Origin: Elmis aenea
Taxonomy: Eukaryota; Arthropoda; Insecta; Coleoptera; Elmidae
Direction: 5' to 3'
Length of the DNA stretch: 64,000 nt
Assembly: GCA_947652605.1 (NCBI GenBank)
Contig: OX393579.1
Span: 23,953,674 to 24,017,673 of the forward strand
Shown: piece by piece, positions 1-64,000 of the stretch
Layout: every line of letters starts with the position of its first letter
How positions within the stretch are numbered: position 1 is the first letter of the stretch
Made by a program: the position numbers and the translations under genes
The notes under the pieces: generated by a model
Database searches by the model: none
Told to the model about the DNA's origin: nothing
What the model saw: only the letters and a program-made list of their open reading frames with translations

Positions 1-7
1 TATTAAG

Positions 8-1462
8 CAGGGATGGAAAACGTAACGTAACGATACCCGATAACGTTATAATAACGATTCAATTATAATTTTTTATACAATAACGTAACGATATTTTAAT
101 AACGTTATATAACGTTATAATAACCGATAACGTTTCGTTAAAAGTTATTTGGTATCGTTATTCTTTATAAATTAAATTTTTATATGGCGATCTTTTTATT
201 TTTAGAAGATATAATATTTTGTTTGCATTTTAGAAATTAAAATGAAAATAAAATATCTCAACCTTAACGTAATTTTGTAGGTACTATTTTTTAAATTTAC
301 ATTTACAGATCCCAAAAATAATTTCAGAGTTACAAATAAAAATTATTTTTATACAGCATGTTTCTTAAATAATGCGAAAAAATTCGGGAGGTGATACTTA
401 ATCGAAAATTAAGAGGGGTCTTTCAAATTTTTTTTTCTTTAGGGTCTCCTTTCGGAGTTACACCCCCCTAAAGGGGATCGGTAAAAATGGGTTTTTATTT
501 TATTTCCCAAAATTGGATAAATGTGGGAGATTTATACTTATAAAAAGGTTTCCCATAGTAATATTTTTAATCATCTCCCACCTTCACAGGGGGCTGAAAA
601 GTGCGACCTCTGTTGATTTTTTTATCAGGACTTTTTGGTAGTTGAAATCTAGCAATTTTAAATTTTCTTTAAAAACTTGATTTATTTAGAAGTTTTTTTA
701 TTCTTTAACTGTTCTCGTTAAACCTACAGTTTTTGAGTAAAAAATTATATGAATGAACATGAACAATCAAATATTCCAATATAAAACGATATTGGATAGA
801 AGTGACGGGTGTAATTCATTTTGACGTTTACGCGGCGACAACTATAAAACGCCCGTCAATTCTACCCAATATGAACATAAACATCATATTCACTCATTTA
901 ATTTTTTACTTAAAACTGTAAGATTTACGAGAAAAACTAAAGAATAAAAAAGGTTCTAAATAAATCAAACTAACAAAAAAAAATTGCAAAATTTCAACTC
1001 AACAAAAAGTTATGATATGATTAAAAAACCAACTGGGGTCGCACTTATCAGCCCCCTATGAAGGTGGAAGATGATTGAAAATAATACTATTGGAAACCTT
1101 TTACTAAGTATAAAACATCTACTAAATATCATTCTCCTACATTTATCTAAATTTGAGAAATAAAATAAAAACCTAATTTTATCGCTCCCCTTTAGGGGGG
1201 TGTAACTCCGAAAGGAGACGTCTAAGAAAAAATTGTTAAATACGTAAAAGACCCCACTTTATTTTCAATAAGGAATCACCTTCCGAATTTTTTCGCATTA
1301 TTTAAGAAACACCCTGTATATCATAATTTGTGTAACGTTATATAACGTTATATAACATAACAATTCATTTTTTTAACGTTATTTATAACGTTATGTAACG
1401 AAAACAAATAATAAATAACGTTATACAATAACGTAACGATTTAAAACGTTATTCCATCCCTG
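8..1462. mobile_element. hAT-type non-autonomous element (MITE) carrying a nested foldback
   Basis: The left end reads CAGGGATGGAA and the right end TTCCATCCCTG, an inverted pair of the hAT type. The 8 bases after the right end (ATATTAAG, 1463-1470) match the 7 bases at the window start (TATTAAG, 1-7), so an 8-bp target duplication is very likely, with its first base cut off by the window edge. Just inside both ends lie many AACGTTATA-like repeats (about 15-175 and 1330-1450). No transposase is seen, and most of the interior is a later insertion (354-1316). Confidence 0.8.
354..1316. mobile_element. TA-flanked foldback element with ACAGGGTG-type end, nested in hAT MITE
   Basis: Long inverted repeat with its centre near 835. 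The outer right end reads CGCATTATTTAAGAAACACC followed by CTG|TA. The left end is TA|CAGCATGTTTCTTAAATAA, a mutated partner. Matching arm blocks include the GGAGTTACACCCCCCTAAAG region near 450 against its reverse complement near 1195, and the CCCACCTTCA block near 577 against its partner near 1060. TA duplications and CAGGGTG-like tips suggest the Tc1/mariner superfamily. No coding sequence is seen. Confidence 0.75.
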
Positions 1463-1470
1463 ATATTAAG

Positions 1471-3730
1471 TACAAAATAATTTAAGATTTCACTATTGCT
1501 TTATCTAAGCAATAATGCTGTTTTTAAGAATGGGATTTTATTTAGTAAAAAAAGTCTATTTCAATTTGGTTTTTATCAAATATATTTTGAAGTATATTAT
1601 TTTAAATATTAAGGAGTCATTAAATAGTATATTTAAAAAAAAAATACGATTTATTTCATGGTATATTGCACTTAAAAATAAAAAAATTTTAGGCATGTAT
1701 GTAAAAACCAAAAATGATAACCATAAGAAAATGAAAAGTTATTTGGAAATAAAAAATTGCATAGACTTGCAGAAACTTGTTAGAAACATTAAACAAAAAA
1801 TAAAAAGTTGCTGTTAACATTTTTAACCTTTTCGTTAATGAAAAAGTTTTTCAGTTTTTATGAAAAGTTTGCAAATATCTGAAACCAGCTTGGATATTAT
1901 TAGATACAATTTTCGAAATTTTGCCAAATTGAATCTTTTACTTTGATAGATAATAAGCGATATTCTCAAGTTATACAAAAGTTGTTATCAGCTGGTATAA
2001 TTAATTAATTAAAATTTATTTTATCTTGTCGCGTCGTCACTAAAAAATGTATGACATTCTTAAATTCAAATGACCTATGAAATTTAATCGCCAAATTAAG
2101 TGCTAACTACTTAAATTGCAACATATAAAAGTGCATTACTGTAAAATTTTCATTGGTTCAAAATATTCGTTGCTATTTTACAACATGCCGTAGAAAGTAC
2201 TCTACTTTTATGTACAGGAATATGGCGAAAGCAATTTGGTGGCTGCATCAGCTAGTTCAAATGACTACTGCCACTGTAATTGCAAAATTTTCAGTTTTTA
2301 AAAGATTGTTATATCGGCTTAACTCTCCAACCGTGTTAAGTTATAATCCTTACAGCCGTTATATATTTTTTTATTTGCTCGACATAGTCGTTTTCAGGAA
2401 GTTGAACTATAAAAGTAAATTGGAGAAATTCAATTTTCTACTTTTAATAAAATTTCTAGTGTTCGATCTTGTTGCCGTTTAGCATAAACTATATTTTCAC
2501 GACCGGCTTTTCGAGTCATAGTGTCCAGCAGAACCATGAAAAGTTTATAGTACTGACTTCCAAGGATATTTATAGACTTTACGGAGGCTTCTTCTGCATG
2601 AATAAAATTGTATTCAACCTATTAACATTCTGTTTTATCAGAAAGTGTAATTTTCCATTATTAGTATTCTAATAGCTGCTGCGTTAATAAACAATCATTC
2701 CCGCTACCGAAGTACATAATGGAGCAAAGAGCTAATTCTAGATGAGATGAGATCTCGTTTGATGCTTGAAGCGTTTGTGTGAGTTTGAATTGTGCGAAAT
2801 TACAGTTATAATTGTATTATTGTAACTTCCCCACGTTGCAGGAACAATACGTTGCATGGCGGAGCCTTTACGTTTGGGATACAGCAGAGCCAGCTAATTA
2901 CTGCTATGGTATTTGCTACTTGAGATGGGCGCGTGATAAGATTTTTAATGTACTTTAAAAGAAACGTTTGCGCAACAAGAAATTCTACTGAAATACAAGG
3001 ATTACAGTTTAAGCCTTTGCCATTAGAAAAGTTCGTGTTTTCAATTACTGGCGTGTATCTACTTTTAAAACTTGAGACTTTAATTGGCTAAATGTACTTT
3101 TGTCAAGTTTTTAAATTATAATATCCACCGATTTTGCAAAATGAATTCCACAAACCAATATTGCATGGATTATATTTTTCTGTTCAAGTAATATTAGACT
3201 CTTTCTTATAATCTCATCGTGAACGCAATTTTTTAATTTTAAAAGCATTCGTTTTTAAATTAAGCGCTACTCTGTGACTACGTCATTCTATTAAAGTTAA
3301 AAAAAAACAATTTGCTCGCGCTATAAACCAAAATTAATCTTTTTTCGTTAATTCTGAACTTAAATGATAATTTTTTATATAAAATAAAATCATATTTCAG
3401 CTCGGTGGAGTCGAATTATTATTTTAAATTTTAGTAATCTAGTAATCTAGTAATCAAGTAATCGATATTCTACGAGAAAAGAATTAATAAGAAATCTTTA
3501 TTTCGCTTTAAGCTAATTTTACATGATCTTAATCCTGCTTATATTTATTTGTACATATTATCTTAACTATTAAATCTTAACATTATTTTTCACATATTCT
3601 AAAAATAGTTTTTTAAAATTTGGTAAATAAGGAAAGAACCATGAGCGATCATAATTAATCAATATTTAATGCAAAAATTGTTACTCTACGTTTTTTATTA
3701 TTTTTCATTTAATTAAATAAACGTTTATAT
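1471..3730. other. AT-rich non-coding stretch, probably Camta intron or upstream
   Basis: No recognisable gene or transposon. Open frames at 1515-1817 and 2153-2482 are lysine/phenylalanine-rich translations of AT-rich DNA with no motif. A GC-richer block at 2842-2908 is listed separately. A short tandem repeat of about 10 bases (unit like TAGTAATCTA, about four copies) lies at 3432-3463. Confidence 0.4.
2842..2908 (+). other. candidate short exon (unproven)
   Basis: A 67-nt block of about 50% GC in DNA of about 30% GC. It is preceded by a pyrimidine-leaning acceptor (CCCCACGTTGCAG) and followed by a GT donor (GTATTT). Frame 0 is open throughout and leaves one base (G), which is phase-compatible with the Camta exon at 18820 because that exon begins by completing a codon with AC. 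The encoded peptide (starting EQYVAWRSLYVW) is not recognised, and phase agreement is expected by chance one time in three. It may be a chance arrangement or a non-coding exon. Confidence 0.15.
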
Positions 3731-4020
3731 ATTTTTTTGTGCGATCGTACTAGAAACAGCTGTTTGACGGACGCGTTAGCAACCATAAAGTACTGCATTA
3801 CCGGCCCTATCCTTAGCAACGGCCGTAAAAGTTACTTTTCAGGCCGTTACTCTTAGCAACGGCCGAAAAAGTAACTTTTACGGCCGTTGCTAAAGAGAGG
3901 GCCGGTAATGCAGTACATACGCCGTCATCTGTCAGTGACAGAATGTCACGTAGTTTCTAACCTATAATTTTGAAAATCACTAAAAATGTAAATTGTTTTT
4001 AATTCGATCGCACAAAAAAT
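3731..4020. mobile_element. palindromic MITE (unclassified)
   Basis: The outer ends are TTTTTTTGTGCGATCG (from 3732) and CGATCGCACAAAAAA (to about 4019), an inverted pair. Inside, the block starting GTACTGCATTACCGGCC at about 3790 is the reverse complement of a block ending at about 3916, giving a near-perfect stem of about 46 bp. The loop holds a further related copy of TTAGCAACGGCCG. No clear target duplication and no coding sequence. Confidence 0.65.
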
Positions 4021-6275
4021 GTAATATGTACCTCGGCCAAAACGTACTTTTTGGCCTTGATACATAAATAACTATTTTAATATCATAATTATCATTATTC
4101 TTTTTTATATTATTGTTTAAATTCGGTAAAGGCCTTACTTTTCTGTTACGCGTTTTTGCAATATTGTTTTGTTCTGCTTAGAAAATTCGTTCCAAACTCA
4201 CAGATACAGTTGTTAATTGTTAAGTGTATTAATAGATACCCGCCAACTCGTGTATCCATTTAACTGTTAATTTTTAATAAGACGTTTTAGTTATTAATCG
4301 CGCAGTAATTGAAAATTAAATTATTTAAATGCATAACTTATTTCGCATAAATGTTAATATTTGACTGAAAATTTCTATTGATCTTGGTATTGTCTTTTAC
4401 TATTGCCAATCTAATGGCCTTCAGATGTTACAGAAATTGTAAGACAAATGAAAACCAAGAATGTTTGTAAATAATAAATAATTGAGTTATGAACACACAA
4501 CGTCTAAATATAATTTTTAAATCGTTCTCATTTTGACACATGTTGGAGTATTGTACTGTAATATGTACCTACTCATCGTTAAGCTACCCGTTTCCTCCAC
4601 CTTTTGTTAAAAATAATGAACTAGGTACATAGGTAAGGTTAATTAAAAACCACTTATCGTTTCTTCGAAAGATATCTAGTCGAAGTACTGGACCAGCTTT
4701 AAACATCTCGTCTTTTCATCACTAGCAGTCTTAATTTTTAATTAAAATCAAATAAAAGAGAACAGTCTTAAAACTGTTGATTATTAATTAATCTTATTGA
4801 TATTAAAAAATTAATCACTTTAAAAATTTAGGCATTAACGAATAAACTTACTAATAAAATATTAGATAACAACACCCGGAAATTTTATCATTGTTTCGGT
4901 AAATATTAAAAGATTCAATCAAATTGTCGAAAGAGATATAAAGAGAAAAAGTCCCAGAAATAGTAAAACCAATGCTAACATTAATGAATTCTGAGCGATA
5001 ATGGAGGGACTAAAAGTAACCCACAAACATAGAAATAAGATTTTTCAGAAAATTTAAAGCCAAACTAAGATAATATAAAATTACAAATAAAAATTAGAAC
5101 AATTGAAGATTCTACGGATAAAAACAATAATACAAGGATAATTAAAATGACATATATATACTTAAAAAAAACCTTGATAAATTGTTGAAAAAGGTTTATG
5201 AAACAAGAACAAAGGAGAACGCCGAGAAAGATGAAGGCGGAAGGATTAAAGGCAGTTTTCATATGTAGGAGTAAAATGAGATCACATAACGGTTCTGGCG
5301 GAAAATCTTATGTTGAAACCGCTTAAAAAGTACACTTAAAAGTTGAAAGCTTACACGGAAAGGAAGAAATGTTTGGGATTGTGAAAAAGGGGAAGATTAA
5401 AATATACAACATTTTGGTGTTTAGGTAATATCTGGCAGAAATTATTACTAGAAGAATTATTCACCTTTAAATTTTAAACAATACATCAATATAAAAAAAA
5501 ACAACGGGCAAAAATAATTTTTAAAATTTAAAAAATCAAAAAGTTTTAAACTTAAAGCAAGACAATTAATTCCTGACATTTTAAAATACTGAACAATAAA
5601 ATAGATTTTTAATATATGTCATTGTTTATATCTTTCATTTTATTTTAATTCGAATGCCCATTCATCTCTTATAAATAGACCTTGCTTTACATCCTTTAAT
5701 GAGTTGTATGCAGCCTTAGTAATTATAAATATTGAAACATGTAATTTAAAAAATAAAACATCTCTTGGGTTGTTAAACCTTGCAAGTTCGCATCAAAAAT
5801 AAAACGCACGAACATTCGCGCATGAGAAGATTAAGCTAATATGTCAACTTTATACGTCGTCTTTGCATTTCTATCACACCTATTACATCTGCTGCTGTCA
5901 TATTGTGTCTGCCGGCTCATAAACGTGTTAGCGCAACGCAATTTCGTAATACAATCTACACCGCTCGTAAAGTGAAATGAAACAGACGTTAATACTTGAG
6001 GCAAAGTGAACCTACTGGTAACGCATCCCATTTTTACACCTTACCGAGTCATAATAACAATGACAGTATATCGTCATTTGCATACAGCATCAACATAGTA
6101 ATAATAATAGTTTATCGTTGCAAGCATACAAGCTCAACAAATCCAGGGTTAATCCAAGGACTGCTCAATCAGCGTTTAACCAAACAAAATAAATGGCCCG
6201 AATGACGTTGGTCTATGACCTACTTTTAATAAATTATTTTTGGCAATTTATTGTTTGGACTAAGCGAGTTCTATA
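4021..6275. other. AT-rich stretch without a recognised gene
   Basis: No family recognised. At 5170-5400 the plus strand has weak coding character (charged residues interrupted by stops), which may be an old retroelement relic but matches nothing securely. The GC-richer block at 5780-6200 carries two opposed short open frames with no motif. Confidence 0.3.
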
Positions 6276-8030
6276 CAGGGTGATAATAATCTACATGTGT
6301 TGCATGGGTAACTTGGTTATTATAAGAGTTACGTAGTCGGTTAAATTAGCAAAGTTGGGCAAAATTTCTAGAAACATTTAGGGCCGTTTTCACATTTGAC
6401 CTACACCTTCAACTTTTTTAAATATTTTGAAAAACTAAAAATAGGCAAAACGGTAAATAACTCCAAAACCACCTACGTTAAAATCAAAATGTGAAATGAC
6501 TCCTTTAGATATTTCACGTAGAAGTCGTGACACACTTGATTTTTGAGATATTAGCCAAACTTGACTTTTTTTAGATAGCAATCATAGTAGGTTATGGGTT
6601 CATTTAAAAAACATTTTTTTCGTGTTTCGTTGATGGATGGGTTGTTAGGTTTATCTCTAAAAAATATGCAAGTTATAGCAATATTATTGTATTTATTAAG
6701 TGTAATCTAAGTGACCATTGAAAAATAAACAACAAAATATTACATAATTAAGCTAGCTGTAGTTAATTAAACACAAAAAAAATTAAAACTTAAATTATTC
6801 AACCCTTTCAATACTGCGGGGATACAAACGTCCAAAAGGATGTTTGAAAAATTCTGCATTGTGATGTCACTTTATAATACCCTGGGATGGGATTTGTTAG
6901 TAGTTCTGAGCTCACACTACACGTGAATCACTTTAGTTTGTATCGGGAATACGTGTGGCTCCTGTCAGTCAATTTTTCTGCGGTCATGTGTGTGTTCATT
7001 AGTTACTGCTGGGACAAATTTATCCCAAGCGTTCTATACTGCTGGGACATAATATATATCCCAAGCCCTTCTATGAAAAAAAGTAAAAGCTAAACATTTT
7101 AAACTTTGTATACATATATATTTTTAAGCCATAGCAACAAATATCTATACATGCCACATAATTTACTTCATTGGACAAAAGTTGTATTGAAAGGTTTAAG
7201 GTGTTTTTCACATTTCATAATAATTTATTATTTTGCACTAACAATTACTATTAAATCTAAATTAGTACAGGTGTAGCCAATCTTAAAAAGACAGTCGAAT
7301 ACTATTGTTGAATTAGGATTAGCTGTATTAAGTACAGTTCATCAAATAAAAAGGAATGTGTCTAGGAAAATATTATTATTAGATAATAATCTACAAGCTG
7401 CAGATTTCAAATTTGTATTGCCCATGGAGTGAGGGCTATGTTATAATTTAGATTTAATGGCAATAGTAAGTGAACAATCATAAAATATTATGAAATATAA
7501 AAATAATCTCAAATTGTTTAAGTTTTCAATTTTTTCCGTTCAGTTAAGTACAGCTCGCTTAATTATGTGATCTTTTTTTTCAATTGCCATTTAGATTAAA
7601 CTTAATAAATACAATAATATTGCTATAACTTGCATACTTTTAAAGATAAACCCATACATTAATGAATAGAGAGAAAAAATATTTTTTTGTGAACCCATAG
7701 CCAAATATGGTTGCCATTTAAAAAAGTCAAGTTTGGCTTATATCTCAAAAATAAAGTGTAGCATGACTTTTTAGATATGTTTTTCCTATCTAAAAATATA
7801 CACAGGAATCATTTCACATTTTGATTTTAACATCATAGGTGGTAATTATTTTCTATTAAAAAATCGTCTGTTTTTAGTTTTTCAAAATATTTAATAAGTT
7901 AAAGGTGTAGGTCAAATGTCAAAATTAAATTTGTCTTGAAATTCTGCCCCGCGTTGCTAATTTAACCGACTTTGTAACTTTAATAATAACAAAGCTACCT
8001 ATACAACACATGTAGATTATTGTCGCCCTG
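6276..8030. mobile_element. 1.75-kb foldback element, TA-flanked, ACAGGGTG ends
   Basis: The left end is TA|CAGGGTGATAATAATCTAC and the right end is GTAGATTATTGTCGCCCTG|TA. The arms can be followed inward for about 500 bases on each side, for example CATTTGACCTACACCTT near 6395 with its partner near 7905, and the block near 6715 with its partner near 7590. Seven-element TA/CAGGGTG signature in this window, consistent with mariner-type MITEs. The central 0.7 kb (about 6790-7540) is not part of the palindrome and includes an apparent later insertion. Confidence 0.8.
7004..7072. repeat. two tandem 33-base units with TGGGA..TCCCA dyads
   Basis: The unit TACTGCTGGGACA...TATCCCAAGC...TTCTA occurs twice, starting at 7004 and 7037. 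Each unit holds its own short inverted repeat (TGGGA/TCCCA). The pair sits in the non-palindromic centre of the 6276-8030 foldback and gives the repeated YCWD residues of a small open frame there, which is not considered a gene. Confidence 0.55.
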
Positions 8031-9070
8031 TATAAACATTTCTTTTATTAAACTAATTAAACAAAAATATTCGTGAACTAGCACAGTAATTAATTGTGAT
8101 TCATGAAATGCGGCCTAATTAAAAAACAATAATTTGCTGGACACAACTGTCAAATCTGACAGCTATTTATTATGTATTTAGTATAACATCGTGTCAATAT
8201 TATGCAATTTTAATTACATCAAAACAATTTTTAATTAAATACAGGATGAGTCCCGAACAACTTTTCGCTAGTTTTAACAGTTACAGGGTCGATTAATTGT
8301 GATGAAAGTTGTGTAGTTTCATGCTTATTATTCAGTCTAACAACAAATCCGTAGCCTTCCTACTTCAGAAATAATTTAAGAAATGTAAATATTTGATTCT
8401 CCTTAAGTACCTGTTGTGTTGCTTTTATTCTCTGAAGTAAAAAAAAAATTAAAACCGCTTTTTTTAAAAATCTTCGTTTTGACTCCATTCTGATCTTACT
8501 GAATTTGTACCAAGAATTTCGTCTGTCTTGAACCATCATCAAATTTTTTATTTCTTAAGAGCATGATTTCCCGTTATTGCACCTCGGGTGAATTTCTAAA
8601 ATTAACTTTAAAACCCATAAATAAATGTTTGAAAATCAGCATTGCAATGAAAAATAGAACCTCTCCAGCTTTTTCTAAATAACTTTTTAAACTAATAAAA
8701 AAATTATTTTTAAATCATTAACGAACGAAATTGCGTAACTTTTATTTAGTGGTACCGGCCCATTAGTTTGTCAGGTAAGCAAAATACGTGCCAGTAGTCG
8801 GACAAGCTATTTGGGCCATTCTATTGATAAAAATCTCTTTTAAAAACGTTTAAATCAAAATAATACCTATGATCAACAATAGCGAAATCATTAGAATGCT
8901 GTAGGTCGGTCACTACGTGACGTCACTGGGTGATCGTTCAGCGTTTTAGGCAAATGAATTAACATTTTATACGCAATTTCTCTATTTGTACACAAATTGC
9001 GACGATAGTTATTTGGATAGCATAACATTTTTAGCATCGTAATGACAATCGAGTAAACACAAAGCGAAGC
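8031..9070. other. intergenic or intronic stretch with a small hairpin and a CRE-like site
   Basis: No gene recognised. A short imperfect inverted repeat lies at 8757-8817 (GGCCCATTAGTTTGTC against GACAAGCTATTTGGGCC). A perfect GTGACGTCAC palindrome lies at 8917-8926, containing the CREB/ATF consensus TGACGTCA. The last 180 bases are GC-richer than their surroundings and would have joined the GC-richer block at 11936-12180 before the Harbinger insertion. Confidence 0.3.
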
Positions 9071-9341
9071 TAAGGCTAGGCGCGCACATGCGATTTTCTG
9101 TCGCGCGATTATTTAGTCGCAAAAATAGAACTCATGGTTTTAAGTACAAGTGCGCTCACATGCGACTAAATAATCGCAGCGATTAAAAAGATGCAACCTG
9201 TTCCATTTTCGCAGCGACGCGATTGTCGCAATCTTGAAATGAGTCACACACACAGGTATGAACCTACGCGCACTTGCGATTATTCTGCCGTAGTTGTGGT
9301 TGATTTGATGGTGTATATTTTATTAAAATTTTACTTTTAAA

Positions 9342-11368
9342 ATGTCTTATCCTATTGGAGAAGTATCTAGTGTTTTAGACATCGAAAGTATAATATCGGA
9401 GGTCGAAAAAAGACCAGCTATTTATAATAAACATTTAAAACAATATAGCAACCGAAATCTGAAGAAGAAGCTTTGGGGAGAAGTGTGCACAACAATTATA
9501 AACAATTGGGAGGAACTATCTCCAAGAGAAAAACAAAATAAAGGTATGTGTATAATTGATTCCTTTTATTTACATTAATTTTGACCAATAATATATGTAA
9601 TTCAAATTTTATCATATTGCCATGGTAGGGAACCTTGAGGGGATGTAAAATAATTTGCGAAATAATCTCTAACATTAAGCCCAATCATGTTAGGCCGTAT
9701 TGCAGATGGATTACAGCTTTGTAAAGGACATTCATACAACTCGTCCTCAACTCGTACACCATCCTTCTTCCGTACAAAATTATGAAGTACGCAGCAAGCT
9801 TTGATTATATGATCGGCAAATGTGGCACTCACATCTATAGGTCGATGAAAAATTCGCCATTTATTTGCCAAAATTCCAAAAGTACATTCCACCATTCGAC
9901 GAGCACGGACTAGTCTGTAATTAAAGACGCGTTGTTTCACTGTCAGATTTCTTCGTGGATAAGGCCGCAAAATATTTTGCGATAACGCAAATGCTTCATC
10001 CCCTACAATTATAAACGGCATAGGTTTTCCCGACTGATCATGGGGTAGCTTTTGTGAAATAGGAATATTTAATTGATTATTATATAATCTTCGGCCAAAA
10101 TTAGAATGTTTAAACACATTAGAGTCACTTCCAGCTCCATATGCCCCCACGTCTATCGCTGTAAAACAATAATCGGCATCCACTACACCCAGAAGAATTG
10201 TCGAGAAAAAATTCTTGTAATTATAAAATTCAGAACCGATATTATTAGGCTTCCTTAGCCTAATATGCTTGCCGTCCACTGCACCAATACAGTTTGGGAA
10301 ATTCGTTCGTTCATAAAACTGTTTAGTTATAATTATTCAACCCTCTTCTAATAATTCAGGCATAAGTAAAGGCTGCAAACATTCCCAAAATTGTTCACAT
10401 GTGTTCTTAACAATTTCTCTTATCGTTGTAGCTCCCAGTAGGTATTCAAAATGTAAAGAGTTAAAACTATTTCCGGTAGCAAGGTATCTACAAAAAATAA
10501 TATTTAATGTTTTTTAAAATAGGTACTTATATGAAAATATGTTTAATAATTATATTAAAATAATTTTTTAACATTGCAGGAAAAGAAGTGCAGAAAAAAT
10601 GGAAAAATTTGAAAGATTGTTTTACCAGAGAAATAGCAGCTCAACGCAAAACAGTGTCTGGTCAGGCCGCAAAAAAGAGAAGGAAGTATATTTATTTTGA
10701 TCAGCTGCTGTTTCTGCTTCCAACACTGAATGAGAGAGCGACTAGTGGCAACATAGAACCTTTGCAAAACGCAGAAGAAGAAGAGAGCGTATCTCTGCAA
10801 AATACTGAACAAGTACAAAACCTCACACCCAGGCACTCACAAATTTCTTCCAAGAAAGGTCGAGATAAAATATCTTCATTTGACCACAAACTCTTAAGTA
10901 TATTGGAAGAAAAAAGAGAAGAAGAAATTGACGAAGATAAAAACTTTGCCCTAATGCTAGTTCCTGTTAAAAAAACTTACTGACGACCAAAAACATTACG
11001 CCAAAGTAGAAATTTTAAATATTATGAAAAGTGCCAAAAATCTTCAACCTCCGCCGGTTTTTCCTCCGCATTATCATCATCATCCCAATTATACAATGTA
11101 TAACCAGACTTCATTACAAAATCAACAAATTCAGCCTGGGCATGTGCAATTTCTACCGTCAACAACAAATTTGGAGATTCTGCCTGGAAGAAGAGTGGTG
11201 CAGTCACCTCTGACCACTAGGAATCAGAATGCTGAAACTGCAGGTCCCATGAAAAACTACTATTCCCAGTTTTCAGAAAATGTACTATCCCCTGCTACTT
11301 CCATAACGTCTTCAGCTACTGTATCCGATAACAGTGAATTTTTTGACATGTCAAATCAAAATATTTAG
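9342..11368 (+). pseudogene. Harbinger MADF/Myb-like accessory protein gene, frameshifted
   Basis: In PIF/Harbinger elements a SANT/MADF-type DNA-binding protein works with the transposase. Exon 1 is 9342-9543, beginning MSYPIGEVSS, and ends at a good donor (G|GTATGTG). Exon 2 starts at 10580 after ACATTGCAG. Joining restores the MADF pattern: DIESIISEVEKRPAIY, then LWGEVC...NW..LSPRE from exon 1, then KEVQKKWKNLKDCF and RRKYIYFDQLLFLLP from exon 2. After an acidic stretch ending ALMLVP, a 1-base insertion or 2-base deletion near 10960-10970 breaks the frame. The expected tail (KKLTDDQKHYAKVEI) and a histidine/proline/asparagine-rich end continue in another frame to the stop at 11368. The 1.04-kb intron contains transposase exon 2 on the other strand. 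An AATAAA-like signal follows near 11438. The family call is firm; whether the frameshift is real or an assembly error is open. Confidence 0.85.
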
Positions 11369-11867
11369 TTTGTGTTTTATATTATTCTTTCTTATGGAAC
11401 GGACTGACGGCTAGGGTCATACGCCGTCATTTTTGTTGTAATAAAAATTAAGTTTTTGCGTTTTTTACCTTCATTTATTAAAACCTTTTAATGTTATTGT
11501 TTAAATAAATCGTGTGTACGTACCTTCATGTTACTGAAAGACGTTCTTCTGGCGGTATACATTTTCTCCATTTAGTGTCCTGATAAGTTATTTTGGGTTC
11601 TATTATTTGTAACAATTCGTCGAAACTTTTAATGCTCATTCTATAATAACTAAAAAATTTTTGAGGATGATCCCTCAAATCACTGTAAATTTTATAGAAC
11701 TGTCCTATTAGCAATCTTTTAGTTAACATTGGATGTACCCAATGTTGCTTTTTACGTAGTTTTCTAAATCTTCGGCGAAACAAAGCAATCACACAAGCGG
11801 TTTCTATGAAATCCATCTTGATTCTAATGTGTTGTTGCGTTTTAAAAGTCGCAAGTGCGCGATCCAT
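9602..11867 (-). pseudogene. Harbinger DDE transposase gene with two in-frame stops
   Basis: It would cut and rejoin element ends. Exon 1 runs 11867 to 11524 (N-terminal part beginning MDRALATFK, with the family-like HPQKFFSYYRMSIKSFDELL). The donor is AAG|GTACGT at 11523, and exon 2 starts at 10487 after TTTTTTGTAG. Exon 2 includes YLATGNSF, NFPNCIGAVDGKHIRL, GSDSNVF, IVGDEAF and RRMVECTFGILANKWRIF. Conserved acidic residues of the RNase-H-like DDE core are present: Asp of VDGKH, Asp of GDEAF, and Glu of MVECTFG 37 residues later. Two stops break it: TGA at 11528-11526, where the family has Leu in ..RLSVT-L-RYLATG, and TGA at 10339-10337, one base from the Trp codon expected in EEG-W-IIITKQF. 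The intron (10488-11523) contains exon 2 of the MADF gene on the other strand. The stop at 10339-10337 lies just upstream of the longest open stretch (10279-9602). Confidence 0.9.
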
Positions 11868-11935
11868 ACAAATATCTTGCGACTACGATTTTATAGTCGC
11901 GGCGACAGAAAATCGCATGTGCGCGCCTAGCCTAA

Positions 11936-12914
11936 GTGTCAGAGGGGCCTCCATACAGGCCCGCCTGATTGCTCGGGGATCTTGGGAACTTGGGTCAACT
12001 AGATTAGCGGTAATGAGCGGCATTCAATTACCATAGCAAGTGCTCTTGATGATGCGAATCGACGTGATCTGCTGGTATACGTGTTGGTGTGTACTATATA
12101 ATGGTTGTCATGTACTTACTACAGGGATTTCAGATACAAGGAGTTGCCGGTCTATTGAGTGATTTGCTATTTGTCGCAACATAATTATATTACGTTTCAA
12201 TTAATCACTCCAATTACATCTGACAGTAAGACAATCAATATGTTCATTGTCAGGGACGAACCGAATTAAAGGGAAAATAAGTAGTGGGCGAACCTATACC
12301 AAAGGGTTCGGAAAAACCGGCATAATTGATAATTATTGTAGCAAAATAAAGTGCTTCGTGCTTTTTAACATTTTAACTGATCAAATAAAAATATTTTTTT
12401 ATAGATCCCTTTCAGTGTTTTTGTCCATAACTTTAGAATCATGATAAAATAGCTACAAAAATACGAACTTTAAAACAATAACTTTTTAAATGACATAGAT
12501 ATTGTAACATTACATAATGTAAAAGAGAGTTTTAGCTTCTGAAGTCGTTAACTTAAGATCTAACCTAAGAAACAAATATGATTTTAATGACCTAAGACTT
12601 GGATTTTTATGGTATTATGTTTTTGATCAGATGTACAAAATGAAAACCTAGTCTTTATATATTTTAAGTTCCTTCTACCAATCTCTCTGTAAATTGATTG
12701 AAAATTATTTATTCACAACCATTTTAATTTTTTTTTACGTAATTTGTTAAATACCTACATAATCATCTTTGCGATGTGCACAATGTCTTTAACATTGAAC
12801 AAGTTTTACGAATCTATCAAGACGGAGCTTCGCATGTAAACTTTAAACAGCTGAGTTGCATATTAACATCTCTTCTCAATGTGTCATTCTACCCGAAGTG
12901 ATGTACGAGAAAGT
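11936..12914. other. non-coding stretch, GC-richer at its start
   Basis: 11936-12180 is clearly GC-richer than the local background (for example GAGGGGCCTCCATACAGGCC) and borders the Harbinger insertion. No open frame with a recognisable motif. The rest is ordinary AT-rich DNA. Confidence 0.3.
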
Positions 12915-12922
12915 GTTATTTC

Positions 12923-13320
12923 CAGGGATTTGGAGCAGTCCAATTTTTTAATTGCTCCGCTCCAGCTCCGCTCCGGCATCAAAATGCCTGCTCCAGCTCC
13001 GTTCCATGCCCCAAATATTGTTAGCATTTTTAAAACAAGTTTTTTAATTAAAAAATTTGTTAAAAAAAAGTTACATTTATCGGATATATGGAAGTTGGTC
13101 AAAAATTACAATATTAACCCGAACAAACAAGTTAAGTTAAATAAATGTTTATAAGAACAGATTATTGATCTCCAGAAGTTGAAAAAAAGAGAAAAAGATT
13201 AAAAATTGTACATAATAAACTGGAGCAGTGGAGCAATCAAAATTATTTGCTCCGGACTCTGCTCCAGCTCCGGGCAAAAACCCATTGCCCAACTGTTCCG
13301 TGCTCCGCTCCAAACCACTG
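12923..13320. mobile_element. hAT MITE with GGAGC-rich ends
   Basis: The ends are CAGGGATTTGGAGCAG and its partner GCTCCGCTCCAAACCACTG. A perfect 8-bp duplication, GTTATTTC, flanks it (12915-12922 and 13321-13328), as for hAT transposition. The subterminal zones are runs of CTCCG/GGAGC words (12950-13000 and 13220-13310). The 398-bp element has no coding capacity. Confidence 0.92.
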
Positions 13321-13328
13321 GTTATTTC

Positions 13329-15535
13329 AGCATCAAAAACATACAAATTCGAAAGAGGATGAGCTCGACTGAATTAAACGTGTTGAATATCTTCAGCTGG
13401 CCTTCTAATAACATGAGAGTGCTTACTAAAGTGTTGAAGAGAGTGCTTTATTACATGTAAATAATTAAATCTTCACCGATTTGTATTAGTGAATAACCCT
13501 CATTCGTCAATAAATATTTTTGGTAATTAAATACATACCTACATTATCACGGTTAAATTTCACGTATTTTGTTTGCATTCTGCAATTTTTTCTATCCATG
13601 TCAAACTTTTTTTTTTTAACTTTTCCACGTACCTACTTATATAAAACTTGCAAATGCCTAAGACTTATTTAGCAGTTTCTAATTAAATTTTCATGAGGCT
13701 CTAAATAGACAAATAACCAGGCAGCTATTTTTGAAATAGTTTTTGTAATAATGATTTTCACAAAAATATAGTCATTTCGCAAAAAAAAATTATTTATTGT
13801 TATAATGCAAATTTTCGTATTTTCAATAGTAAAAATCCAATTTTCTGATTATCTAACACGATTCTATGAGAAAATACGAAACAACAAAGCCAACTGCACA
13901 CAGCAAGTTCCAACATACGTTTTGTTCAAATAACTGTGGGCGTAAATATTACGTATCGATATTTACATTGTTGTCTCTTGTGTTTTCTTGAGTGCTGGAA
14001 ATAATTCCGTGAAACTACAAAAGCATCACGCTTTCGTTAAATAAATTCAGCTAAATATTAAGTTTGTGTACACACTATGAAATGGTAATATCATCGCAGA
14101 AACATGCATCAACGTTCGCCCTCTGAGTACCACTTGGTGTGGAAGGCCCTCCATGAACGGATCTGTGTACTTTTTGAGATGACATACGAACATTTGAAGC
14201 TAATATTTGGTTTCAAATTATACACTTCAGGTGTACGAACTTGATAACGTAAAGCGAATTGTAAGTCTTATTGTGTTCTGGATTGTATTGACTTAACAAT
14301 CGAAGTTGTATAGTTTTGTTGACTGATCTCCGAAGACATGAAAATGCTGTTTTTGTTATGTTTCTCGATTACATAACGTTATCTTTTGTTACTGAAGATT
14401 GACAGTTGATACAGTTTAATATCGCGTGTGCTTGGCCTATATATAACTTAAGCTTCATTCAGCATGACTTATTCGGATCTAAAATAAGATGCTATTCAAT
14501 AAACTTTCTGTATCAATGAACGAAGCATTATTGTTAATTTTTTCTTTAAGAAAGTTGTGAAAGGAAACGTAATTCATCAGAAGCGTCAGGCACAGTATGG
14601 GAAATTCTGCCCGTCACTGTCTTCAGTGTTGAATGGTGCAAATCATTTAGAGGGTTGCTAACGCGGGAGAAATGAACCGTATGAAGTAAGTTCAGCAACC
14701 TCGGGTAATGCTATGACAATTGTGTAGGTTAATCGGCTTATAACGAGTTACAAAAGAATTACTTTGCGTGAATTAATTTCTATATTTAACATTACTGTGA
14801 AGTTGTTAGTGTTTAACACCTACTCAACAACAGTATCAAATTTGATAAAATTTACACTCTATCGGTGCCCAAACGCTGTATCCATAGTTAAACATAGTGA
14901 GAAAAGTAAGTTTTAGTAATTAAGACTCACAAATACAAAACAAAGTTATACTTTAACCATATTAATTAAAATAAACTCCAACTTTTTAGGCTACTAATAC
15001 AAGTTTTTTATATTTAATTTCGAATTTTTTTAAAGGAAAGACGTGCTATATTAGATCGTTACCGGCTTAGCAGGAAGTGAAACAAAATTGTTCATTTGAA
15101 TAGCACACAATTTCGTTCAATTATTAGTGATGGAAGGTCTCTTGTAGTAAGTGTGCAGTAGTTTCAACGAATTTGTTTAATTTTTTCGATTAAAACAACT
15201 GCAATCTAAGCATGACAGATTTGGTTTATTATTTGTTCGTTATCCATGATAATTAAATCACAGTTTATTCCGACAATATTGAACGTAGAATATATAACGA
15301 AATTACTTTATAACAAAAATTATACTTGTAGTGTTACTTGAATGCCTTAAGTACAACAACATGATTTTCTCTCGGTATTGTTTCTGCAGTGATAAAATAA
15401 GTAAGACTTGTGTTTATTGAGGTCTTAGAAGCCCATTTTACTTCTTTTGAAGTTAGTGTGGGAAACATTTAGTACTTGAACCTTTAATTGTCACCCACGT
15501 AATCAAAAAATATATGTTGGTGCACTCTGAAAGCT
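13329..15535. other. stretch without a recognised gene
   Basis: Mostly AT-rich. 13870-14720 is somewhat more balanced in composition and has a 46-codon open frame from 14104 (MHQRSPSEYHLVWKALHERI...) and a donor-like GAA|GTAAGT at about 14676. Neither is linked to a recognised protein. No transposon ends identified. Confidence 0.3.
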
Positions 15536-15538
15536 TTA

Positions 15539-15697
15539 AGGTCAACTCACACCGGCGCGATTTCGAAGCGGGCGCGGCGCGGTCGCGGTCACGATAATTA
15601 GTAACCTGGTTACGTAAGTAAGTAAACATGGTTACCAATTATCGTGACCGCGACCGCGCCGCGCCCGCTTCGAAATCGCGCCGGTGTGTGTGGACCT
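15539..15697. mobile_element. GC-rich palindromic MITE, TTA target duplication (family A, copy 1)
   Basis: An almost perfect hairpin in which AGGTCAACTCACACCGGCGC mirrors the right arm ending ..CCGGTGTGTGTGGACCT. The centre is near 15618 (TAAGTAAGTAAAC region). It is flanked by TTA on both sides (15536-15538 and 15698-15700), like the 3-bp TWA duplications of PIF/Harbinger. GC content is far above the surrounding DNA. A second copy lies at 61836-61993. Confidence 0.85.
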
Positions 15698-15700
15698 TTA

Positions 15701-16699
15701 TACAATTTCCTGTGAAAATTTGTGCACATTAAGCTATCCTAGTTAGCTTTAGAGTAACTTGAAGGAGAGCAATCATCATTGAAACTACAATTAAACCTAA
15801 TTAGCTAATCCGTTGTCGAGTGGTTCTGCTGCAATATAAATCCGTTTCAAGATGCACAGTAACAAATGTAGCTATAAACAGAGGTTTCGTCCTACCGTGA
15901 TTAATAAATAAGACTAAAGTCATAAGTAACAATTGTGAACTTTATTTATACTTTGATAAAGAACTATCTTCTATCTATCTATCTTAATATTATTAACCAA
16001 TTATCGTTTAGTGCGCTCGGTAACTCAAGACCAATGAAATTTCGCCTATTAACATAACTTCAACGTTTATAAAATGTGAAAAACTTGTCTACTGGAAAAC
16101 AAATTTAATTTGTCAAAACGATTAACGAGTTACCAAGAAAAAAAAACATGTTGTTTTGATTATGTTTTAATTGCTGATCTGAATAAAAGCTTTCTGAAGC
16201 AAATTACTATTCCGTACATTTTAAGTAAATTGCATAGGTACTTATTGATTTGTTTATTGTAAATCATCATTATCTGTCTTTACACAAAATGAGAGTCTAA
16301 TTGACACTAGAAAATAGTTTGAAATGTCACGACTTCATTTAAAAATGAGTGTCTTGCTTGACTTTTTTGTATTATCGACATTACCTGAAAGCTATTCGAT
16401 TATTTAACTATTACCTAATGTTATGCAATTCACAATAATTTTGTACAAGCAGTGACGACTGTACAAGTTATGAAGTACAAGGATTACATTACACTTTAAC
16501 TGTTTTATGTTTGTAATAATACTATGTTTACAGTCAGTTAGTATTCTATCTTTATTGGTGTACCACCAAAGAAATTAAACAGATTGATTCAAACTCGAAG
16601 ATGACTATTGAGATCTCGCTTATTAACAAAGATAGACCATAGGTTTAAAGTTGGCAAAGCTGCTAAAGTGAATGTGAATTAATATTTTTTCTGCTTCAT
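15701..16699. other. AT-rich stretch, nothing recognised
   Basis: A short CTAT microsatellite lies at 15968-15983. No gene or transposon end was recognised. Confidence 0.35.
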
Positions 16700-17579
16700 C
16701 TTGCATGAGTGAAGATTTGTCAAAAATTATAGATTATTTGCAATGCACGAGTTATATTTTGTCAGAAAATTTCCTTCACCTAACCTATCTGTCAAATTAA
16801 AATGTTGTTTAATTTAGATAAATTAAAGTATACCTACTACTTACTGCGATTGTTATTATTTAATAGATCATTTATAACTAATTTTTAATTCAAGAATTAT
16901 ATTTTAATAAAAATTAATGAACCGAATAGTATTTAGGTACATACATAATCTGTTATGTCAAATTTTACAAGTACTATCAGAGTGGTGTGTCTGGGGTGTG
17001 GTTTAATCTATATTAATATATTAAAGTAACGTTATTGGTCGCCGACATCTGTCAAAAAATTATCAAGACCAAAATACCTTATTCCCTCTCCAAATTTATA
17101 TTTTCCACCAATCAAAAACTCAGATTTCTTAGAAACGACCAATAAACGCATGAAAATCTGTTAATTGCGAAAAGTAAATTATCAGTGCATGATTATGTTT
17201 ATTGGCCGTTTAAAGGAAATCCGAGTTTGTTATTGGTCGAAAACGCAAATTTGACAGGAGGATCAACTCCTGGCAGAGGAATGTAAAATTATTACCGTGT
17301 AATATTGCTCCTATTGGTAGTCTCTAAAAGATTTAAGATTAGTTATTGGTTGAAAACGTAAATTTGACAGGTGAAGGGAACTTTCAGTGTATGATTATGT
17401 TTATTGGTCATTTTTAGTAAATCTGAATTTGTTATTGGTCGAAAACGCAAATTTGACAGGAGAATCAACATCTGACAGGGAATGTAAAATTATTACCGTG
17501 TAATAATGCTTCTATTGGTAGTTTCTAAAAGAGCGATTAGTTGAAAATGCAAATTTGACAGGTGAAGAAAATTTTCAAA
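16700..17579. repeat. CCAAT-rich dispersed repeat, copy 1 (with internal duplication)
   Basis: About 880 bases alignable by eye with 27541-28078. Shared landmarks in the same order include GCAATGCACGAGTTATATTT, TGTCAAATTTTACAAGTACT, AATTCCCTCTCCAAATTTAT-like text, and TAAAATTATTACCGTGTAAT. Within this copy a unit of about 190 bases is present twice (about 17190-17385 and 17386-17579). ATTGG/CCAAT occurs about ten times between 17030 and 17520, usually as TATTGGTCG or GACCAATAAAC. No coding capacity and no terminal inverted repeat found; class unknown. Confidence 0.75.
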
Positions 17580-18819
17580 CAAATTTTTAATTTTTCACCC
17601 GTTTTCACGAAAATAAAAACTTTAAAAAAGTGACTTCGATTTTTGAAGAACATATTTATTCATTTTTTTTTAAATTCCACAGGACAATTTTTCGTAGGTA
17701 CTGCATATAATAAGTAAATTATTTTCTTGCTACATCTAGTAAATTATTTTCGGCATTTACTTTATCATTTTTTATAGAAGCCATATTTGATTTTTGAATA
17801 GTTGGCTAGGCGTTTGTTGTATCAAGAATGTATTTTTGATCATATTATCTACGTTAATAAAGGAGATATTATTATTTAAAGAAAACTATTTGCACAAGAT
17901 CAGGGTACACTTAAAAAACAAAAATGACTTTGCCCGGTTGGTCCAAATTTAAGCTAAGATTTATCTCTAATAATAAGCAAGATCCCAATGATCGCCCGCT
18001 TATTTGCATTAGCCTGTATAGAATTATTTAAAGGATTCAAAAGCAATGGATCGAAATTGAATCACTCTGTAAATTATCCCGCAGGATAGTTGTAAACTAC
18101 ATTACGACTGATTCAATTATTAAACAATTTATTATGGTTAGAGGGTGTGTTCAGTTCATTAATTTGTGAAAATGAGTTATATCGCTAAATTCATTACAAG
18201 TTTTTGTAATTGATTGTATCTGCAAATAAATTTTGTGATCTTTGTTTTAGATTTCACCAATTATTTACTTTTTTAACACTTTCCTCACTGTGCTTGCGGT
18301 AAAGTTATAATTTTTATATTAGAATATGCGTAATCCAGTGGAGGTTTTTATTATGTTATAGCTCTTTATGCAAATAGAAACATAATTTATTTAATATAAT
18401 GTCTGCTTGAGCAGATTAATTCAATTGTTGGTCAATAATTATTTTTTTAAATGTCTGATGATATTCCAAAACCTTTAAGAATTTAATAGGCATTGCAAAT
18501 ATTTCACTGTTTACAAAATATGCGAATGAAATTAATATTTATATGATCAAAATTCTTTAGATATCAAAACAGTTTCTGCACAAACATCTCTTTATACCGC
18601 AAAATTATTTTCATGCTGTGCGGTCTTTTCATAATTTAGCCTTCTCGATCCCTTTTGTGGTGAATGTATTATGTTGTCGGTTATTTTTTCATTTTATTTT
18701 GTTATCTAAGAATGGTGTTGTTTCGTCTAGAAATAGTCATACAATTTGGTTCGCTACGAATAAAGCAAATTAGGTCTTTTGTATATTGTATTTGATAGTG
18801 ACATTTGTGTGTATTACAG
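17580..18819. other. intronic stretch just upstream of the Camta exon
   Basis: AT-rich, with no recognised gene or element. A pyrimidine-poor but usable acceptor (TTTGTGTGTATTACAG) ends it. Confidence 0.4.
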
Positions 18820-18911
18820 ACGGAGAACCAATCAAACTACCCGAGAACCTGGAGAGCTTGCCACGAGCCGACCACTTCCCAACACAAAGACACAGGTGGA
18901 ACACTAACGAG
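18820..18911 (+). CDS. Camta: Camta (calmodulin-binding transcription activator) exon, start of CG-1 domain
   Basis: The only confidently recognised host exon. It follows GTATTACAG and ends before a GTAACG donor. It is 92 nt long: two bases finish a codon begun in the previous exon, then 30 codons run without a stop, ending exactly on Glu (phase 0). The peptide contains EPIKLPENLESLPRADHF and then RHRWNTNE. In animal CAMTA proteins RHRWNTNEEIAA opens the CG-1 DNA-binding domain. CAMTAs are nuclear transcription factors that bind CGCG-containing sites through CG-1 and calmodulin through C-terminal IQ motifs. The GC content and codon pattern stand out sharply from the flanks. The rest of CG-1 (normally beginning EIAA) was not found before the window end, so the next intron appears to exceed 45 kb. 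Recognition is from memory of the family. Confidence 0.9.
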
Positions 18912-19218
18912 GTAACGATATTGTTACATTTTATCTAACTGGTATCGTCTCCACCTTTGTTCCGTTTTAATGATTCCCTTTACGATGTGAGGATCTTAAA
19001 CCGTTTCCTAAGCTGCTACCTGATTTAGTGCCCCCTGTAATTGCATTTCTTTAAGGAGATGTTAAAACGTGGAGATTTGCTTGTTTGACATCAGTCTTCT
19101 TTGCAGAAAATTGAATTGTGAGCTTTTTATGAAAAAGAAACAAGATTAATTTAAATGTCTGTTATACTTATTCTAGTGAAAATTTTAATATAGAAGTTTT
19201 TAACTGGGTCGCCATATA

Positions 19219-20365
19219 CAAGGTGTATGTATCAACGTAAAGAACTGTGGCATCTCGGAAACCGTTAGAGATAAAAGGATGGTTAAATTAACAAAGAAGT
19301 GTGTTTCTACTTCATTAATAAGAAATTTAGCTGAAAAAGAGTCCAGTTCCTGAAATATCCTTAAAACAAACTGAGAAACGTGATTTTTTTTTAGACCTTT
19401 TTTATTACCAACATTGGAAATCTAAAATTTGGTAATCCAAGGTAATACATAGCCTTAACCGTTTCGCTATGACGAGCGACTTTAGTCACCCCCTCCGCGA
19501 AACGCCCTTGTATACACGACGGGCGAACATAGTCGCTCTCCGCGAAATTTCGTACATTAATTTTTAACCTGCAGTTTCGATATATTGTGACATATTACAC
19601 ATATCATGAAAATTCCAAAAATTGTGTTACAAAACTAACATTCCCACACCATAAATTAAACCCAAATCATTTTGTCTACGTAAAACGAGTGGTTTTTGAA
19701 GCAAATATAGAAAAGTTTTATAAATTATCAGTCACTAAAATACTAGCGATCAATCAATAAATTGTTTACACCTGGCCTTATCAAAATTAACCCAGCATGC
19801 TTAGCTTTTAAGATCCCATAGCCCTTTTTTTAAATTTCTTATAGGCGCCATATTTAGTTTTTATGCTATCAGTGATTAACACAGTGAACATGAGCAAAAT
19901 TTTTTTTGTTAACTTCGTTAATAAGCGAAATATTTGCAGCAATAATAGGATTTTAATCGAAGCAACGTATATTTGTACATGTTTTTAAAAGTTTATAGTC
20001 ATCACAAAATTCGTCAACTGATAGCATAAAAATGCATCAAATATGTTGCCCATGATAAATAAAAAATTGACTATGGGATTTCCAAAACTGAGCAGACTGG
20101 GTTAATTCTGATAACTGATAAAGTATGTCTTACCTTGGAATACCAAATTTTAGAATTCCTATGTTTTTAGTAAAAATGTTACAAAGAAAACAAGAAAATA
20201 ACGTTTTTAAGTTTTTTTTTAGGATATAACAGAAACTGGACAGTAGTGCACAGGCAATATTTTAATTAAGATCCTTATAAAGCACTTCTTTGATAATTTA
20301 ACCATCCTCCTATCTTTAACGGATTTCGAGATCTCGATGTTCTTCATCTTAAACATACGTATAAT
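19219..20365. mobile_element. decayed foldback element in the Camta intron
   Basis: Imperfect long inverted repeat. The left arm has ATCTCGGAAACCGTTAGAGA and GGATGGTTAAATTAACAAAG (19252-19300), matched by the right arm at 20280-20340. A second matched pair is the CAAGGTAATAC block near 19438 with its partner near 20132. A third is TTAACCCAGCATGCTTAGC (near 19787) with a mutated partner near 20090. The ends (TA|CAAGGTGTATGTAT and ..ACATACGTATA) look like worn TA/CAGGGTG tips. A GC-rich block with two TCCGCGAAA words lies near 19460-19550. No coding sequence. Confidence 0.65.
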
Positions 20366-22152
20366 CTACATAATAATTTAATATTTTTAATGAAAATAGT
20401 AATTGGCATTAATGTAAAATATTTTTTTTTATTAATATATGATTTTATCTTTATTTTGATATTCAGTGTCAACAAACAAAAACTTCTAAGACTTTTAACT
20501 ACTACTAGAGTTCTCTTCCAGAAGTTATTTTTTTCTTGACACTCTTACCGAATTGTTTAAAAAAACGCAAGTTTATCCTACACGTGAAAAATGTTTTATT
20601 AATTTTTTTTTTAATTATAAAATATCAACCTACTAGAGCAGCTTACCTACATAAAACTTCTCTTATTTGCAAAGCATTTTTTAGCTAATAAACAAAAACA
20701 ATATGTGCGTTTGAAAAATGTGCTTAGTTAGTTAGTTCATTGTTAGTATCTAGAAAGAATGTCCTGTTATAAGGTATTTTAAAATTTGTTGTGAACCAGT
20801 TGTTTAAAGAGAAACATTTTGTTTTATCGACATACGTCATCATAGAGATAACAAATGCACTTCATTTAATAGGGAATTTGTCGCCGTTTTCAAAAATATA
20901 AGGTTTGTTGGGGTTATTTTCAATAATTAAAAAGTTATAGGGGTGCGACAGTCAAACTGAATCACCCGGTATATTTTGCCCTTGAGTGTCGTCTCATAAT
21001 GAAGCAGTTTTACTTTTATGTGTAGCACTATTATTACCAATTTTTTCAAATTTTCAAATTTGATAGAGATTTAATTTCGTTGTTGACAAAATACACAGAA
21101 TAATATGATTATTTGGTCAACCGGATTCTTGAAAACATCATTGATAAAGATGAAAGAATTAGCAAAATCTTCAAGTCTGAAATATAGAACACTAAAAACT
21201 AACTCTCTTAATGCTACTTCCAAGTAAAAATATCACGGAATTATATCTTTTTTAACTATGTTTGTGGTAGAAATATTGCCGAGGTCTAGTCGAAAAACGC
21301 GCTGCGTGCTTGTGCCGTATCTTATTTTTATGTCGTTACAGAAGTAGCTGCGACACTAAAGAAAATAGCTTATATTATTTTGAAATGGATCTGGCCTTTG
21401 TTTACTACACCATTTCTTTAATGAAATGTCTCTTATTATTGTTACCACTCCATATTGAAACATTTTTATTATTTTTTTTTATTAACGTGACTATAATTCA
21501 GAACGAGTTTGTAAATTGTTTTTCTATGTGATCGTCAAATTAATCTGACCTATTTGTTTTGTGTGGTTCACTATTTTTTAAATGTAATTTACGACGAACC
21601 CTTTATTTGATTATATTCATGTAATTCCTCGGCTACAAAATACAACCATAATTTACGAGAGTTTTTAAATTTAATATTTGATACAGACTTGGGTCTTATA
21701 TTGGTTTAAGGACAGGAAGTATTCAATATATGTCGCGACAATCAATACATATACGTCTTTTTGTATAAACCTTCTTGATTAATTAGATATTATAAAATAT
21801 ACAAGGAATTTGAAGCTCCCTGACAGTAAAAAAATATTTGCCATTTTGTTTTTTTTTTGCGACTGTGAATATACTCAAGTTTAACAAGAGAAACAAAAGA
21901 AAACTATTTTTATTTTCCAGCATCAAAAGTTTTTTTTATACAAACAGCAATAAAATAATACGTTTATCAACTCCTACGGTTCCACACACTTTTATTATTA
22001 AAACCTTTTTACTTTGCGCACGATAGAGAGAACTCCAAATATTATCTTCTCGGCCAAAAAAAATTAACCCATGCCCTCATAAACTCAACACAGATTACTA
22101 AATAGATAAATAGACACCAAGGACACACGCGTATTTAATACTAGATTGTCCT
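20366..22152. other. intronic AT-rich stretch with one foldback-end relic
   Basis: At 20938-20976 lies GGGGTGCGACAGTCAAACTG followed by AATCACCCGGTATA, which resembles the ends of TA-flanked foldback elements. No partner was identified. The rest is AT-rich and without a recognised gene; open frames at 21310 and 21838 have no motif. Confidence 0.35.
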
Positions 22153-22754
22153 CCTGCGGCCAGGGCCACCTTAACCACAGGGCTAAATGGGCTATAGCCC
22201 CGAGGCGCCAAGCTTTTGGGGCGGTAATTTTGCATGCACTTTGCACTCAAATCACTAGAAAATAATTTTATCGAAGAATGCCTTCATTTTAAACACGTTT
22301 ATAGGCTTCTACTCATTATCCAACTTGTCGGAGCCGACCGTCGGGAACTCCGTGTTGGGTGTTGTCTACACACCTCCAGACCAATCCAACCAACACAGCA
22401 TAAACGTCATAACTTTTTTTATTATTTTGGCTCAGATACCATTTTGTGGATAACAAATTTATAAATAGCGTTAAATTTTCGGTTTAATAGTCCTTATCTA
22501 GAGGAATGTGGTGGGGCGGTTGGCTTGTTGGATGATCTGGCCACCCGACCATTCCAATTTGTCCAACTGTCGGGTTGGTCGGGTGACAGACTACACATTA
22601 TACAATTTATCGGAATGGTCGGTCGGTTGACCCGACAAATTAGTAGGTGAGTACTGAGTAGAGGCCTTATTTGTGTGAAGATAAAGAAAATATATCTACA
22701 GCGGACTTAGTTGGAGGACAATAATTGATTCAAAAATTTAGTGCATTTCCTAAC

Positions 22755-22985
22755 GAGGCCACAGCAATGCGCATTTTTTTAAGTATTGCCGCTACACATT
22801 GCAGCGGCAAAAGACCTTTTTCAGCACTTAAAAGAATAAACATTATTTTTGCCCCCTTCTTTGTGACAGGGCAAATTAAATAATTTAAGTATTTTGTCCA
22901 TAGAGAGTGATTTATTTAATAATTTAAATACGTGTGATATTAAACCAGTTTGCCAAAGAAAAAGCTAGGAAAATTAATATTTAAG
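22755..22985 (+). pseudogene. hAT transposase C-terminal dimerisation region, relic
   Basis: The frame from about 22765 gives MRIFLSIAATHCSGKRPFSA followed by LKRIN, corresponding to the LRIFL..PVT.ASGERSFSKLKLIK block of hAT C-terminal dimerisation regions. After frame changes come LSIESDLFNNLNTCDI (22897-22946) and, in another frame, FAKEKARKINI, the usual tail of ZMYM/THAP0-like hAT transposases. Stops and shifts show it is dead. Orientation and position agree with the surrounding hAT ends. Confidence 0.75.
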
Positions 22986-23004
22986 TTATACATACAATAA
23001 GTTG

Positions 23005-23438
23005 TGGGTAGTTTACACGGTGACATTTAAAGTCGCGACTTTTATGTCACCGTGTGAACTATCAAAAGTCGCGACTTTTAATGTCACGCAAAGTCGCGAC
23101 ATCGATTTGACAGTTCGGCATTTGACGGAAGCCTACCATAATTTTATATTTTGACATAACAGACAAATAGGTTAGGTTAACCTTACCTAATATACATTTG
23201 TTTGTCATCGATTTCGAATTTATCATGTCCCCAATAGATGTTTCAACGATTTTAGAGCATTATCAACAAATAGCAACTTCAAAATAATTAGTTGCTCTAC
23301 AACACTCGATGCTGCAATTACAAGAGCCGCCATTTTTATTTTGAAGTCGCGACTTTCAATTTGGGTAGTTAACACGGTGATATTTAAAGTCGCGACTTTT
23401 GATGTCGCGACATTAAATTGCACCGTGTGAACTACCCA
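23005..23438. mobile_element. palindromic MITE with GTCGCGAC cores, nested in hAT
   Basis: The ends are TGGGTAGTTTACACGGTG and CACCGTGTGAACTACCCA. AAAGTCGCGACTTT cores recur at about 23030, 23068, 23342 and 23388. The right 78 bases (23361-23438) form a complete hairpin of the same design, and so do the left 55 bases, so the element looks like a palindrome with a second copy of itself at one end. Flanks are TTG and TTA, so a TTA duplication is possible but imperfect. Confidence 0.7.
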
Positions 23439-23512
23439 TTACTTTTGTTTTTGTTCACAAAGGTTATTTGAATTTTTCTATGAATTTTGTATTTTTATTT
23501 GTTTATCGGTAA

Positions 23513-24374
23513 TGGGGTTTCTCATATTTGACATTTTTGCTTGTCCCGGGATTCCGGGAAGAAATCGGTCTTCTTTCCGGGATTTCCCGGGATCCCGGGA
23601 CGTAATAAATTAGGTCAATTTTTTTTAAATAAATAACCCAGAAACGGAAGGAGAGGTTTATTACTTCAAACAACTCCAAGTCATATATGTAATACATTTG
23701 GCTCTATGATTATAAGTAAATAATAAAATAATAATGGTGAGAGAAGCATACATTTCAGAAATATTACCTTACTATTGTATTATCATTTGTATGAACACAA
23801 TAACATAATTTTTGCAAGGAATTTTTGTAATATGATTTAAGAAAACAAAGTTGATCTACGCTTCGGCCACTTAGTCATATTCAACAGAAAGTCTTCCCAC
23901 ATAAAATGCTCTCTCAATTTCTATTGATAAAGGTGGAGTTGTTTTAAAGCATTTAGCAGAAAAGATCCATCGTTTTTATCAATAAAATTTCATTTATAAG
24001 CTACACGTATTTTGTGTCGCATTACCAGAGTACAAAAAAATAGAACGGTAAACGTATTTTGATGATATAAACTTTGTCGTGGAGACCGAGCTTCTGGCCG
24101 CATACTATGGGTGTACATAATTTGTTATTCCAAAGCAGAAAAACTGTTTTTCAATATGAATAAAGTTGTTTCATAATTTAATGTTCGTTAAGATATTTAT
24201 AATAATTTCTGATATTTATGATATTGATGAAATTATCATAATATTGCAATGATTTTAACACAAAATAAACGAAAATAACAGATTTTAAATATTCCGGGAT
24301 TTTTCGGAACAATTTCCCGGGAAATATAAAATGGGTTAATATGGACCGAGATCCCGGTAGAGAACCAAACCCTA
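23513..24374. mobile_element. hAT MITE with CCCGGGA-rich ends, nested in hAT
   Basis: The ends are TGGGGTTTCTC and GAGAACCAAACCCTA, an imperfect inverted pair. The 8 bases outside are ATCGGTAA (23505-23512) and ATTGGTAA (24375-24382), a duplication with one mismatch. Subterminal CCCGGGA/CCGGGAT words cluster at 23546-23600 and 24292-24355. No transposase was found inside. Confidence 0.8.
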
Positions 24375-24515
24375 ATTGGTAATATATCGATTTTTTCTAG
24401 TTCTGAAACTTTAATAAAACCTCACCGGTCACCCCGCTCCCGCGTATGAAGAGGGGGCGCATTATTGTTAGTAGCCCACGGGTGCCAAATATCTTAAGAT
24501 GGCCCTGCCTGCGGC

Positions 24516-27124
24516 TTCGTGATTTTTAGCCTTAGTAGTGGTTTAACACTAGCTATCGGCTCCAAGCTAAAATGTGATTTGAATTCTGGCGCCTTTAGCT
24601 GTGAGTGAAACCAGCATCGAAAATACGGTAAATAGTAATTGTAACCGTATAAAAAGTATTTTACTATTTATTTTAAAATCCCATATCCATATCGACAAAA
24701 TTTCAGTCAATTTAGTTTAGAGCTTCTCGAGTTACAAGGAAGCTGACATGTATACAGACAGACAAAAAAACATTTCGAGTAAAAGTAAACCATTCCCAAA
24801 AATACAAGACTCTCTTAAAACAAACAAAATAACATAAAGCACATCCTTGCAGATTTATTTATATAATATAGGCAACTTTTCGGAACGTTTTTCAGTATTT
24901 ATTGTTTTAAAAGGTGAAGTTGAATAAAATATTTCATACCAAAACTGCTCCACTTTCCGGTCTCAGTTTTTACTTTAACCTCAGTTCTTTAACAATACAA
25001 GTCAAGTTAATATCATATAATTTTATCTTTGTGAATATTTCACGCGGGCCATCACTTTTTACTGTCACAAGAAAGAAAAAACTTACGGTTTAACACCACT
25101 GAAAGTGGAATTCCTGAGTAAGAGCACGTAAAAATCAATCGATACTGTAAAGTTTTCCTTTGCAAAAATCGTGATTTTATTATATTTTACAATGAAATTA
25201 TAAAGAAAAAACAAGGAAAAAAATGATCCTTATTACCTAGGGAACACAATCACTTTCGTTCTGTCTCAATATTTCCATCATAAACTATAATCTGAAAATG
25301 ACAAAACGTTATTCGGCCAAGACGCTGTTCGTTCTTAGATTATTTTGAGTAAGTTTATACGTAGTTAGTTCGGTTTTCATTATTTTATAAATTATGATAT
25401 ATATAGGTATAGTTACTCCCTCGCTATTTAAATCATTATTCTTGCAATTATACAAAGTCACTTTGTGCAAGTTTTAACGTTCTTTCTCCTCTAATAAAAA
25501 TAAATAGCGAAAGGCTTTCAAAACTTAATTGCGAGAAAAATTTATGAATGTACGTGCGAAATATGAATTAAAACTTAAATTTAATTGCCTAGCGAACCTT
25601 GACCCGATTTGTTAATGAAGATAAATGAAATTTTGTAGAAACAGTAAATAAGCGAAAAAGTATAATTCTGAAGAATATTTGCAATAATTGAAGAAATAAC
25701 CATGTTTAGCTGGTGGTTTATATTAATTTTAAAATATGTATAACGATTGGTATCATTTGTGTTCGGATGGTTATCACGAAACAAAATAAACTAGAATTCT
25801 TTTCAGGTAAAACATAAAACCTGACGTATATTTATTTTCCGAATTCAAACTCAAACATACAAAATCATAACTTATGACATGTATCAGCGATAAGATGTCG
25901 AGTCAGCTTCTGGGGCTTAGCCCGTTTCTTGTAGATCTCTTTGGTCTGAAAGATACACGTCAAAGATGTATTAAAAAATGTGGTCGAGGAAGGCGTTTCA
26001 TGTTAACAAATATAAGCAACTTTTTTTTGCCTAAATCATTGTTACAATTAGAATGTATAAAAGAAGTTATCCTTTCTCCAGAACATATCTACGGTTGTTT
26101 GATAATCATAACTTTTGGAATCCATCGATAAATTTCACTTATTTACGTTCGTTTTGCTTATGCTTTGAAATTACGAAGTTGATTAGATTGTAATGTAAGT
26201 AGGAAAGCTAGCAGCAAATTTGGGGTGTAATAATATCCTCGCTAAAATGCGAGTAAGTCGTTCAAAACTTTACAAGTTCCTATATTCCGGTGATTTGGGT
26301 AACGCTCAGTGATTTCTCTAATTCGCCCTAACTTTGCCGAAGTCTCTTATTTGTGTTGGACTGTTAACTATTTGAAATATTTTAACTTTTGTTGTACATG
26401 AAAACTTTTGTGGTAATGCATCTATTGTTTTGTATTTGTTACACTCTGACGCATTGTTTCGGGTCAACTCTAAACATAATTGAGTGATATTTGTTTATAA
26501 ACAATTTTAATTAAATTTTAATTTTTTAGAATATGTTTATTAGTACGCTTTAGCACGTCCATCGCTCGTCAATTCATAGACTTTAAGGTCGTTATCAATG
26601 TTTTACTTTCGCTATACGCTAAACCAAGTATGAAAATATATTAACCTGTGAAAATTTTCGAATTCGGGATTTCGACGAATTAACACTTATTGAGATCTGT
26701 TGAACATGTTTTGAATATATTTTGAGATGACTTTCGTGTGTGCGCGCGCCAGATTTTACAATTGTACATTTTTGAAATTAGTTAATGATGTATCCTTAAA
26801 AAGTGCAAACCGGGTGCATTTAGTTGGTAACCCAAACAATAAATAAGTATTTTTTTATTTCATTTTTGCGTATTTCTTAATGATGCTGTCATTGTTTTGG
26901 TCATAAACACTCACATGAAACGTCATTTAAAATATGATGCTGATTAGAATGGCTACAACGGCACCTTAAACTGTTTATACACACTAATACACAAACACAC
27001 AGACAATGTTTGGCGAAAGTCTGTTTCCAGGGGCCTTGTTTTTCATAAAAAATTGTTGCGCCCCCACCCAATTTTCGCAACAAATTAATTTCATAAATAC
27101 TGCCCTAATATTACAATATCTTTA
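24516..27124. other. intronic AT-rich stretch
   Basis: No gene or complete element recognised. The open frames at 25581-25784 and 25874-26131 have no motif. CAGGGGCC at 27029 followed by GCGCCCCCAC may be the worn end of the hAT to which the next relic belongs. Confidence 0.35.
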
Positions 27125-27420
27125 ATGGACTTGCTTCAACTCTATTATTATCAGTCAGAAGCATGGCGATATCTTCTTTTAGCTCAAATATCCTTCGAAG
27201 TACGTTGGAACGAGAAACGTGCCTTACAATAATATAGCAGTGCTCTATATTTTGCATCCATGTCATCGCACAATTTTGCGCAGAACCTATTTTTTAATGT
27301 GTCCAAATTGCACGAGGAGCCACATTTTGAACTAGTGCCTGTAAACCAGTGTTTCTTTCTGCCATAGAGCGAGCTCCATCTATGCACAGGCCAATACCGG
27401 TCTCCTGAGAATGTCATTTT
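27125..27420 (-). pseudogene. hAT (ZBED5-like) transposase fragment
   Basis: Read on the minus strand from about 27402, one frame gives IGLCIDGARSMAERNTGLQA followed by LVQNVAP and AIWTH, then a stop. This matches the CTDGA.SM.G...G block of hAT transposases related to ZBED5/SCAND3. After an internal deletion, other frames give AKLCDDMDAKYRALLYY and RRIFELKEDIAMLL, later parts of the same protein. Deletions and frameshifts make it non-functional. It borders the CCAAT-rich repeat copy 2. Confidence 0.75.
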
Positions 27421-27540
27421 ATTAAAAAAATTATCAGTAGTAATATAATAAGTGCATTGAAAAGTATCCATAATTTTTTGTAAATATGCCCGAATGCAAG
27501 TTGAGTTGAAAAAGTGCACGTCTGATTTTTTCTTATTCAA

Positions 27541-28078
27541 CTTGCATGAGTCAAGAGTTGTCAAAAATTATAGAATATTTGCAATGCACGAGTTATATTT
27601 TGTCAGAACATTTCCTTCACCTAACCTACCTGTCAAATTAAATGTACCTATGTTATGTCAAATTTTACAAGTACTGTCAGAGTGGTGCGTCAGGGGTGTG
27701 GTCTAATCTATATTAAAGTAACGCTACTGGTCGCCGAAATTCGTCAAAAAATTATCAAGACCATAATATTTAATTCCCTCTCCAAATTTATATTTTCGAC
27801 CATTCACAAACTCAGATTTCTTAGAAACGACCAATAAACGCATGAAAATCTGTTAATTGCGAAAAGGATATTATCAGTGTATGATTATGTTTATTGGTCG
27901 TTTCTAGGAAATCTGAGTTTGGTATTGGTCGAAAACGCAAATTTTACAGGGGGATCAACATTTGACAGCGTAATGTAAAATTATTACCGTGTAATTATGC
28001 TCCTATTGGTCGTCTCTAAAAGATTTAAGATTAGTGATTAGTTGAAAACAAATTAGACAGGCGAAGGAAATTTTCAAT
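27541..28078. repeat. CCAAT-rich dispersed repeat, copy 2
   Basis: Matches 16700-17579 in the same orientation but has only one of the two ~190-base internal units and lacks about 120 bases of the copy-1 left part. TATTGGTCG occurs at about 27891, 27922 and 27992, and GACCAATAAAC at about 27828. Immediately upstream, 27493-27551 holds a short hairpin (ATGCAAGTTGA with TCAACTTGCAT). Confidence 0.75.
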
Positions 28079-30517
28079 TATATTGAAAACTTAATTTTCT
28101 GTAGTATTGTTTTCAATAGGATTACAAAAGAACATTTCTTCTCCAACATCAGTTTATACAACATTTCTTACATATACAATTAAAGTTTTTCTATTAATGA
28201 TCGCAAAGCTCTGCAGACAAATTGTAAATTCTTCTTTCCACTGAATTAGCGTTACTCGACGTGCATTTTTATTTTGATATCTAGCCTTTGTGTCCGCGAT
28301 ATTCGGACGAGTGTTGTGGATTAGGCATAACCGTTTCTTTTGATTTAAAAAAAAAAAAAAATTGTTAAAAAAAATGGTATTTTGGTAAAAGCTGCGCGCC
28401 CCACAGATCGGAAAACTTTGACTAAATGGTTTGTAAGCTTTTTTTTGCATAAAATAAAAACCTTTAGTATTTGAGGCCAATCAATGAAACTGAATAATTT
28501 CATGCGTACAGACTGCTGTAAAATAGACCGTCATTTAGGTTTAAGTGGATGCAGGAATACATAAAGCAGATATTCTGCAATCTTTAGAAAAGTAGAAAGC
28601 GCAAGTACGCAAAACAACACACCACATTTTATGTTTTTCTGAACGCTACAAGTGCTATCAAACTTCATCACATTATTCTTCACCAGCAATACCACAGATT
28701 GACATTGAAGTATTCGTTTACGTAAAAAACTATTTGTTTCAAAATACTTTCATACGGGTGCGAAAGAGAGAGTGAACTTGCGTTAAAGACAGACCTAATA
28801 AAGTTAATTGAATATATTTATAACTTTCGACGACCCTTTATTGTTAGGTCTTTCTAGTTTATTTGATGGTCTAATAGAATATACAATGAAATCACAGAAG
28901 GTTTTCAAAAATGCTGTAATAATAAAATATTTATGACCGTTATATTTGTTTATCTAGTTTAGCTTTTAGTAGACCGCAAAAGCCAAAAATTAAGTATTTT
29001 ATGTTTCATAAAAAGCTGTTAGAAGCTAGGATAATGTTTTAGTATCCAAGCAAGTTTATTAACTACTCGATGTGTAGGGTGATCTTAGTTCCTTTCTAAA
29101 ACAACATAAAAGGAAAGCGGAGTAAGACGTTGGACAAAGATAAGAATTTATTAGGCCTATCTCAAATCGTTGTTGATAAGGAAAATAAACTACCAGCATT
29201 AGTGTTTTAAATAATAAAGAGGTAGGATAAAGCAGTTGTAAGGCTTTTGTTTCGAGATAAATTTATGAAATAACAATTTTCTGTGTTACTAGATGATTGT
29301 TCTTGAAACAAATGATGATGTAATCAAAAATCAGCCACATATCCAGCTACTTTGATGTAATGTTTGGTTGTTTAAGTTTATTATGTGATGAAATAATAAA
29401 CTTCGCAAGTTTCGCGTGTATGTTTATTTGTTCAATTTAAGGTTTTGATGTATTTCGATTAATATTGCCTTACATTTAGCGATGTGACAACGAAAAAACA
29501 AAGGCGTCTGTTATGCTTCACATTAACCAAACTCAACTAAACAGCACTTAAGTAAATAACATGAACGACCGTATTCTTAAAAGCACAAACAAGAAAACAA
29601 CTGTCGCTGTTTCGACTTTGGATAACAAGAAACTCCATTTGCCAGTCTTAATTTGACGTAAAGTAATTACATCTCTTTTTATCTAGTTTACCGAATTTTC
29701 CAGATGAAGATGGAGTTCTTTGACGACAGTCCAGATATTCGCCGTTTATTAGCCAGCCTTAGGCAGTTTTTAGAGTCGGGTTTGCGGGTAGTTACTTACG
29801 ACTAGAATTAATGTTTTAACCACAGAGATGGGACGCAAGAAAATGAAGGAAGTTAAATTGTTTATTTCAATTTAGCTCGACTCGGTTAATAGTTTTCGGT
29901 TGTAGTTTGTTGTTTCAGCTGTAGTTGTTTCTGTGTATGGGAATAGTTTGATTAATTAAATGAACTGCGATGTCCTTATCTACCAGGACTGCGTGCGCAT
30001 TTGTTCGGAATAATTTAATTACTTTTGTACAAAGACATTCTCCCTCCATGAAAGCTTGTTCTGTATTGTAGAGAGATAATTTTGCATTGTCTTACAATTC
30101 TTTTTTTTTTTTATTGGTTATTAAGTTTATTAAAACTCTTATTTTTAAAGAAATCGCAGCCATTTACCACATTATCAACTGGAGTTAATGCCAAAACAAC
30201 TTAAAGAACGGTTGCTAATCGGAGGCAGTGGTCCAGATGAGAATCAGTAATTTTTGTTTTCAATTTTGAATTAAAGTTCTTCATTCTCCAAAAAAAAAAC
30301 TTTTTACATAAGTATGCACTGCCGAAGATGCAAAAGATTCTTGCCACCAATTTTCGCTTTTTGAAACACTTTTGTTAAAATTCTAGGAGAGACTTTATCA
30401 AATTTGCTTTTCAGGTCTGAGTGAGCATAAACATAACCAACTGTACCATCTATGAGCGCTCATTAAGAAACTGAGCTCTTCTGATTAACTGATAGGTAAC
30501 GCAGGAGTTGCTACACT
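28079..30517. other. intronic stretch with one weak exon-like block
   Basis: Mostly AT-rich. 29703-29790 follows an acceptor-like ATTTTCCAG and opens ATGAAGATGGAGTTCTTTGA, giving a 33-codon frame (MKMEFFDDSPDIRRLL...) before a stop. The peptide is not recognised and no good donor follows, so no exon is claimed. Confidence 0.3.
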
Positions 30518-30525
30518 CTATTTAA

Positions 30526-31188
30526 CCGTGTCCGGAACATTCTTCGCCCACAATTCTTCGCCTCCACAATTCTTCGCTCCCACAATTCTTCGCCCAAAAT
30601 TCTTCGCCCACAATTCTTCGCCTCCACAATCCTTCGCCCATAATTCTTCGCCTCCACAATTCTTCGCCTCCACAATTCTTCGCCCACAAATCTTCGCCCA
30701 CAATTCTTCGCATCCACAATTCTTCGCCCACCATTCTTTGCCTACACAATTCTTCGCCGCCACAATTCTTCGCCGCCACAATTTTTCGCCGCATACAAGC
30801 AAATTTTGTTTGTAAATGTGATTTTACATTCGGTTAGGTTAGGTCAGATCAAGTCAGGTTAAGTCGGGTTAGGTTAGGTAAATTTAATTTTTATTCATAC
30901 TAAATAACATAAACAAGATAAAAAATCACAACATACGCTATTTATGTAGCAATTTTTAAACAATATTAAAAGAAGAAGTATTAACATACAAGAAACGACT
31001 TAACGCTAATGTAAAATTACGTTATAAATAAAAATAATCACATTACAAATAAAATTTGTGATATGCTTGTATGCGGCGAAAAATTGTGGCGGCAAAGAAT
31101 TGTGGCGGCGAAGAATTGTGTAGGCGAAGAAATGTGGGCGACGAATTGTTGAGGCGAAGATTTGTGGGCGAAGAATGTTCCTAGACCC
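30526..31188. mobile_element. minisatellite-ended inverted-repeat element, copy 1
   Basis: Both ends are arrays of a 14-16 base unit, CACAATTCTTCGCC(T/G)C: about 16 units at 30536-30790 and an inverted, shorter array at 31075-31175. The outer tips are CCGTGTCCGGAACATT and AATGTTCCTAGACCC. The flanks are CTATTTAA (30518-30525) and CTATTTGA (31189-31196), an 8-bp duplication with one mismatch. The 280-base core has GGTTAGGTTAGG words and no gene. The long serine/proline/phenylalanine frames across the arrays are artefacts of repeat length. Confidence 0.85.
30536..30790. repeat. CACAATTCTTCGCC minisatellite (left array, copy 1)
   Basis: Tandem units of 14-16 bases, varying mainly as CGCCCA, CGCCTC and CGCCGC between the constant CAATTCTT cores. 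The inner end of the array turns to CGCCGCATACAAGC, the same inner boundary as in the other three arrays. Confidence 0.9.
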
Positions 31189-31196
31189 CTATTTGA

Positions 31197-32735
31197 CATT
31201 ATATATTTTATACAGTTTTTTAAATAATTTTTTTTAAACTCTGCTTTCGTTGGACAACAAGCAGCCCAAACGACATGGAGCACCTCTGGATTGAGAAATA
31301 CCATTTATTAAAGTTCACTCATATTATCGTTACCGTAAGAATAAAAATGTTTGTATTATTTAGTTAAACCTAAATAAATCTTTTGCGTGGAAAAATTACA
31401 TTTTTATCAAAAAGAAGCAATTTGAAGGAAAGTTTAACACAATGTGTTTGTCGATGAACCGTAAATAACAACTTTTGTAGAAAATAAACAGTTTGTATAC
31501 AACAAAACCTTTTTAAAACCAATTTGTAACTACGGTGCTCAGCTCTGGTTTGTCGCAAGTAAATAACTCAAACTCTAGAAATTTTACGATTCCAATCAAA
31601 CGAATTGCAATCAATAATGAACGCACTCTACGTCAGTTTTCAACAGGTGACACAAAAAGATTCGTGTGAACTCTATGAACGTAATCAAAACCTTTGGTTC
31701 AAAATATCGTAATAAACTAGAACTACACCATAGTAAACTTAAGCAAATTATCCAATGACAGGAAAAAACACGCAGGCTCGAGAGATTCAAACCCTTACAC
31801 CTGTCTACTAAATTTTCTGAAAACTAAATTATCGTTGAAGTTCTATATAGTCATTATTAGCTTAGGGTAGCGTTTAGGGAGAAGGAATTCAGAGAGATTC
31901 CTTCTCATAGGTTAGCAATATTAATTAGATCATTAACTGCTATTGAAATTGCAAACGATAGATTGTAAAAGCAGCCTTAACTGCGTAAATTAATTAAAGT
32001 ACTATGGTATAACCTTTTTATAAACAGGTTTTTTAAATTTAATTAAATTTAAATTGTTTTTAGTTAATTTCCATCTTTATTAGCTCTATGTGCTTATAAT
32101 AGCAGTAAATGCATTTTATAGGTTATTTGGAAAGTTATAACATGATTGGTGTTCGAAGGTTATGAAATAAGAAAATAACCTTCTCCCCTTTTCATTAATT
32201 TAACACATAATTTATGAAGGCAAAAATATTTCAATAAGTTAACCGAGCAGAAATTCCCATTCCACTCTTACCACCATCAGTATTTTAGAGAACGGCGTAT
32301 GGGTTTATGTATATGTATAGCTCTGTATCGGGTTCATGTTCCGAATATTCATGCACCAATAATTTAATACTGTAAGGATTTGTACGTGGGTCTTTCTTCT
32401 CACCGATATGATACGAGATCTCAGTTTTCGTGAGAATGAGCCGCTTTTGTTTTCACATGCGATATTGTACGATATATCAATATTCTTCTCGAAACAGACT
32501 ATCGAACAAATGTCGCATGCATGTAACACGAACGAAATAAATTTTTCGCAACTCTTACACATGTTACTGTACGTATTCTGTTGAAGGTTTGTTTTGTTAA
32601 GAATAATTTTGTTTATTTGTTACGTTGCAATGAAATATTTGTGACTCCTAATTATTGTCTATTTATTATTGTTTATTTACATCATCCTAAATTAATAGAC
32701 GGTACATATTTAATAAATTTTAAATCTAACACATA
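31197..32735. other. intronic AT-rich stretch
   Basis: No recognised gene or element. The open frames are short and without motif. Confidence 0.35.
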
Positions 32736-33464
32736 CGGGGTGGTCCAAATTCAATGGTATTACAGAGGTATTTCGCTTAATATGGAAGAGAAACAGTTAA
32801 ATTACCAAAAATGTGCAGTTTTTTGGGACAAACTCATTTGTTTTTTTTTAACAATAGGCTGTGAAAACCTGAAAACAAAAAAACAACAAGGTGTGAAATC
32901 TTTTTAAACTGATCTTGTACAAGTTACGAAGGTTTTTTAATTTGTTGTTAAGATAAACATTACAAATATTTGAACATAAGATGACAACAACATAGTTGGA
33001 ATAAGCAGTTATGTTTTCACAGCCTACTATTTTTTTTTTAAACTAAAAAACATTCGTAACTTGCGTATTATTAAAAATAACAACGTCAACCCTTAAATAT
33101 TTGAAATTAGAAAAAAATAAAGAATTTACATAAGTCATAGCCAGCTATAGCTTCCATTTAAGAAGTTTGTAAGTTTGTGTAAAAACTTTTTAATCTAAAA
33201 TGTTTAATCCAATTTTAAATAAAACTATCTAAAAATAATCTCCATAACTTTTTTCGATATTTACAACAATAACGGAGACGTGACATTATAAATATGATAA
33301 AAAACACTTTTTTGTAATAACTAAAAACCGGATATGATAGAATATTTTTTAAAGTGGTTCTAAGTTTGTCCCAAAAAACTGCACCTTTTTGTAATTTAAC
33401 CCTTTCTCTATCTTGAATATTAAGCGAGATACCAATGTAATCATATCGAATTTGGACCACCCTG
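32736..33464. mobile_element. TA-flanked foldback of the GGTGGTCCAAATTC family, internally rearranged copy
   Basis: The ends are TA|CGGGGTGGTCCAAATTCAA and its inverse TCGAATTTGGACCACCCTG|TA. It is the same family as 54619-55843 (shared blocks include TTACCAAAAATGTGCAGTTT and ACAACAATAACGGAGA). The left arm has lost most of the sequence present in the right arm. No coding sequence. Confidence 0.85.
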
Positions 33465-33820
33465 TATACTAAAATTTCGCGTATAACACGCTTTCTAAAA
33501 CTTGAGTACTAAAAAACATCATTTTCGATATCAAACATAACCTACATGCGGCTAAATCAAGCATGCGTATTTTGCAGGAGTGCGTATTATAAGTGAGATT
33601 CAACGATAATTAATTATTTAATGAGTATTCTGATAGTGATAGGGTATAAAACATGCACGTTTAGAAATACTACAAGTTTCATTTGAAACTGTTTTTTAAT
33701 AAGTTGACATTAAGGGCTATAATGGACTTTATTGCACTATTGGCGTACCCTGTATAAGCACTTGCTAAATGAAGTTTTATAATATAATAGTTATATTAGT
33801 GATATGGTACCAATCATATA
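33465..33820. other. spacer between two foldback elements
   Basis: Holds an isolated TACCCTGTATA at 33747, a probable relic of another foldback end. Nothing else recognised. Confidence 0.4.
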
Positions 33821-34750
33821 CAGGGTGTCTCAGCCAGGACGAATTATTCAATAACTCTGTTATTAGTCAAAATTTGTTTAACAGTTTCAAATAAAAGTGT
33901 TTGTGGTCATTTACTACATAAGTTTAATTTATATTCAACTACATAGCGTGTTTTGTTTTTGCGTACTTTGTTCCTTTAAATGGAACATCCTTTACATCAG
34001 GGGTAGACAACCCTTGCTACGTTTGCTTATAGGTGGCACGCATAAACATTTCTTTAATTGTTTATGGGTCTAGGGCGGCATATAAAAAATGTACAGGAAC
34101 AAAAATATGAAAATAATGAATGAAATCGAAAAAAAAACAAACTTTTAAGCACTTTCAAGCGAAGGTCAATATTGTTGGTGGCACTCGAAATTATTAAATT
34201 TAAAATTATTACTTGAAGTGTAAAACGTTGCTGACCCCTGTTATATGTATATAAATATTAAATTTAGACATATTGATCTTTAATTGTTTTTAAATATAAT
34301 CAAAATATCGATAAGAAAATGTAAAATATATAGGGTCTTCCATTAAAAAAAAAAAGACTTATTCGTGTTTGACAGGGCTTGATAAACACCTTGTGTATTA
34401 TTTTAAAACTTAAACTAGGTTCTGACATTGGCAAGTTGCTGAATATTAACATTTTTGTAGCCCTGTTCCGGTCAATGTTTTTACAAAAAAACATAAATAA
34501 TTCCACAACGATTGATAGGAAAGAGAGTTTAATTTAAAATCTAAAAAATACAGAATGTTAGTACATTTAAATGGAACATTCATTTTAAAGAATGAATTTA
34601 CGTATGTGTGTCCAAAAACAAAACACTATGTAAAGCTGAAAACAGCGTACATATGTGGTAAATGACCACAAACAACTTTTATTCGACACTTTTTTTATAA
34701 TCTATTAATAACAAAGCTATCGAATAATTCGTCATAGCTGGGATACCTTG
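33821..34750. mobile_element. TA-flanked foldback, CAGGGTGTCTCAGC family
   Basis: The left end is TA|CAGGGTGTCTCAGCCAGGAC and the right end GCTGGGATACCTTG|TA. Arms match through GAATTATTCAATAACTC / CGAATAATTCGTC and GGTCATTTACTACATA / TATGTGGTAAATGACC, and both carry TTAAATGGAACAT. The loop contains a hAT MITE (33998-34240). Confidence 0.8.
33998..34240. mobile_element. hAT MITE with CAGGGGT ends, nested in foldback
   Basis: CAGGGGTAGACAAC and its inverse GTTGCTGACCCCTG define a 243-bp element typical of hAT. Unlike the others, the 8-bp flanks do not match clearly, so the duplication has decayed or the boundary was rearranged. Confidence 0.6.
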
Positions 34751-34752
34751 TA

Positions 34753-36417
34753 TAATAACACTCACAAAGGACTTCACTATCGTCAAATAACGTATTTTAT
34801 TAAAAATATTCTTTGTTTATTGTTACAAACACCTTTTTTTTTAGTTATATAAGCTTACGTTAGATCAATCGACAAACAACATATTTTTTTAACAAAAGCG
34901 TGCGACGTAATTAGCGATCAAACCTCACATATTTTTAAACCGCTGGGTAATTTATATAAAGGAAAAGTGTGCTTAGTCGTGATATACGAAAATCAAGCTT
35001 TAACACATAATTTAATGGACAACCAGGAAGGAATAATCATTTGTTTGCGTGCTAATGTAATAGCTCTGTGCTTAATGCAAATATAGAAAAATCTTTAGTT
35101 AGGTACTAATTTTGACTTAGATCGTAAGACAAGCCCTATTAGCTGCTATATTTCTTTTATTCACGAAATCGTTAGAACCCAACAAGGTGCAGCGCAAAGA
35201 TTAAATATACAGTGATATGCAAAAATGAAAACAAAAGCAAAATAGTAAGGTTTCGTGAACTAAGCAATGAATGTAACTAACTACTACTTAAAATAATACT
35301 TCAACATTCAATGAACGATAACATTCAACAGTGTACCCCCTTAAGATTCTTCCGATCGAAATGATCCTAATTGGCATGAAAGTTGTGAACTTTTAAGTAC
35401 GGTATGCTTAATTATATTAAAGTTAAGATTAAGATTAGGCAAACCTTAAAACTTTTTCGTTCCTCGCGCTGCGACTTTTTTTCGAACCGCTAATCCTAGA
35501 ACCTAACAGGCGTAGAGAGAGACACTTAAACTGACAAATTGCAGTGTTCCAGATAATGGTAGGAACAGTGAGAAAAAGACCGGAATACGTAAACTAAATT
35601 AGGAAAAAGAACTTTGTTTAATCAAGATGAAGTTAACAAAAAATTCTTGGTAACTTTAATTGATATAGTTTATTGCACCAAATTTTATTTAAGTTGTATA
35701 ATAACATATTAAAGGCATTACACTGATCATGTTTCGCATTTTATGTTTCATTTTGGTATATGTACACAATAACCTATCCTTTTGCATAGGTAAGTTTGTT
35801 GTTATAAAAGTTGAAGAATTGATAAAAAGAGTTTGGTAGAAAAACAAAAATTTGAAAAATTTGAAAAATTTCAAAAGTTTGAAAAGTTTGAAAAATTAAC
35901 CGATATCGACAACGTTTAAGAAAACAGCAAAAAATTAGAAATTACTAAAATTCTCACCATGAAAGTTTACAGATTGTAAATCTTTAATTTTCTAGATCGT
36001 TTTACGCTAACTCTAATTACTAATATTTTTTTTTAGCTGAATGGTCACCGTGATACAAACCAGACTTACACACATTTATTCACATAATTTTCACTTCTAT
36101 TCAAAAACTACTAATGTTACATGTAACAATTTATCTTTTTGTAAGCCTGTAGTCAACTTTGCAAAATGTAGTTTTGGCCTGTATCTCGGTAACCACAAAA
36201 CTAATAATAAATGAAGGGGCTTTACCACAAAATAATTAAAACTGTCTAAAAAGTAACTTTTTCCCGCTTATTCTGTTTATCATAGATAAAAATATGTTGG
36301 TGTTAAAAATTTGTTATTCATCAGTTTTCTCATAAAGTTGCTAGCACTGATTGGTTTTTTGTATGCCATTAGATTTCTGTCTAGCCTTTTCTAATTTTCT
36401 CATTTAGATCTCTTATA
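34753..36417. other. intronic AT-rich stretch
   Basis: A 10-base tandem repeat (TTTGAAAAAT-like, about five copies) lies at 35849-35897. The segment 36170-36300 resembles foldback-arm text (GTATCTCGGTAACCAC), but no ends were found. No gene recognised. Confidence 0.35.
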
Positions 36418-36543
36418 AAAACAATCAGTGGCATACGCAAGGGGGGATTGGGGGGATAAATCCCCCCTCGAAAATTTGAAAAGGACTAAAATTATAATAC
36501 CGCATTTTTTAATTGCGCGACAGACTGCTTTTTCATACATATA

Positions 36544-38312
36544 TACATATAGTTAAGCACTACAGGCCATTTAGGCCTAGGGCTCGGTTTGCTGTCTCCC
36601 TCCACTTTTTTCTATTTTTGGCTGCCTCTGTCCAGTTCGACACTTTTAGTTTTTTCAAATCATAATCGACCGCTTCCAACCATCTTTTCTTAGGTCTCCC
36701 TCTTTTTCTCACACCCATCCTACTTGCTTTAATCATTATCTTCGCGTTTCTTTGGTTGGAGAGGCGTTGTGCATGCCCAAGCCATCTTATTCTCTGGGCT
36801 CCTACTACTTCGGTTATGGACGGTTCTTTGTACAATCCCATTACTTCCTCGTTTGTCCTTCTTCTCCATTCACCGGTATTTGTTTTTATTCCCCCGTAGA
36901 TCCTTCGCAAGAATTTCCTTTCCCACCTTTCTAGGTCTTCTTTTTCTTTTTTGTTGATTATCCAGGTTTCACAAGCGTATGTTACAGTGGGTCTTAATAC
37001 TGTTTTGTACAATCTTACCTTGGCCTTTCTTGAAATAATGTTGGATCTAAGAATTATCGCTAGAGAACCCGCGCATTTATTACCTTTTGCGAGTCTCGCG
37101 TTTATTTCTTTTCCATTGTCGCAGTTATCAGTAATTTGTACACCCAGATAAATGAAATTTCTTATTTTCTCAAAGCGTCTCTCCTTGTTCTGTTCGATTT
37201 TGATAGATAGATATTCATCCCCTTCTATGTCTTTCCTTTTAGGTCCCATTATCATATATTTGGTTTTCGATTCGTTGATACTTAGTCCCATATTTTTTGC
37301 TTTGTCCTCTAACTTCCTGACAATGTTTTGGATATCTTTTTTTGTTTTGCAGATGATCGCAAGGTCGGCTGCGAAAGCGATGCATTGGTGGTTGTCTGCG
37401 TATATGTTGCCATTTCTGTTAATTCCACTATCTCGAATTATCTTTTCTAAGGCTATATTAAATAACAATGGCGACAGTGGGTCTCCTTGTCTTAGTCCTC
37501 TAGATACTTTAAAAACCTTTGACTTCATGTTTCTGTTTTTTATAAAATTTTCTGTGTTTTGCAGAGTCGCCTTTGTCATAATTATTAGCTTGTCAGGTAT
37601 ATTAAATTCTTTCATGGCTATGTACAATTTTTCCGTAATTATTGAGTCGTACGCTTGCTTAAAGTCTATAAATACTACATGTAGCTCCGTGTTATACTCG
37701 TAATGGCTCGATTGAATTTGCTTTAACGTAAAAATTTGATCGATGGTGGATCTATTGGGTCTGAAACCGCCTTGGTAATCACCTGTGATGTTTTCAGTGT
37801 AGCTGGTGAGTTGTTCCTTTATTACTGTCGCTAATACTTTGTAGGCTGTGTTTAGGAGAGCTATGCCTCTGTAGTTGTCGCATACTGTTCTGTCGCCTTT
37901 TTTGTGTATTGGGCTAAGCATGGCCCTTGCCCAGCTTTTAGGGATTTTTTCTTCGTGCCATATGTCTATCAGTAGTTTTGTAATTTCTTCCTGCAGTTCC
38001 TCACCTCCATATTTAATCAATTCTGCTGCTATTCCGTCTTCTCCCGGGCTTTTGTTATTTTTTAAGTTCTTAATTATTTTCTTTATTTCAGTTCTCGTTG
38101 GGGGTTGCGCCTCTTGTTGTTGTTGTTCATTCTCTTGGGTTTCTAGATTTTCAACCCTTTCCTCCCTTTCGTCTAATTCATTCATTCCGTTGATTCCATG
38201 TGGTTCATCCTCTATTCCATTTAAGAGTTCCTCAAAGTATTCCTTCCACCTCTCGATTATTTCATTGTCTCCTCCCAGTAGCCTTCCAGTTTTTGTCCTA
38301 TAGAACGGTGTC
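36544..38312 (-). mobile_element. 5'-truncated RTE-like LINE
   Basis: A non-LTR retrotransposon in minus orientation. CATACATATA is present on both sides (36534-36543 and 38313-38322), a target duplication within the MITE. The 3' end lacks poly(A) and finishes in a short TATATGTA-like repeat, as RTE-type LINEs often do. The 5' end is cut at about 38312, where the open frame is still continuing upstream, so the endonuclease part is missing. Confidence 0.85.
36560..38312 (-). CDS. LINE reverse transcriptase ORF, 5'-truncated, FAAD in place of FADD
   Basis: An uninterrupted frame; the first Met is at 38185, but the frame stays open to the truncation point at 38312 (..IIERWKEYFEELLNGIED..), so that Met is internal. 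Residue order from the Met: SPGEDGIAAELIKYGGEE, then PIHKKGDRTVCDNYRGIALL, GGFRPNRSTIDQIF, motif A VVFIDFKQAYDS, RGLRQGDPLSPLLFN, motif C region IAFAADLAII, then LGVQITDN, TYACETWIINKKEKEDLERW, RIRWLGHAQR and RKRGRPKKRW. These are the marks of LINE polymerases with the RTE-like CETW tail. Motif C normally reads (Y/F)ADD. Here residue 273, codon at 37369-37367, is GCC (Ala) where GAC (Asp) is expected, so the copy should be catalytically dead. The clade call (RTE-like) is from the tail and memory. Confidence 0.88.
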
Positions 38313-38605
38313 CATACATATAAAATATATTATATGTTTGTATATTTTACTTATAAATGCTATTTTTGGGTACGTTTGACCTTAAATTTTTTTAAAAAAT
38401 TGCCTATGGTGCTGTTACCCGGAGGCTACCACGCCCTGGACCCCCTACAACATTTTCTTGCAACTCACTTTTTGTATCTAGCCTCCCTAGATCATTTTCT
38501 AATTTTAGCATTACCATCCCCGTTTCAAATCAATCAGTACTATTTTTGCAAATTAAAACAATATCCCCCCTGAAATATTTTTCTGCGTACGCCACTGATA
38601 ACAAC

Positions 38606-38780
38606 ATTACCAATTTAACACAGTCAGACCCCTTCTGAAGAAGTCGTCAGCATGGACGACGAAACGTCAAGCATTAATAATTCCACACGGCACAACCCGA
38701 AAACCACCCACTCATCAGACAACGGCCGTGAAAGCCTCCATTCTACTACAGTAGATAATTGTCACCCTGTATTGTTTGTA
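38606..38780. other. relic block: hammerhead-like motif plus foldback right end
   Basis: Between the MITE duplication and 38780 lie the ribozyme-like motif (separate entry) and GTAGATAATTGTCACCCTG|TA at 38756-38776. The latter matches the right end of the 6276-8030 foldback family (GTAGATTATTGTCGCCCTG). No left partner was identified. Confidence 0.5.
38631..38672 (+). ncRNA. hammerhead-ribozyme-like motif
   Basis: CTGAAGA (38635-38641) matches the hammerhead core CUGANGA. After one extra A come GTCGTC (38643-38648), a 6-base loop and GACGAC (38655-38660), which form a perfect 6-bp stem II. GAAAC follows (38661-38665), then GTC (38666-38668) at the place of the cleavage triplet. CTT before the core can pair with AAG after GTC as a short stem I. 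Departures from consensus are the extra A after CUGANGA and a stem III with no room for a loop, so a single copy may not cleave alone. Such motifs are known in Penelope-like and other retroelements. Confidence 0.4.
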
Positions 38781-41311
38781 TAAATTTTAAAGACAACCAA
38801 TTTTTAAATTCTGGTGTAGGTAGGTTAGGTATCTTATTCTTGATCAATAGCAGTACAAATAAATCCATTGGCAAGTTTTTCCGATACTTTTAGAAAAAAA
38901 AACTGTGATTGTTTACAATACAAAGCGCCTTTCATTTCGAGTTAGTGCAAGGCATATCCAATAAAAAAATTTAATTATTACTGATTATCATGGGTTTAGG
39001 TAAACTTAATCACGAGTCATTTTTATAGATTAAACATTAACTGACATTATTATCAAATTTGAGATGCTAAAAACCTTCATTTAGTTTTTAAAAACGTGTT
39101 AGATTTGATTAAAGCATATTGGACACGAGCATTATATCACAATATATAATTTAATTTTCTTTAAAACTCGATCGCATGAAATCTATGTAGTAGTTAAACT
39201 GCTAACTTTTCTTAAACTTATGAAACTAAACAACACAAAAACGTTTAATTACCGTGTTAATTAGATGGTTGAACCTATTGCTTGACCTCTCTTACACTTA
39301 CACCTTCAGAACTTTTCATGTTGGGATTCAAATAAATCGTCTAATATTCAAAGAATTTTAATTCATTGTATATAAAATAATATACATAGCAGATAGCGCT
39401 CGAAGTCGTCCAGATACGATTTAAAACACTATTTAGCGGGTAGCGCCCGAATATGTTGACATTAGAAACAGAGCTAGTAGGTTACCCACTTAATACTGCA
39501 GGTAAAACCTCTCGTACTCAACTTTTAACGAACGTTTAAATAAATCAAGTTATAGAGGAAAATCGACTTAGGGAGGTTTTGTTTAAAATGCAATTAGAGT
39601 GGAGAATTAAGATAGGGCCATGCTGATTAATAAGGTAATTTTGTTATTAAAACTTTTACAGTTCGTGTTCACCGATTTCAGCGGCCTCTGTCTAAGGTCA
39701 AGCAAGTGAGGTAACTCGAGTTACAGATGTGTCGACTGTCGAGTAATAGAGGTTTTATTGTATAATTCGCTCAAACGAAGTTTCGTGCGAAATTCTAGTT
39801 AAGTACTATTAACAATGCATAAAATATTGTATATTTTTAATGTAGCTTGTAAAACGATACAAATCTAGACTTTTTATTTTTATTAAAGTTTGAGTTTATT
39901 GCTATTGGTATAATAAATACATTTATATATTCTTTAAATATCTTAATTGAATCAGATTTCTCTGAAGTATTAGGAAAAACGCAGAAATCTAGCAATGAAT
40001 ATGTATTGTATTTATTTTCATTAATTAACTTATTATATCTTAATAAAAAAAATTATAAGACTAAATAATACAGCGGCAAATTAAGTTTGATTACTTAATT
40101 TATGGTTTTGTTTAGCGTACAATCAGATATAATTTACTGACTATAAATTTAACAACACTAAGTTAATAAATTGTTACCCAAATACTTTCATGTTTTAAAT
40201 TTATAGTAACTTAATAAAAATTCTAGCTTCTATTGTTACGATTATGTACAAATAAGCGGAAGTGTCAGCGTTATTTTGAAAAATGATTTTCTTTATGCAT
40301 GGGAGCTTTAATTAGTTAAGCCAGTAATAGTTCTATTTTGTAAAGTGGATTGAAGGTTATTATTAACCTTAATAGAACAGCGTGTAATAGAAAAATGACC
40401 CCGATTTATTTATAAACTTTCATGTTAAACAAAATAAAAACAAAAATATGTTATACTAAGTCGATTGCAGAGATTTAAATGCATTTTATAACGAATGATC
40501 AAATGTCTGAGTTTATGTCTGTTTAATTTTCGATTACCTTTAAATATCCGCATATTTATTAATCAAATTTACTGCTCAATTATCGAATTAGGAGTTCATT
40601 TGCCAATTAAAAGTTTTAAGTGCAGTTTAACAACAAAAAAGCCTTACAGTTTATAACACTACGATATAATATCACTAAAAATTACTGCCCAAGGTATTTT
40701 CAGTGTTTTTAAAAACACCAGTTTAATTTTAAAAGGTATTATTTAAAAACCTAATTAAATAAGAACTGAAGTACTAATTTTTCATTACTTTATGTTTTAT
40801 TACAAAGCGCGCCTTTTATTTAACGACCATTTACTTGTCAGTTTTGTGGAAAAGGAGTGAAAAGAAAATCATGACAAAGTAAGGCTGAACCCGACACAAC
40901 ACACTTCTAATTTATTGGGACTGGGAATTCACGAATTCTTGTTCCTAAAGACTTCAGCTGACTTGATGAACTAAAGAATGTGCCATGTGGAGATATATCT
41001 GACCTAAAAATGGAGATGAAAGACCGAAACGACAACTAAAACTTTCGCTTGATTAAATGAAATTAATTTAATATTACCACAAATAAATGTACACATCGAT
41101 ATGAAATTCTTATTTGTTTGTAATTTAAATATATGTTTTGATATACGTCATTGTAACGTTTGCAAAATGCACGAATCGTCGTATATTGGACATCGAATTT
41201 CATTAAATTATGCGAGAAATGCTTTCCAGGCAAATAAAAATGTTCAAATTTATATGGAAGTGTATAAACATATGGATATAAAATATTAATAGTAAAATAT
41301 TATTGAATATA
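38781..41311. other. intronic AT-rich stretch
   Basis: No gene or element recognised over 2.5 kb. The open frame at 41101-41289 runs to the edge of the next foldback and has no motif. Confidence 0.4.
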
Positions 41312-42009
41312 CAGGGTGTCACACAAAAAACGCCGCAAGCTGTAAATCCGTTGTTTGTGGTCCGATTTTGATGCACAAAAAAGTAAATGAAATGGCTTCT
41401 CAAATACTATAAGCTGAATTGGATTTTAATTTATTTCAAGTTCAACTTAAATGTCAAACGATAGTCAATTTTATTCTCAAATCTATTTTTTTTACTAATT
41501 CGGGTAGCCATTTTTTTTCTGAATTCAATGATGTAATAATAACTTGATTTTAGTGCAAAACTAATAAGAAATAAAAAATAAAAGTTTAACAGAAATAAGT
41601 AAGGTTTCACAAAATTTTTAAGCGTGCCGTGGAAAACAAAAAAATCTTAATCAACAAATGTCATTTAACCGTCAGTGTGTTATTTTGTTGGTCTGACACG
41701 GCACACTTGAAGATTTTGTAAAACCTAACTTATTTTTTATTTCTGATTAGTTTTGCACTAAAATCCACTTATTATTACATCATTGAATTCAGAAAAAAAA
41801 TGTCTACCAGAATTAGTTTAAAAAAATTGATGGTGCCATTTGAAAAAAAAATACTATCGTTTGACATTTAAGTTGACCTTGAAAAAAATTAAAATACAAT
41901 TCAGTTTATAGTATTTGAGGAGCCATTTCATTTACGTTTTTGTTCGTCAAAATCGGACCACAAACAATGATGGAGTTACAGCTTGCGGTGTTTTTTGTGT
42001 GACACTCAG
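41312..42009. mobile_element. TA-flanked foldback, CAGGGTGTCACACAAAA family
   Basis: The left end is TA|CAGGGTGTCACACAAAAAAC and the right end GTTTTTTGTGTGACACTCAG|CA, with the last bases decayed. The arms match through CCGCAAGCTGTAA, GGTCCGATTTTGA and ATGTCAAACGATAG with their inverses, to a centre near 41660. No coding sequence. Confidence 0.8.
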
Positions 42010-42363
42010 CATATCCGTGACGTCTTTTTAGTCACGAAAACAACGTATAATTGGACTGTGTGTTCTCAAACGGCGCAAATGGCGAACCTAATACGCATTT
42101 TTTTTAAGTTTGATTTTTATATACCTATAACCTTCATAATTTTGCGTTTCTCTTCAAACTACGTTAATCCCTATACAGAATGGTTCACATAGAAAATGCC
42201 CTTGGGATCTCGTAAACGATAAGAGCTACAAAGAAGTTTAAATTAAACAAATTGATCCCCTTTCTGAGACCTATTCAGTGATGCTTTAATGTGTTTAAAA
42301 AATTCCATGGCACGCTAGATAATCAACAAAAATCTAAATTGAATTTTTTTTATATTTTTAATA

Positions 42364-42718
42364 AATAACTCGGTTATACTTGATGGTACAAAAATGTTTT
42401 TGGGGAAAAAGCAGTATATTTTTTTACGTATTCTTAGATAAATTACAAACTTGCATTTTTTAAATGGAAACCATAGTTCGCTATGACCTCACAAAAAGGC
42501 ATTCTTTTTCCTCTTTTTAATAATATAAGGCTTTATGTATTTATTTTGATATTTAGGCTCAAAACAAATAAAATTCATCAAAAAGTCCCTATGAAGAATA
42601 AAGGCCATGAATTTAAACAATATTAAAACAAGTGAATGTTTTCATTTTACAGTGCGTAAAAAAATCTACAATTTTTCTCACAAAAATATTTTCGTACCAT
42701 CAAGTATACCGAGTTATT
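42364..42718. mobile_element. foldback relic related to the GGTGGTCC family
   Basis: ATAACTCGGTTATACTTGAT and the inverse ATCAAGTATACCGAGTTAT form the outer pair. The text ATGGAAACCATAGTTCGCTA near 42465 resembles the AAATGGAAACGATAGTTGGC block of 54619-55843. The outer CAGGGTG tips are missing. Confidence 0.55.
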
Positions 42719-43369
42719 AGCGATTTACCATTCCTGATTAATCAACGACGTGTATACGAAGCGACGTGTAGTGAGGACCGCCTGATTCTAAAGAGTCGGT
42801 TTTTGTCTTACCAACGTCTGCAAGGATAAAATTAATGGTTATAAGGAAAATGGTGTTGAACTTTAAAATATTGATAAATTGTTAAGGCTATTAGTTGAAT
42901 GTTTGTCCTTCTTATAAAAAAAGTGTGTTTGCTGGTGTTTATTTTTTAGTGAAAATTTATTGTAACGGAGGTTGTTAATTATTACACTTTCTCAACAGAA
43001 TGTTATTAATACACTTTATGATATTGTAAGTTTAGAAAATTATAAAAATTTTACTTTTAAAACTGAGTTTTTGTTCTAATGTAGAAAAAATATATATCAC
43101 AATGTGTTAGTTTCATAAAAATAGGAGTGATGAATCCATCCAAACACATGGACCGTTTATTATAAAAGTTGCGTAAGTCCAATTTGGAACAAATAATTTA
43201 CATATAATTTAAGGTGAACTTTTTATTTGTAGACAATTTACGGTTTATGTATATTTTAAAATGTCCACGTGTTTTGACCAACTGGAAATGCGTTAGTAAC
43301 TGACATTACGTAATCATTTATCGTAGAAATTGTATCAAGTTCATTGCCCGTAGAAGAATTAAACACTGA
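42719..43369. other. short AT-rich stretch
   Basis: Nothing recognised. Confidence 0.4.
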
Positions 43370-43530
43370 GGTCCGATTGCATTAAAGTTGAACCTAGAAT
43401 TAACCCGAGGATTAAATCACGTTAACCCTAGAACTAGGCAAAATCGCAGCGTAGGTGGCGCTGATATTGCCCAGTTTTAGTAGGGATTAACTTGTATTTT
43501 AACACCAGTGTTGCTTTGTGCAATCGGACC
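43370..43530. mobile_element. short palindromic MITE (GGTCCGATTGCA ends)
   Basis: GGTCCGATTGCA at 43370-43381 and TGCAATCGGACC at 43519-43530 are exact inverses. Inner words such as TTAACCC, AACCTAGA and CCTAGAAC add partial pairing. No clear target duplication. At 161 bp and GC-richer than the background, it is likely a MITE of unknown superfamily. Confidence 0.65.
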
Positions 43531-45274
43531 AAAGTAAGCTAAGGAGTAAAACCGTACCATTTTACAATTAAATTTGCTATATGATACGAAAAACTGCGAG
43601 TTTATAAAAAACTTATAAGCACAATATAATAGTTCGCAAAAAGTAAATACATACTGAGATTAAACAACAGTATTTTGTTTCTTGTTAATTAAATGGTTGT
43701 GTCATTATCAGAATATTTTTTTTAATGAAATATATCAAAAGGTTTTTTTTTGATAGTATGAGTTGAATAAAATTAGGTGGGTAGTAGGTACATAGTTATA
43801 ATAAAATGTTCGGTAATGTTTGTTTTTTTTAATGTTAAATCTGTGTGTTTTATTATATGTGATTAGGGGGTATTGTCTTTGTGGCGAATATGCCTTTTAG
43901 TATAATAAAAGGTAGGGGCTGGGTCTGTCGTGTTTGTTTTGGATCAAGAGGGCGCTAGTCGCTTCTGTGTAATAACAGTTTCGCGTGTCCCACTATCTGA
44001 CCAAGAGGTCTTACCAAAGGTTGAGTTACTATGGCTAATTATAGCCGACATATAAACTTATATGGCACAGTAAACAGTACAAAAGAACCGAGCAAGAGAA
44101 ACGTGCGTGCTAAATGTGGGAACAAGGCATTGTATTTACACATTTGGTAATTTTCATGATCCCCATTTTGATGTAAAATCTTGTTTACTGTTTCTATACA
44201 GGCAACAAAAACAGTTAAGCTCCTGTTTTCAAAGGAACATTATACACTCCATTCCTCTCGAGTAAATTTACTAAGTACACAGTAGGAATTTCAACGCCCA
44301 TAAAAAATTTATTTACCCCTCGAGCGTGTTTAATGTTCTGTTTACCCTTGGAGACTTAACACGGCTATGACGTCGCCCGAGTGGCAGAATTTTTCATTTG
44401 GTAACATTTATTTGCTTGTTATATTATTAGCATTCCTCGTGTTTTCTCAAGTACCGCTCGCAACAATTTTATTCGACGCAAATTTTCCGTCCAATTAATT
44501 TACCGTTAAACATATTTCGTACATCAATAGAATTATTTCCTTATATTTCAAACCTGCTTTTTGTAAATTAAACCCTTATCAAAAATTATTAACAAGCGTT
44601 AAACAACTTTCCACCGACTATAAGAATTGGCAAATAATTACTAAAGTTGCGTGTTTCTAAATCACTTGTATTTTCTTGCTAAATAAACAGCAAAAGTATA
44701 TTTAAATAAATGGAAATATTTTAATTGTTTTACACATCGTTAAGTATTTTACTATTTATCCTTTGCTTAAAGTAATTTGTAGTTACTCTGTTACCTCAAA
44801 TAGTATTCAAAGGTGCCTTGCACAACCCTTGTTTATTCATTCCAATTCAAAAACATTAAAAGAAACCTTGTGAACGGATCGAAAGAGTAACAAAACATGA
44901 TTAGTATTCAACAGGAACTTCTAATTTTAATTATATACTGTGTAAATACTTATTATAATTTTGCTTGGATGCAAATTAATTACAAGTCTCTGATGTTCTA
45001 TATTGCTTGAACAAATTTTGTACAGTTCCTTGTAATTCATTAGTAAAATTTAAGTACTAGTCATAAATATTTTAATATATCATAATTCTATAAGAATTAT
45101 GTAGACAAGATTTTTCTAAAACTAACCCAGCTGTTTAATGTTAAGTGCTTAGCCTTGCAGTATTAATAAATTAATGGCCCAGGCAAGAATTTAAATGATG
45201 TGTATTAACAATATATAACACTTTTTCTAAACAAAATTGAAATGCTGAAAGACTATGAACATGGCCCAAAAACT
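43531..45274. other. intronic AT-rich stretch
   Basis: No gene or element recognised. Confidence 0.35.
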
Positions 45275-45545
45275 TTATTGGATTGATCAAAAAGTTCAAA
45301 AAGAATACTGAGGTCAATGTTGCAAGCAGTTTTTTGAGCTGTGTGGAGCGAATCCAGTACACGTTATTAACAGGATATTTAACGGAGATGAAACTTGGGT
45401 TTATTATTATGGCGCTAAGTCAAAATAGGAGTCCTTGACGGGCATCGAGAAGGCAAGACTCCTACGAATTTTAAAGTCGTACCATCGGCTAAAATGATCG
45501 GTAGTGTAGACACGAGGTTTTTATGAGGAGAGGTCAATAAAGTCT
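45275..45545 (+). pseudogene. mariner-type transposase fragment 1
   Basis: With frame changes the plus strand gives FFELCGANPVHVINRIFNGD followed by ETWVYYY (45330-45410), the GDETW motif with the first catalytic Asp region of DD34D mariner transposases, and then TNFKVVPSAKMIGSV (about 45455-45505), like the FKV..SAGKVMATVFW block. Stops (for example TAG near 45425) and frameshifts show it is a relic. Confidence 0.75.
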
Positions 45546-45760
45546 TACTTTTTTAACACACAAATACGAGTAAGAGCCCAAGACCTTTTAGTTTTAGTCA
45601 CCAGCCCCTTTATTTTAAGTGTTTTAGTACAGAATTTAAAGTCGATCTTTTTTTAAGCTCTCCGGCCCTTAATTAAAATATCGATATAATTTTGCCCCTA
45701 AATTTATATATCCAGGTTCTTGTAAGGGATTCAGAACCCTCCCCCCCTACCTGCCTACTG

Positions 45761-46740
45761 GAAAAGGTAATGGCAACACAGTTTTGGAACTGGCAAAGAG
45801 TTTTGCTGATACAGAATAAAAGTAAAGGCCAAACCACCTCAAATATGGGTCTAGGAACATTCTTCGCCCACAATTCTTCGCCCACAGTTTTTCGCCCACA
45901 ATTCTTCGCCTCCACAATTCTTCGACCACATTTCTTCGCCTACACAATTCTTCGCCGCCACAATTCTTCGCCGCCACAATTTTTTGCCGCATACAAACAT
46001 ATCACAAATGTTGTTTGTAAATGTGATTGTTTTTATTCATAACGTAATTTTTACAGATTATTTTATATTAGCCATTAGCCTAAAGTTGTTTCTTGTATAT
46101 TAACACTTCGTCTTTTAATATTATGTTTAAAAATTGCTACATAAATAGCGTATGTTGTGATTTTTAACTTTGTTTATGTTATTATAGTATAAATAAAAAT
46201 TAAATTAACCAAACCCAACCTGACCTGACCTAGCCTAATGTAAAATAATCTGTAAAAATTACGTTATAAATAAAAATAATCACATTTACAAACAAAATTT
46301 GTGATATGCTTATATGCAGCGAAAAATTGTGGCGGTGAAGAATTGTGGCGGCGAAGAATTGTGTAGGCGAAGAATTGTGGGCGAAGAATTGTGGAGGCGA
46401 AGAATTGTGGGCGAAGAACTGTGGGCGAAGAATGTTCCGGACACGCTCAAATATAGGTTAAAGGAAGCCATGAATGAAAAACAGAGAAGTAAATTCACAA
46501 AAGGGGTGCGCTTAATTCATGACAATTCGCAAGTTCATACAGCCCAGATTGTTTTGATCGTTTTGAGCTGGCACCAAGTGATTTTTATCTTGTTCCCAAA
46601 TCTGAAATTAGGTCTTCGCGTAAAGCATTTTGACGATCATAAATCATTGCAAGCAGCATTAAATAAGCATTTTGAAGGCAAATAGAGAAACTATTTGTAT
46701 AAAGGAATGATCATCTACCAAATGTATTCATGAGGAGAAT
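45761..46740 (+). pseudogene. mariner transposase fragment 2, split by the minisatellite element
   Basis: The left part, 45761-45846, gives EKVMATQFWNWQRVLLIQ and KGQTTSN. The right part resumes at 46455 with LKEAMNEKQRSKFTKGVRLI then HDNSQVHTAQI, the HDNA.. motif holding the second catalytic Asp. A shifted frame has FELAPSDFYL with the third Asp region, and LQAALNKHFEGK follows. It is interrupted at 45847-46446 by the minisatellite-ended element, with TCAAATAT on both sides. Its left part overlaps in content with fragment 1 (both cover the SAGKVMA region), so the two are separate insertions or a duplication. Confidence 0.78.
45847..46446. mobile_element. minisatellite-ended inverted-repeat element, copy 2 (inverted)
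   Basis: The tips GGGTCTAGGAACATTC and GAATGTTCCGGACACGC are the inverse of those of copy 1. Arrays of the CACAATTCTTCGCC unit run at 45866-45990 and, inverted, at 46320-46435. The core carries AACCAAACCCAACCTGACC and the block ACATAAATAGCGTATGTTGT, both inverted relative to copy 1. A perfect 8-bp duplication, TCAAATAT, lies at 45839-45846 and 46447-46454. It is inserted within a mariner relic. No gene. Confidence 0.9.
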
Positions 46741-48289
46741 TTTATTGAAAAACTGTACAAGCTACTTAAAATAAAATAGTGTAGTAATTATTTTATTTAC
46801 CTTTAAACGATTGCTTAATAGATTTTTATGTTTATTTAATCGTCAAAAATGCCGTTAACAAGTGCACTTATTTATTAAAGTAGGATCATCTAATCTAGAT
46901 TAAATGGTAAGACACTATACATCATTATTGGTAGAAATCTCTAACATTGGTTTAACAAAAGACACATAAAAACGTTTTACGCGCTTGTGCAGTTTAATTT
47001 TTTTACAGTTTAATTACTGATTTAGACCTGCGTACTACATAAAAATGTCCAATTACTTCGATCGTCCACTTAAATATAGAGTAAGAGCAATGAGTACTTT
47101 TGTAACAATACACGAATATACCTTGTCCCAGTATATCCTACATATATACATGTGGATGTCGTATTCGTGTTTGGACTAATGAGTATGATTGAAAACAAGC
47201 TCGGATTATTGTGGATTACTTGACTATTGGTTGTTAAAGCCAAGCACGAACTGAAACAACAAGATTTTCCTTAAACCTGACTTTTATACAAACGTCTTCG
47301 AACTCCTCCGTTTCAAATGATTATACTTTAATAATTTTGTCTTTAATACTTAGCATTAACAGTGATAAGAGATTCTTATCTTAAGTGTACTTTATATAAT
47401 GTTGTCTTGTAGAATTTTGGTGGGAAATTGGTTGAGCTATAATCCGAAAGTAACCCGTCTTAATTTTAACCCAAGCTCTGCTGCTTTTTTTATTCTCTTC
47501 CAGAGCTTTTAATACATCGACTAAATGTTCTTTACGATGAAAACGTGTATAACCTCTTTACCTACACTTTTTTGTATCGGCTTCAATTTGGCGAACGAAA
47601 TCGTGCTTATTGTTTTTATGAAGGTAAAATTTAGTTCAAGACGTAGTTGTTAGACCATGTCACATTATTAATTTTAGGTAAATGAACATTCGTCATTTGT
47701 TATGACAATAATTGTCTGATAATATTTACCTCATCATTAGTATGTGTCGCTATTAATTTATTTTCTAATTGTGGCGTCGTCAATTGTTCGTAGCGGGGAA
47801 GTTCCATTATATGAGTTTGCTATTAACCAGGCTAACCAAAATTCCCACAAATGAAGTTTCTAAAATTTAAACGGTCTATAATCTTGACAAGCAATAATTC
47901 TAAAAAACAACTATACCACCACATTGAACTCGTAGATTTTTACTTTTGGAATTTTAGCTTACTGAGATTTGGATTTGCACTTGTTTTGGCTGTATGAATA
48001 TGTATAGAGTGACACGCGGACACGGGAAATTTTATAAACTCTGTTGTAATGCTACTTGAAATAATTTTAATTTTGTTATAAACATTGCTATCGGCAGGCT
48101 AAAACTACGTCTTAGATGAATGAACACGTAAAAGTCATTTTAAAAAAAATAACATTCTGTAAATGGATCACCTTTTCTGTGTAAACATTCCTGCATTTGC
48201 AAACGCAGGCTCCCCATATCTCGCTGCAAAATCTTAACGGAGATTGCGTCAATCTAATCAAGAATCCTTGTGTTCAATTTATCAGTGTT
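46741..48289. other. intronic AT-rich stretch
   Basis: Mostly featureless. At 48006-48030, TATAGAGTGACACGCGGACA may be a worn left end of the mariner-type element whose transposase fragment follows. Confidence 0.35.
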
Positions 48290-48560
48290 GTAAGGACAAT
48301 GAGTAAATACTAGACGTTTTAAAAATCTCTATAAAAAAAATAAATCACAATATGAAAGATCTGGTGATCTCGCTGGATATAAAATATCTCCACCTGTGGA
48401 AATAATGCGGTTTTTAATTAAATTAATAGGTTTTAATTCTTGCACTGTTTGAATCTTGTGTGGATTCAAGTTTAAATTCTTTATCAATATTCTATCCAAA
48501 GTACGGCGGAATAATCCTAGTAACACGGAATGTCGCCTTGCAGAAGGTTTTGGAGCATGA
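48290..48560 (-). pseudogene. mariner/Tc1-type transposase fragment with internal deletion
   Basis: On the minus strand, ARRHSVLLGLFRRTLDRIL then NLNPHKIQTVQELKP match the helix-turn-helix/linker region (..LHPYKIQLVQELKP..) seen in insect IS630/mariner-type transposases. GGDILYPARSPDLSYCDLFF follows almost directly and corresponds to the much later WPARSPDLTPCDFFLWG block holding the third catalytic acid. Several hundred bases of coding are therefore deleted between them. Frame breaks occur on both sides. Confidence 0.72.
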
Positions 48561-49055
48561 TAGCGGCTTGGACTGCATCTACAGTCTTTGGCGTTCGAAT
48601 GGCATTTTTTTTAGTACAATACAATGTTTCTTACTTGGTGCTGAACCTATTGTTTCAACATTGTTAATCCAAATCTTTATAGCGCGAGCTGACGGAACCG
48701 AATCATGGCGATGAAGTTATAAGTGACGCCGAAATTATCGTATTGGAGCTTCTACACAATCATTGTTTTTATAAAATGATTTTATTGCAAAACGCACCAC
48801 CAATACATGCCTATTAAATGACATAGTTTGGGATTAGATTTGGCTATATTACAATCTTGTCATTTTAAACTATGATTTTGAAATGAACAAATCATTTCAT
48901 TATCTCCCGTTACCACACGCACCTAACATATTCAATTGTTCATATATATAAAAATGAATGTATGTATGTATGTATGTTTGTATGGATGTTTGTCCTTTAT
49001 GCATTCCTATACCATTCATCCGATCCTGACCAAATTTGGCACAGACAATCTATAG

Positions 49056-49320
49056 CAGTGGTTCTTAACCTTTTAGTAGTCGCGGCCCCCTTAATATCCT
49101 AAAATATTTTCGCGGCCCCCTAGTTTGTAGTAACAAAAATATGACGATTTATTTAAGAAGATATCTCTCCGATGGTTCGAGTAAAATAAGGAGCAAAAAA
49201 TATTTTTTTAAAGATTTCAATATTTTAAAAAGTAAAAACGTTTAATAGATTTTTCGCGGGCCCCCTTAAAATCTTTCACGGCCCCCCAGGGGGCCGCGGC
49301 CCCCCGGTTAAGAATCGCTG
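49056..49320. mobile_element. hAT MITE with GCGGCCCCC-rich ends
   Basis: The ends CAGTGGTTCTTAACC and GGTTAAGAATCGCTG are flanked by a perfect 8-bp duplication, ATCTATAG (49048-49055 and 49321-49328). Subterminal CGCGGCCCCC words occur at both ends. It is 265 bp, with no gene, and is nested in the Helitron-like element. Confidence 0.95.
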
Positions 49321-49361
49321 ATCTATAGGACCATGGGAAGAAGATAGGCTATATAAGAATT

Positions 49362-49500
49362 CCCAGAAGTTCCAAAAATTCCCAAAAGAACCAAAATTCC
49401 CAAAAGATCCAAATATCACAAAAGGTTCAAAATTCTCAATAGATACAAAAATTCTCAATAGATACAAAAATTCCCAAAAGATCCAAAATTCTCAAAAGGT
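49362..49500. repeat. minisatellite of the Helitron-like element
   Basis: About eight units of 16-18 bases of the form AAAATTCCCAAAAGATCC, varying to AAAATTCTCAATAGATAC. Minisatellites are common inside non-autonomous Helentrons. It produces the repeated FGSFGNF residues of a spurious frame on the minus strand. Confidence 0.8.
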
Positions 49501-49589
49501 CAAAAACGTCCACCGGGCGCGAGCGCGAAGCGCGAGTAGTCTGTGATTGATAAAAAAAATCACCGAGCGAAGCCGGGTCACTACGCTAG

Positions 49590-51470
49590 TATGATATAAA
49601 GTGAAGACATCTTGTTTTTAATTGTTCTTTCTTTACTTACCACTTATTCCACAGTACGGTTCTTTTATTATGCTCCAAATTTTGCCTTAAATTTAATGCT
49701 ATTACTAGATAATTGTGCAATTCTAATAAATCGAGAAAATCCCTTAGATAAAGAAATCGGAAGCTATGCAATGCGAATTTTAGTTCATTTTAAACACAAA
49801 TTACTTCCAAATGCACTTGTAACGACATAATGACAATCGCACTTGACATTTGATGTATTTTATTGCCTGGTAGTTATACATATTTATTAGACTTGTAGTT
49901 TTTGGTGTTGTCCATACTGCGGTAAAGTAAGATAACGCTTAGGGAATATTCAGAACGCTCGTTTTAAAAAATCGTCTAGTTTAAGTTTTATACTGTAGTT
50001 TTTTTTATAGAAGGGAAGCGTTTTGTAAACATAGCGAAATTATTTTTTTAAGAAATTGCTCTGAAACTATAAAACTGTATATTTATAATTTTTGTTATGC
50101 TAAAAACGTTAAAAACCGCATTATTGAAATATACATTGCCTATAAATATTAGCAAAAACAGCATTCATAAATGAACGCATTTTTCATGACTAACGAATCT
50201 GATGTTTATTTTTTTGTTATTATAATAAAAACTTTTTGGTTTAAAATAAAGCAACAAAGTTCACAACTTACTTTGTGCAATAAGCTATAGCGACAGTATG
50301 GTCACATTTAATTTTTATCGTAGCACTTGAAATAAATAGTTATGTAATTAAAAGAGAGAAGAGAGATGCGTCTAGCTCCATTTAACTTCTTAATTGTTTC
50401 TCGGACATTTTTGAATGAGATTTCGCATTAGGAATGCAATATTTACTTATTAAACATTTAAAAAAATTGTAAAATTACAACTTTTAGTCTTGTTTCTCAT
50501 AAGTAATGACGCTCAATTGTTATTCGTTTTTAAAAAGCAATTAAGCAAAACGTTCTATATAAAATTTTACCACACACATGATCATTCATGGATGCAAACC
50601 ATGCCTAACGTAAATTGCTGCTTTATTGCCGCTGTTTGTCCACAGATTATATTTTGTACAAATAAACATATTATTTGCAAAATATCCACTTTTATCTTCA
50701 TTAATGAGCTACGGTTAATGGTACATATATAAAGTTTTAGTCAGACAATTCACGCATAATTCTGTAACTTCTTGTTGACATTATCGTCATCGCAAATGTA
50801 AGAAGTTGCATATCGTATGTAGATCATGTTAAATTATTTTTTTTTAATTAAAAGTGTAAATAGGTTTGAACTCCATGCTTCTGGGCCAATTCGTATCAAT
50901 TGTCAAAACTTCAGAATTTTCCTTATTTAAAAAAAAAAATGTTTTGCGTCCGTATTCTAAGGTTGTTATTTCTCCATTGTCGTTTCTTCTGTCTTCCGTA
51001 AGTTCTTATCATATCAGTCCTGTTCCAGGGATTTAGCTGACGTTCTGGCCGGTGTAGTATTTGTGGTATTTCTAACCTTAAATAGATTGCTAACCTGACT
51101 CAAGAATGTCTTTCCTCTTTTCTCAATTGAACTTAAAACTGTCTATAGTGAAGCTCGAAGAAATAGGCAGGCAATGTCTAAAAAACGTAAAAGTGGAAGA
51201 CTTATCTTCTACTTATTCGTCTTGCAGCAGTACTTTTCAGTTTACGCTGACAAGAGTTATATGCACTTGATCTGCGGATTTACATCTTTTAAAATTTTTA
51301 AACCATTTACTTCTTTTAATGCCGATTTCAACAAAACATTGGCCTAATATTAAATTAATATAGCCATAACAATTTATTGAACAGCGGAGTTTTAAACCAA
51401 TACTGAAAATAATCAGTGAACGGCTCTCTTAACAACCTAATAAAGTAGAAGTATAATAATAGTTGTTTTA
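49590..51470. other. intronic AT-rich stretch
   Basis: No gene or element recognised. The open frames at 49612 and 50490 have no motif. Confidence 0.35.
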
Positions 51471-51478
51471 GTATAAAC

Positions 51479-52864
51479 CAGGGATGGGGAGTCGGAGAAG
51501 TTGAAGCTTTTTTGAGAAGTCGGGAATCGGAAAAACTACCGACTCCCGGCTCTTTTTTGATTTAGTTTTTTTCAAGGATGAGAACAAAATTTTAAACGAA
51601 AACAAAATAACGATGTCAATTGATTTTTTTTTTTAACGGAAATGGGAACGATTAAAGTTACACAAACTTGTTTCGTCTGTAAAGTCTAATTTTTATCTGC
51701 AAAAATTATTTGATTGGATAAGGTTTATAGACAGCGCAAGAATACAAAACGCATGGTTCGTGTGATACACGGCAGGGCCAACCAAATCCTGTTGACTTTT
51801 GAAATTTTCAAAAGCCGATAGTGCCTTAATTTTGAAGAATTTAAAATCAAGGTATGTAGAAATATGGTTCTAATGTTAAAAATTTTCTTATGAGAAATTT
51901 TGTTTTGTTTAATTTACCCTATTAAATAAGAAGTTGATAGATACAAAGTCGATGTAAACGAGAGGTGTTTTGCAGACAAGTTTTATAAATTGGCACGCAT
52001 TTGCGCAGTAGTGGAGGCTAACTTGTCCATAGTATTTTTATATTATTTGCCATTCATAAGATTACCGAAAATGTGCCGTATATTGAGCTCATTTGCTGAA
52101 TTTAGCGTATCATACGCAAGTACAAAAAATACATCGTTTTTTATTTCGAAAATTAACCGCATCTGTCGGGTTTCTGTCAAATTTAAGTGTGAAAATGGAG
52201 CGAAATTGAAGGTGTTTTATTTTATTTATTGCTTACCTATTATTTTTATTATTCTTTACGTTTTTGCCAAATGTTTCACAACACAAAATGTTGAAAAGTT
52301 ATGTTGCTTATTATATTTTACCAGAAAAAACTGGATTAAATCAAGCATACGTATCATACGCCAGATTTTAAGGGAAATATGAGCAGAAATGTGATTCATT
52401 AAAATATTTTTCACATTAAAGTTTGCATTATTATTATAAATTTATAATAAGTTCATCTTTTACATTTAACACTCCTAGTGTACGATTACATTATTATATT
52501 ACCTACTTCCAGTGAAATACCAAATACAATGAAGGGTGCTTACAACGCGGTTCGGATACAACCTCGCTAACCCGCGTTATATGATAACCGCGGTATAACC
52601 AAATTGTTGAAATTTTTTTGTTAATATTTAATAAAACTTAGTTTTTCAATTTTTTTCATTATTTAGAAAAATAAGAAAATAATTTTTGTTCACCATTATA
52701 AAACACACTTATAGGAAGGGAAAAAAACGTCTTTCGCTGTAGTAAATATATTCTAATAACTTTTTTTTTTTAATGAAAGGAGTCGATAGTCGGAGTCGGT
52801 ATTAAAAAATATCGACTCAGGAGTCTCGGGAGTCGGTTATTTTTCTGCCGACTCCCCATCCCTG
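51479..52864. mobile_element. hAT element with AGTCGG-rich ends, no transposase
   Basis: The ends CAGGGATGGGGAGTCGG and CCGACTCCCCATCCCTG are perfect inverses. A perfect 8-bp duplication, GTATAAAC, flanks it (51471-51478 and 52865-52872). GTCGG/CCGAC words cluster at both ends. The 130-codon open frame at 51990-52382 has a hydrophobic stretch but no known motif. A small hairpin (GCGGTT..AACCGC) lies near 52546-52596. The 1386-bp size suggests a deletion derivative or further nested material. Confidence 0.92.
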
Positions 52865-52872
52865 GTATAAAC

Positions 52873-53939
52873 AATTGTTATAAAACGTCAGTTTTAATTA
52901 ATTATTCTTGTTTTTGTGCATGACAAAAGAAAAAATTCTTCGTTGATTAAAAACATTTGCCAAATGAATATTTTTTAAGGTATCCTCATTATTTTCTTTA
53001 AACGAAACTTCAAACGTCTTAAATTTCGACCGCGCTTTGTGAAACTGATCTCCACGCCGCGCCGCCTTTAGCGGTTGCCTTTTGTGTATTGTATTAACCT
53101 AATATTTAACTTTTTATGTTGAAAAAGTATCATTAAAAGTTTTAGTGACAAAACGTGCAGCAACTAACTGTAACTGAAGAATGTAATAAAGTCACTTTAC
53201 GCAAGACATTAATTCTCAATTTAGCGGCGTCTGTTTGCGTAGTTTCGTGTAGCCTTACTTCCATCCAATTTAACTTCTAGATAATGCCACAAGTGCTTTT
53301 GCGTATTTTGTACTTCATTTTATTGTACGTGAGTTGAAAACTGCAAATTATCTACTAAGGCGTTTATTGATATCGGTACCAAGATAAAATTTTAATTTTC
53401 TAAAAGTAAGTCCCTGATAAAACCATTATTTGCCAGACAAGTACTTCGTATAATTGACTGACTCTAGTAATAATAGCAGTTTTACAAACTAATCGAATAA
53501 AAATTCTCTGTTCGTATTCTTGATTCGATGTGGATGTATTCATTTGTACTCTTCTTGGTAGTTTTGTAAAGGTACAGATATTTTAATCTTTCTAATAGTC
53601 CAGGTGAAGGCCTGAATTTTAAAGTGCGATTTTTGTTGATTTCAGTGTAAATGTATTCGCTCTTGTCGATTAGCAAACTGCTCCCATGTCTGTGTAGAAC
53701 GTTCGTGCAACATCCCCAGTATTATGTGATTGCCCTTCTATATGCATCGAGTCCACCGGGGAAATGTGGCACGCGTTTTTGTAGCGGTAAAATGTATTAA
53801 AAATCGCATTTATTTTAACCTTTTATAGAGAAAACGGTCGATACGGATATACGAAGAAAGTTTTTTAACAACTTAATAGCAGTAAAGCTAGCGGGTTGAA
53901 TTGTTTTAAAAATATGCCGTTTGCGTTTAATAGGTATTA
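52873..53939. other. intronic stretch
   Basis: The GC-richer spots at 53025-53090 and 53690-53790 have no frame or motif recognised. Confidence 0.35.
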
Positions 53940-53947
53940 CGACTCAT

Positions 53948-54331
53948 CAGTGGCGTACGCAGAAAAATATTTCAGGGAGGGATATTGTTTTAATTTGCAA
54001 AAATAATACTGACTAATTTTAAACGGGGCATGGTAATGGTGCAATTAGAAAATGATATCTAGAGACTAGATACAAAAAGTGAGTCGTAAGAAAGAGTCGT
54101 CTAGGGGGCAGCAGCTCCCCGGGTAATAGCGCCATTGACATTTTTTATAATTTTCAAGGTCAAACATACCCAAAAATAGCCTTTATGAGTCAAATATACA
54201 AACAATATATTTTATATTTATGAAAAAGCAGTCTGTCGCGCAATTTTAAAATGCGGAAATTATAATTTTAGTTCTTTACAAACTTTCGAGCGGAATTTAT
54301 TCTCCTAATTCCCCCCTTGCGTACGCCACTG
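53948..54331. mobile_element. hAT MITE (CAGTGGCGTACGCA family), uninterrupted copy
   Basis: The ends are CAGTGGCGTACGCA and TGCGTACGCCACTG. The flanks CGACTCAT (53940-53947) and CAACTCAT (54332-54339) form an 8-bp duplication with one mismatch. It serves as the empty-site reference for the LINE-interrupted copy at 36426-38597. Confidence 0.9.
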
Positions 54332-54339
54332 CAACTCAT

Positions 54340-54616
54340 GTGCATGTTCAAATTTATTTTTTAACGTTAATTTTTTTGGCGTAATTAGCGAGGCTATGCC
54401 ATTGTGCTATGCGCATCAAAACGTCAGTTGAAAGCGACTATTTATGATGATTTTTGGCCATCAGTTGTACCAACCATATTAACCAGCTACAGTGTCATCT
54501 TAATTATCAAAAAATTAAAAAAAATGGAAAGAAGGGAAGTACGCCCGAGACAAATTAAAAGAAACAAAAAAAAAAGTATCCATGTGTATCATTATTTATT
54601 TTATATTATTCAGACG
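54340..54616. other. probable LINE 3' tail and flank
   Basis: The A/T-rich minus-strand text next to the foldback (TGAATAATATAAAATAAATA) is probably the 3' tail of the LINE relic at 55850-56515, from which it is separated by the foldback insertion. Confidence 0.4.
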
Positions 54617-54618
54617 TA

Positions 54619-55843
54619 CAGGGTGGTCCAAATTCGATGGGATTGCATGGGTATCTCGGTTAATATTTAAGATAGAGAAACGGTTAAATTACCAAAAATG
54701 TGCAGTTTTTTGAGACAAACTCAGAACCGTTTTCAAAAATATTCTATCATTTCCGGTTTTCGAGTTATCGAATAAAAAGTGTTTTTTTGACATATTAATA
54801 ATGTGTCATATCTCCGTTATTGTTGTAAATATCAAAAATATTTATTAAGACTATTTTTGGATATTTTTATGTTTAATTTGATTATACTAAAAAAAAAATG
54901 TTTATGCTCGCCGTTAAAAAGTTATGACACAAACTTGCCTTTTTTTAAATGGAAACGATAGTTGGCTATGACCTATTTAAATTCCTCATTTTTTTCTCAT
55001 TTCAAATATATAAGGGTTGATGTATTTATTTTCAACAATACGCAAGTTATGAAGGTTTTTTAGTTTTTTTTTAAAAGAAAATCATAGTAGGCTGTGAAAA
55101 CAAAAAATAAACAAGGTGTAAAACCTTATAAAACTCATGTGGTACAAGTTACCAAGGTTTTTTAATTTGTTATTGAGATAAATACGAAATTTTTTGAACA
55201 TAAGATAAACAACAATATCCTACATTACTGCTGATACCGACTATATCGTTGTTTTCTTATTTTCAAATATTTACAATGTTTATCTCCACAACAAATTAAA
55301 AAACCTTGGTAACTTGTACCACATGAGTTTTGTAAGGTTTTTACACCTTGTTTGGTTTTTGTTTTCATAGCCTACTATGATTTTCTTAAAAAAAAAACTA
55401 AAAAACCTTCATAACTTGCGTATTATTAAAAATAAATACATCGACCCTTATATATTTGGAATGAGAAAAAAATGAGGAATTTAAATAGGTCATAGCTAAC
55501 TATCGTTTCCATTTAAAAAAAGGTAAGTTTGTGTCATAACTTTTTAACGGCGAGCGTAAATTTTTTTTTTTTAGTATAATCAAATTAAACATAAAAATAT
55601 CCAAAAATAGTCTTAATAAATATTTTTGATATTTACAACAATAACGGAGATATGACACATTATTAATATGACAAAAAAAACACTTTTTATTCGATAACTC
55701 GAAAACCGGAAATGATAGAATATTTTTGAAAACGGTTCTGAGTTTGTCTCAAAAAACTGCACATTTTTGGTAATTTAACCGTTTCTCTATCTTAAATATT
55801 AACCGAGATACCCATGCAATCCCATCGAATTTGGACCACCCTG
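54619..55843. mobile_element. near-perfect 1.2-kb palindrome, TA-flanked foldback (GGTGGTCC family)
   Basis: It begins TA|CAGGGTGGTCCAAATTCG and ends CGAATTTGGACCACCCTG|TA. The two arms of about 600 bases stay highly similar from tip to centre (near 55230), for example GCAGTTTTTTGAGACAAACT at 54702 against its inverse at 55740, and AACAAATTAAAAAACCTTGG against its inverse near 55150. TA duplication and tips indicate a mariner-type MITE. No transposase. It is the best preserved foldback of the window. Confidence 0.92.
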
Positions 55844-55849
55844 TACGTC

Positions 55850-56515
55850 CCTCTACCGTCCGGTAGGACTGCTGAGTTGTGTTATGCTGACTTTCTTCTA
55901 CGTCTTTCTGTCTTTTGCTAACTTTTTTATCTCTTCCCATTTGATTTTTCTATACCTTGCCGCTTTCTTGACTTCGTTTTGTCAGCTTGTTTTCGGTCTG
56001 CCTCTTTTATTTTTTCCTGTGGTCTTGCTTCATAGACTTTTCTGGTTAACCTTTCTTCTTTCTTACTATAAATGTGTCCCAACCATCCTAGCTATCTTTC
56101 TTGTATTTTAGTTTAACTGATTTTAGTTTTAGTTCTCTATATCCTTCATTTCTGATTTGATCTTTTTTTGTTTTTTCTTGAATTTTTTAGAGAGTCCATT
56201 TCTGCTGCTTTCAGATTATTTCTGATTCCATGTCGTCTGCAAACATTAGCTCCTTTATGTTGATTTTTTCCATTTTTCAGTTGCCTAGGTAGAACGGTCT
56301 TTTTTTTTGTTTTACTTCTTTAAGTACCCCATCTATAACTACAGAGAATAATCGTGGACTGAGCACGCATCCTTGTTTTAAGCCCTCTTTTGTTTCAAAT
56401 TCAGCAGATTCTTCATTCTGTGTTCTTACAATATTTAACGTTTGTTCATCCCTTTATATGAAAATTAAATATCCAAACTAATTTTACTTATAAAGTTTCT
56501 GAAGGTCAGACAATA
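55850..56515 (-). pseudogene. second LINE reverse transcriptase relic (RTE-like)
   Basis: On the minus strand from about 56440: NEESAEFETKEGLKQGCVLS then PRLFSVVIDGVLK, followed by KINIKELMFADDM with an intact FADD. After deletions come RWLGH-like LGWLGHIYSKKEERLTRKVY, EARPQ and a KKAARYRKIKWEEIKKL-like stretch in shifting frames. The order and tail agree with the RTE-like LINE at 36544, but the sequence differs. Frameshifts, stops and deletions show it is dead. The 54619-55843 foldback sits at its 3' end. Confidence 0.72.
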
Positions 56516-57299
56516 TACTTTTTGTATGGTAAGGAGGGCTCATTTTTTTTTTGTAAATTATTAAATAATTCAAATCTGTAAGCTGCTAAATGACGATATA
56601 CTACAGTATTAGCGTAATTTCTTTAGTATCTCTTCCGGTCTGTAAGTTTTTCAGTTATCTATGTATTTGTCCACCAATACATATCCAAACGAATCAAAAA
56701 TCTCATACACAATTGATCCCAAAAAGCAGAACCGGATCAAGACAATCTGATGCTATAAGCACAGGGTCGCACCGAAGCCCCAATACCCCAAGTTTTACCC
56801 TTCTTAAACTTTTTTGACCTAAAAATAAAGACCGCTTCACAATTTGTTGAGCAAAAAATTCTCTTGTGCTCCTTTTCGCCTTGGTACCCTAAGCACGTGA
56901 TAGTATTGCTTAATAGTTAATCTAGCCTTACCAGAAGTCATCATTTATTTAAAATGTTGGCTCTTGGGACCCTTGATTTTTTCTGCTATTCACTTTTCTT
57001 TGAGCGTTGTAACTCAGGGGGCCTAGAAAACTTTTTATATGCATGAATTTTTTTACCAGAATCAAGAAGAGAAGTTTGCTATGCAATTAACAATAAAAAG
57101 TTGACTATTGCTAGGCTGCCATACATACTAGAAATAATATAAAAATTATCTTGTGTTGAATTTTGAGCATATTCCAAAAATTTGAGATTCATTGTAGTTT
57201 TTTTATAACAAAACTTTAAAGGGTTGTACATGCAAACTAAACGTGTTTTATTAGTTTAATTAAAAAATTACGTATCCCTTTTCTTAAAATAGTCTCTTC
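56516..57299. other. intronic AT-rich stretch
   Basis: No recognised element. The open frame at 56590-56817 has no motif. It may include eroded LINE sequence upstream of the relic. Confidence 0.35.
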
Positions 57300-57303
57300 T
57301 TAA

Positions 57304-57837
57304 CCTTCGAGCGAGCGCGCAGTGATAAAATTTATACCTTTTTAAGATTTTTGGCGATAACTTTTTTTTTAGAGTTCCCGGCGCTGTCTAACCCAAAGGT
57401 ATTCCTAAAACAATGTTTTTGCTATATATAATAATAATAATAATAATAATATTAATAATAATAATTTATTAGTCTTTGAGAATACTTTTGATTTTATTAT
57501 TTTGTTTTTATTCTTATGTTTATGAATTTATGTTATGTTACAATTGAATTTGGAATATATTTTGATTATTTTTGCAAATAAAACTACGTATCTATTACAT
57601 AGACAACTGAAATTTTTATTTTTGCACAATCAAAAGAATATAAAATTACATAAAAAAATGAATGCCCCAATGACCTAGGTATGCCACAACTATTCAACAA
57701 TAAATAATAAACAAAAATATGGCCCACGGAACCGTCAAAATATTTTAAATCAGCAAAATACATACAAATAACGCACGAGATAAAATTTATCCTGCGCGCC
57801 TGCTGATGTTATAATTTTAGGCGCGCCCGCTCGAAGG
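57304..57837. mobile_element. piggyBac-like MITE, TTAA-flanked
   Basis: The left end is TTAA|CCTTCGAGCGAGCGCGC and the right end GCGCGCCCGCTCGAAGG|TTAA, with TTAA at 57300-57303 and 57838-57841. Inner GATAAAATTTAT occurs near both ends in inverted positions. TTAA duplication and CCYT-type tips fit piggyBac. It is 534 bp with no transposase and contains an ATA microsatellite. Confidence 0.85.
57424..57472. repeat. (ATA)n microsatellite
   Basis: About fourteen imperfect ATA/ATT triplets inside the piggyBac-like MITE. Confidence 0.9.
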
Positions 57838-57841
57838 TTAA

Positions 57842-59650
57842 AGATATTTTGGGTTATTGTCTCTTTGTATGTAGATTTCTTGGGTTTATTTATTTATAAC
57901 TCATCAAATGATTGCCCGACCATCTTTCAAATGTGACTGCTGTTTATTATTTACAGCTCATTAATACAATATTTCTTAAACAACAGGTTTTTGCTAAAAA
58001 TATTTAAATATTATACAAGGCTGTACCTTTTTTTTAAATTTTATTTGCGTATGGGTACTTTTTAAGTAATAAAAATGTATGTCAAAATAAAGCAAAGCAA
58101 CTAATATTCAGTTATTATTTTTGCAACCCATTAGTTTGCCTCTTTTCTTAAAGTTTTTCCTCCATGTAGTTGTGGAGGAATACTCAGTTTCAAATATTTA
58201 TTTTTATGATTTCTTGTAAGCTAATAAGTTTTTCACTAAACTCAAAACGGCAACGTGTGTCGCATTTAACTGACATCGAATTTGCGAAACAGCAGTACTT
58301 CGAACATCGTTTATATTTATTACATAACAGAACCGATAATCCGATATTCATTACTAATATGATTTCTCCATGTTAAGAAAATTGTATGCTAGAGCGATCG
58401 CTATCGACATTAATATTTGCAATTTCGGTTACAATGCGAATAAAACACTGATTAAATCGACATTTCATGTTTCAACGTTTGATTTATTAAGGCCATAACA
58501 AAACAGTGACAGTGACATACATCTAAACGGTCCTGATTTGTTGCCACTCTTGGTTTCAGTGTTGCAGACTCTTGTTATACGTTATGCGAAATAGAAATGT
58601 AAAACATCACAATAAAGGTAAATTGCTTTGGATTTGGTTTGAAGATATGAATTAGAACTTTAATTTTTAGTGTAATATGTGAGTGTCCAATATAATAAAT
58701 GTGCAAAAAACAAACAAATATCGATGCAGATTGTGCCTTAAAACTTTTTATTGCGTATGAACCGAAACCAGTCATCTCGAAGGACCATAAGCTGAATTCA
58801 AGATAACAATCGAAAAGTTGAGTTCACTTACCAATAAGGTGCACACACAACGAAACATGGGCAAAAGCATTGTATCTTCTTTTAGCCTATATGGCAGGCG
58901 CGACGGCCATGAAAGCAACCAAAAAGGCGCGACAAAAATGCAAAATTTAAAAATAAAACAAAACGCATATTTAGCCCAACGAACGATACCTAACTTTTTT
59001 TGTTGTAGATTTTATATGGTATAAATTGAGTTTTTTCCAATAATAACTGAATCAAAACTTTACCCACTATTAAATATATTTATCCTATTTATCTATTAGG
59101 CACAGTTATGAGACCACTTATTGCAGTCGAATACTTCATTTTGATAATATCTTCAAATCCCTTTCCCTAATCAAGTGCTGATTTTAAGTTTTATGTTTCT
59201 ATTTACTTGAAAGTGCTTTAGGGAGGACTGATGCAGAAAACCATTTTCATTTTTAAGAATAGTGGATAGTTAAGTAACTACAGCTTTAGGACTTACCCAT
59301 AAACTAAACTTCATTACTTGGTTTAGTACCAAAAATATGGAGATGTTTTATGATTAACATTTTAAATTGAAAACAAAAATTAAACTACTTTTTTAATTAA
59401 CTATACGAATTGACAAATCTGTTCAACATTGTATCGAATCCACCGTCAACCTAAGTTATTATGTAACAGTTTCTATAGGTTAGCCTTTGCTAACATTTGA
59501 TATTACATAATTGGTAAAAGCCTTTAATTTTAAGGAAAGAGCAGTCATTCTATTTATATTATAAATTGAATAAAACTTGGTAAAGTCATTACTTTTGTTT
59601 CGTCTTCTAATACATTCCTGTATAAGTTTCACAGCGTTTGTGCTGCTTCA
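57842..59650. other. intronic AT-rich stretch
   Basis: No gene or element recognised. Confidence 0.35.
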
Positions 59651-59653
59651 TTA

Positions 59654-59793
59654 TGGTGCCTGTCCACGTGAGAGTAAACTACTCTCGATAGCAGCATCGC
59701 CAAGGATACAGCCCCTGAGAGTAACTCGCGATTGGCTGTATCCTTGGCGACGCTGCTATCGAGAGTTGTTTACTCTCACGTGGACAGGCACCA
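59654..59793. mobile_element. GC-rich palindromic MITE, TTA duplication
   Basis: TGGTGCCTGTCCACGTGAGA mirrors the right arm ending TCTCACGTGGACAGGCACCA. Both arms carry AGTAAAC/GTTTACT, CTCTCGATAGCAGC and CCAAGGATACAGCC with their inverses. TTA lies at 59651-59653 and 59794-59796. It is 140 bp, almost all stem, and distinct in sequence from the 15539 family but of the same design. Confidence 0.88.
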
Positions 59794-59796
59794 TTA

Positions 59797-61832
59797 GTAG
59801 CATTGTTGTTGTTTTTTTTTTAAATTGATCGATTTAATAACTTACTACTGACAAAGCATTATGAATGCTGTAAAAACAGCGACAAATTCTCTATTAAATG
59901 ATGTGCATTTGTTATCTCTACTATGACGTATGTCAAATCCGCGATAGGCAACTGTTTTTCTCGAAAATTTTCGAATGTATGCATATTTTTTTAATACATG
60001 GTCGGATTCAGAATTAAATTCTGTATGTATATTATGTAATTTAAACACTGGTTATAACGTTATAAGGCATATTTACATTCTAAAACTTGATATTTACCTT
60101 CATCTAATTATTTTTATCAGTATGATTGTAGCATATTTTTAATTTTGTTTGCAGCATTTTTGTTAGTAGGTCATCTTAAGAACCTTCGTTTTATTCGAAC
60201 TTTATTCTTTGCCTAATACGTGAAACCTTTTCGAGAATAGTTGTTTTTATCGTCCATTCATTTGTTTACGAGTATAGTATTGTAGGCGTGAACTATTATG
60301 GTAGCTCGCATGTATAACATTAATATAATTATCTGGGACCATAATATTGACCAGTTAAATGTGAAATGAAATTTTGTGTAACCGCTAATGGGCGAAAACA
60401 AATATTTTATGTAATTTTCAGTTAAATTATTGTATTTAATTTAATTGGCGGCTGTAAGCTCTTGCTACTGCCAAATTTAAAATTATATATTATACAAAAG
60501 TAATTCTTCCGGCGATAATATTCTTAGGGGTTTCTTATTGTTTTTGATCTAAAGAAACCGACAGATATATGCACATATTCCGGCAAGTAGGGCCGAGACG
60601 ACAATGTGTGAAAATTACGAGTGAGTTCATGGTAAGTTTGCTAATGGACTTGAAAGATAAATGCTGACATTCAATTAGCCTTTTGCAGCGCGCAAACTTG
60701 TGCATTATGCATTTACTTAGGTACTCAGCAATAGTATATTACAAATTAATGAATTTGAATTAAGAAGATTAAAACTGTGGAAAAACCATTTTTATATAAG
60801 TGAAAATTTAAAACTTAAACTTTATTTTAAAGTAGGTACTTATACAATTACCCAATGAACGTATTCTGCCTCAAACTTGTAAATTGAAATGAAATTAAAA
60901 GTAACAATCCCTTGCGACATGCTACTAATTTTTTAATTGTCCAAATGGTGATTAGCGTCACGATCAAATAATAATTTTTAAAATAACACGATAAACGCTG
61001 TATCAATATAGATAAAATTATTTTATTACAGCAATCATGCAACCGATTCATGGCAATCTTTCAAACATGTTACAGGAAAAAAAACATGAATTTTCTCATG
61101 GGTACTTAAAGTATAATAACGAAACAAACGTCATTCCATTAAAAAACAATTAAACTTTTTGTGCAAACCTAAAATATGGCATTCTGCAAAATGCTTCACC
61201 CAAACTTCAAAATCTGGTTTTGTAAGATGTGAAGATTAATCAACAAAAAATGTGGTTTTATAGTGAAGTTGTTAAAATATCAAATTTTAAACATTTTAAA
61301 ACTGGCCCCACTCTTTAAATAAGTTAAATTTTTGACTCAATAATCTATCAATGTATTTTAAAATATCTTATTCTTGTGTTGTGATTTATTTAATACAATT
61401 TGCTGGAAATGAATAATTCAAAAGAAACGCCTAAAAGTTACTTTGACGTTTTTTAACGAGTTTTCGGTGACTGTGGCAAGTTTAATTTATAGGTAGATTT
61501 GCTTTCTTTAAAAAGTTTTTCATATCATTTTTTACATACATAAAAATTAAATATGATGTAGGAGACGTTTAACAATACAATCCCCAACATATTCGACCAT
61601 GCCTCGCAGTAAAAAAAAATTAATCGTGCGATTAGATAAGTACCGGTAAGCCAACATGTGGCAAATAACAAAATGCACGCGATGAAATCCTTAGTTATGA
61701 CATTTTGCTGGATACTTTGGTACCACCTAGCGGTTTCGTTTATAATAGCGGTGACAAACTTTGTTTAAGAATATAAATTGGGCAATTTTCTTTATGTTTA
61801 ACAAGTAACAAGCCGAGCGATTGTCATTAACT
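59797..61832. other. intronic AT-rich stretch with one weak exon-like block
   Basis: No recognised gene. 60547-60631 ends at a strong donor match (TTCATG|GTAAGTTT), and one frame is open across it (..RYMHIFRQVGPRRQC..). No protein is recognised and the acceptor is poor. Confidence 0.3.
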
Positions 61833-61835
61833 TTA

Positions 61836-61993
61836 AAGGTCCACACACACACCGGCGCGATTTCGAAGCGGGCGCGGACGCAGTCGCGGTCACGATAATT
61901 GGTAACCATGTTTACTTACTTACGTAACCAGGTTATTAATTTTCGTGACCGCGCCCGCGACCGCGTCGAGATCGCGCCGGTGTGAGTTGACCT
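61836..61993. mobile_element. GC-rich palindromic MITE (family A, copy 2)
   Basis: It shares ACCGGCGCGATTTCGAAGCG and TCACGATAATTGGTAACC with 15539-15697. The arms mirror each other less perfectly: the right arm has GACCGCGCCCGCGACCGCG and ..GAGATCGCGCCGG. The flanks are TTA on each side with one extra A at the left border, so the duplication is less clean than in copy 1. Confidence 0.83.
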
Positions 61994-63657
61994 TTAGTTT
62001 AAGCAAATCGGGCTGTTCATTATGTGCCCCTAATAAAATACAGGCCTTACCGGATTAACCGTTTTGCCGGACTAGTCGTAAAGCCATAGGGTTAAATTTA
62101 AGCAAAATAAGTAAGAATCTCACAAAATTGCGGTATCACCACCAAGTGCAAGATAAATAAGCGCGCCCTACACACAACGCCATCTGTGGCTGCCCAGTAT
62201 ACTAGTCTATTGGCCGCGGGAATTTCAAATTCCCTTTCGTGGATTAAAGGAGGTGCCGAACTAAATGTTGCCGGAAAATAGGTGTTGGACCTGTATTAAT
62301 ATACGTTCTCTTTATATGGTCAAATTATAAAAATATTTCACATCATTACACATCTTTCTAGGATTCTAAAAACACGTTCCAAAATTTTACGACCAAATGA
62401 AATTATTGGCAATAGACAATCTTAACTTTGCCACCATACCAGTCCTGACTTTTCTTTGTTAAACCACAATTATTTTAACAAAACTTGTTACACTGTGTAA
62501 GTTCGAGGATTAAATAGCAAATCACATAAAGTTGTCCACAAATTGCAAAAAAAGCTTGCTGAATTTTATTATTTTAAGTGCACATAGTACACAGAACCTG
62601 TGGTTGAATTTTACATATAGGTACCATAATTTTCCTTTAAAATATTTCGTAAGGTTTACACGCAAGCTTTAATGTTTACACATATTTATAACAATATGTA
62701 CGGATATTATTTATTCTGCCTTTGTATTAGCCACTTATGTCAGTGATTTGTGCGTGAGCTATAATCGTTTATGCTTCATGTTACCTGTCAACTCTTTGAC
62801 AATTTTCTCCTTGGTATTTGACCTCATGAGACAGCGGTGAAATATCGAGTAGGTCGACATAAAATAAGTGATTTTATACGACGCGTTGTTCTAATCTCTC
62901 ACATGTACACTTAATATATTCGCCTAGTAACTAACTACCAATTTTTTGAGTAATAAAGTAAAATTAAAATCTGATTATAGGTTATTTATAATTAAACGAG
63001 ATTAATATCTATTCTATACGGACATTTTTTTACTTACTTAAATTTGTCGTATATCGTGTGCTGTACACGTTCTAAATTGCACAGTCATAAAGTGAAATAG
63101 TTTCAGGAAACAGTTGTAATATACAAGCCTTAATTATGTATAGCAGCAAATAAAATGAAGGTTTACAAGCTTGTTATGTCAGCAGTGAAAATATTTGTGT
63201 TTAACACAAACACAAAGTGGGTCTAAAACAAGAAGTTTTTGAGGCTCATTATACAAAAGTAATAATAAATTTACCTTGGAGACTTTCACTATTTAATTCC
63301 AAAATATGCTCGTTCACTGTTGTTAATATTTTAATACCATGTTTTACTGTAGACACTAGTAAAATAAGTGCTAGTTTGGTCGAGGTGACTGGCCAGTGGG
63401 TCAGTCTTAACTATGTCCACCAATTCAGTGTCAAAAAGTGCTACATATTGTTTTTTTTTAGAATAGATAGTACACTATCTAGGATGTTAAAAAAATAGTA
63501 TGTTTTACAACAAGAAATGAAAGTCCAGTTTTTTTCGCGAGTGACAAATCTCAACAACGAAAAAAAAGATTTCATCTCGAGTCGTAAATGCTATTTTTTC
63601 TACAAAATTAAAATTATATTATAGAACGAACGTTAATGTAAACGAACCAAATGACAA
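61994..63657. other. intronic AT-rich stretch
   Basis: Mostly unrecognised. A perfect 17-base palindrome, GGGAATTTCAAATTCCC, lies at 62218-62234 in a GC-richer block. The open frame at 63217-63498 has no motif. Confidence 0.35.
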
Positions 63658-63660
63658 TTA

Positions 63661-63968
63661 AGGTCTCTTCACACACATCAGTCACGGCGCGTCTCCGATC
63701 CGTCAGTTCCGTCAACCGTCAGTCATAAAAAAATATTCTTTCTTGTAATTTAAGTTGATTCATCTACACTCGTCCGGCGCAGTTACGAATATCTCGTCAG
63801 TCTGTCACAGTTTCGGCGCCTGACAGTCAAACTTGCTATTTCTTCTTACCGATATTGTCTGACGCCTGACTGACGTGTGTGAATAGGCTTCGTGGGTATG
63901 CCTGAGACAAAACGGTGACGGATCGGAGACGCGCCGTGACTGATGTGTGTGAAGTTTTGAAGAGACCT
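63661..63968. mobile_element. inverted-repeat MITE, AGGTCTCTTC ends, TTA duplication
   Basis: The ends AGGTCTCTTC and GAAGAGACCT, with TTA on both sides (63658-63660 and 63969-63971). Subterminal CACACACATCAGTCACGGCG then CGTCTCCGATCCGTCA mirrors the right arm. The centre has GACTGACGTGTG-like words rather than perfect pairing. Its AGGTC..CACAC layout recalls the 15539/61836 family. Confidence 0.85.
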
Positions 63969-63971
63969 TTA

Positions 63972-64000
63972 TCTATCTATCTTCTATATATATAAAAGAG
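63972..64000. other. possible start of another Helitron-like copy at window edge
   Basis: CTTCTATATATATAAAAGAG resembles the beginning of the element at 48941 (CATATATATAAAAATGAATG), but the window ends before it can be judged. Confidence 0.2.

What the first reader, a model, noticed from the sequence alone, without database searches (positions are those of the whole stretch)
9342..11867. Harbinger transposon whose two genes lie inside each other's introns
Reading both strands gives MADF exon 1 (+, 9342-9543), transposase exon 2 (-, 9602-10487), MADF exon 2 (+, 10580-11368), transposase exon 1 (-, 11524-11867). Each gene's second exon is in the other's intron on the opposite strand, and the two introns are both about 1.04 kb. 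The two transcripts would be antisense over most of their length, and each pre-mRNA must splice out the other's exon. PIF/Harbinger elements are known to carry two genes; I do not recall this interlocked layout as standard. It could couple expression of the two proteins or generate double-stranded RNA.
Basis: partly seen in the sequence, partly recalled or inferred. Interest (0 to 1): 0.75.

Follow-up and report, generated by a model that had tools for sequence, protein, structure and literature searches.

The report
Transposon with two mutually nested genes
In this genome one group of jumping genes packs its two protein genes so that the last exon of each sits inside the other's intron on the opposite DNA strand, and the layout is shared by seven diverged families, so it is a real, inherited design and not an accident of one copy.

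Summary
Window 9074-11932 is a 2,859-bp PIF/Harbinger transposon (31-bp perfect inverted repeats, TAA duplication) with a MADF gene on + and a DDE transposase on -. Exon order is MADF1+, Tn2-, MADF2+, Tn1-. Both introns are GT-AG and exactly 1,036 bp.

Nine of nine loci where all four exon blocks were found have this order. Seven families have all four splice sites in the interlocked order, 28 of 28 sites GT/AG. One relative (L008) has both spliced genes open. Four loci outside the clade have a tail-to-tail neighbour instead (Myb/MADF confirmed in two). A second interlocked type (L006) has its introns elsewhere in both genes.

Poly(A) signals sit in the small gaps (11 of 12), so mature mRNAs should hardly overlap; only the pre-mRNAs are antisense. 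Expression coupling and dsRNA are untested, since no RNA was available. The layout is absent from the passages I read; key papers and Repbase could not be read. New variant of a known kind.

The parts
9071..9073 (.). target site duplication TAA, left
9074..11932 (.). whole PIF/Harbinger element, 2,859 bp
9074..9104 (+). left terminal inverted repeat, 31 bp (one search reports 35-nt arms 9070-9104 / 11902-11936, 97% complementary, which include flanking bases; the one mismatch lies in the flank)
11902..11932 (-). right terminal inverted repeat, 31 bp
9342..9543 (+). MADF gene exon 1 (MADF profile 2-36), donor AAAG|GTATGT
9544..10579 (+). MADF intron, 1,036 bp, GT-AG, holds transposase exon 2
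9565..9570 (-). AATAAA for the transposase, between its stop and the MADF donor
9602..10487 (-). transposase exon 2 (DDE_Tnp_4); in-frame TGA at 10337-10339 in this copy
10488..10579 (.). 92-bp stretch that carries the 3' splice sites of both introns back to back, one on each strand
10488..11523 (-). transposase intron, 1,036 bp, GT-AG, holds MADF exon 2
10580..11368 (+). MADF gene exon 2 (MADF profile 42-84 and C-terminus); in this copy in two frames that overlap at 10961-10983
11440..11445 (+). first of three poly(A) hexamers (11440, 11477, 11504) for MADF, between its stop and the transposase donor
11524..11867 (-). transposase exon 1; in-frame TGA at 11526-11528 just before the donor in this copy
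11933..11935 (.). target site duplication TAA, right

Best explanation
A defective copy of a PIF/Harbinger cut-and-paste transposon in which the two genes are mutually nested. Shown by sequence: the MADF gene starts near the left end, the transposase near the right end; the last exon of each lies in the other's intron; the two 3' splice sites stand back to back in the middle; each gene's poly(A) signal lies in the short gap before the partner's first exon; the layout is inherited by diverged families. Inferred: transcription runs inward from both ends, each pre-mRNA splices out the partner's exon, the mature mRNAs come from almost non-overlapping DNA, and the two proteins act together at the element ends, as reported for zebrafish Harbinger3_DR. 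Inferred origin: a tail-to-tail MADF/transposase pair was duplicated in tandem and the copies lost complementary halves, leaving MADF1, Tn2, MADF2', Tn1'. The layout is first of all compact packing that ties both genes to intact ends and to splicing; regulation by antisense RNA is possible but unproven.
For: Exons, splice sites, TIR and TSD. Own-genome copies: L010 99%, L011 96%, L039 as two stretches of 99% and 93%, with TSDs TTA, TAA, TAA. Nine of nine loci with all four exon blocks have the same order. Seven families with all four splice sites in order, 28 of 28 GT/AG, the transposase intron at one codon position and phase in the six type I families. L008 has both spliced proteins open, 390 and 276 aa, and copies at 97.4-98.7% identity at other sites, so it moved recently. 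Third-position excess between window and L042: Tn1 21/13/44, Tn2 51/32/99 at codon positions 1/2/3, and over the short alignable parts of MADF exon 2 6/3/13 and 3/2/5. Poly(A) hexamers in 11 of 12 gaps of six families, shuffle mean 6.75, 4 of 2000 shuffles reach 11, wrong strand 5 of 12. Four of six named MADF models of other arthropods (Zootermopsis, Cryptotermes, Cinara, Oratosquilla) run through the same junction, judged by eye.
Against: No transcript was seen; all splicing is inferred. 123 of the 150 DDE hits (a capped list) had no partner exon within reach of these queries (counted by hand). In L071 no transposase exon 1 was found in the expected place, and a weak hit (E 0.007) lies on the other strand. 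The transposase poly(A) hexamer is missing from the gap in the type II family; the seventh family, L072, was not put to that test. Against the older copies L040 and L041 there is no third-position excess in MADF exon 1 (7/7/8, 7/7/9), the C-terminal part of MADF exon 2 (7/4/7, 10/6/4) or Tn2 (5/9/7, 17/15/18), as expected of decaying copies but no support either. Gene models of other species are predictions and their DNA layout was not seen; of the six named MADF models one (P0129, Acanthoscelides) begins differently and one (P0135, Diabrotica) was not read. The duplication model is inference.
Confidence: 0.85

Rival explanations
1. The interlock is an accident of one copy, for example two elements inserted into or recombined with each other, and not a functional gene plan.
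For: The window copy has broken reading frames in both genes.
Against: One TIR pair and one TSD enclose all four exons; the same order occurs in 9 of 9 complete loci and in six further families whose transposase exon 2 is 37-52% identical to the window's; both genes are open in L008.
Confidence: 0.03
2. The interlock is a regulatory device: convergent pre-mRNAs over 1.8 kb make nuclear dsRNA or transcriptional interference and so limit copy number or couple the two proteins.
For: Coding spans overlap by 1,767 bp on opposite strands; the order has outlasted deep divergence. Nested genes can disturb each other's splicing and poly(A) use in human cells (PMC3192792, abstract and outline seen).
Against: Poly(A) hexamers in the gaps keep the mature mRNAs apart, which argues for packing first; no RNA or small-RNA data were available.
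Confidence: 0.25
3. The layout is an already catalogued feature of some PIF/Harbinger families (for example in Repbase entries or the 2007 Drosophila PIF paper), only not discussed in what I could read.
For: PIF elements are well catalogued: 214 families in PMC4482050 (section 5 read). Cockroach gene BPLG2, a domesticated PIF transposase, has two exons with a 900-1500 bp intron, about 5400 in one species (PMC9710019 section 8), as an interlocked ancestor would leave.
Against: None of the text that I saw mentions it: PMC9710019 passages and sections 3, 6, 8, PMC4482050 passages and section 5, PMC9179366 passages, PMC2213677 passages. Repbase was not available and the 2007 Drosophila PIF paper is not held.
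Confidence: 0.4

Closest known systems
PIF/Harbinger DNA transposons (animal, MADF type)
   Same: TWA duplication, short TIRs, DDE_Tnp_4 transposase, Myb/SANT/MADF partner gene
   Different: The genes are mutually nested on opposite strands; in the Medicago elements of PMC2213677 (passages) orf1 lies upstream or downstream of the transposase, and four other PIF loci of this genome have an opposite gene side by side (Myb/SANT confirmed by Pfam in two of the four)
Zebrafish Harbinger3_DR
   Same: Two proteins, transposase and Myb-like, needed together (as told in PMC9710019 section 3)
   Different: Gene layout of Harbinger3_DR was not checked here
BPLG1, BPLG2, APLG/APM domesticated PIF genes of insects
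   Same: Two-exon transposase genes (BPLG); adjacent transposase and MADF genes (APLG/APM)
   Different: Host genes without TIR or TSD; no mutual nesting is described in the sections read
Nested genes in introns (general knowledge, not from a call)
   Same: A gene or exon inside another gene's intron on the opposite strand
   Different: There, as a rule, one gene lies wholly inside one intron; here each gene gives its last exon to the other's intron

Membership tests
PIF/Harbinger | 3-bp target site duplication TWA | tested here: met
   TAA at the window copy; TAA or TTA at 4 of 4 full-length copies; definition from PMC4482050 section 5
PIF/Harbinger | terminal inverted repeats, mostly under 60 bp, first base A or G | tested here: met
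   31 bp inside the element, first base G
PIF/Harbinger | DDE transposase of the DDE_Tnp_4 kind | tested here: met
   PF13359 E 1.6e-32 in the window, 5e-37 in L008
PIF/Harbinger | helix-turn-helix motif in the transposase | tested here: inconclusive
   only CENP-B_N at E 0.012, below its cut-off; none listed in L008
PIF/Harbinger | second gene with a Myb/SANT/MADF domain | tested here: met
   PF10545 split over both plus exons; whole in the spliced L008 protein, E 4.2e-19
PIF/Harbinger | transposition | not testable with these tools
   near-identical L008 copies at several sites are indirect evidence only
mutually nested gene pair | an exon of each gene inside an intron of the other, on opposite strands | tested here: met
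   order and GT-AG sites in seven families
mutually nested gene pair | both spliced transcripts made | not testable with these tools
   no RNA data; four protein models of other arthropods cross the MADF junction

The most novel reading that the evidence does not exclude
Mutual nesting is the ancestral gene plan of a large PIF/Harbinger clade of arthropods and perhaps frogs. It arose by tandem duplication of a tail-to-tail gene pair and complementary loss, at least twice, since the type II family (L006) has the same order with both introns at other codon positions. It would be an obligatory two-way splicing architecture in which one short central stretch is the 3' splice site of both genes.
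Probability: 0.35. Interest if true: 0.75.

Novelty: new variant of a known kind. Interest (0 to 1): 0.55.

Why it matters
Two genes that each depend on splicing out the other's exon are a strict test of how convergent, antisense transcription units can coexist. That several diverged families keep the plan shows that it works. It gives a ready system, with a young family of which at least one copy (L008) is open in both genes and with side-by-side cousins in the same genome, for testing transcriptional interference, antisense RNA and the origin of nested genes. It may also explain the long single introns of some domesticated PIF transposases such as cockroach BPLG2.

Tried and rejected
The transposase exon 2 protein search in the own genome did not complete; the Pfam search served instead. 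Scans of viral contigs and genome contigs for relatives in other species found none. Rfam: nothing in the window. The first tree used a wrong frame for L005 and L006 and was replaced, from which L003, L076 and L041 were dropped. In one search a tree with all interlocked rows held together against the rest was disfavoured (p-AU 0.0127): proteins of other species, whose layout is unknown, fall among them; the place of type II is unresolved, and L001 and L007 are flagged as long branches. The poly(A) count (12 of 12) used a wrong boundary for L006 and was replaced (11 of 12). In the script one splice pattern was not found and gave a false join; one search corrects it. L068 looked like a counter-example but by eye holds a solo MADF exon 1 beside a separate internally deleted element in the usual order. 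Equal intron lengths as a functional signal: rejected, six other families differ.

Full report
WHAT IS THERE. Window 9074-11932 is a complete PIF/Harbinger element of 2,859 bp with TAA on both sides. Its inverted repeats pair perfectly over 31 bp inside the element (one search gives 35-nt arms, 97% complementary, flank included), and a 22-mer is identical at both ends (shuffle mean 0.00). The minus strand carries a DDE_Tnp_4 transposase exon (9602-10487), the plus strand a MADF gene whose single Pfam domain is split between two exons. The four splice sites are GT-AG: MADF 9543|10580, transposase 11524|10487, each intron 1,036 bp.

THIS COPY IS BROKEN. The transposase has a TGA at 11526-11528 and one at 10337-10339; MADF exon 2 lies in two frames that overlap at 10961-10983. 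The copy cannot tell whether the plan works; relatives can.

COPIES IN THE SAME GENOME. A DNA search (only 40 of 185 candidates scored) found full-length copies L010 (99%), L011 (96%) and L039 (two stretches, 99% and 93%) with TSD TTA, TAA and TAA, older relatives L040, L041 and L042, and short internally deleted copies matching element positions 1-372 and 2529-2862, mostly at 80-90%. Of the 16 short-copy loci L019-L034 put, a both-ended element was read in 14: 13 of 690-695 bp (one of them, L031, with a poorer right end) and one of 629 bp. Eleven of these 14 have equal TWA duplications; L030, L031 and L032 do not. These short copies keep both ends with the beginnings of both first exons and have lost the middle.

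CONSERVATION OF THE LAYOUT. I combined the hit tables of DDE (150 places), MADF exon 2 (53), transposase exon 1 (150) and MADF exon 1 (69); the lists of 150 are capped. In one search nine loci carried all four blocks, and nine of nine had the order MADF1+, Tn2-, MADF2+, Tn1- (or its mirror). Incomplete sets agree with that order: 10 Tn2/MADF2, 7 MADF2/Tn1, 6 MADF1/MADF2/Tn1, 6 Tn2/Tn1, 5 MADF1/MADF2, 2 MADF1/Tn1. Two clusters do not fit simply: C4:49297501, where a MADF exon lies beside a short copy, and C2:42396228, with two DDE hits. 27 of the 150 DDE hits fall into such clusters, 123 do not (counted by hand). tblastn of the window's exons on held loci gave all four in that order in L009 (the window copy), L010, L011, L039 and L040. 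In L042, whose MADF exon 2 is nearly gone, and in L041, which lacks transposase exon 1, the exons found are in that order. In L004, L008, L052, L070, L072 and L075 MADF exon 2 was below tblastn's reach and is placed; in L073 and L074 MADF exon 1 was placed by eye. In L071 transposase exon 1 was not found where expected, and a weak hit lies on the other strand.

SPLICE SITES. For seven families I located all four sites: window, L008, L070, L072, L073, L074 (type I) and L006 (type II). In 7 of 7 the order is MADF donor, transposase acceptor, MADF acceptor, transposase donor, and 28 of 28 sites are GT or AG. I picked the boundaries by homology and then read the dinucleotides, so this is a consistency check, not a blind test. 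In the six type I families the transposase intron falls at the same codon and phase (T-L/I-R|YL). The two 3' splice sites stand back to back, 30, 36, 61, 89, 92, 98 and 237 bp apart. Transposase exon 2 of the six other families is 37-52% identical to the window's.

A WORKING PLAN. In L008 both spliced genes are open: transposase 390 aa, MADF 276 aa, with DDE_Tnp_4 5e-37, a whole MADF domain 4.2e-19 and BESS 5.6e-4, the last just under its cut-off. L008, L004, L052 and L075 are 97.4-98.7% identical over 2.4-2.7 kb at four sites on three contigs, so such elements moved recently. Between the window and L042 differences pile up at third codon positions of the minus frame (Tn1 21/13/44, Tn2 51/32/99) and, over short alignable parts, of MADF exon 2 (6/3/13, 3/2/5). 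Against L040 and L041 the first part of MADF exon 2 shows an excess (13/8/18, 14/10/20), but MADF exon 1 (7/7/8, 7/7/9), the C-terminal part of MADF exon 2 (7/4/7, 10/6/4) and Tn2 (5/9/7, 17/15/18) do not.

TRANSCRIPT ENDS. In six of the seven families (L072 left out) I looked for AATAAA or ATTAAA between each gene's stop (plus 20 nt) and the partner's donor: 11 of 12 gaps have one, against a shuffle mean of 6.75 (4 of 2000 shuffles reach 11) and 5 of 12 on the wrong strand. If these are used, each mature mRNA ends about where the partner's first exon begins.

A SECOND TYPE. L006 (C3:27.456 Mb) has transposase exon 1, MADF last exon, transposase exon 2, then two further MADF exons, strands alternating in the same way. 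But the transposase intron lies about 42 codons further on, and the MADF intron that holds the transposase exon lies after the whole MADF domain (by eye; MADF exon 1 E 9.5e-7). Its MADF reading frame is open through three exons; its transposase is cut short by a stop. This means either a second origin or moved introns.

OTHER LAYOUTS. Of six loci outside the clade, four have an opposite, tail-to-tail open frame beside the transposase: L001, L002, L007 and L077. Pfam confirms Myb/SANT in L002 and L077 only; the neighbours in L001 (first stretch) and L007 match no such family, so there the label is by position and length. L076 and L003 show no clear partner. In the tree the four side-by-side rows are parted from all interlocked rows and the arthropod and frog proteins (100/99), with a warning about long branches (L001, L007). 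Inside that second group the interlocked rows are mixed with proteins of other species whose layout I could not see, and holding the interlocked rows together is disfavoured (p-AU 0.0127). Together these fit an ancestral interlock in the group but do not prove it.

OTHER SPECIES. With the L008 transposase, 5,415 proteins passed and the best 120 were listed: 58% identity in a moth (Chilo), 57% in a butterfly, a crab, an aphid and a termite, 52% in a stick insect and frogs, and shorter metagenome fragments up to 71%. The MADF searches brought six named models. Four of them (Zootermopsis, Cryptotermes, Cinara, Oratosquilla) run without a break through the type I junction, e.g. KKQLG|VQLQKKW (by eye); Acanthoscelides P0129 begins differently and Diabrotica P0135 was not read. 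They are gene predictions. Two metagenome contig lengths (2,422 and 6,162) each appear for both a transposase exon-2 protein and a MADF exon-2 protein (P0037/P0126, P0047/P0141), which suggests but does not prove shared contigs.

HOW IT MAY HAVE ARISEN (inference). Duplicating a tail-to-tail unit M1 M2 T2 T1 in tandem and losing M2, T1 and M1', and T2' gives M1 T2 M2' T1', with splicing across the gaps. This predicts back-to-back acceptors at one fusion point and donors next to the partner's stop, which is what is seen.

WHAT IS KNOWN. PIF elements have a transposase and a Myb-like gene that act together (PMC9710019 section 3; PMC4482050 section 5). I saw passages and sections 3, 6 and 8 of PMC9710019, passages and section 5 of PMC4482050, passages of PMC9179366 and PMC2213677, and the abstract and outline of PMC3192792; none of what I saw describes mutual nesting. 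Most subscription papers and Repbase could not be read, so a prior record is quite possible.

Noticed in passing
L019-L034, e.g. G000:C8:22627199-22627894: A family of about 694-bp internally deleted relatives, keeping both ends and the starts of both first exons; 11 of 14 read have equal TWA duplications
   Followed up: partly
G000:C5:8330124-8330337 and G000:C2:15746612-15746813: Short palindromes of about 200 bp made of the element's first 88-113 bp in both orientations
   Followed up: no
window 36560-38329: 589-aa open frame on the minus strand that looks like a LINE reverse transcriptase (label by eye)
   Followed up: no
window 30539-30790 with 31073-31176, and 45859-45988 with 46319-46433: Two pairs of tandem arrays of an ATTCTTCGCCC(C)ACA unit in opposite orientation a few hundred bp apart, perhaps two copies of one non-autonomous element
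   Followed up: no
L006 2202-2208: In the type II family the transposase stop codon (full-length frame as in L005) and the end of an opposite-strand MADF exon are only a few bases apart, extreme packing
   Followed up: partly
L068 900-1316: A retrotransposon reverse transcriptase fragment beside two PIF fragments (label by eye)
   Followed up: no
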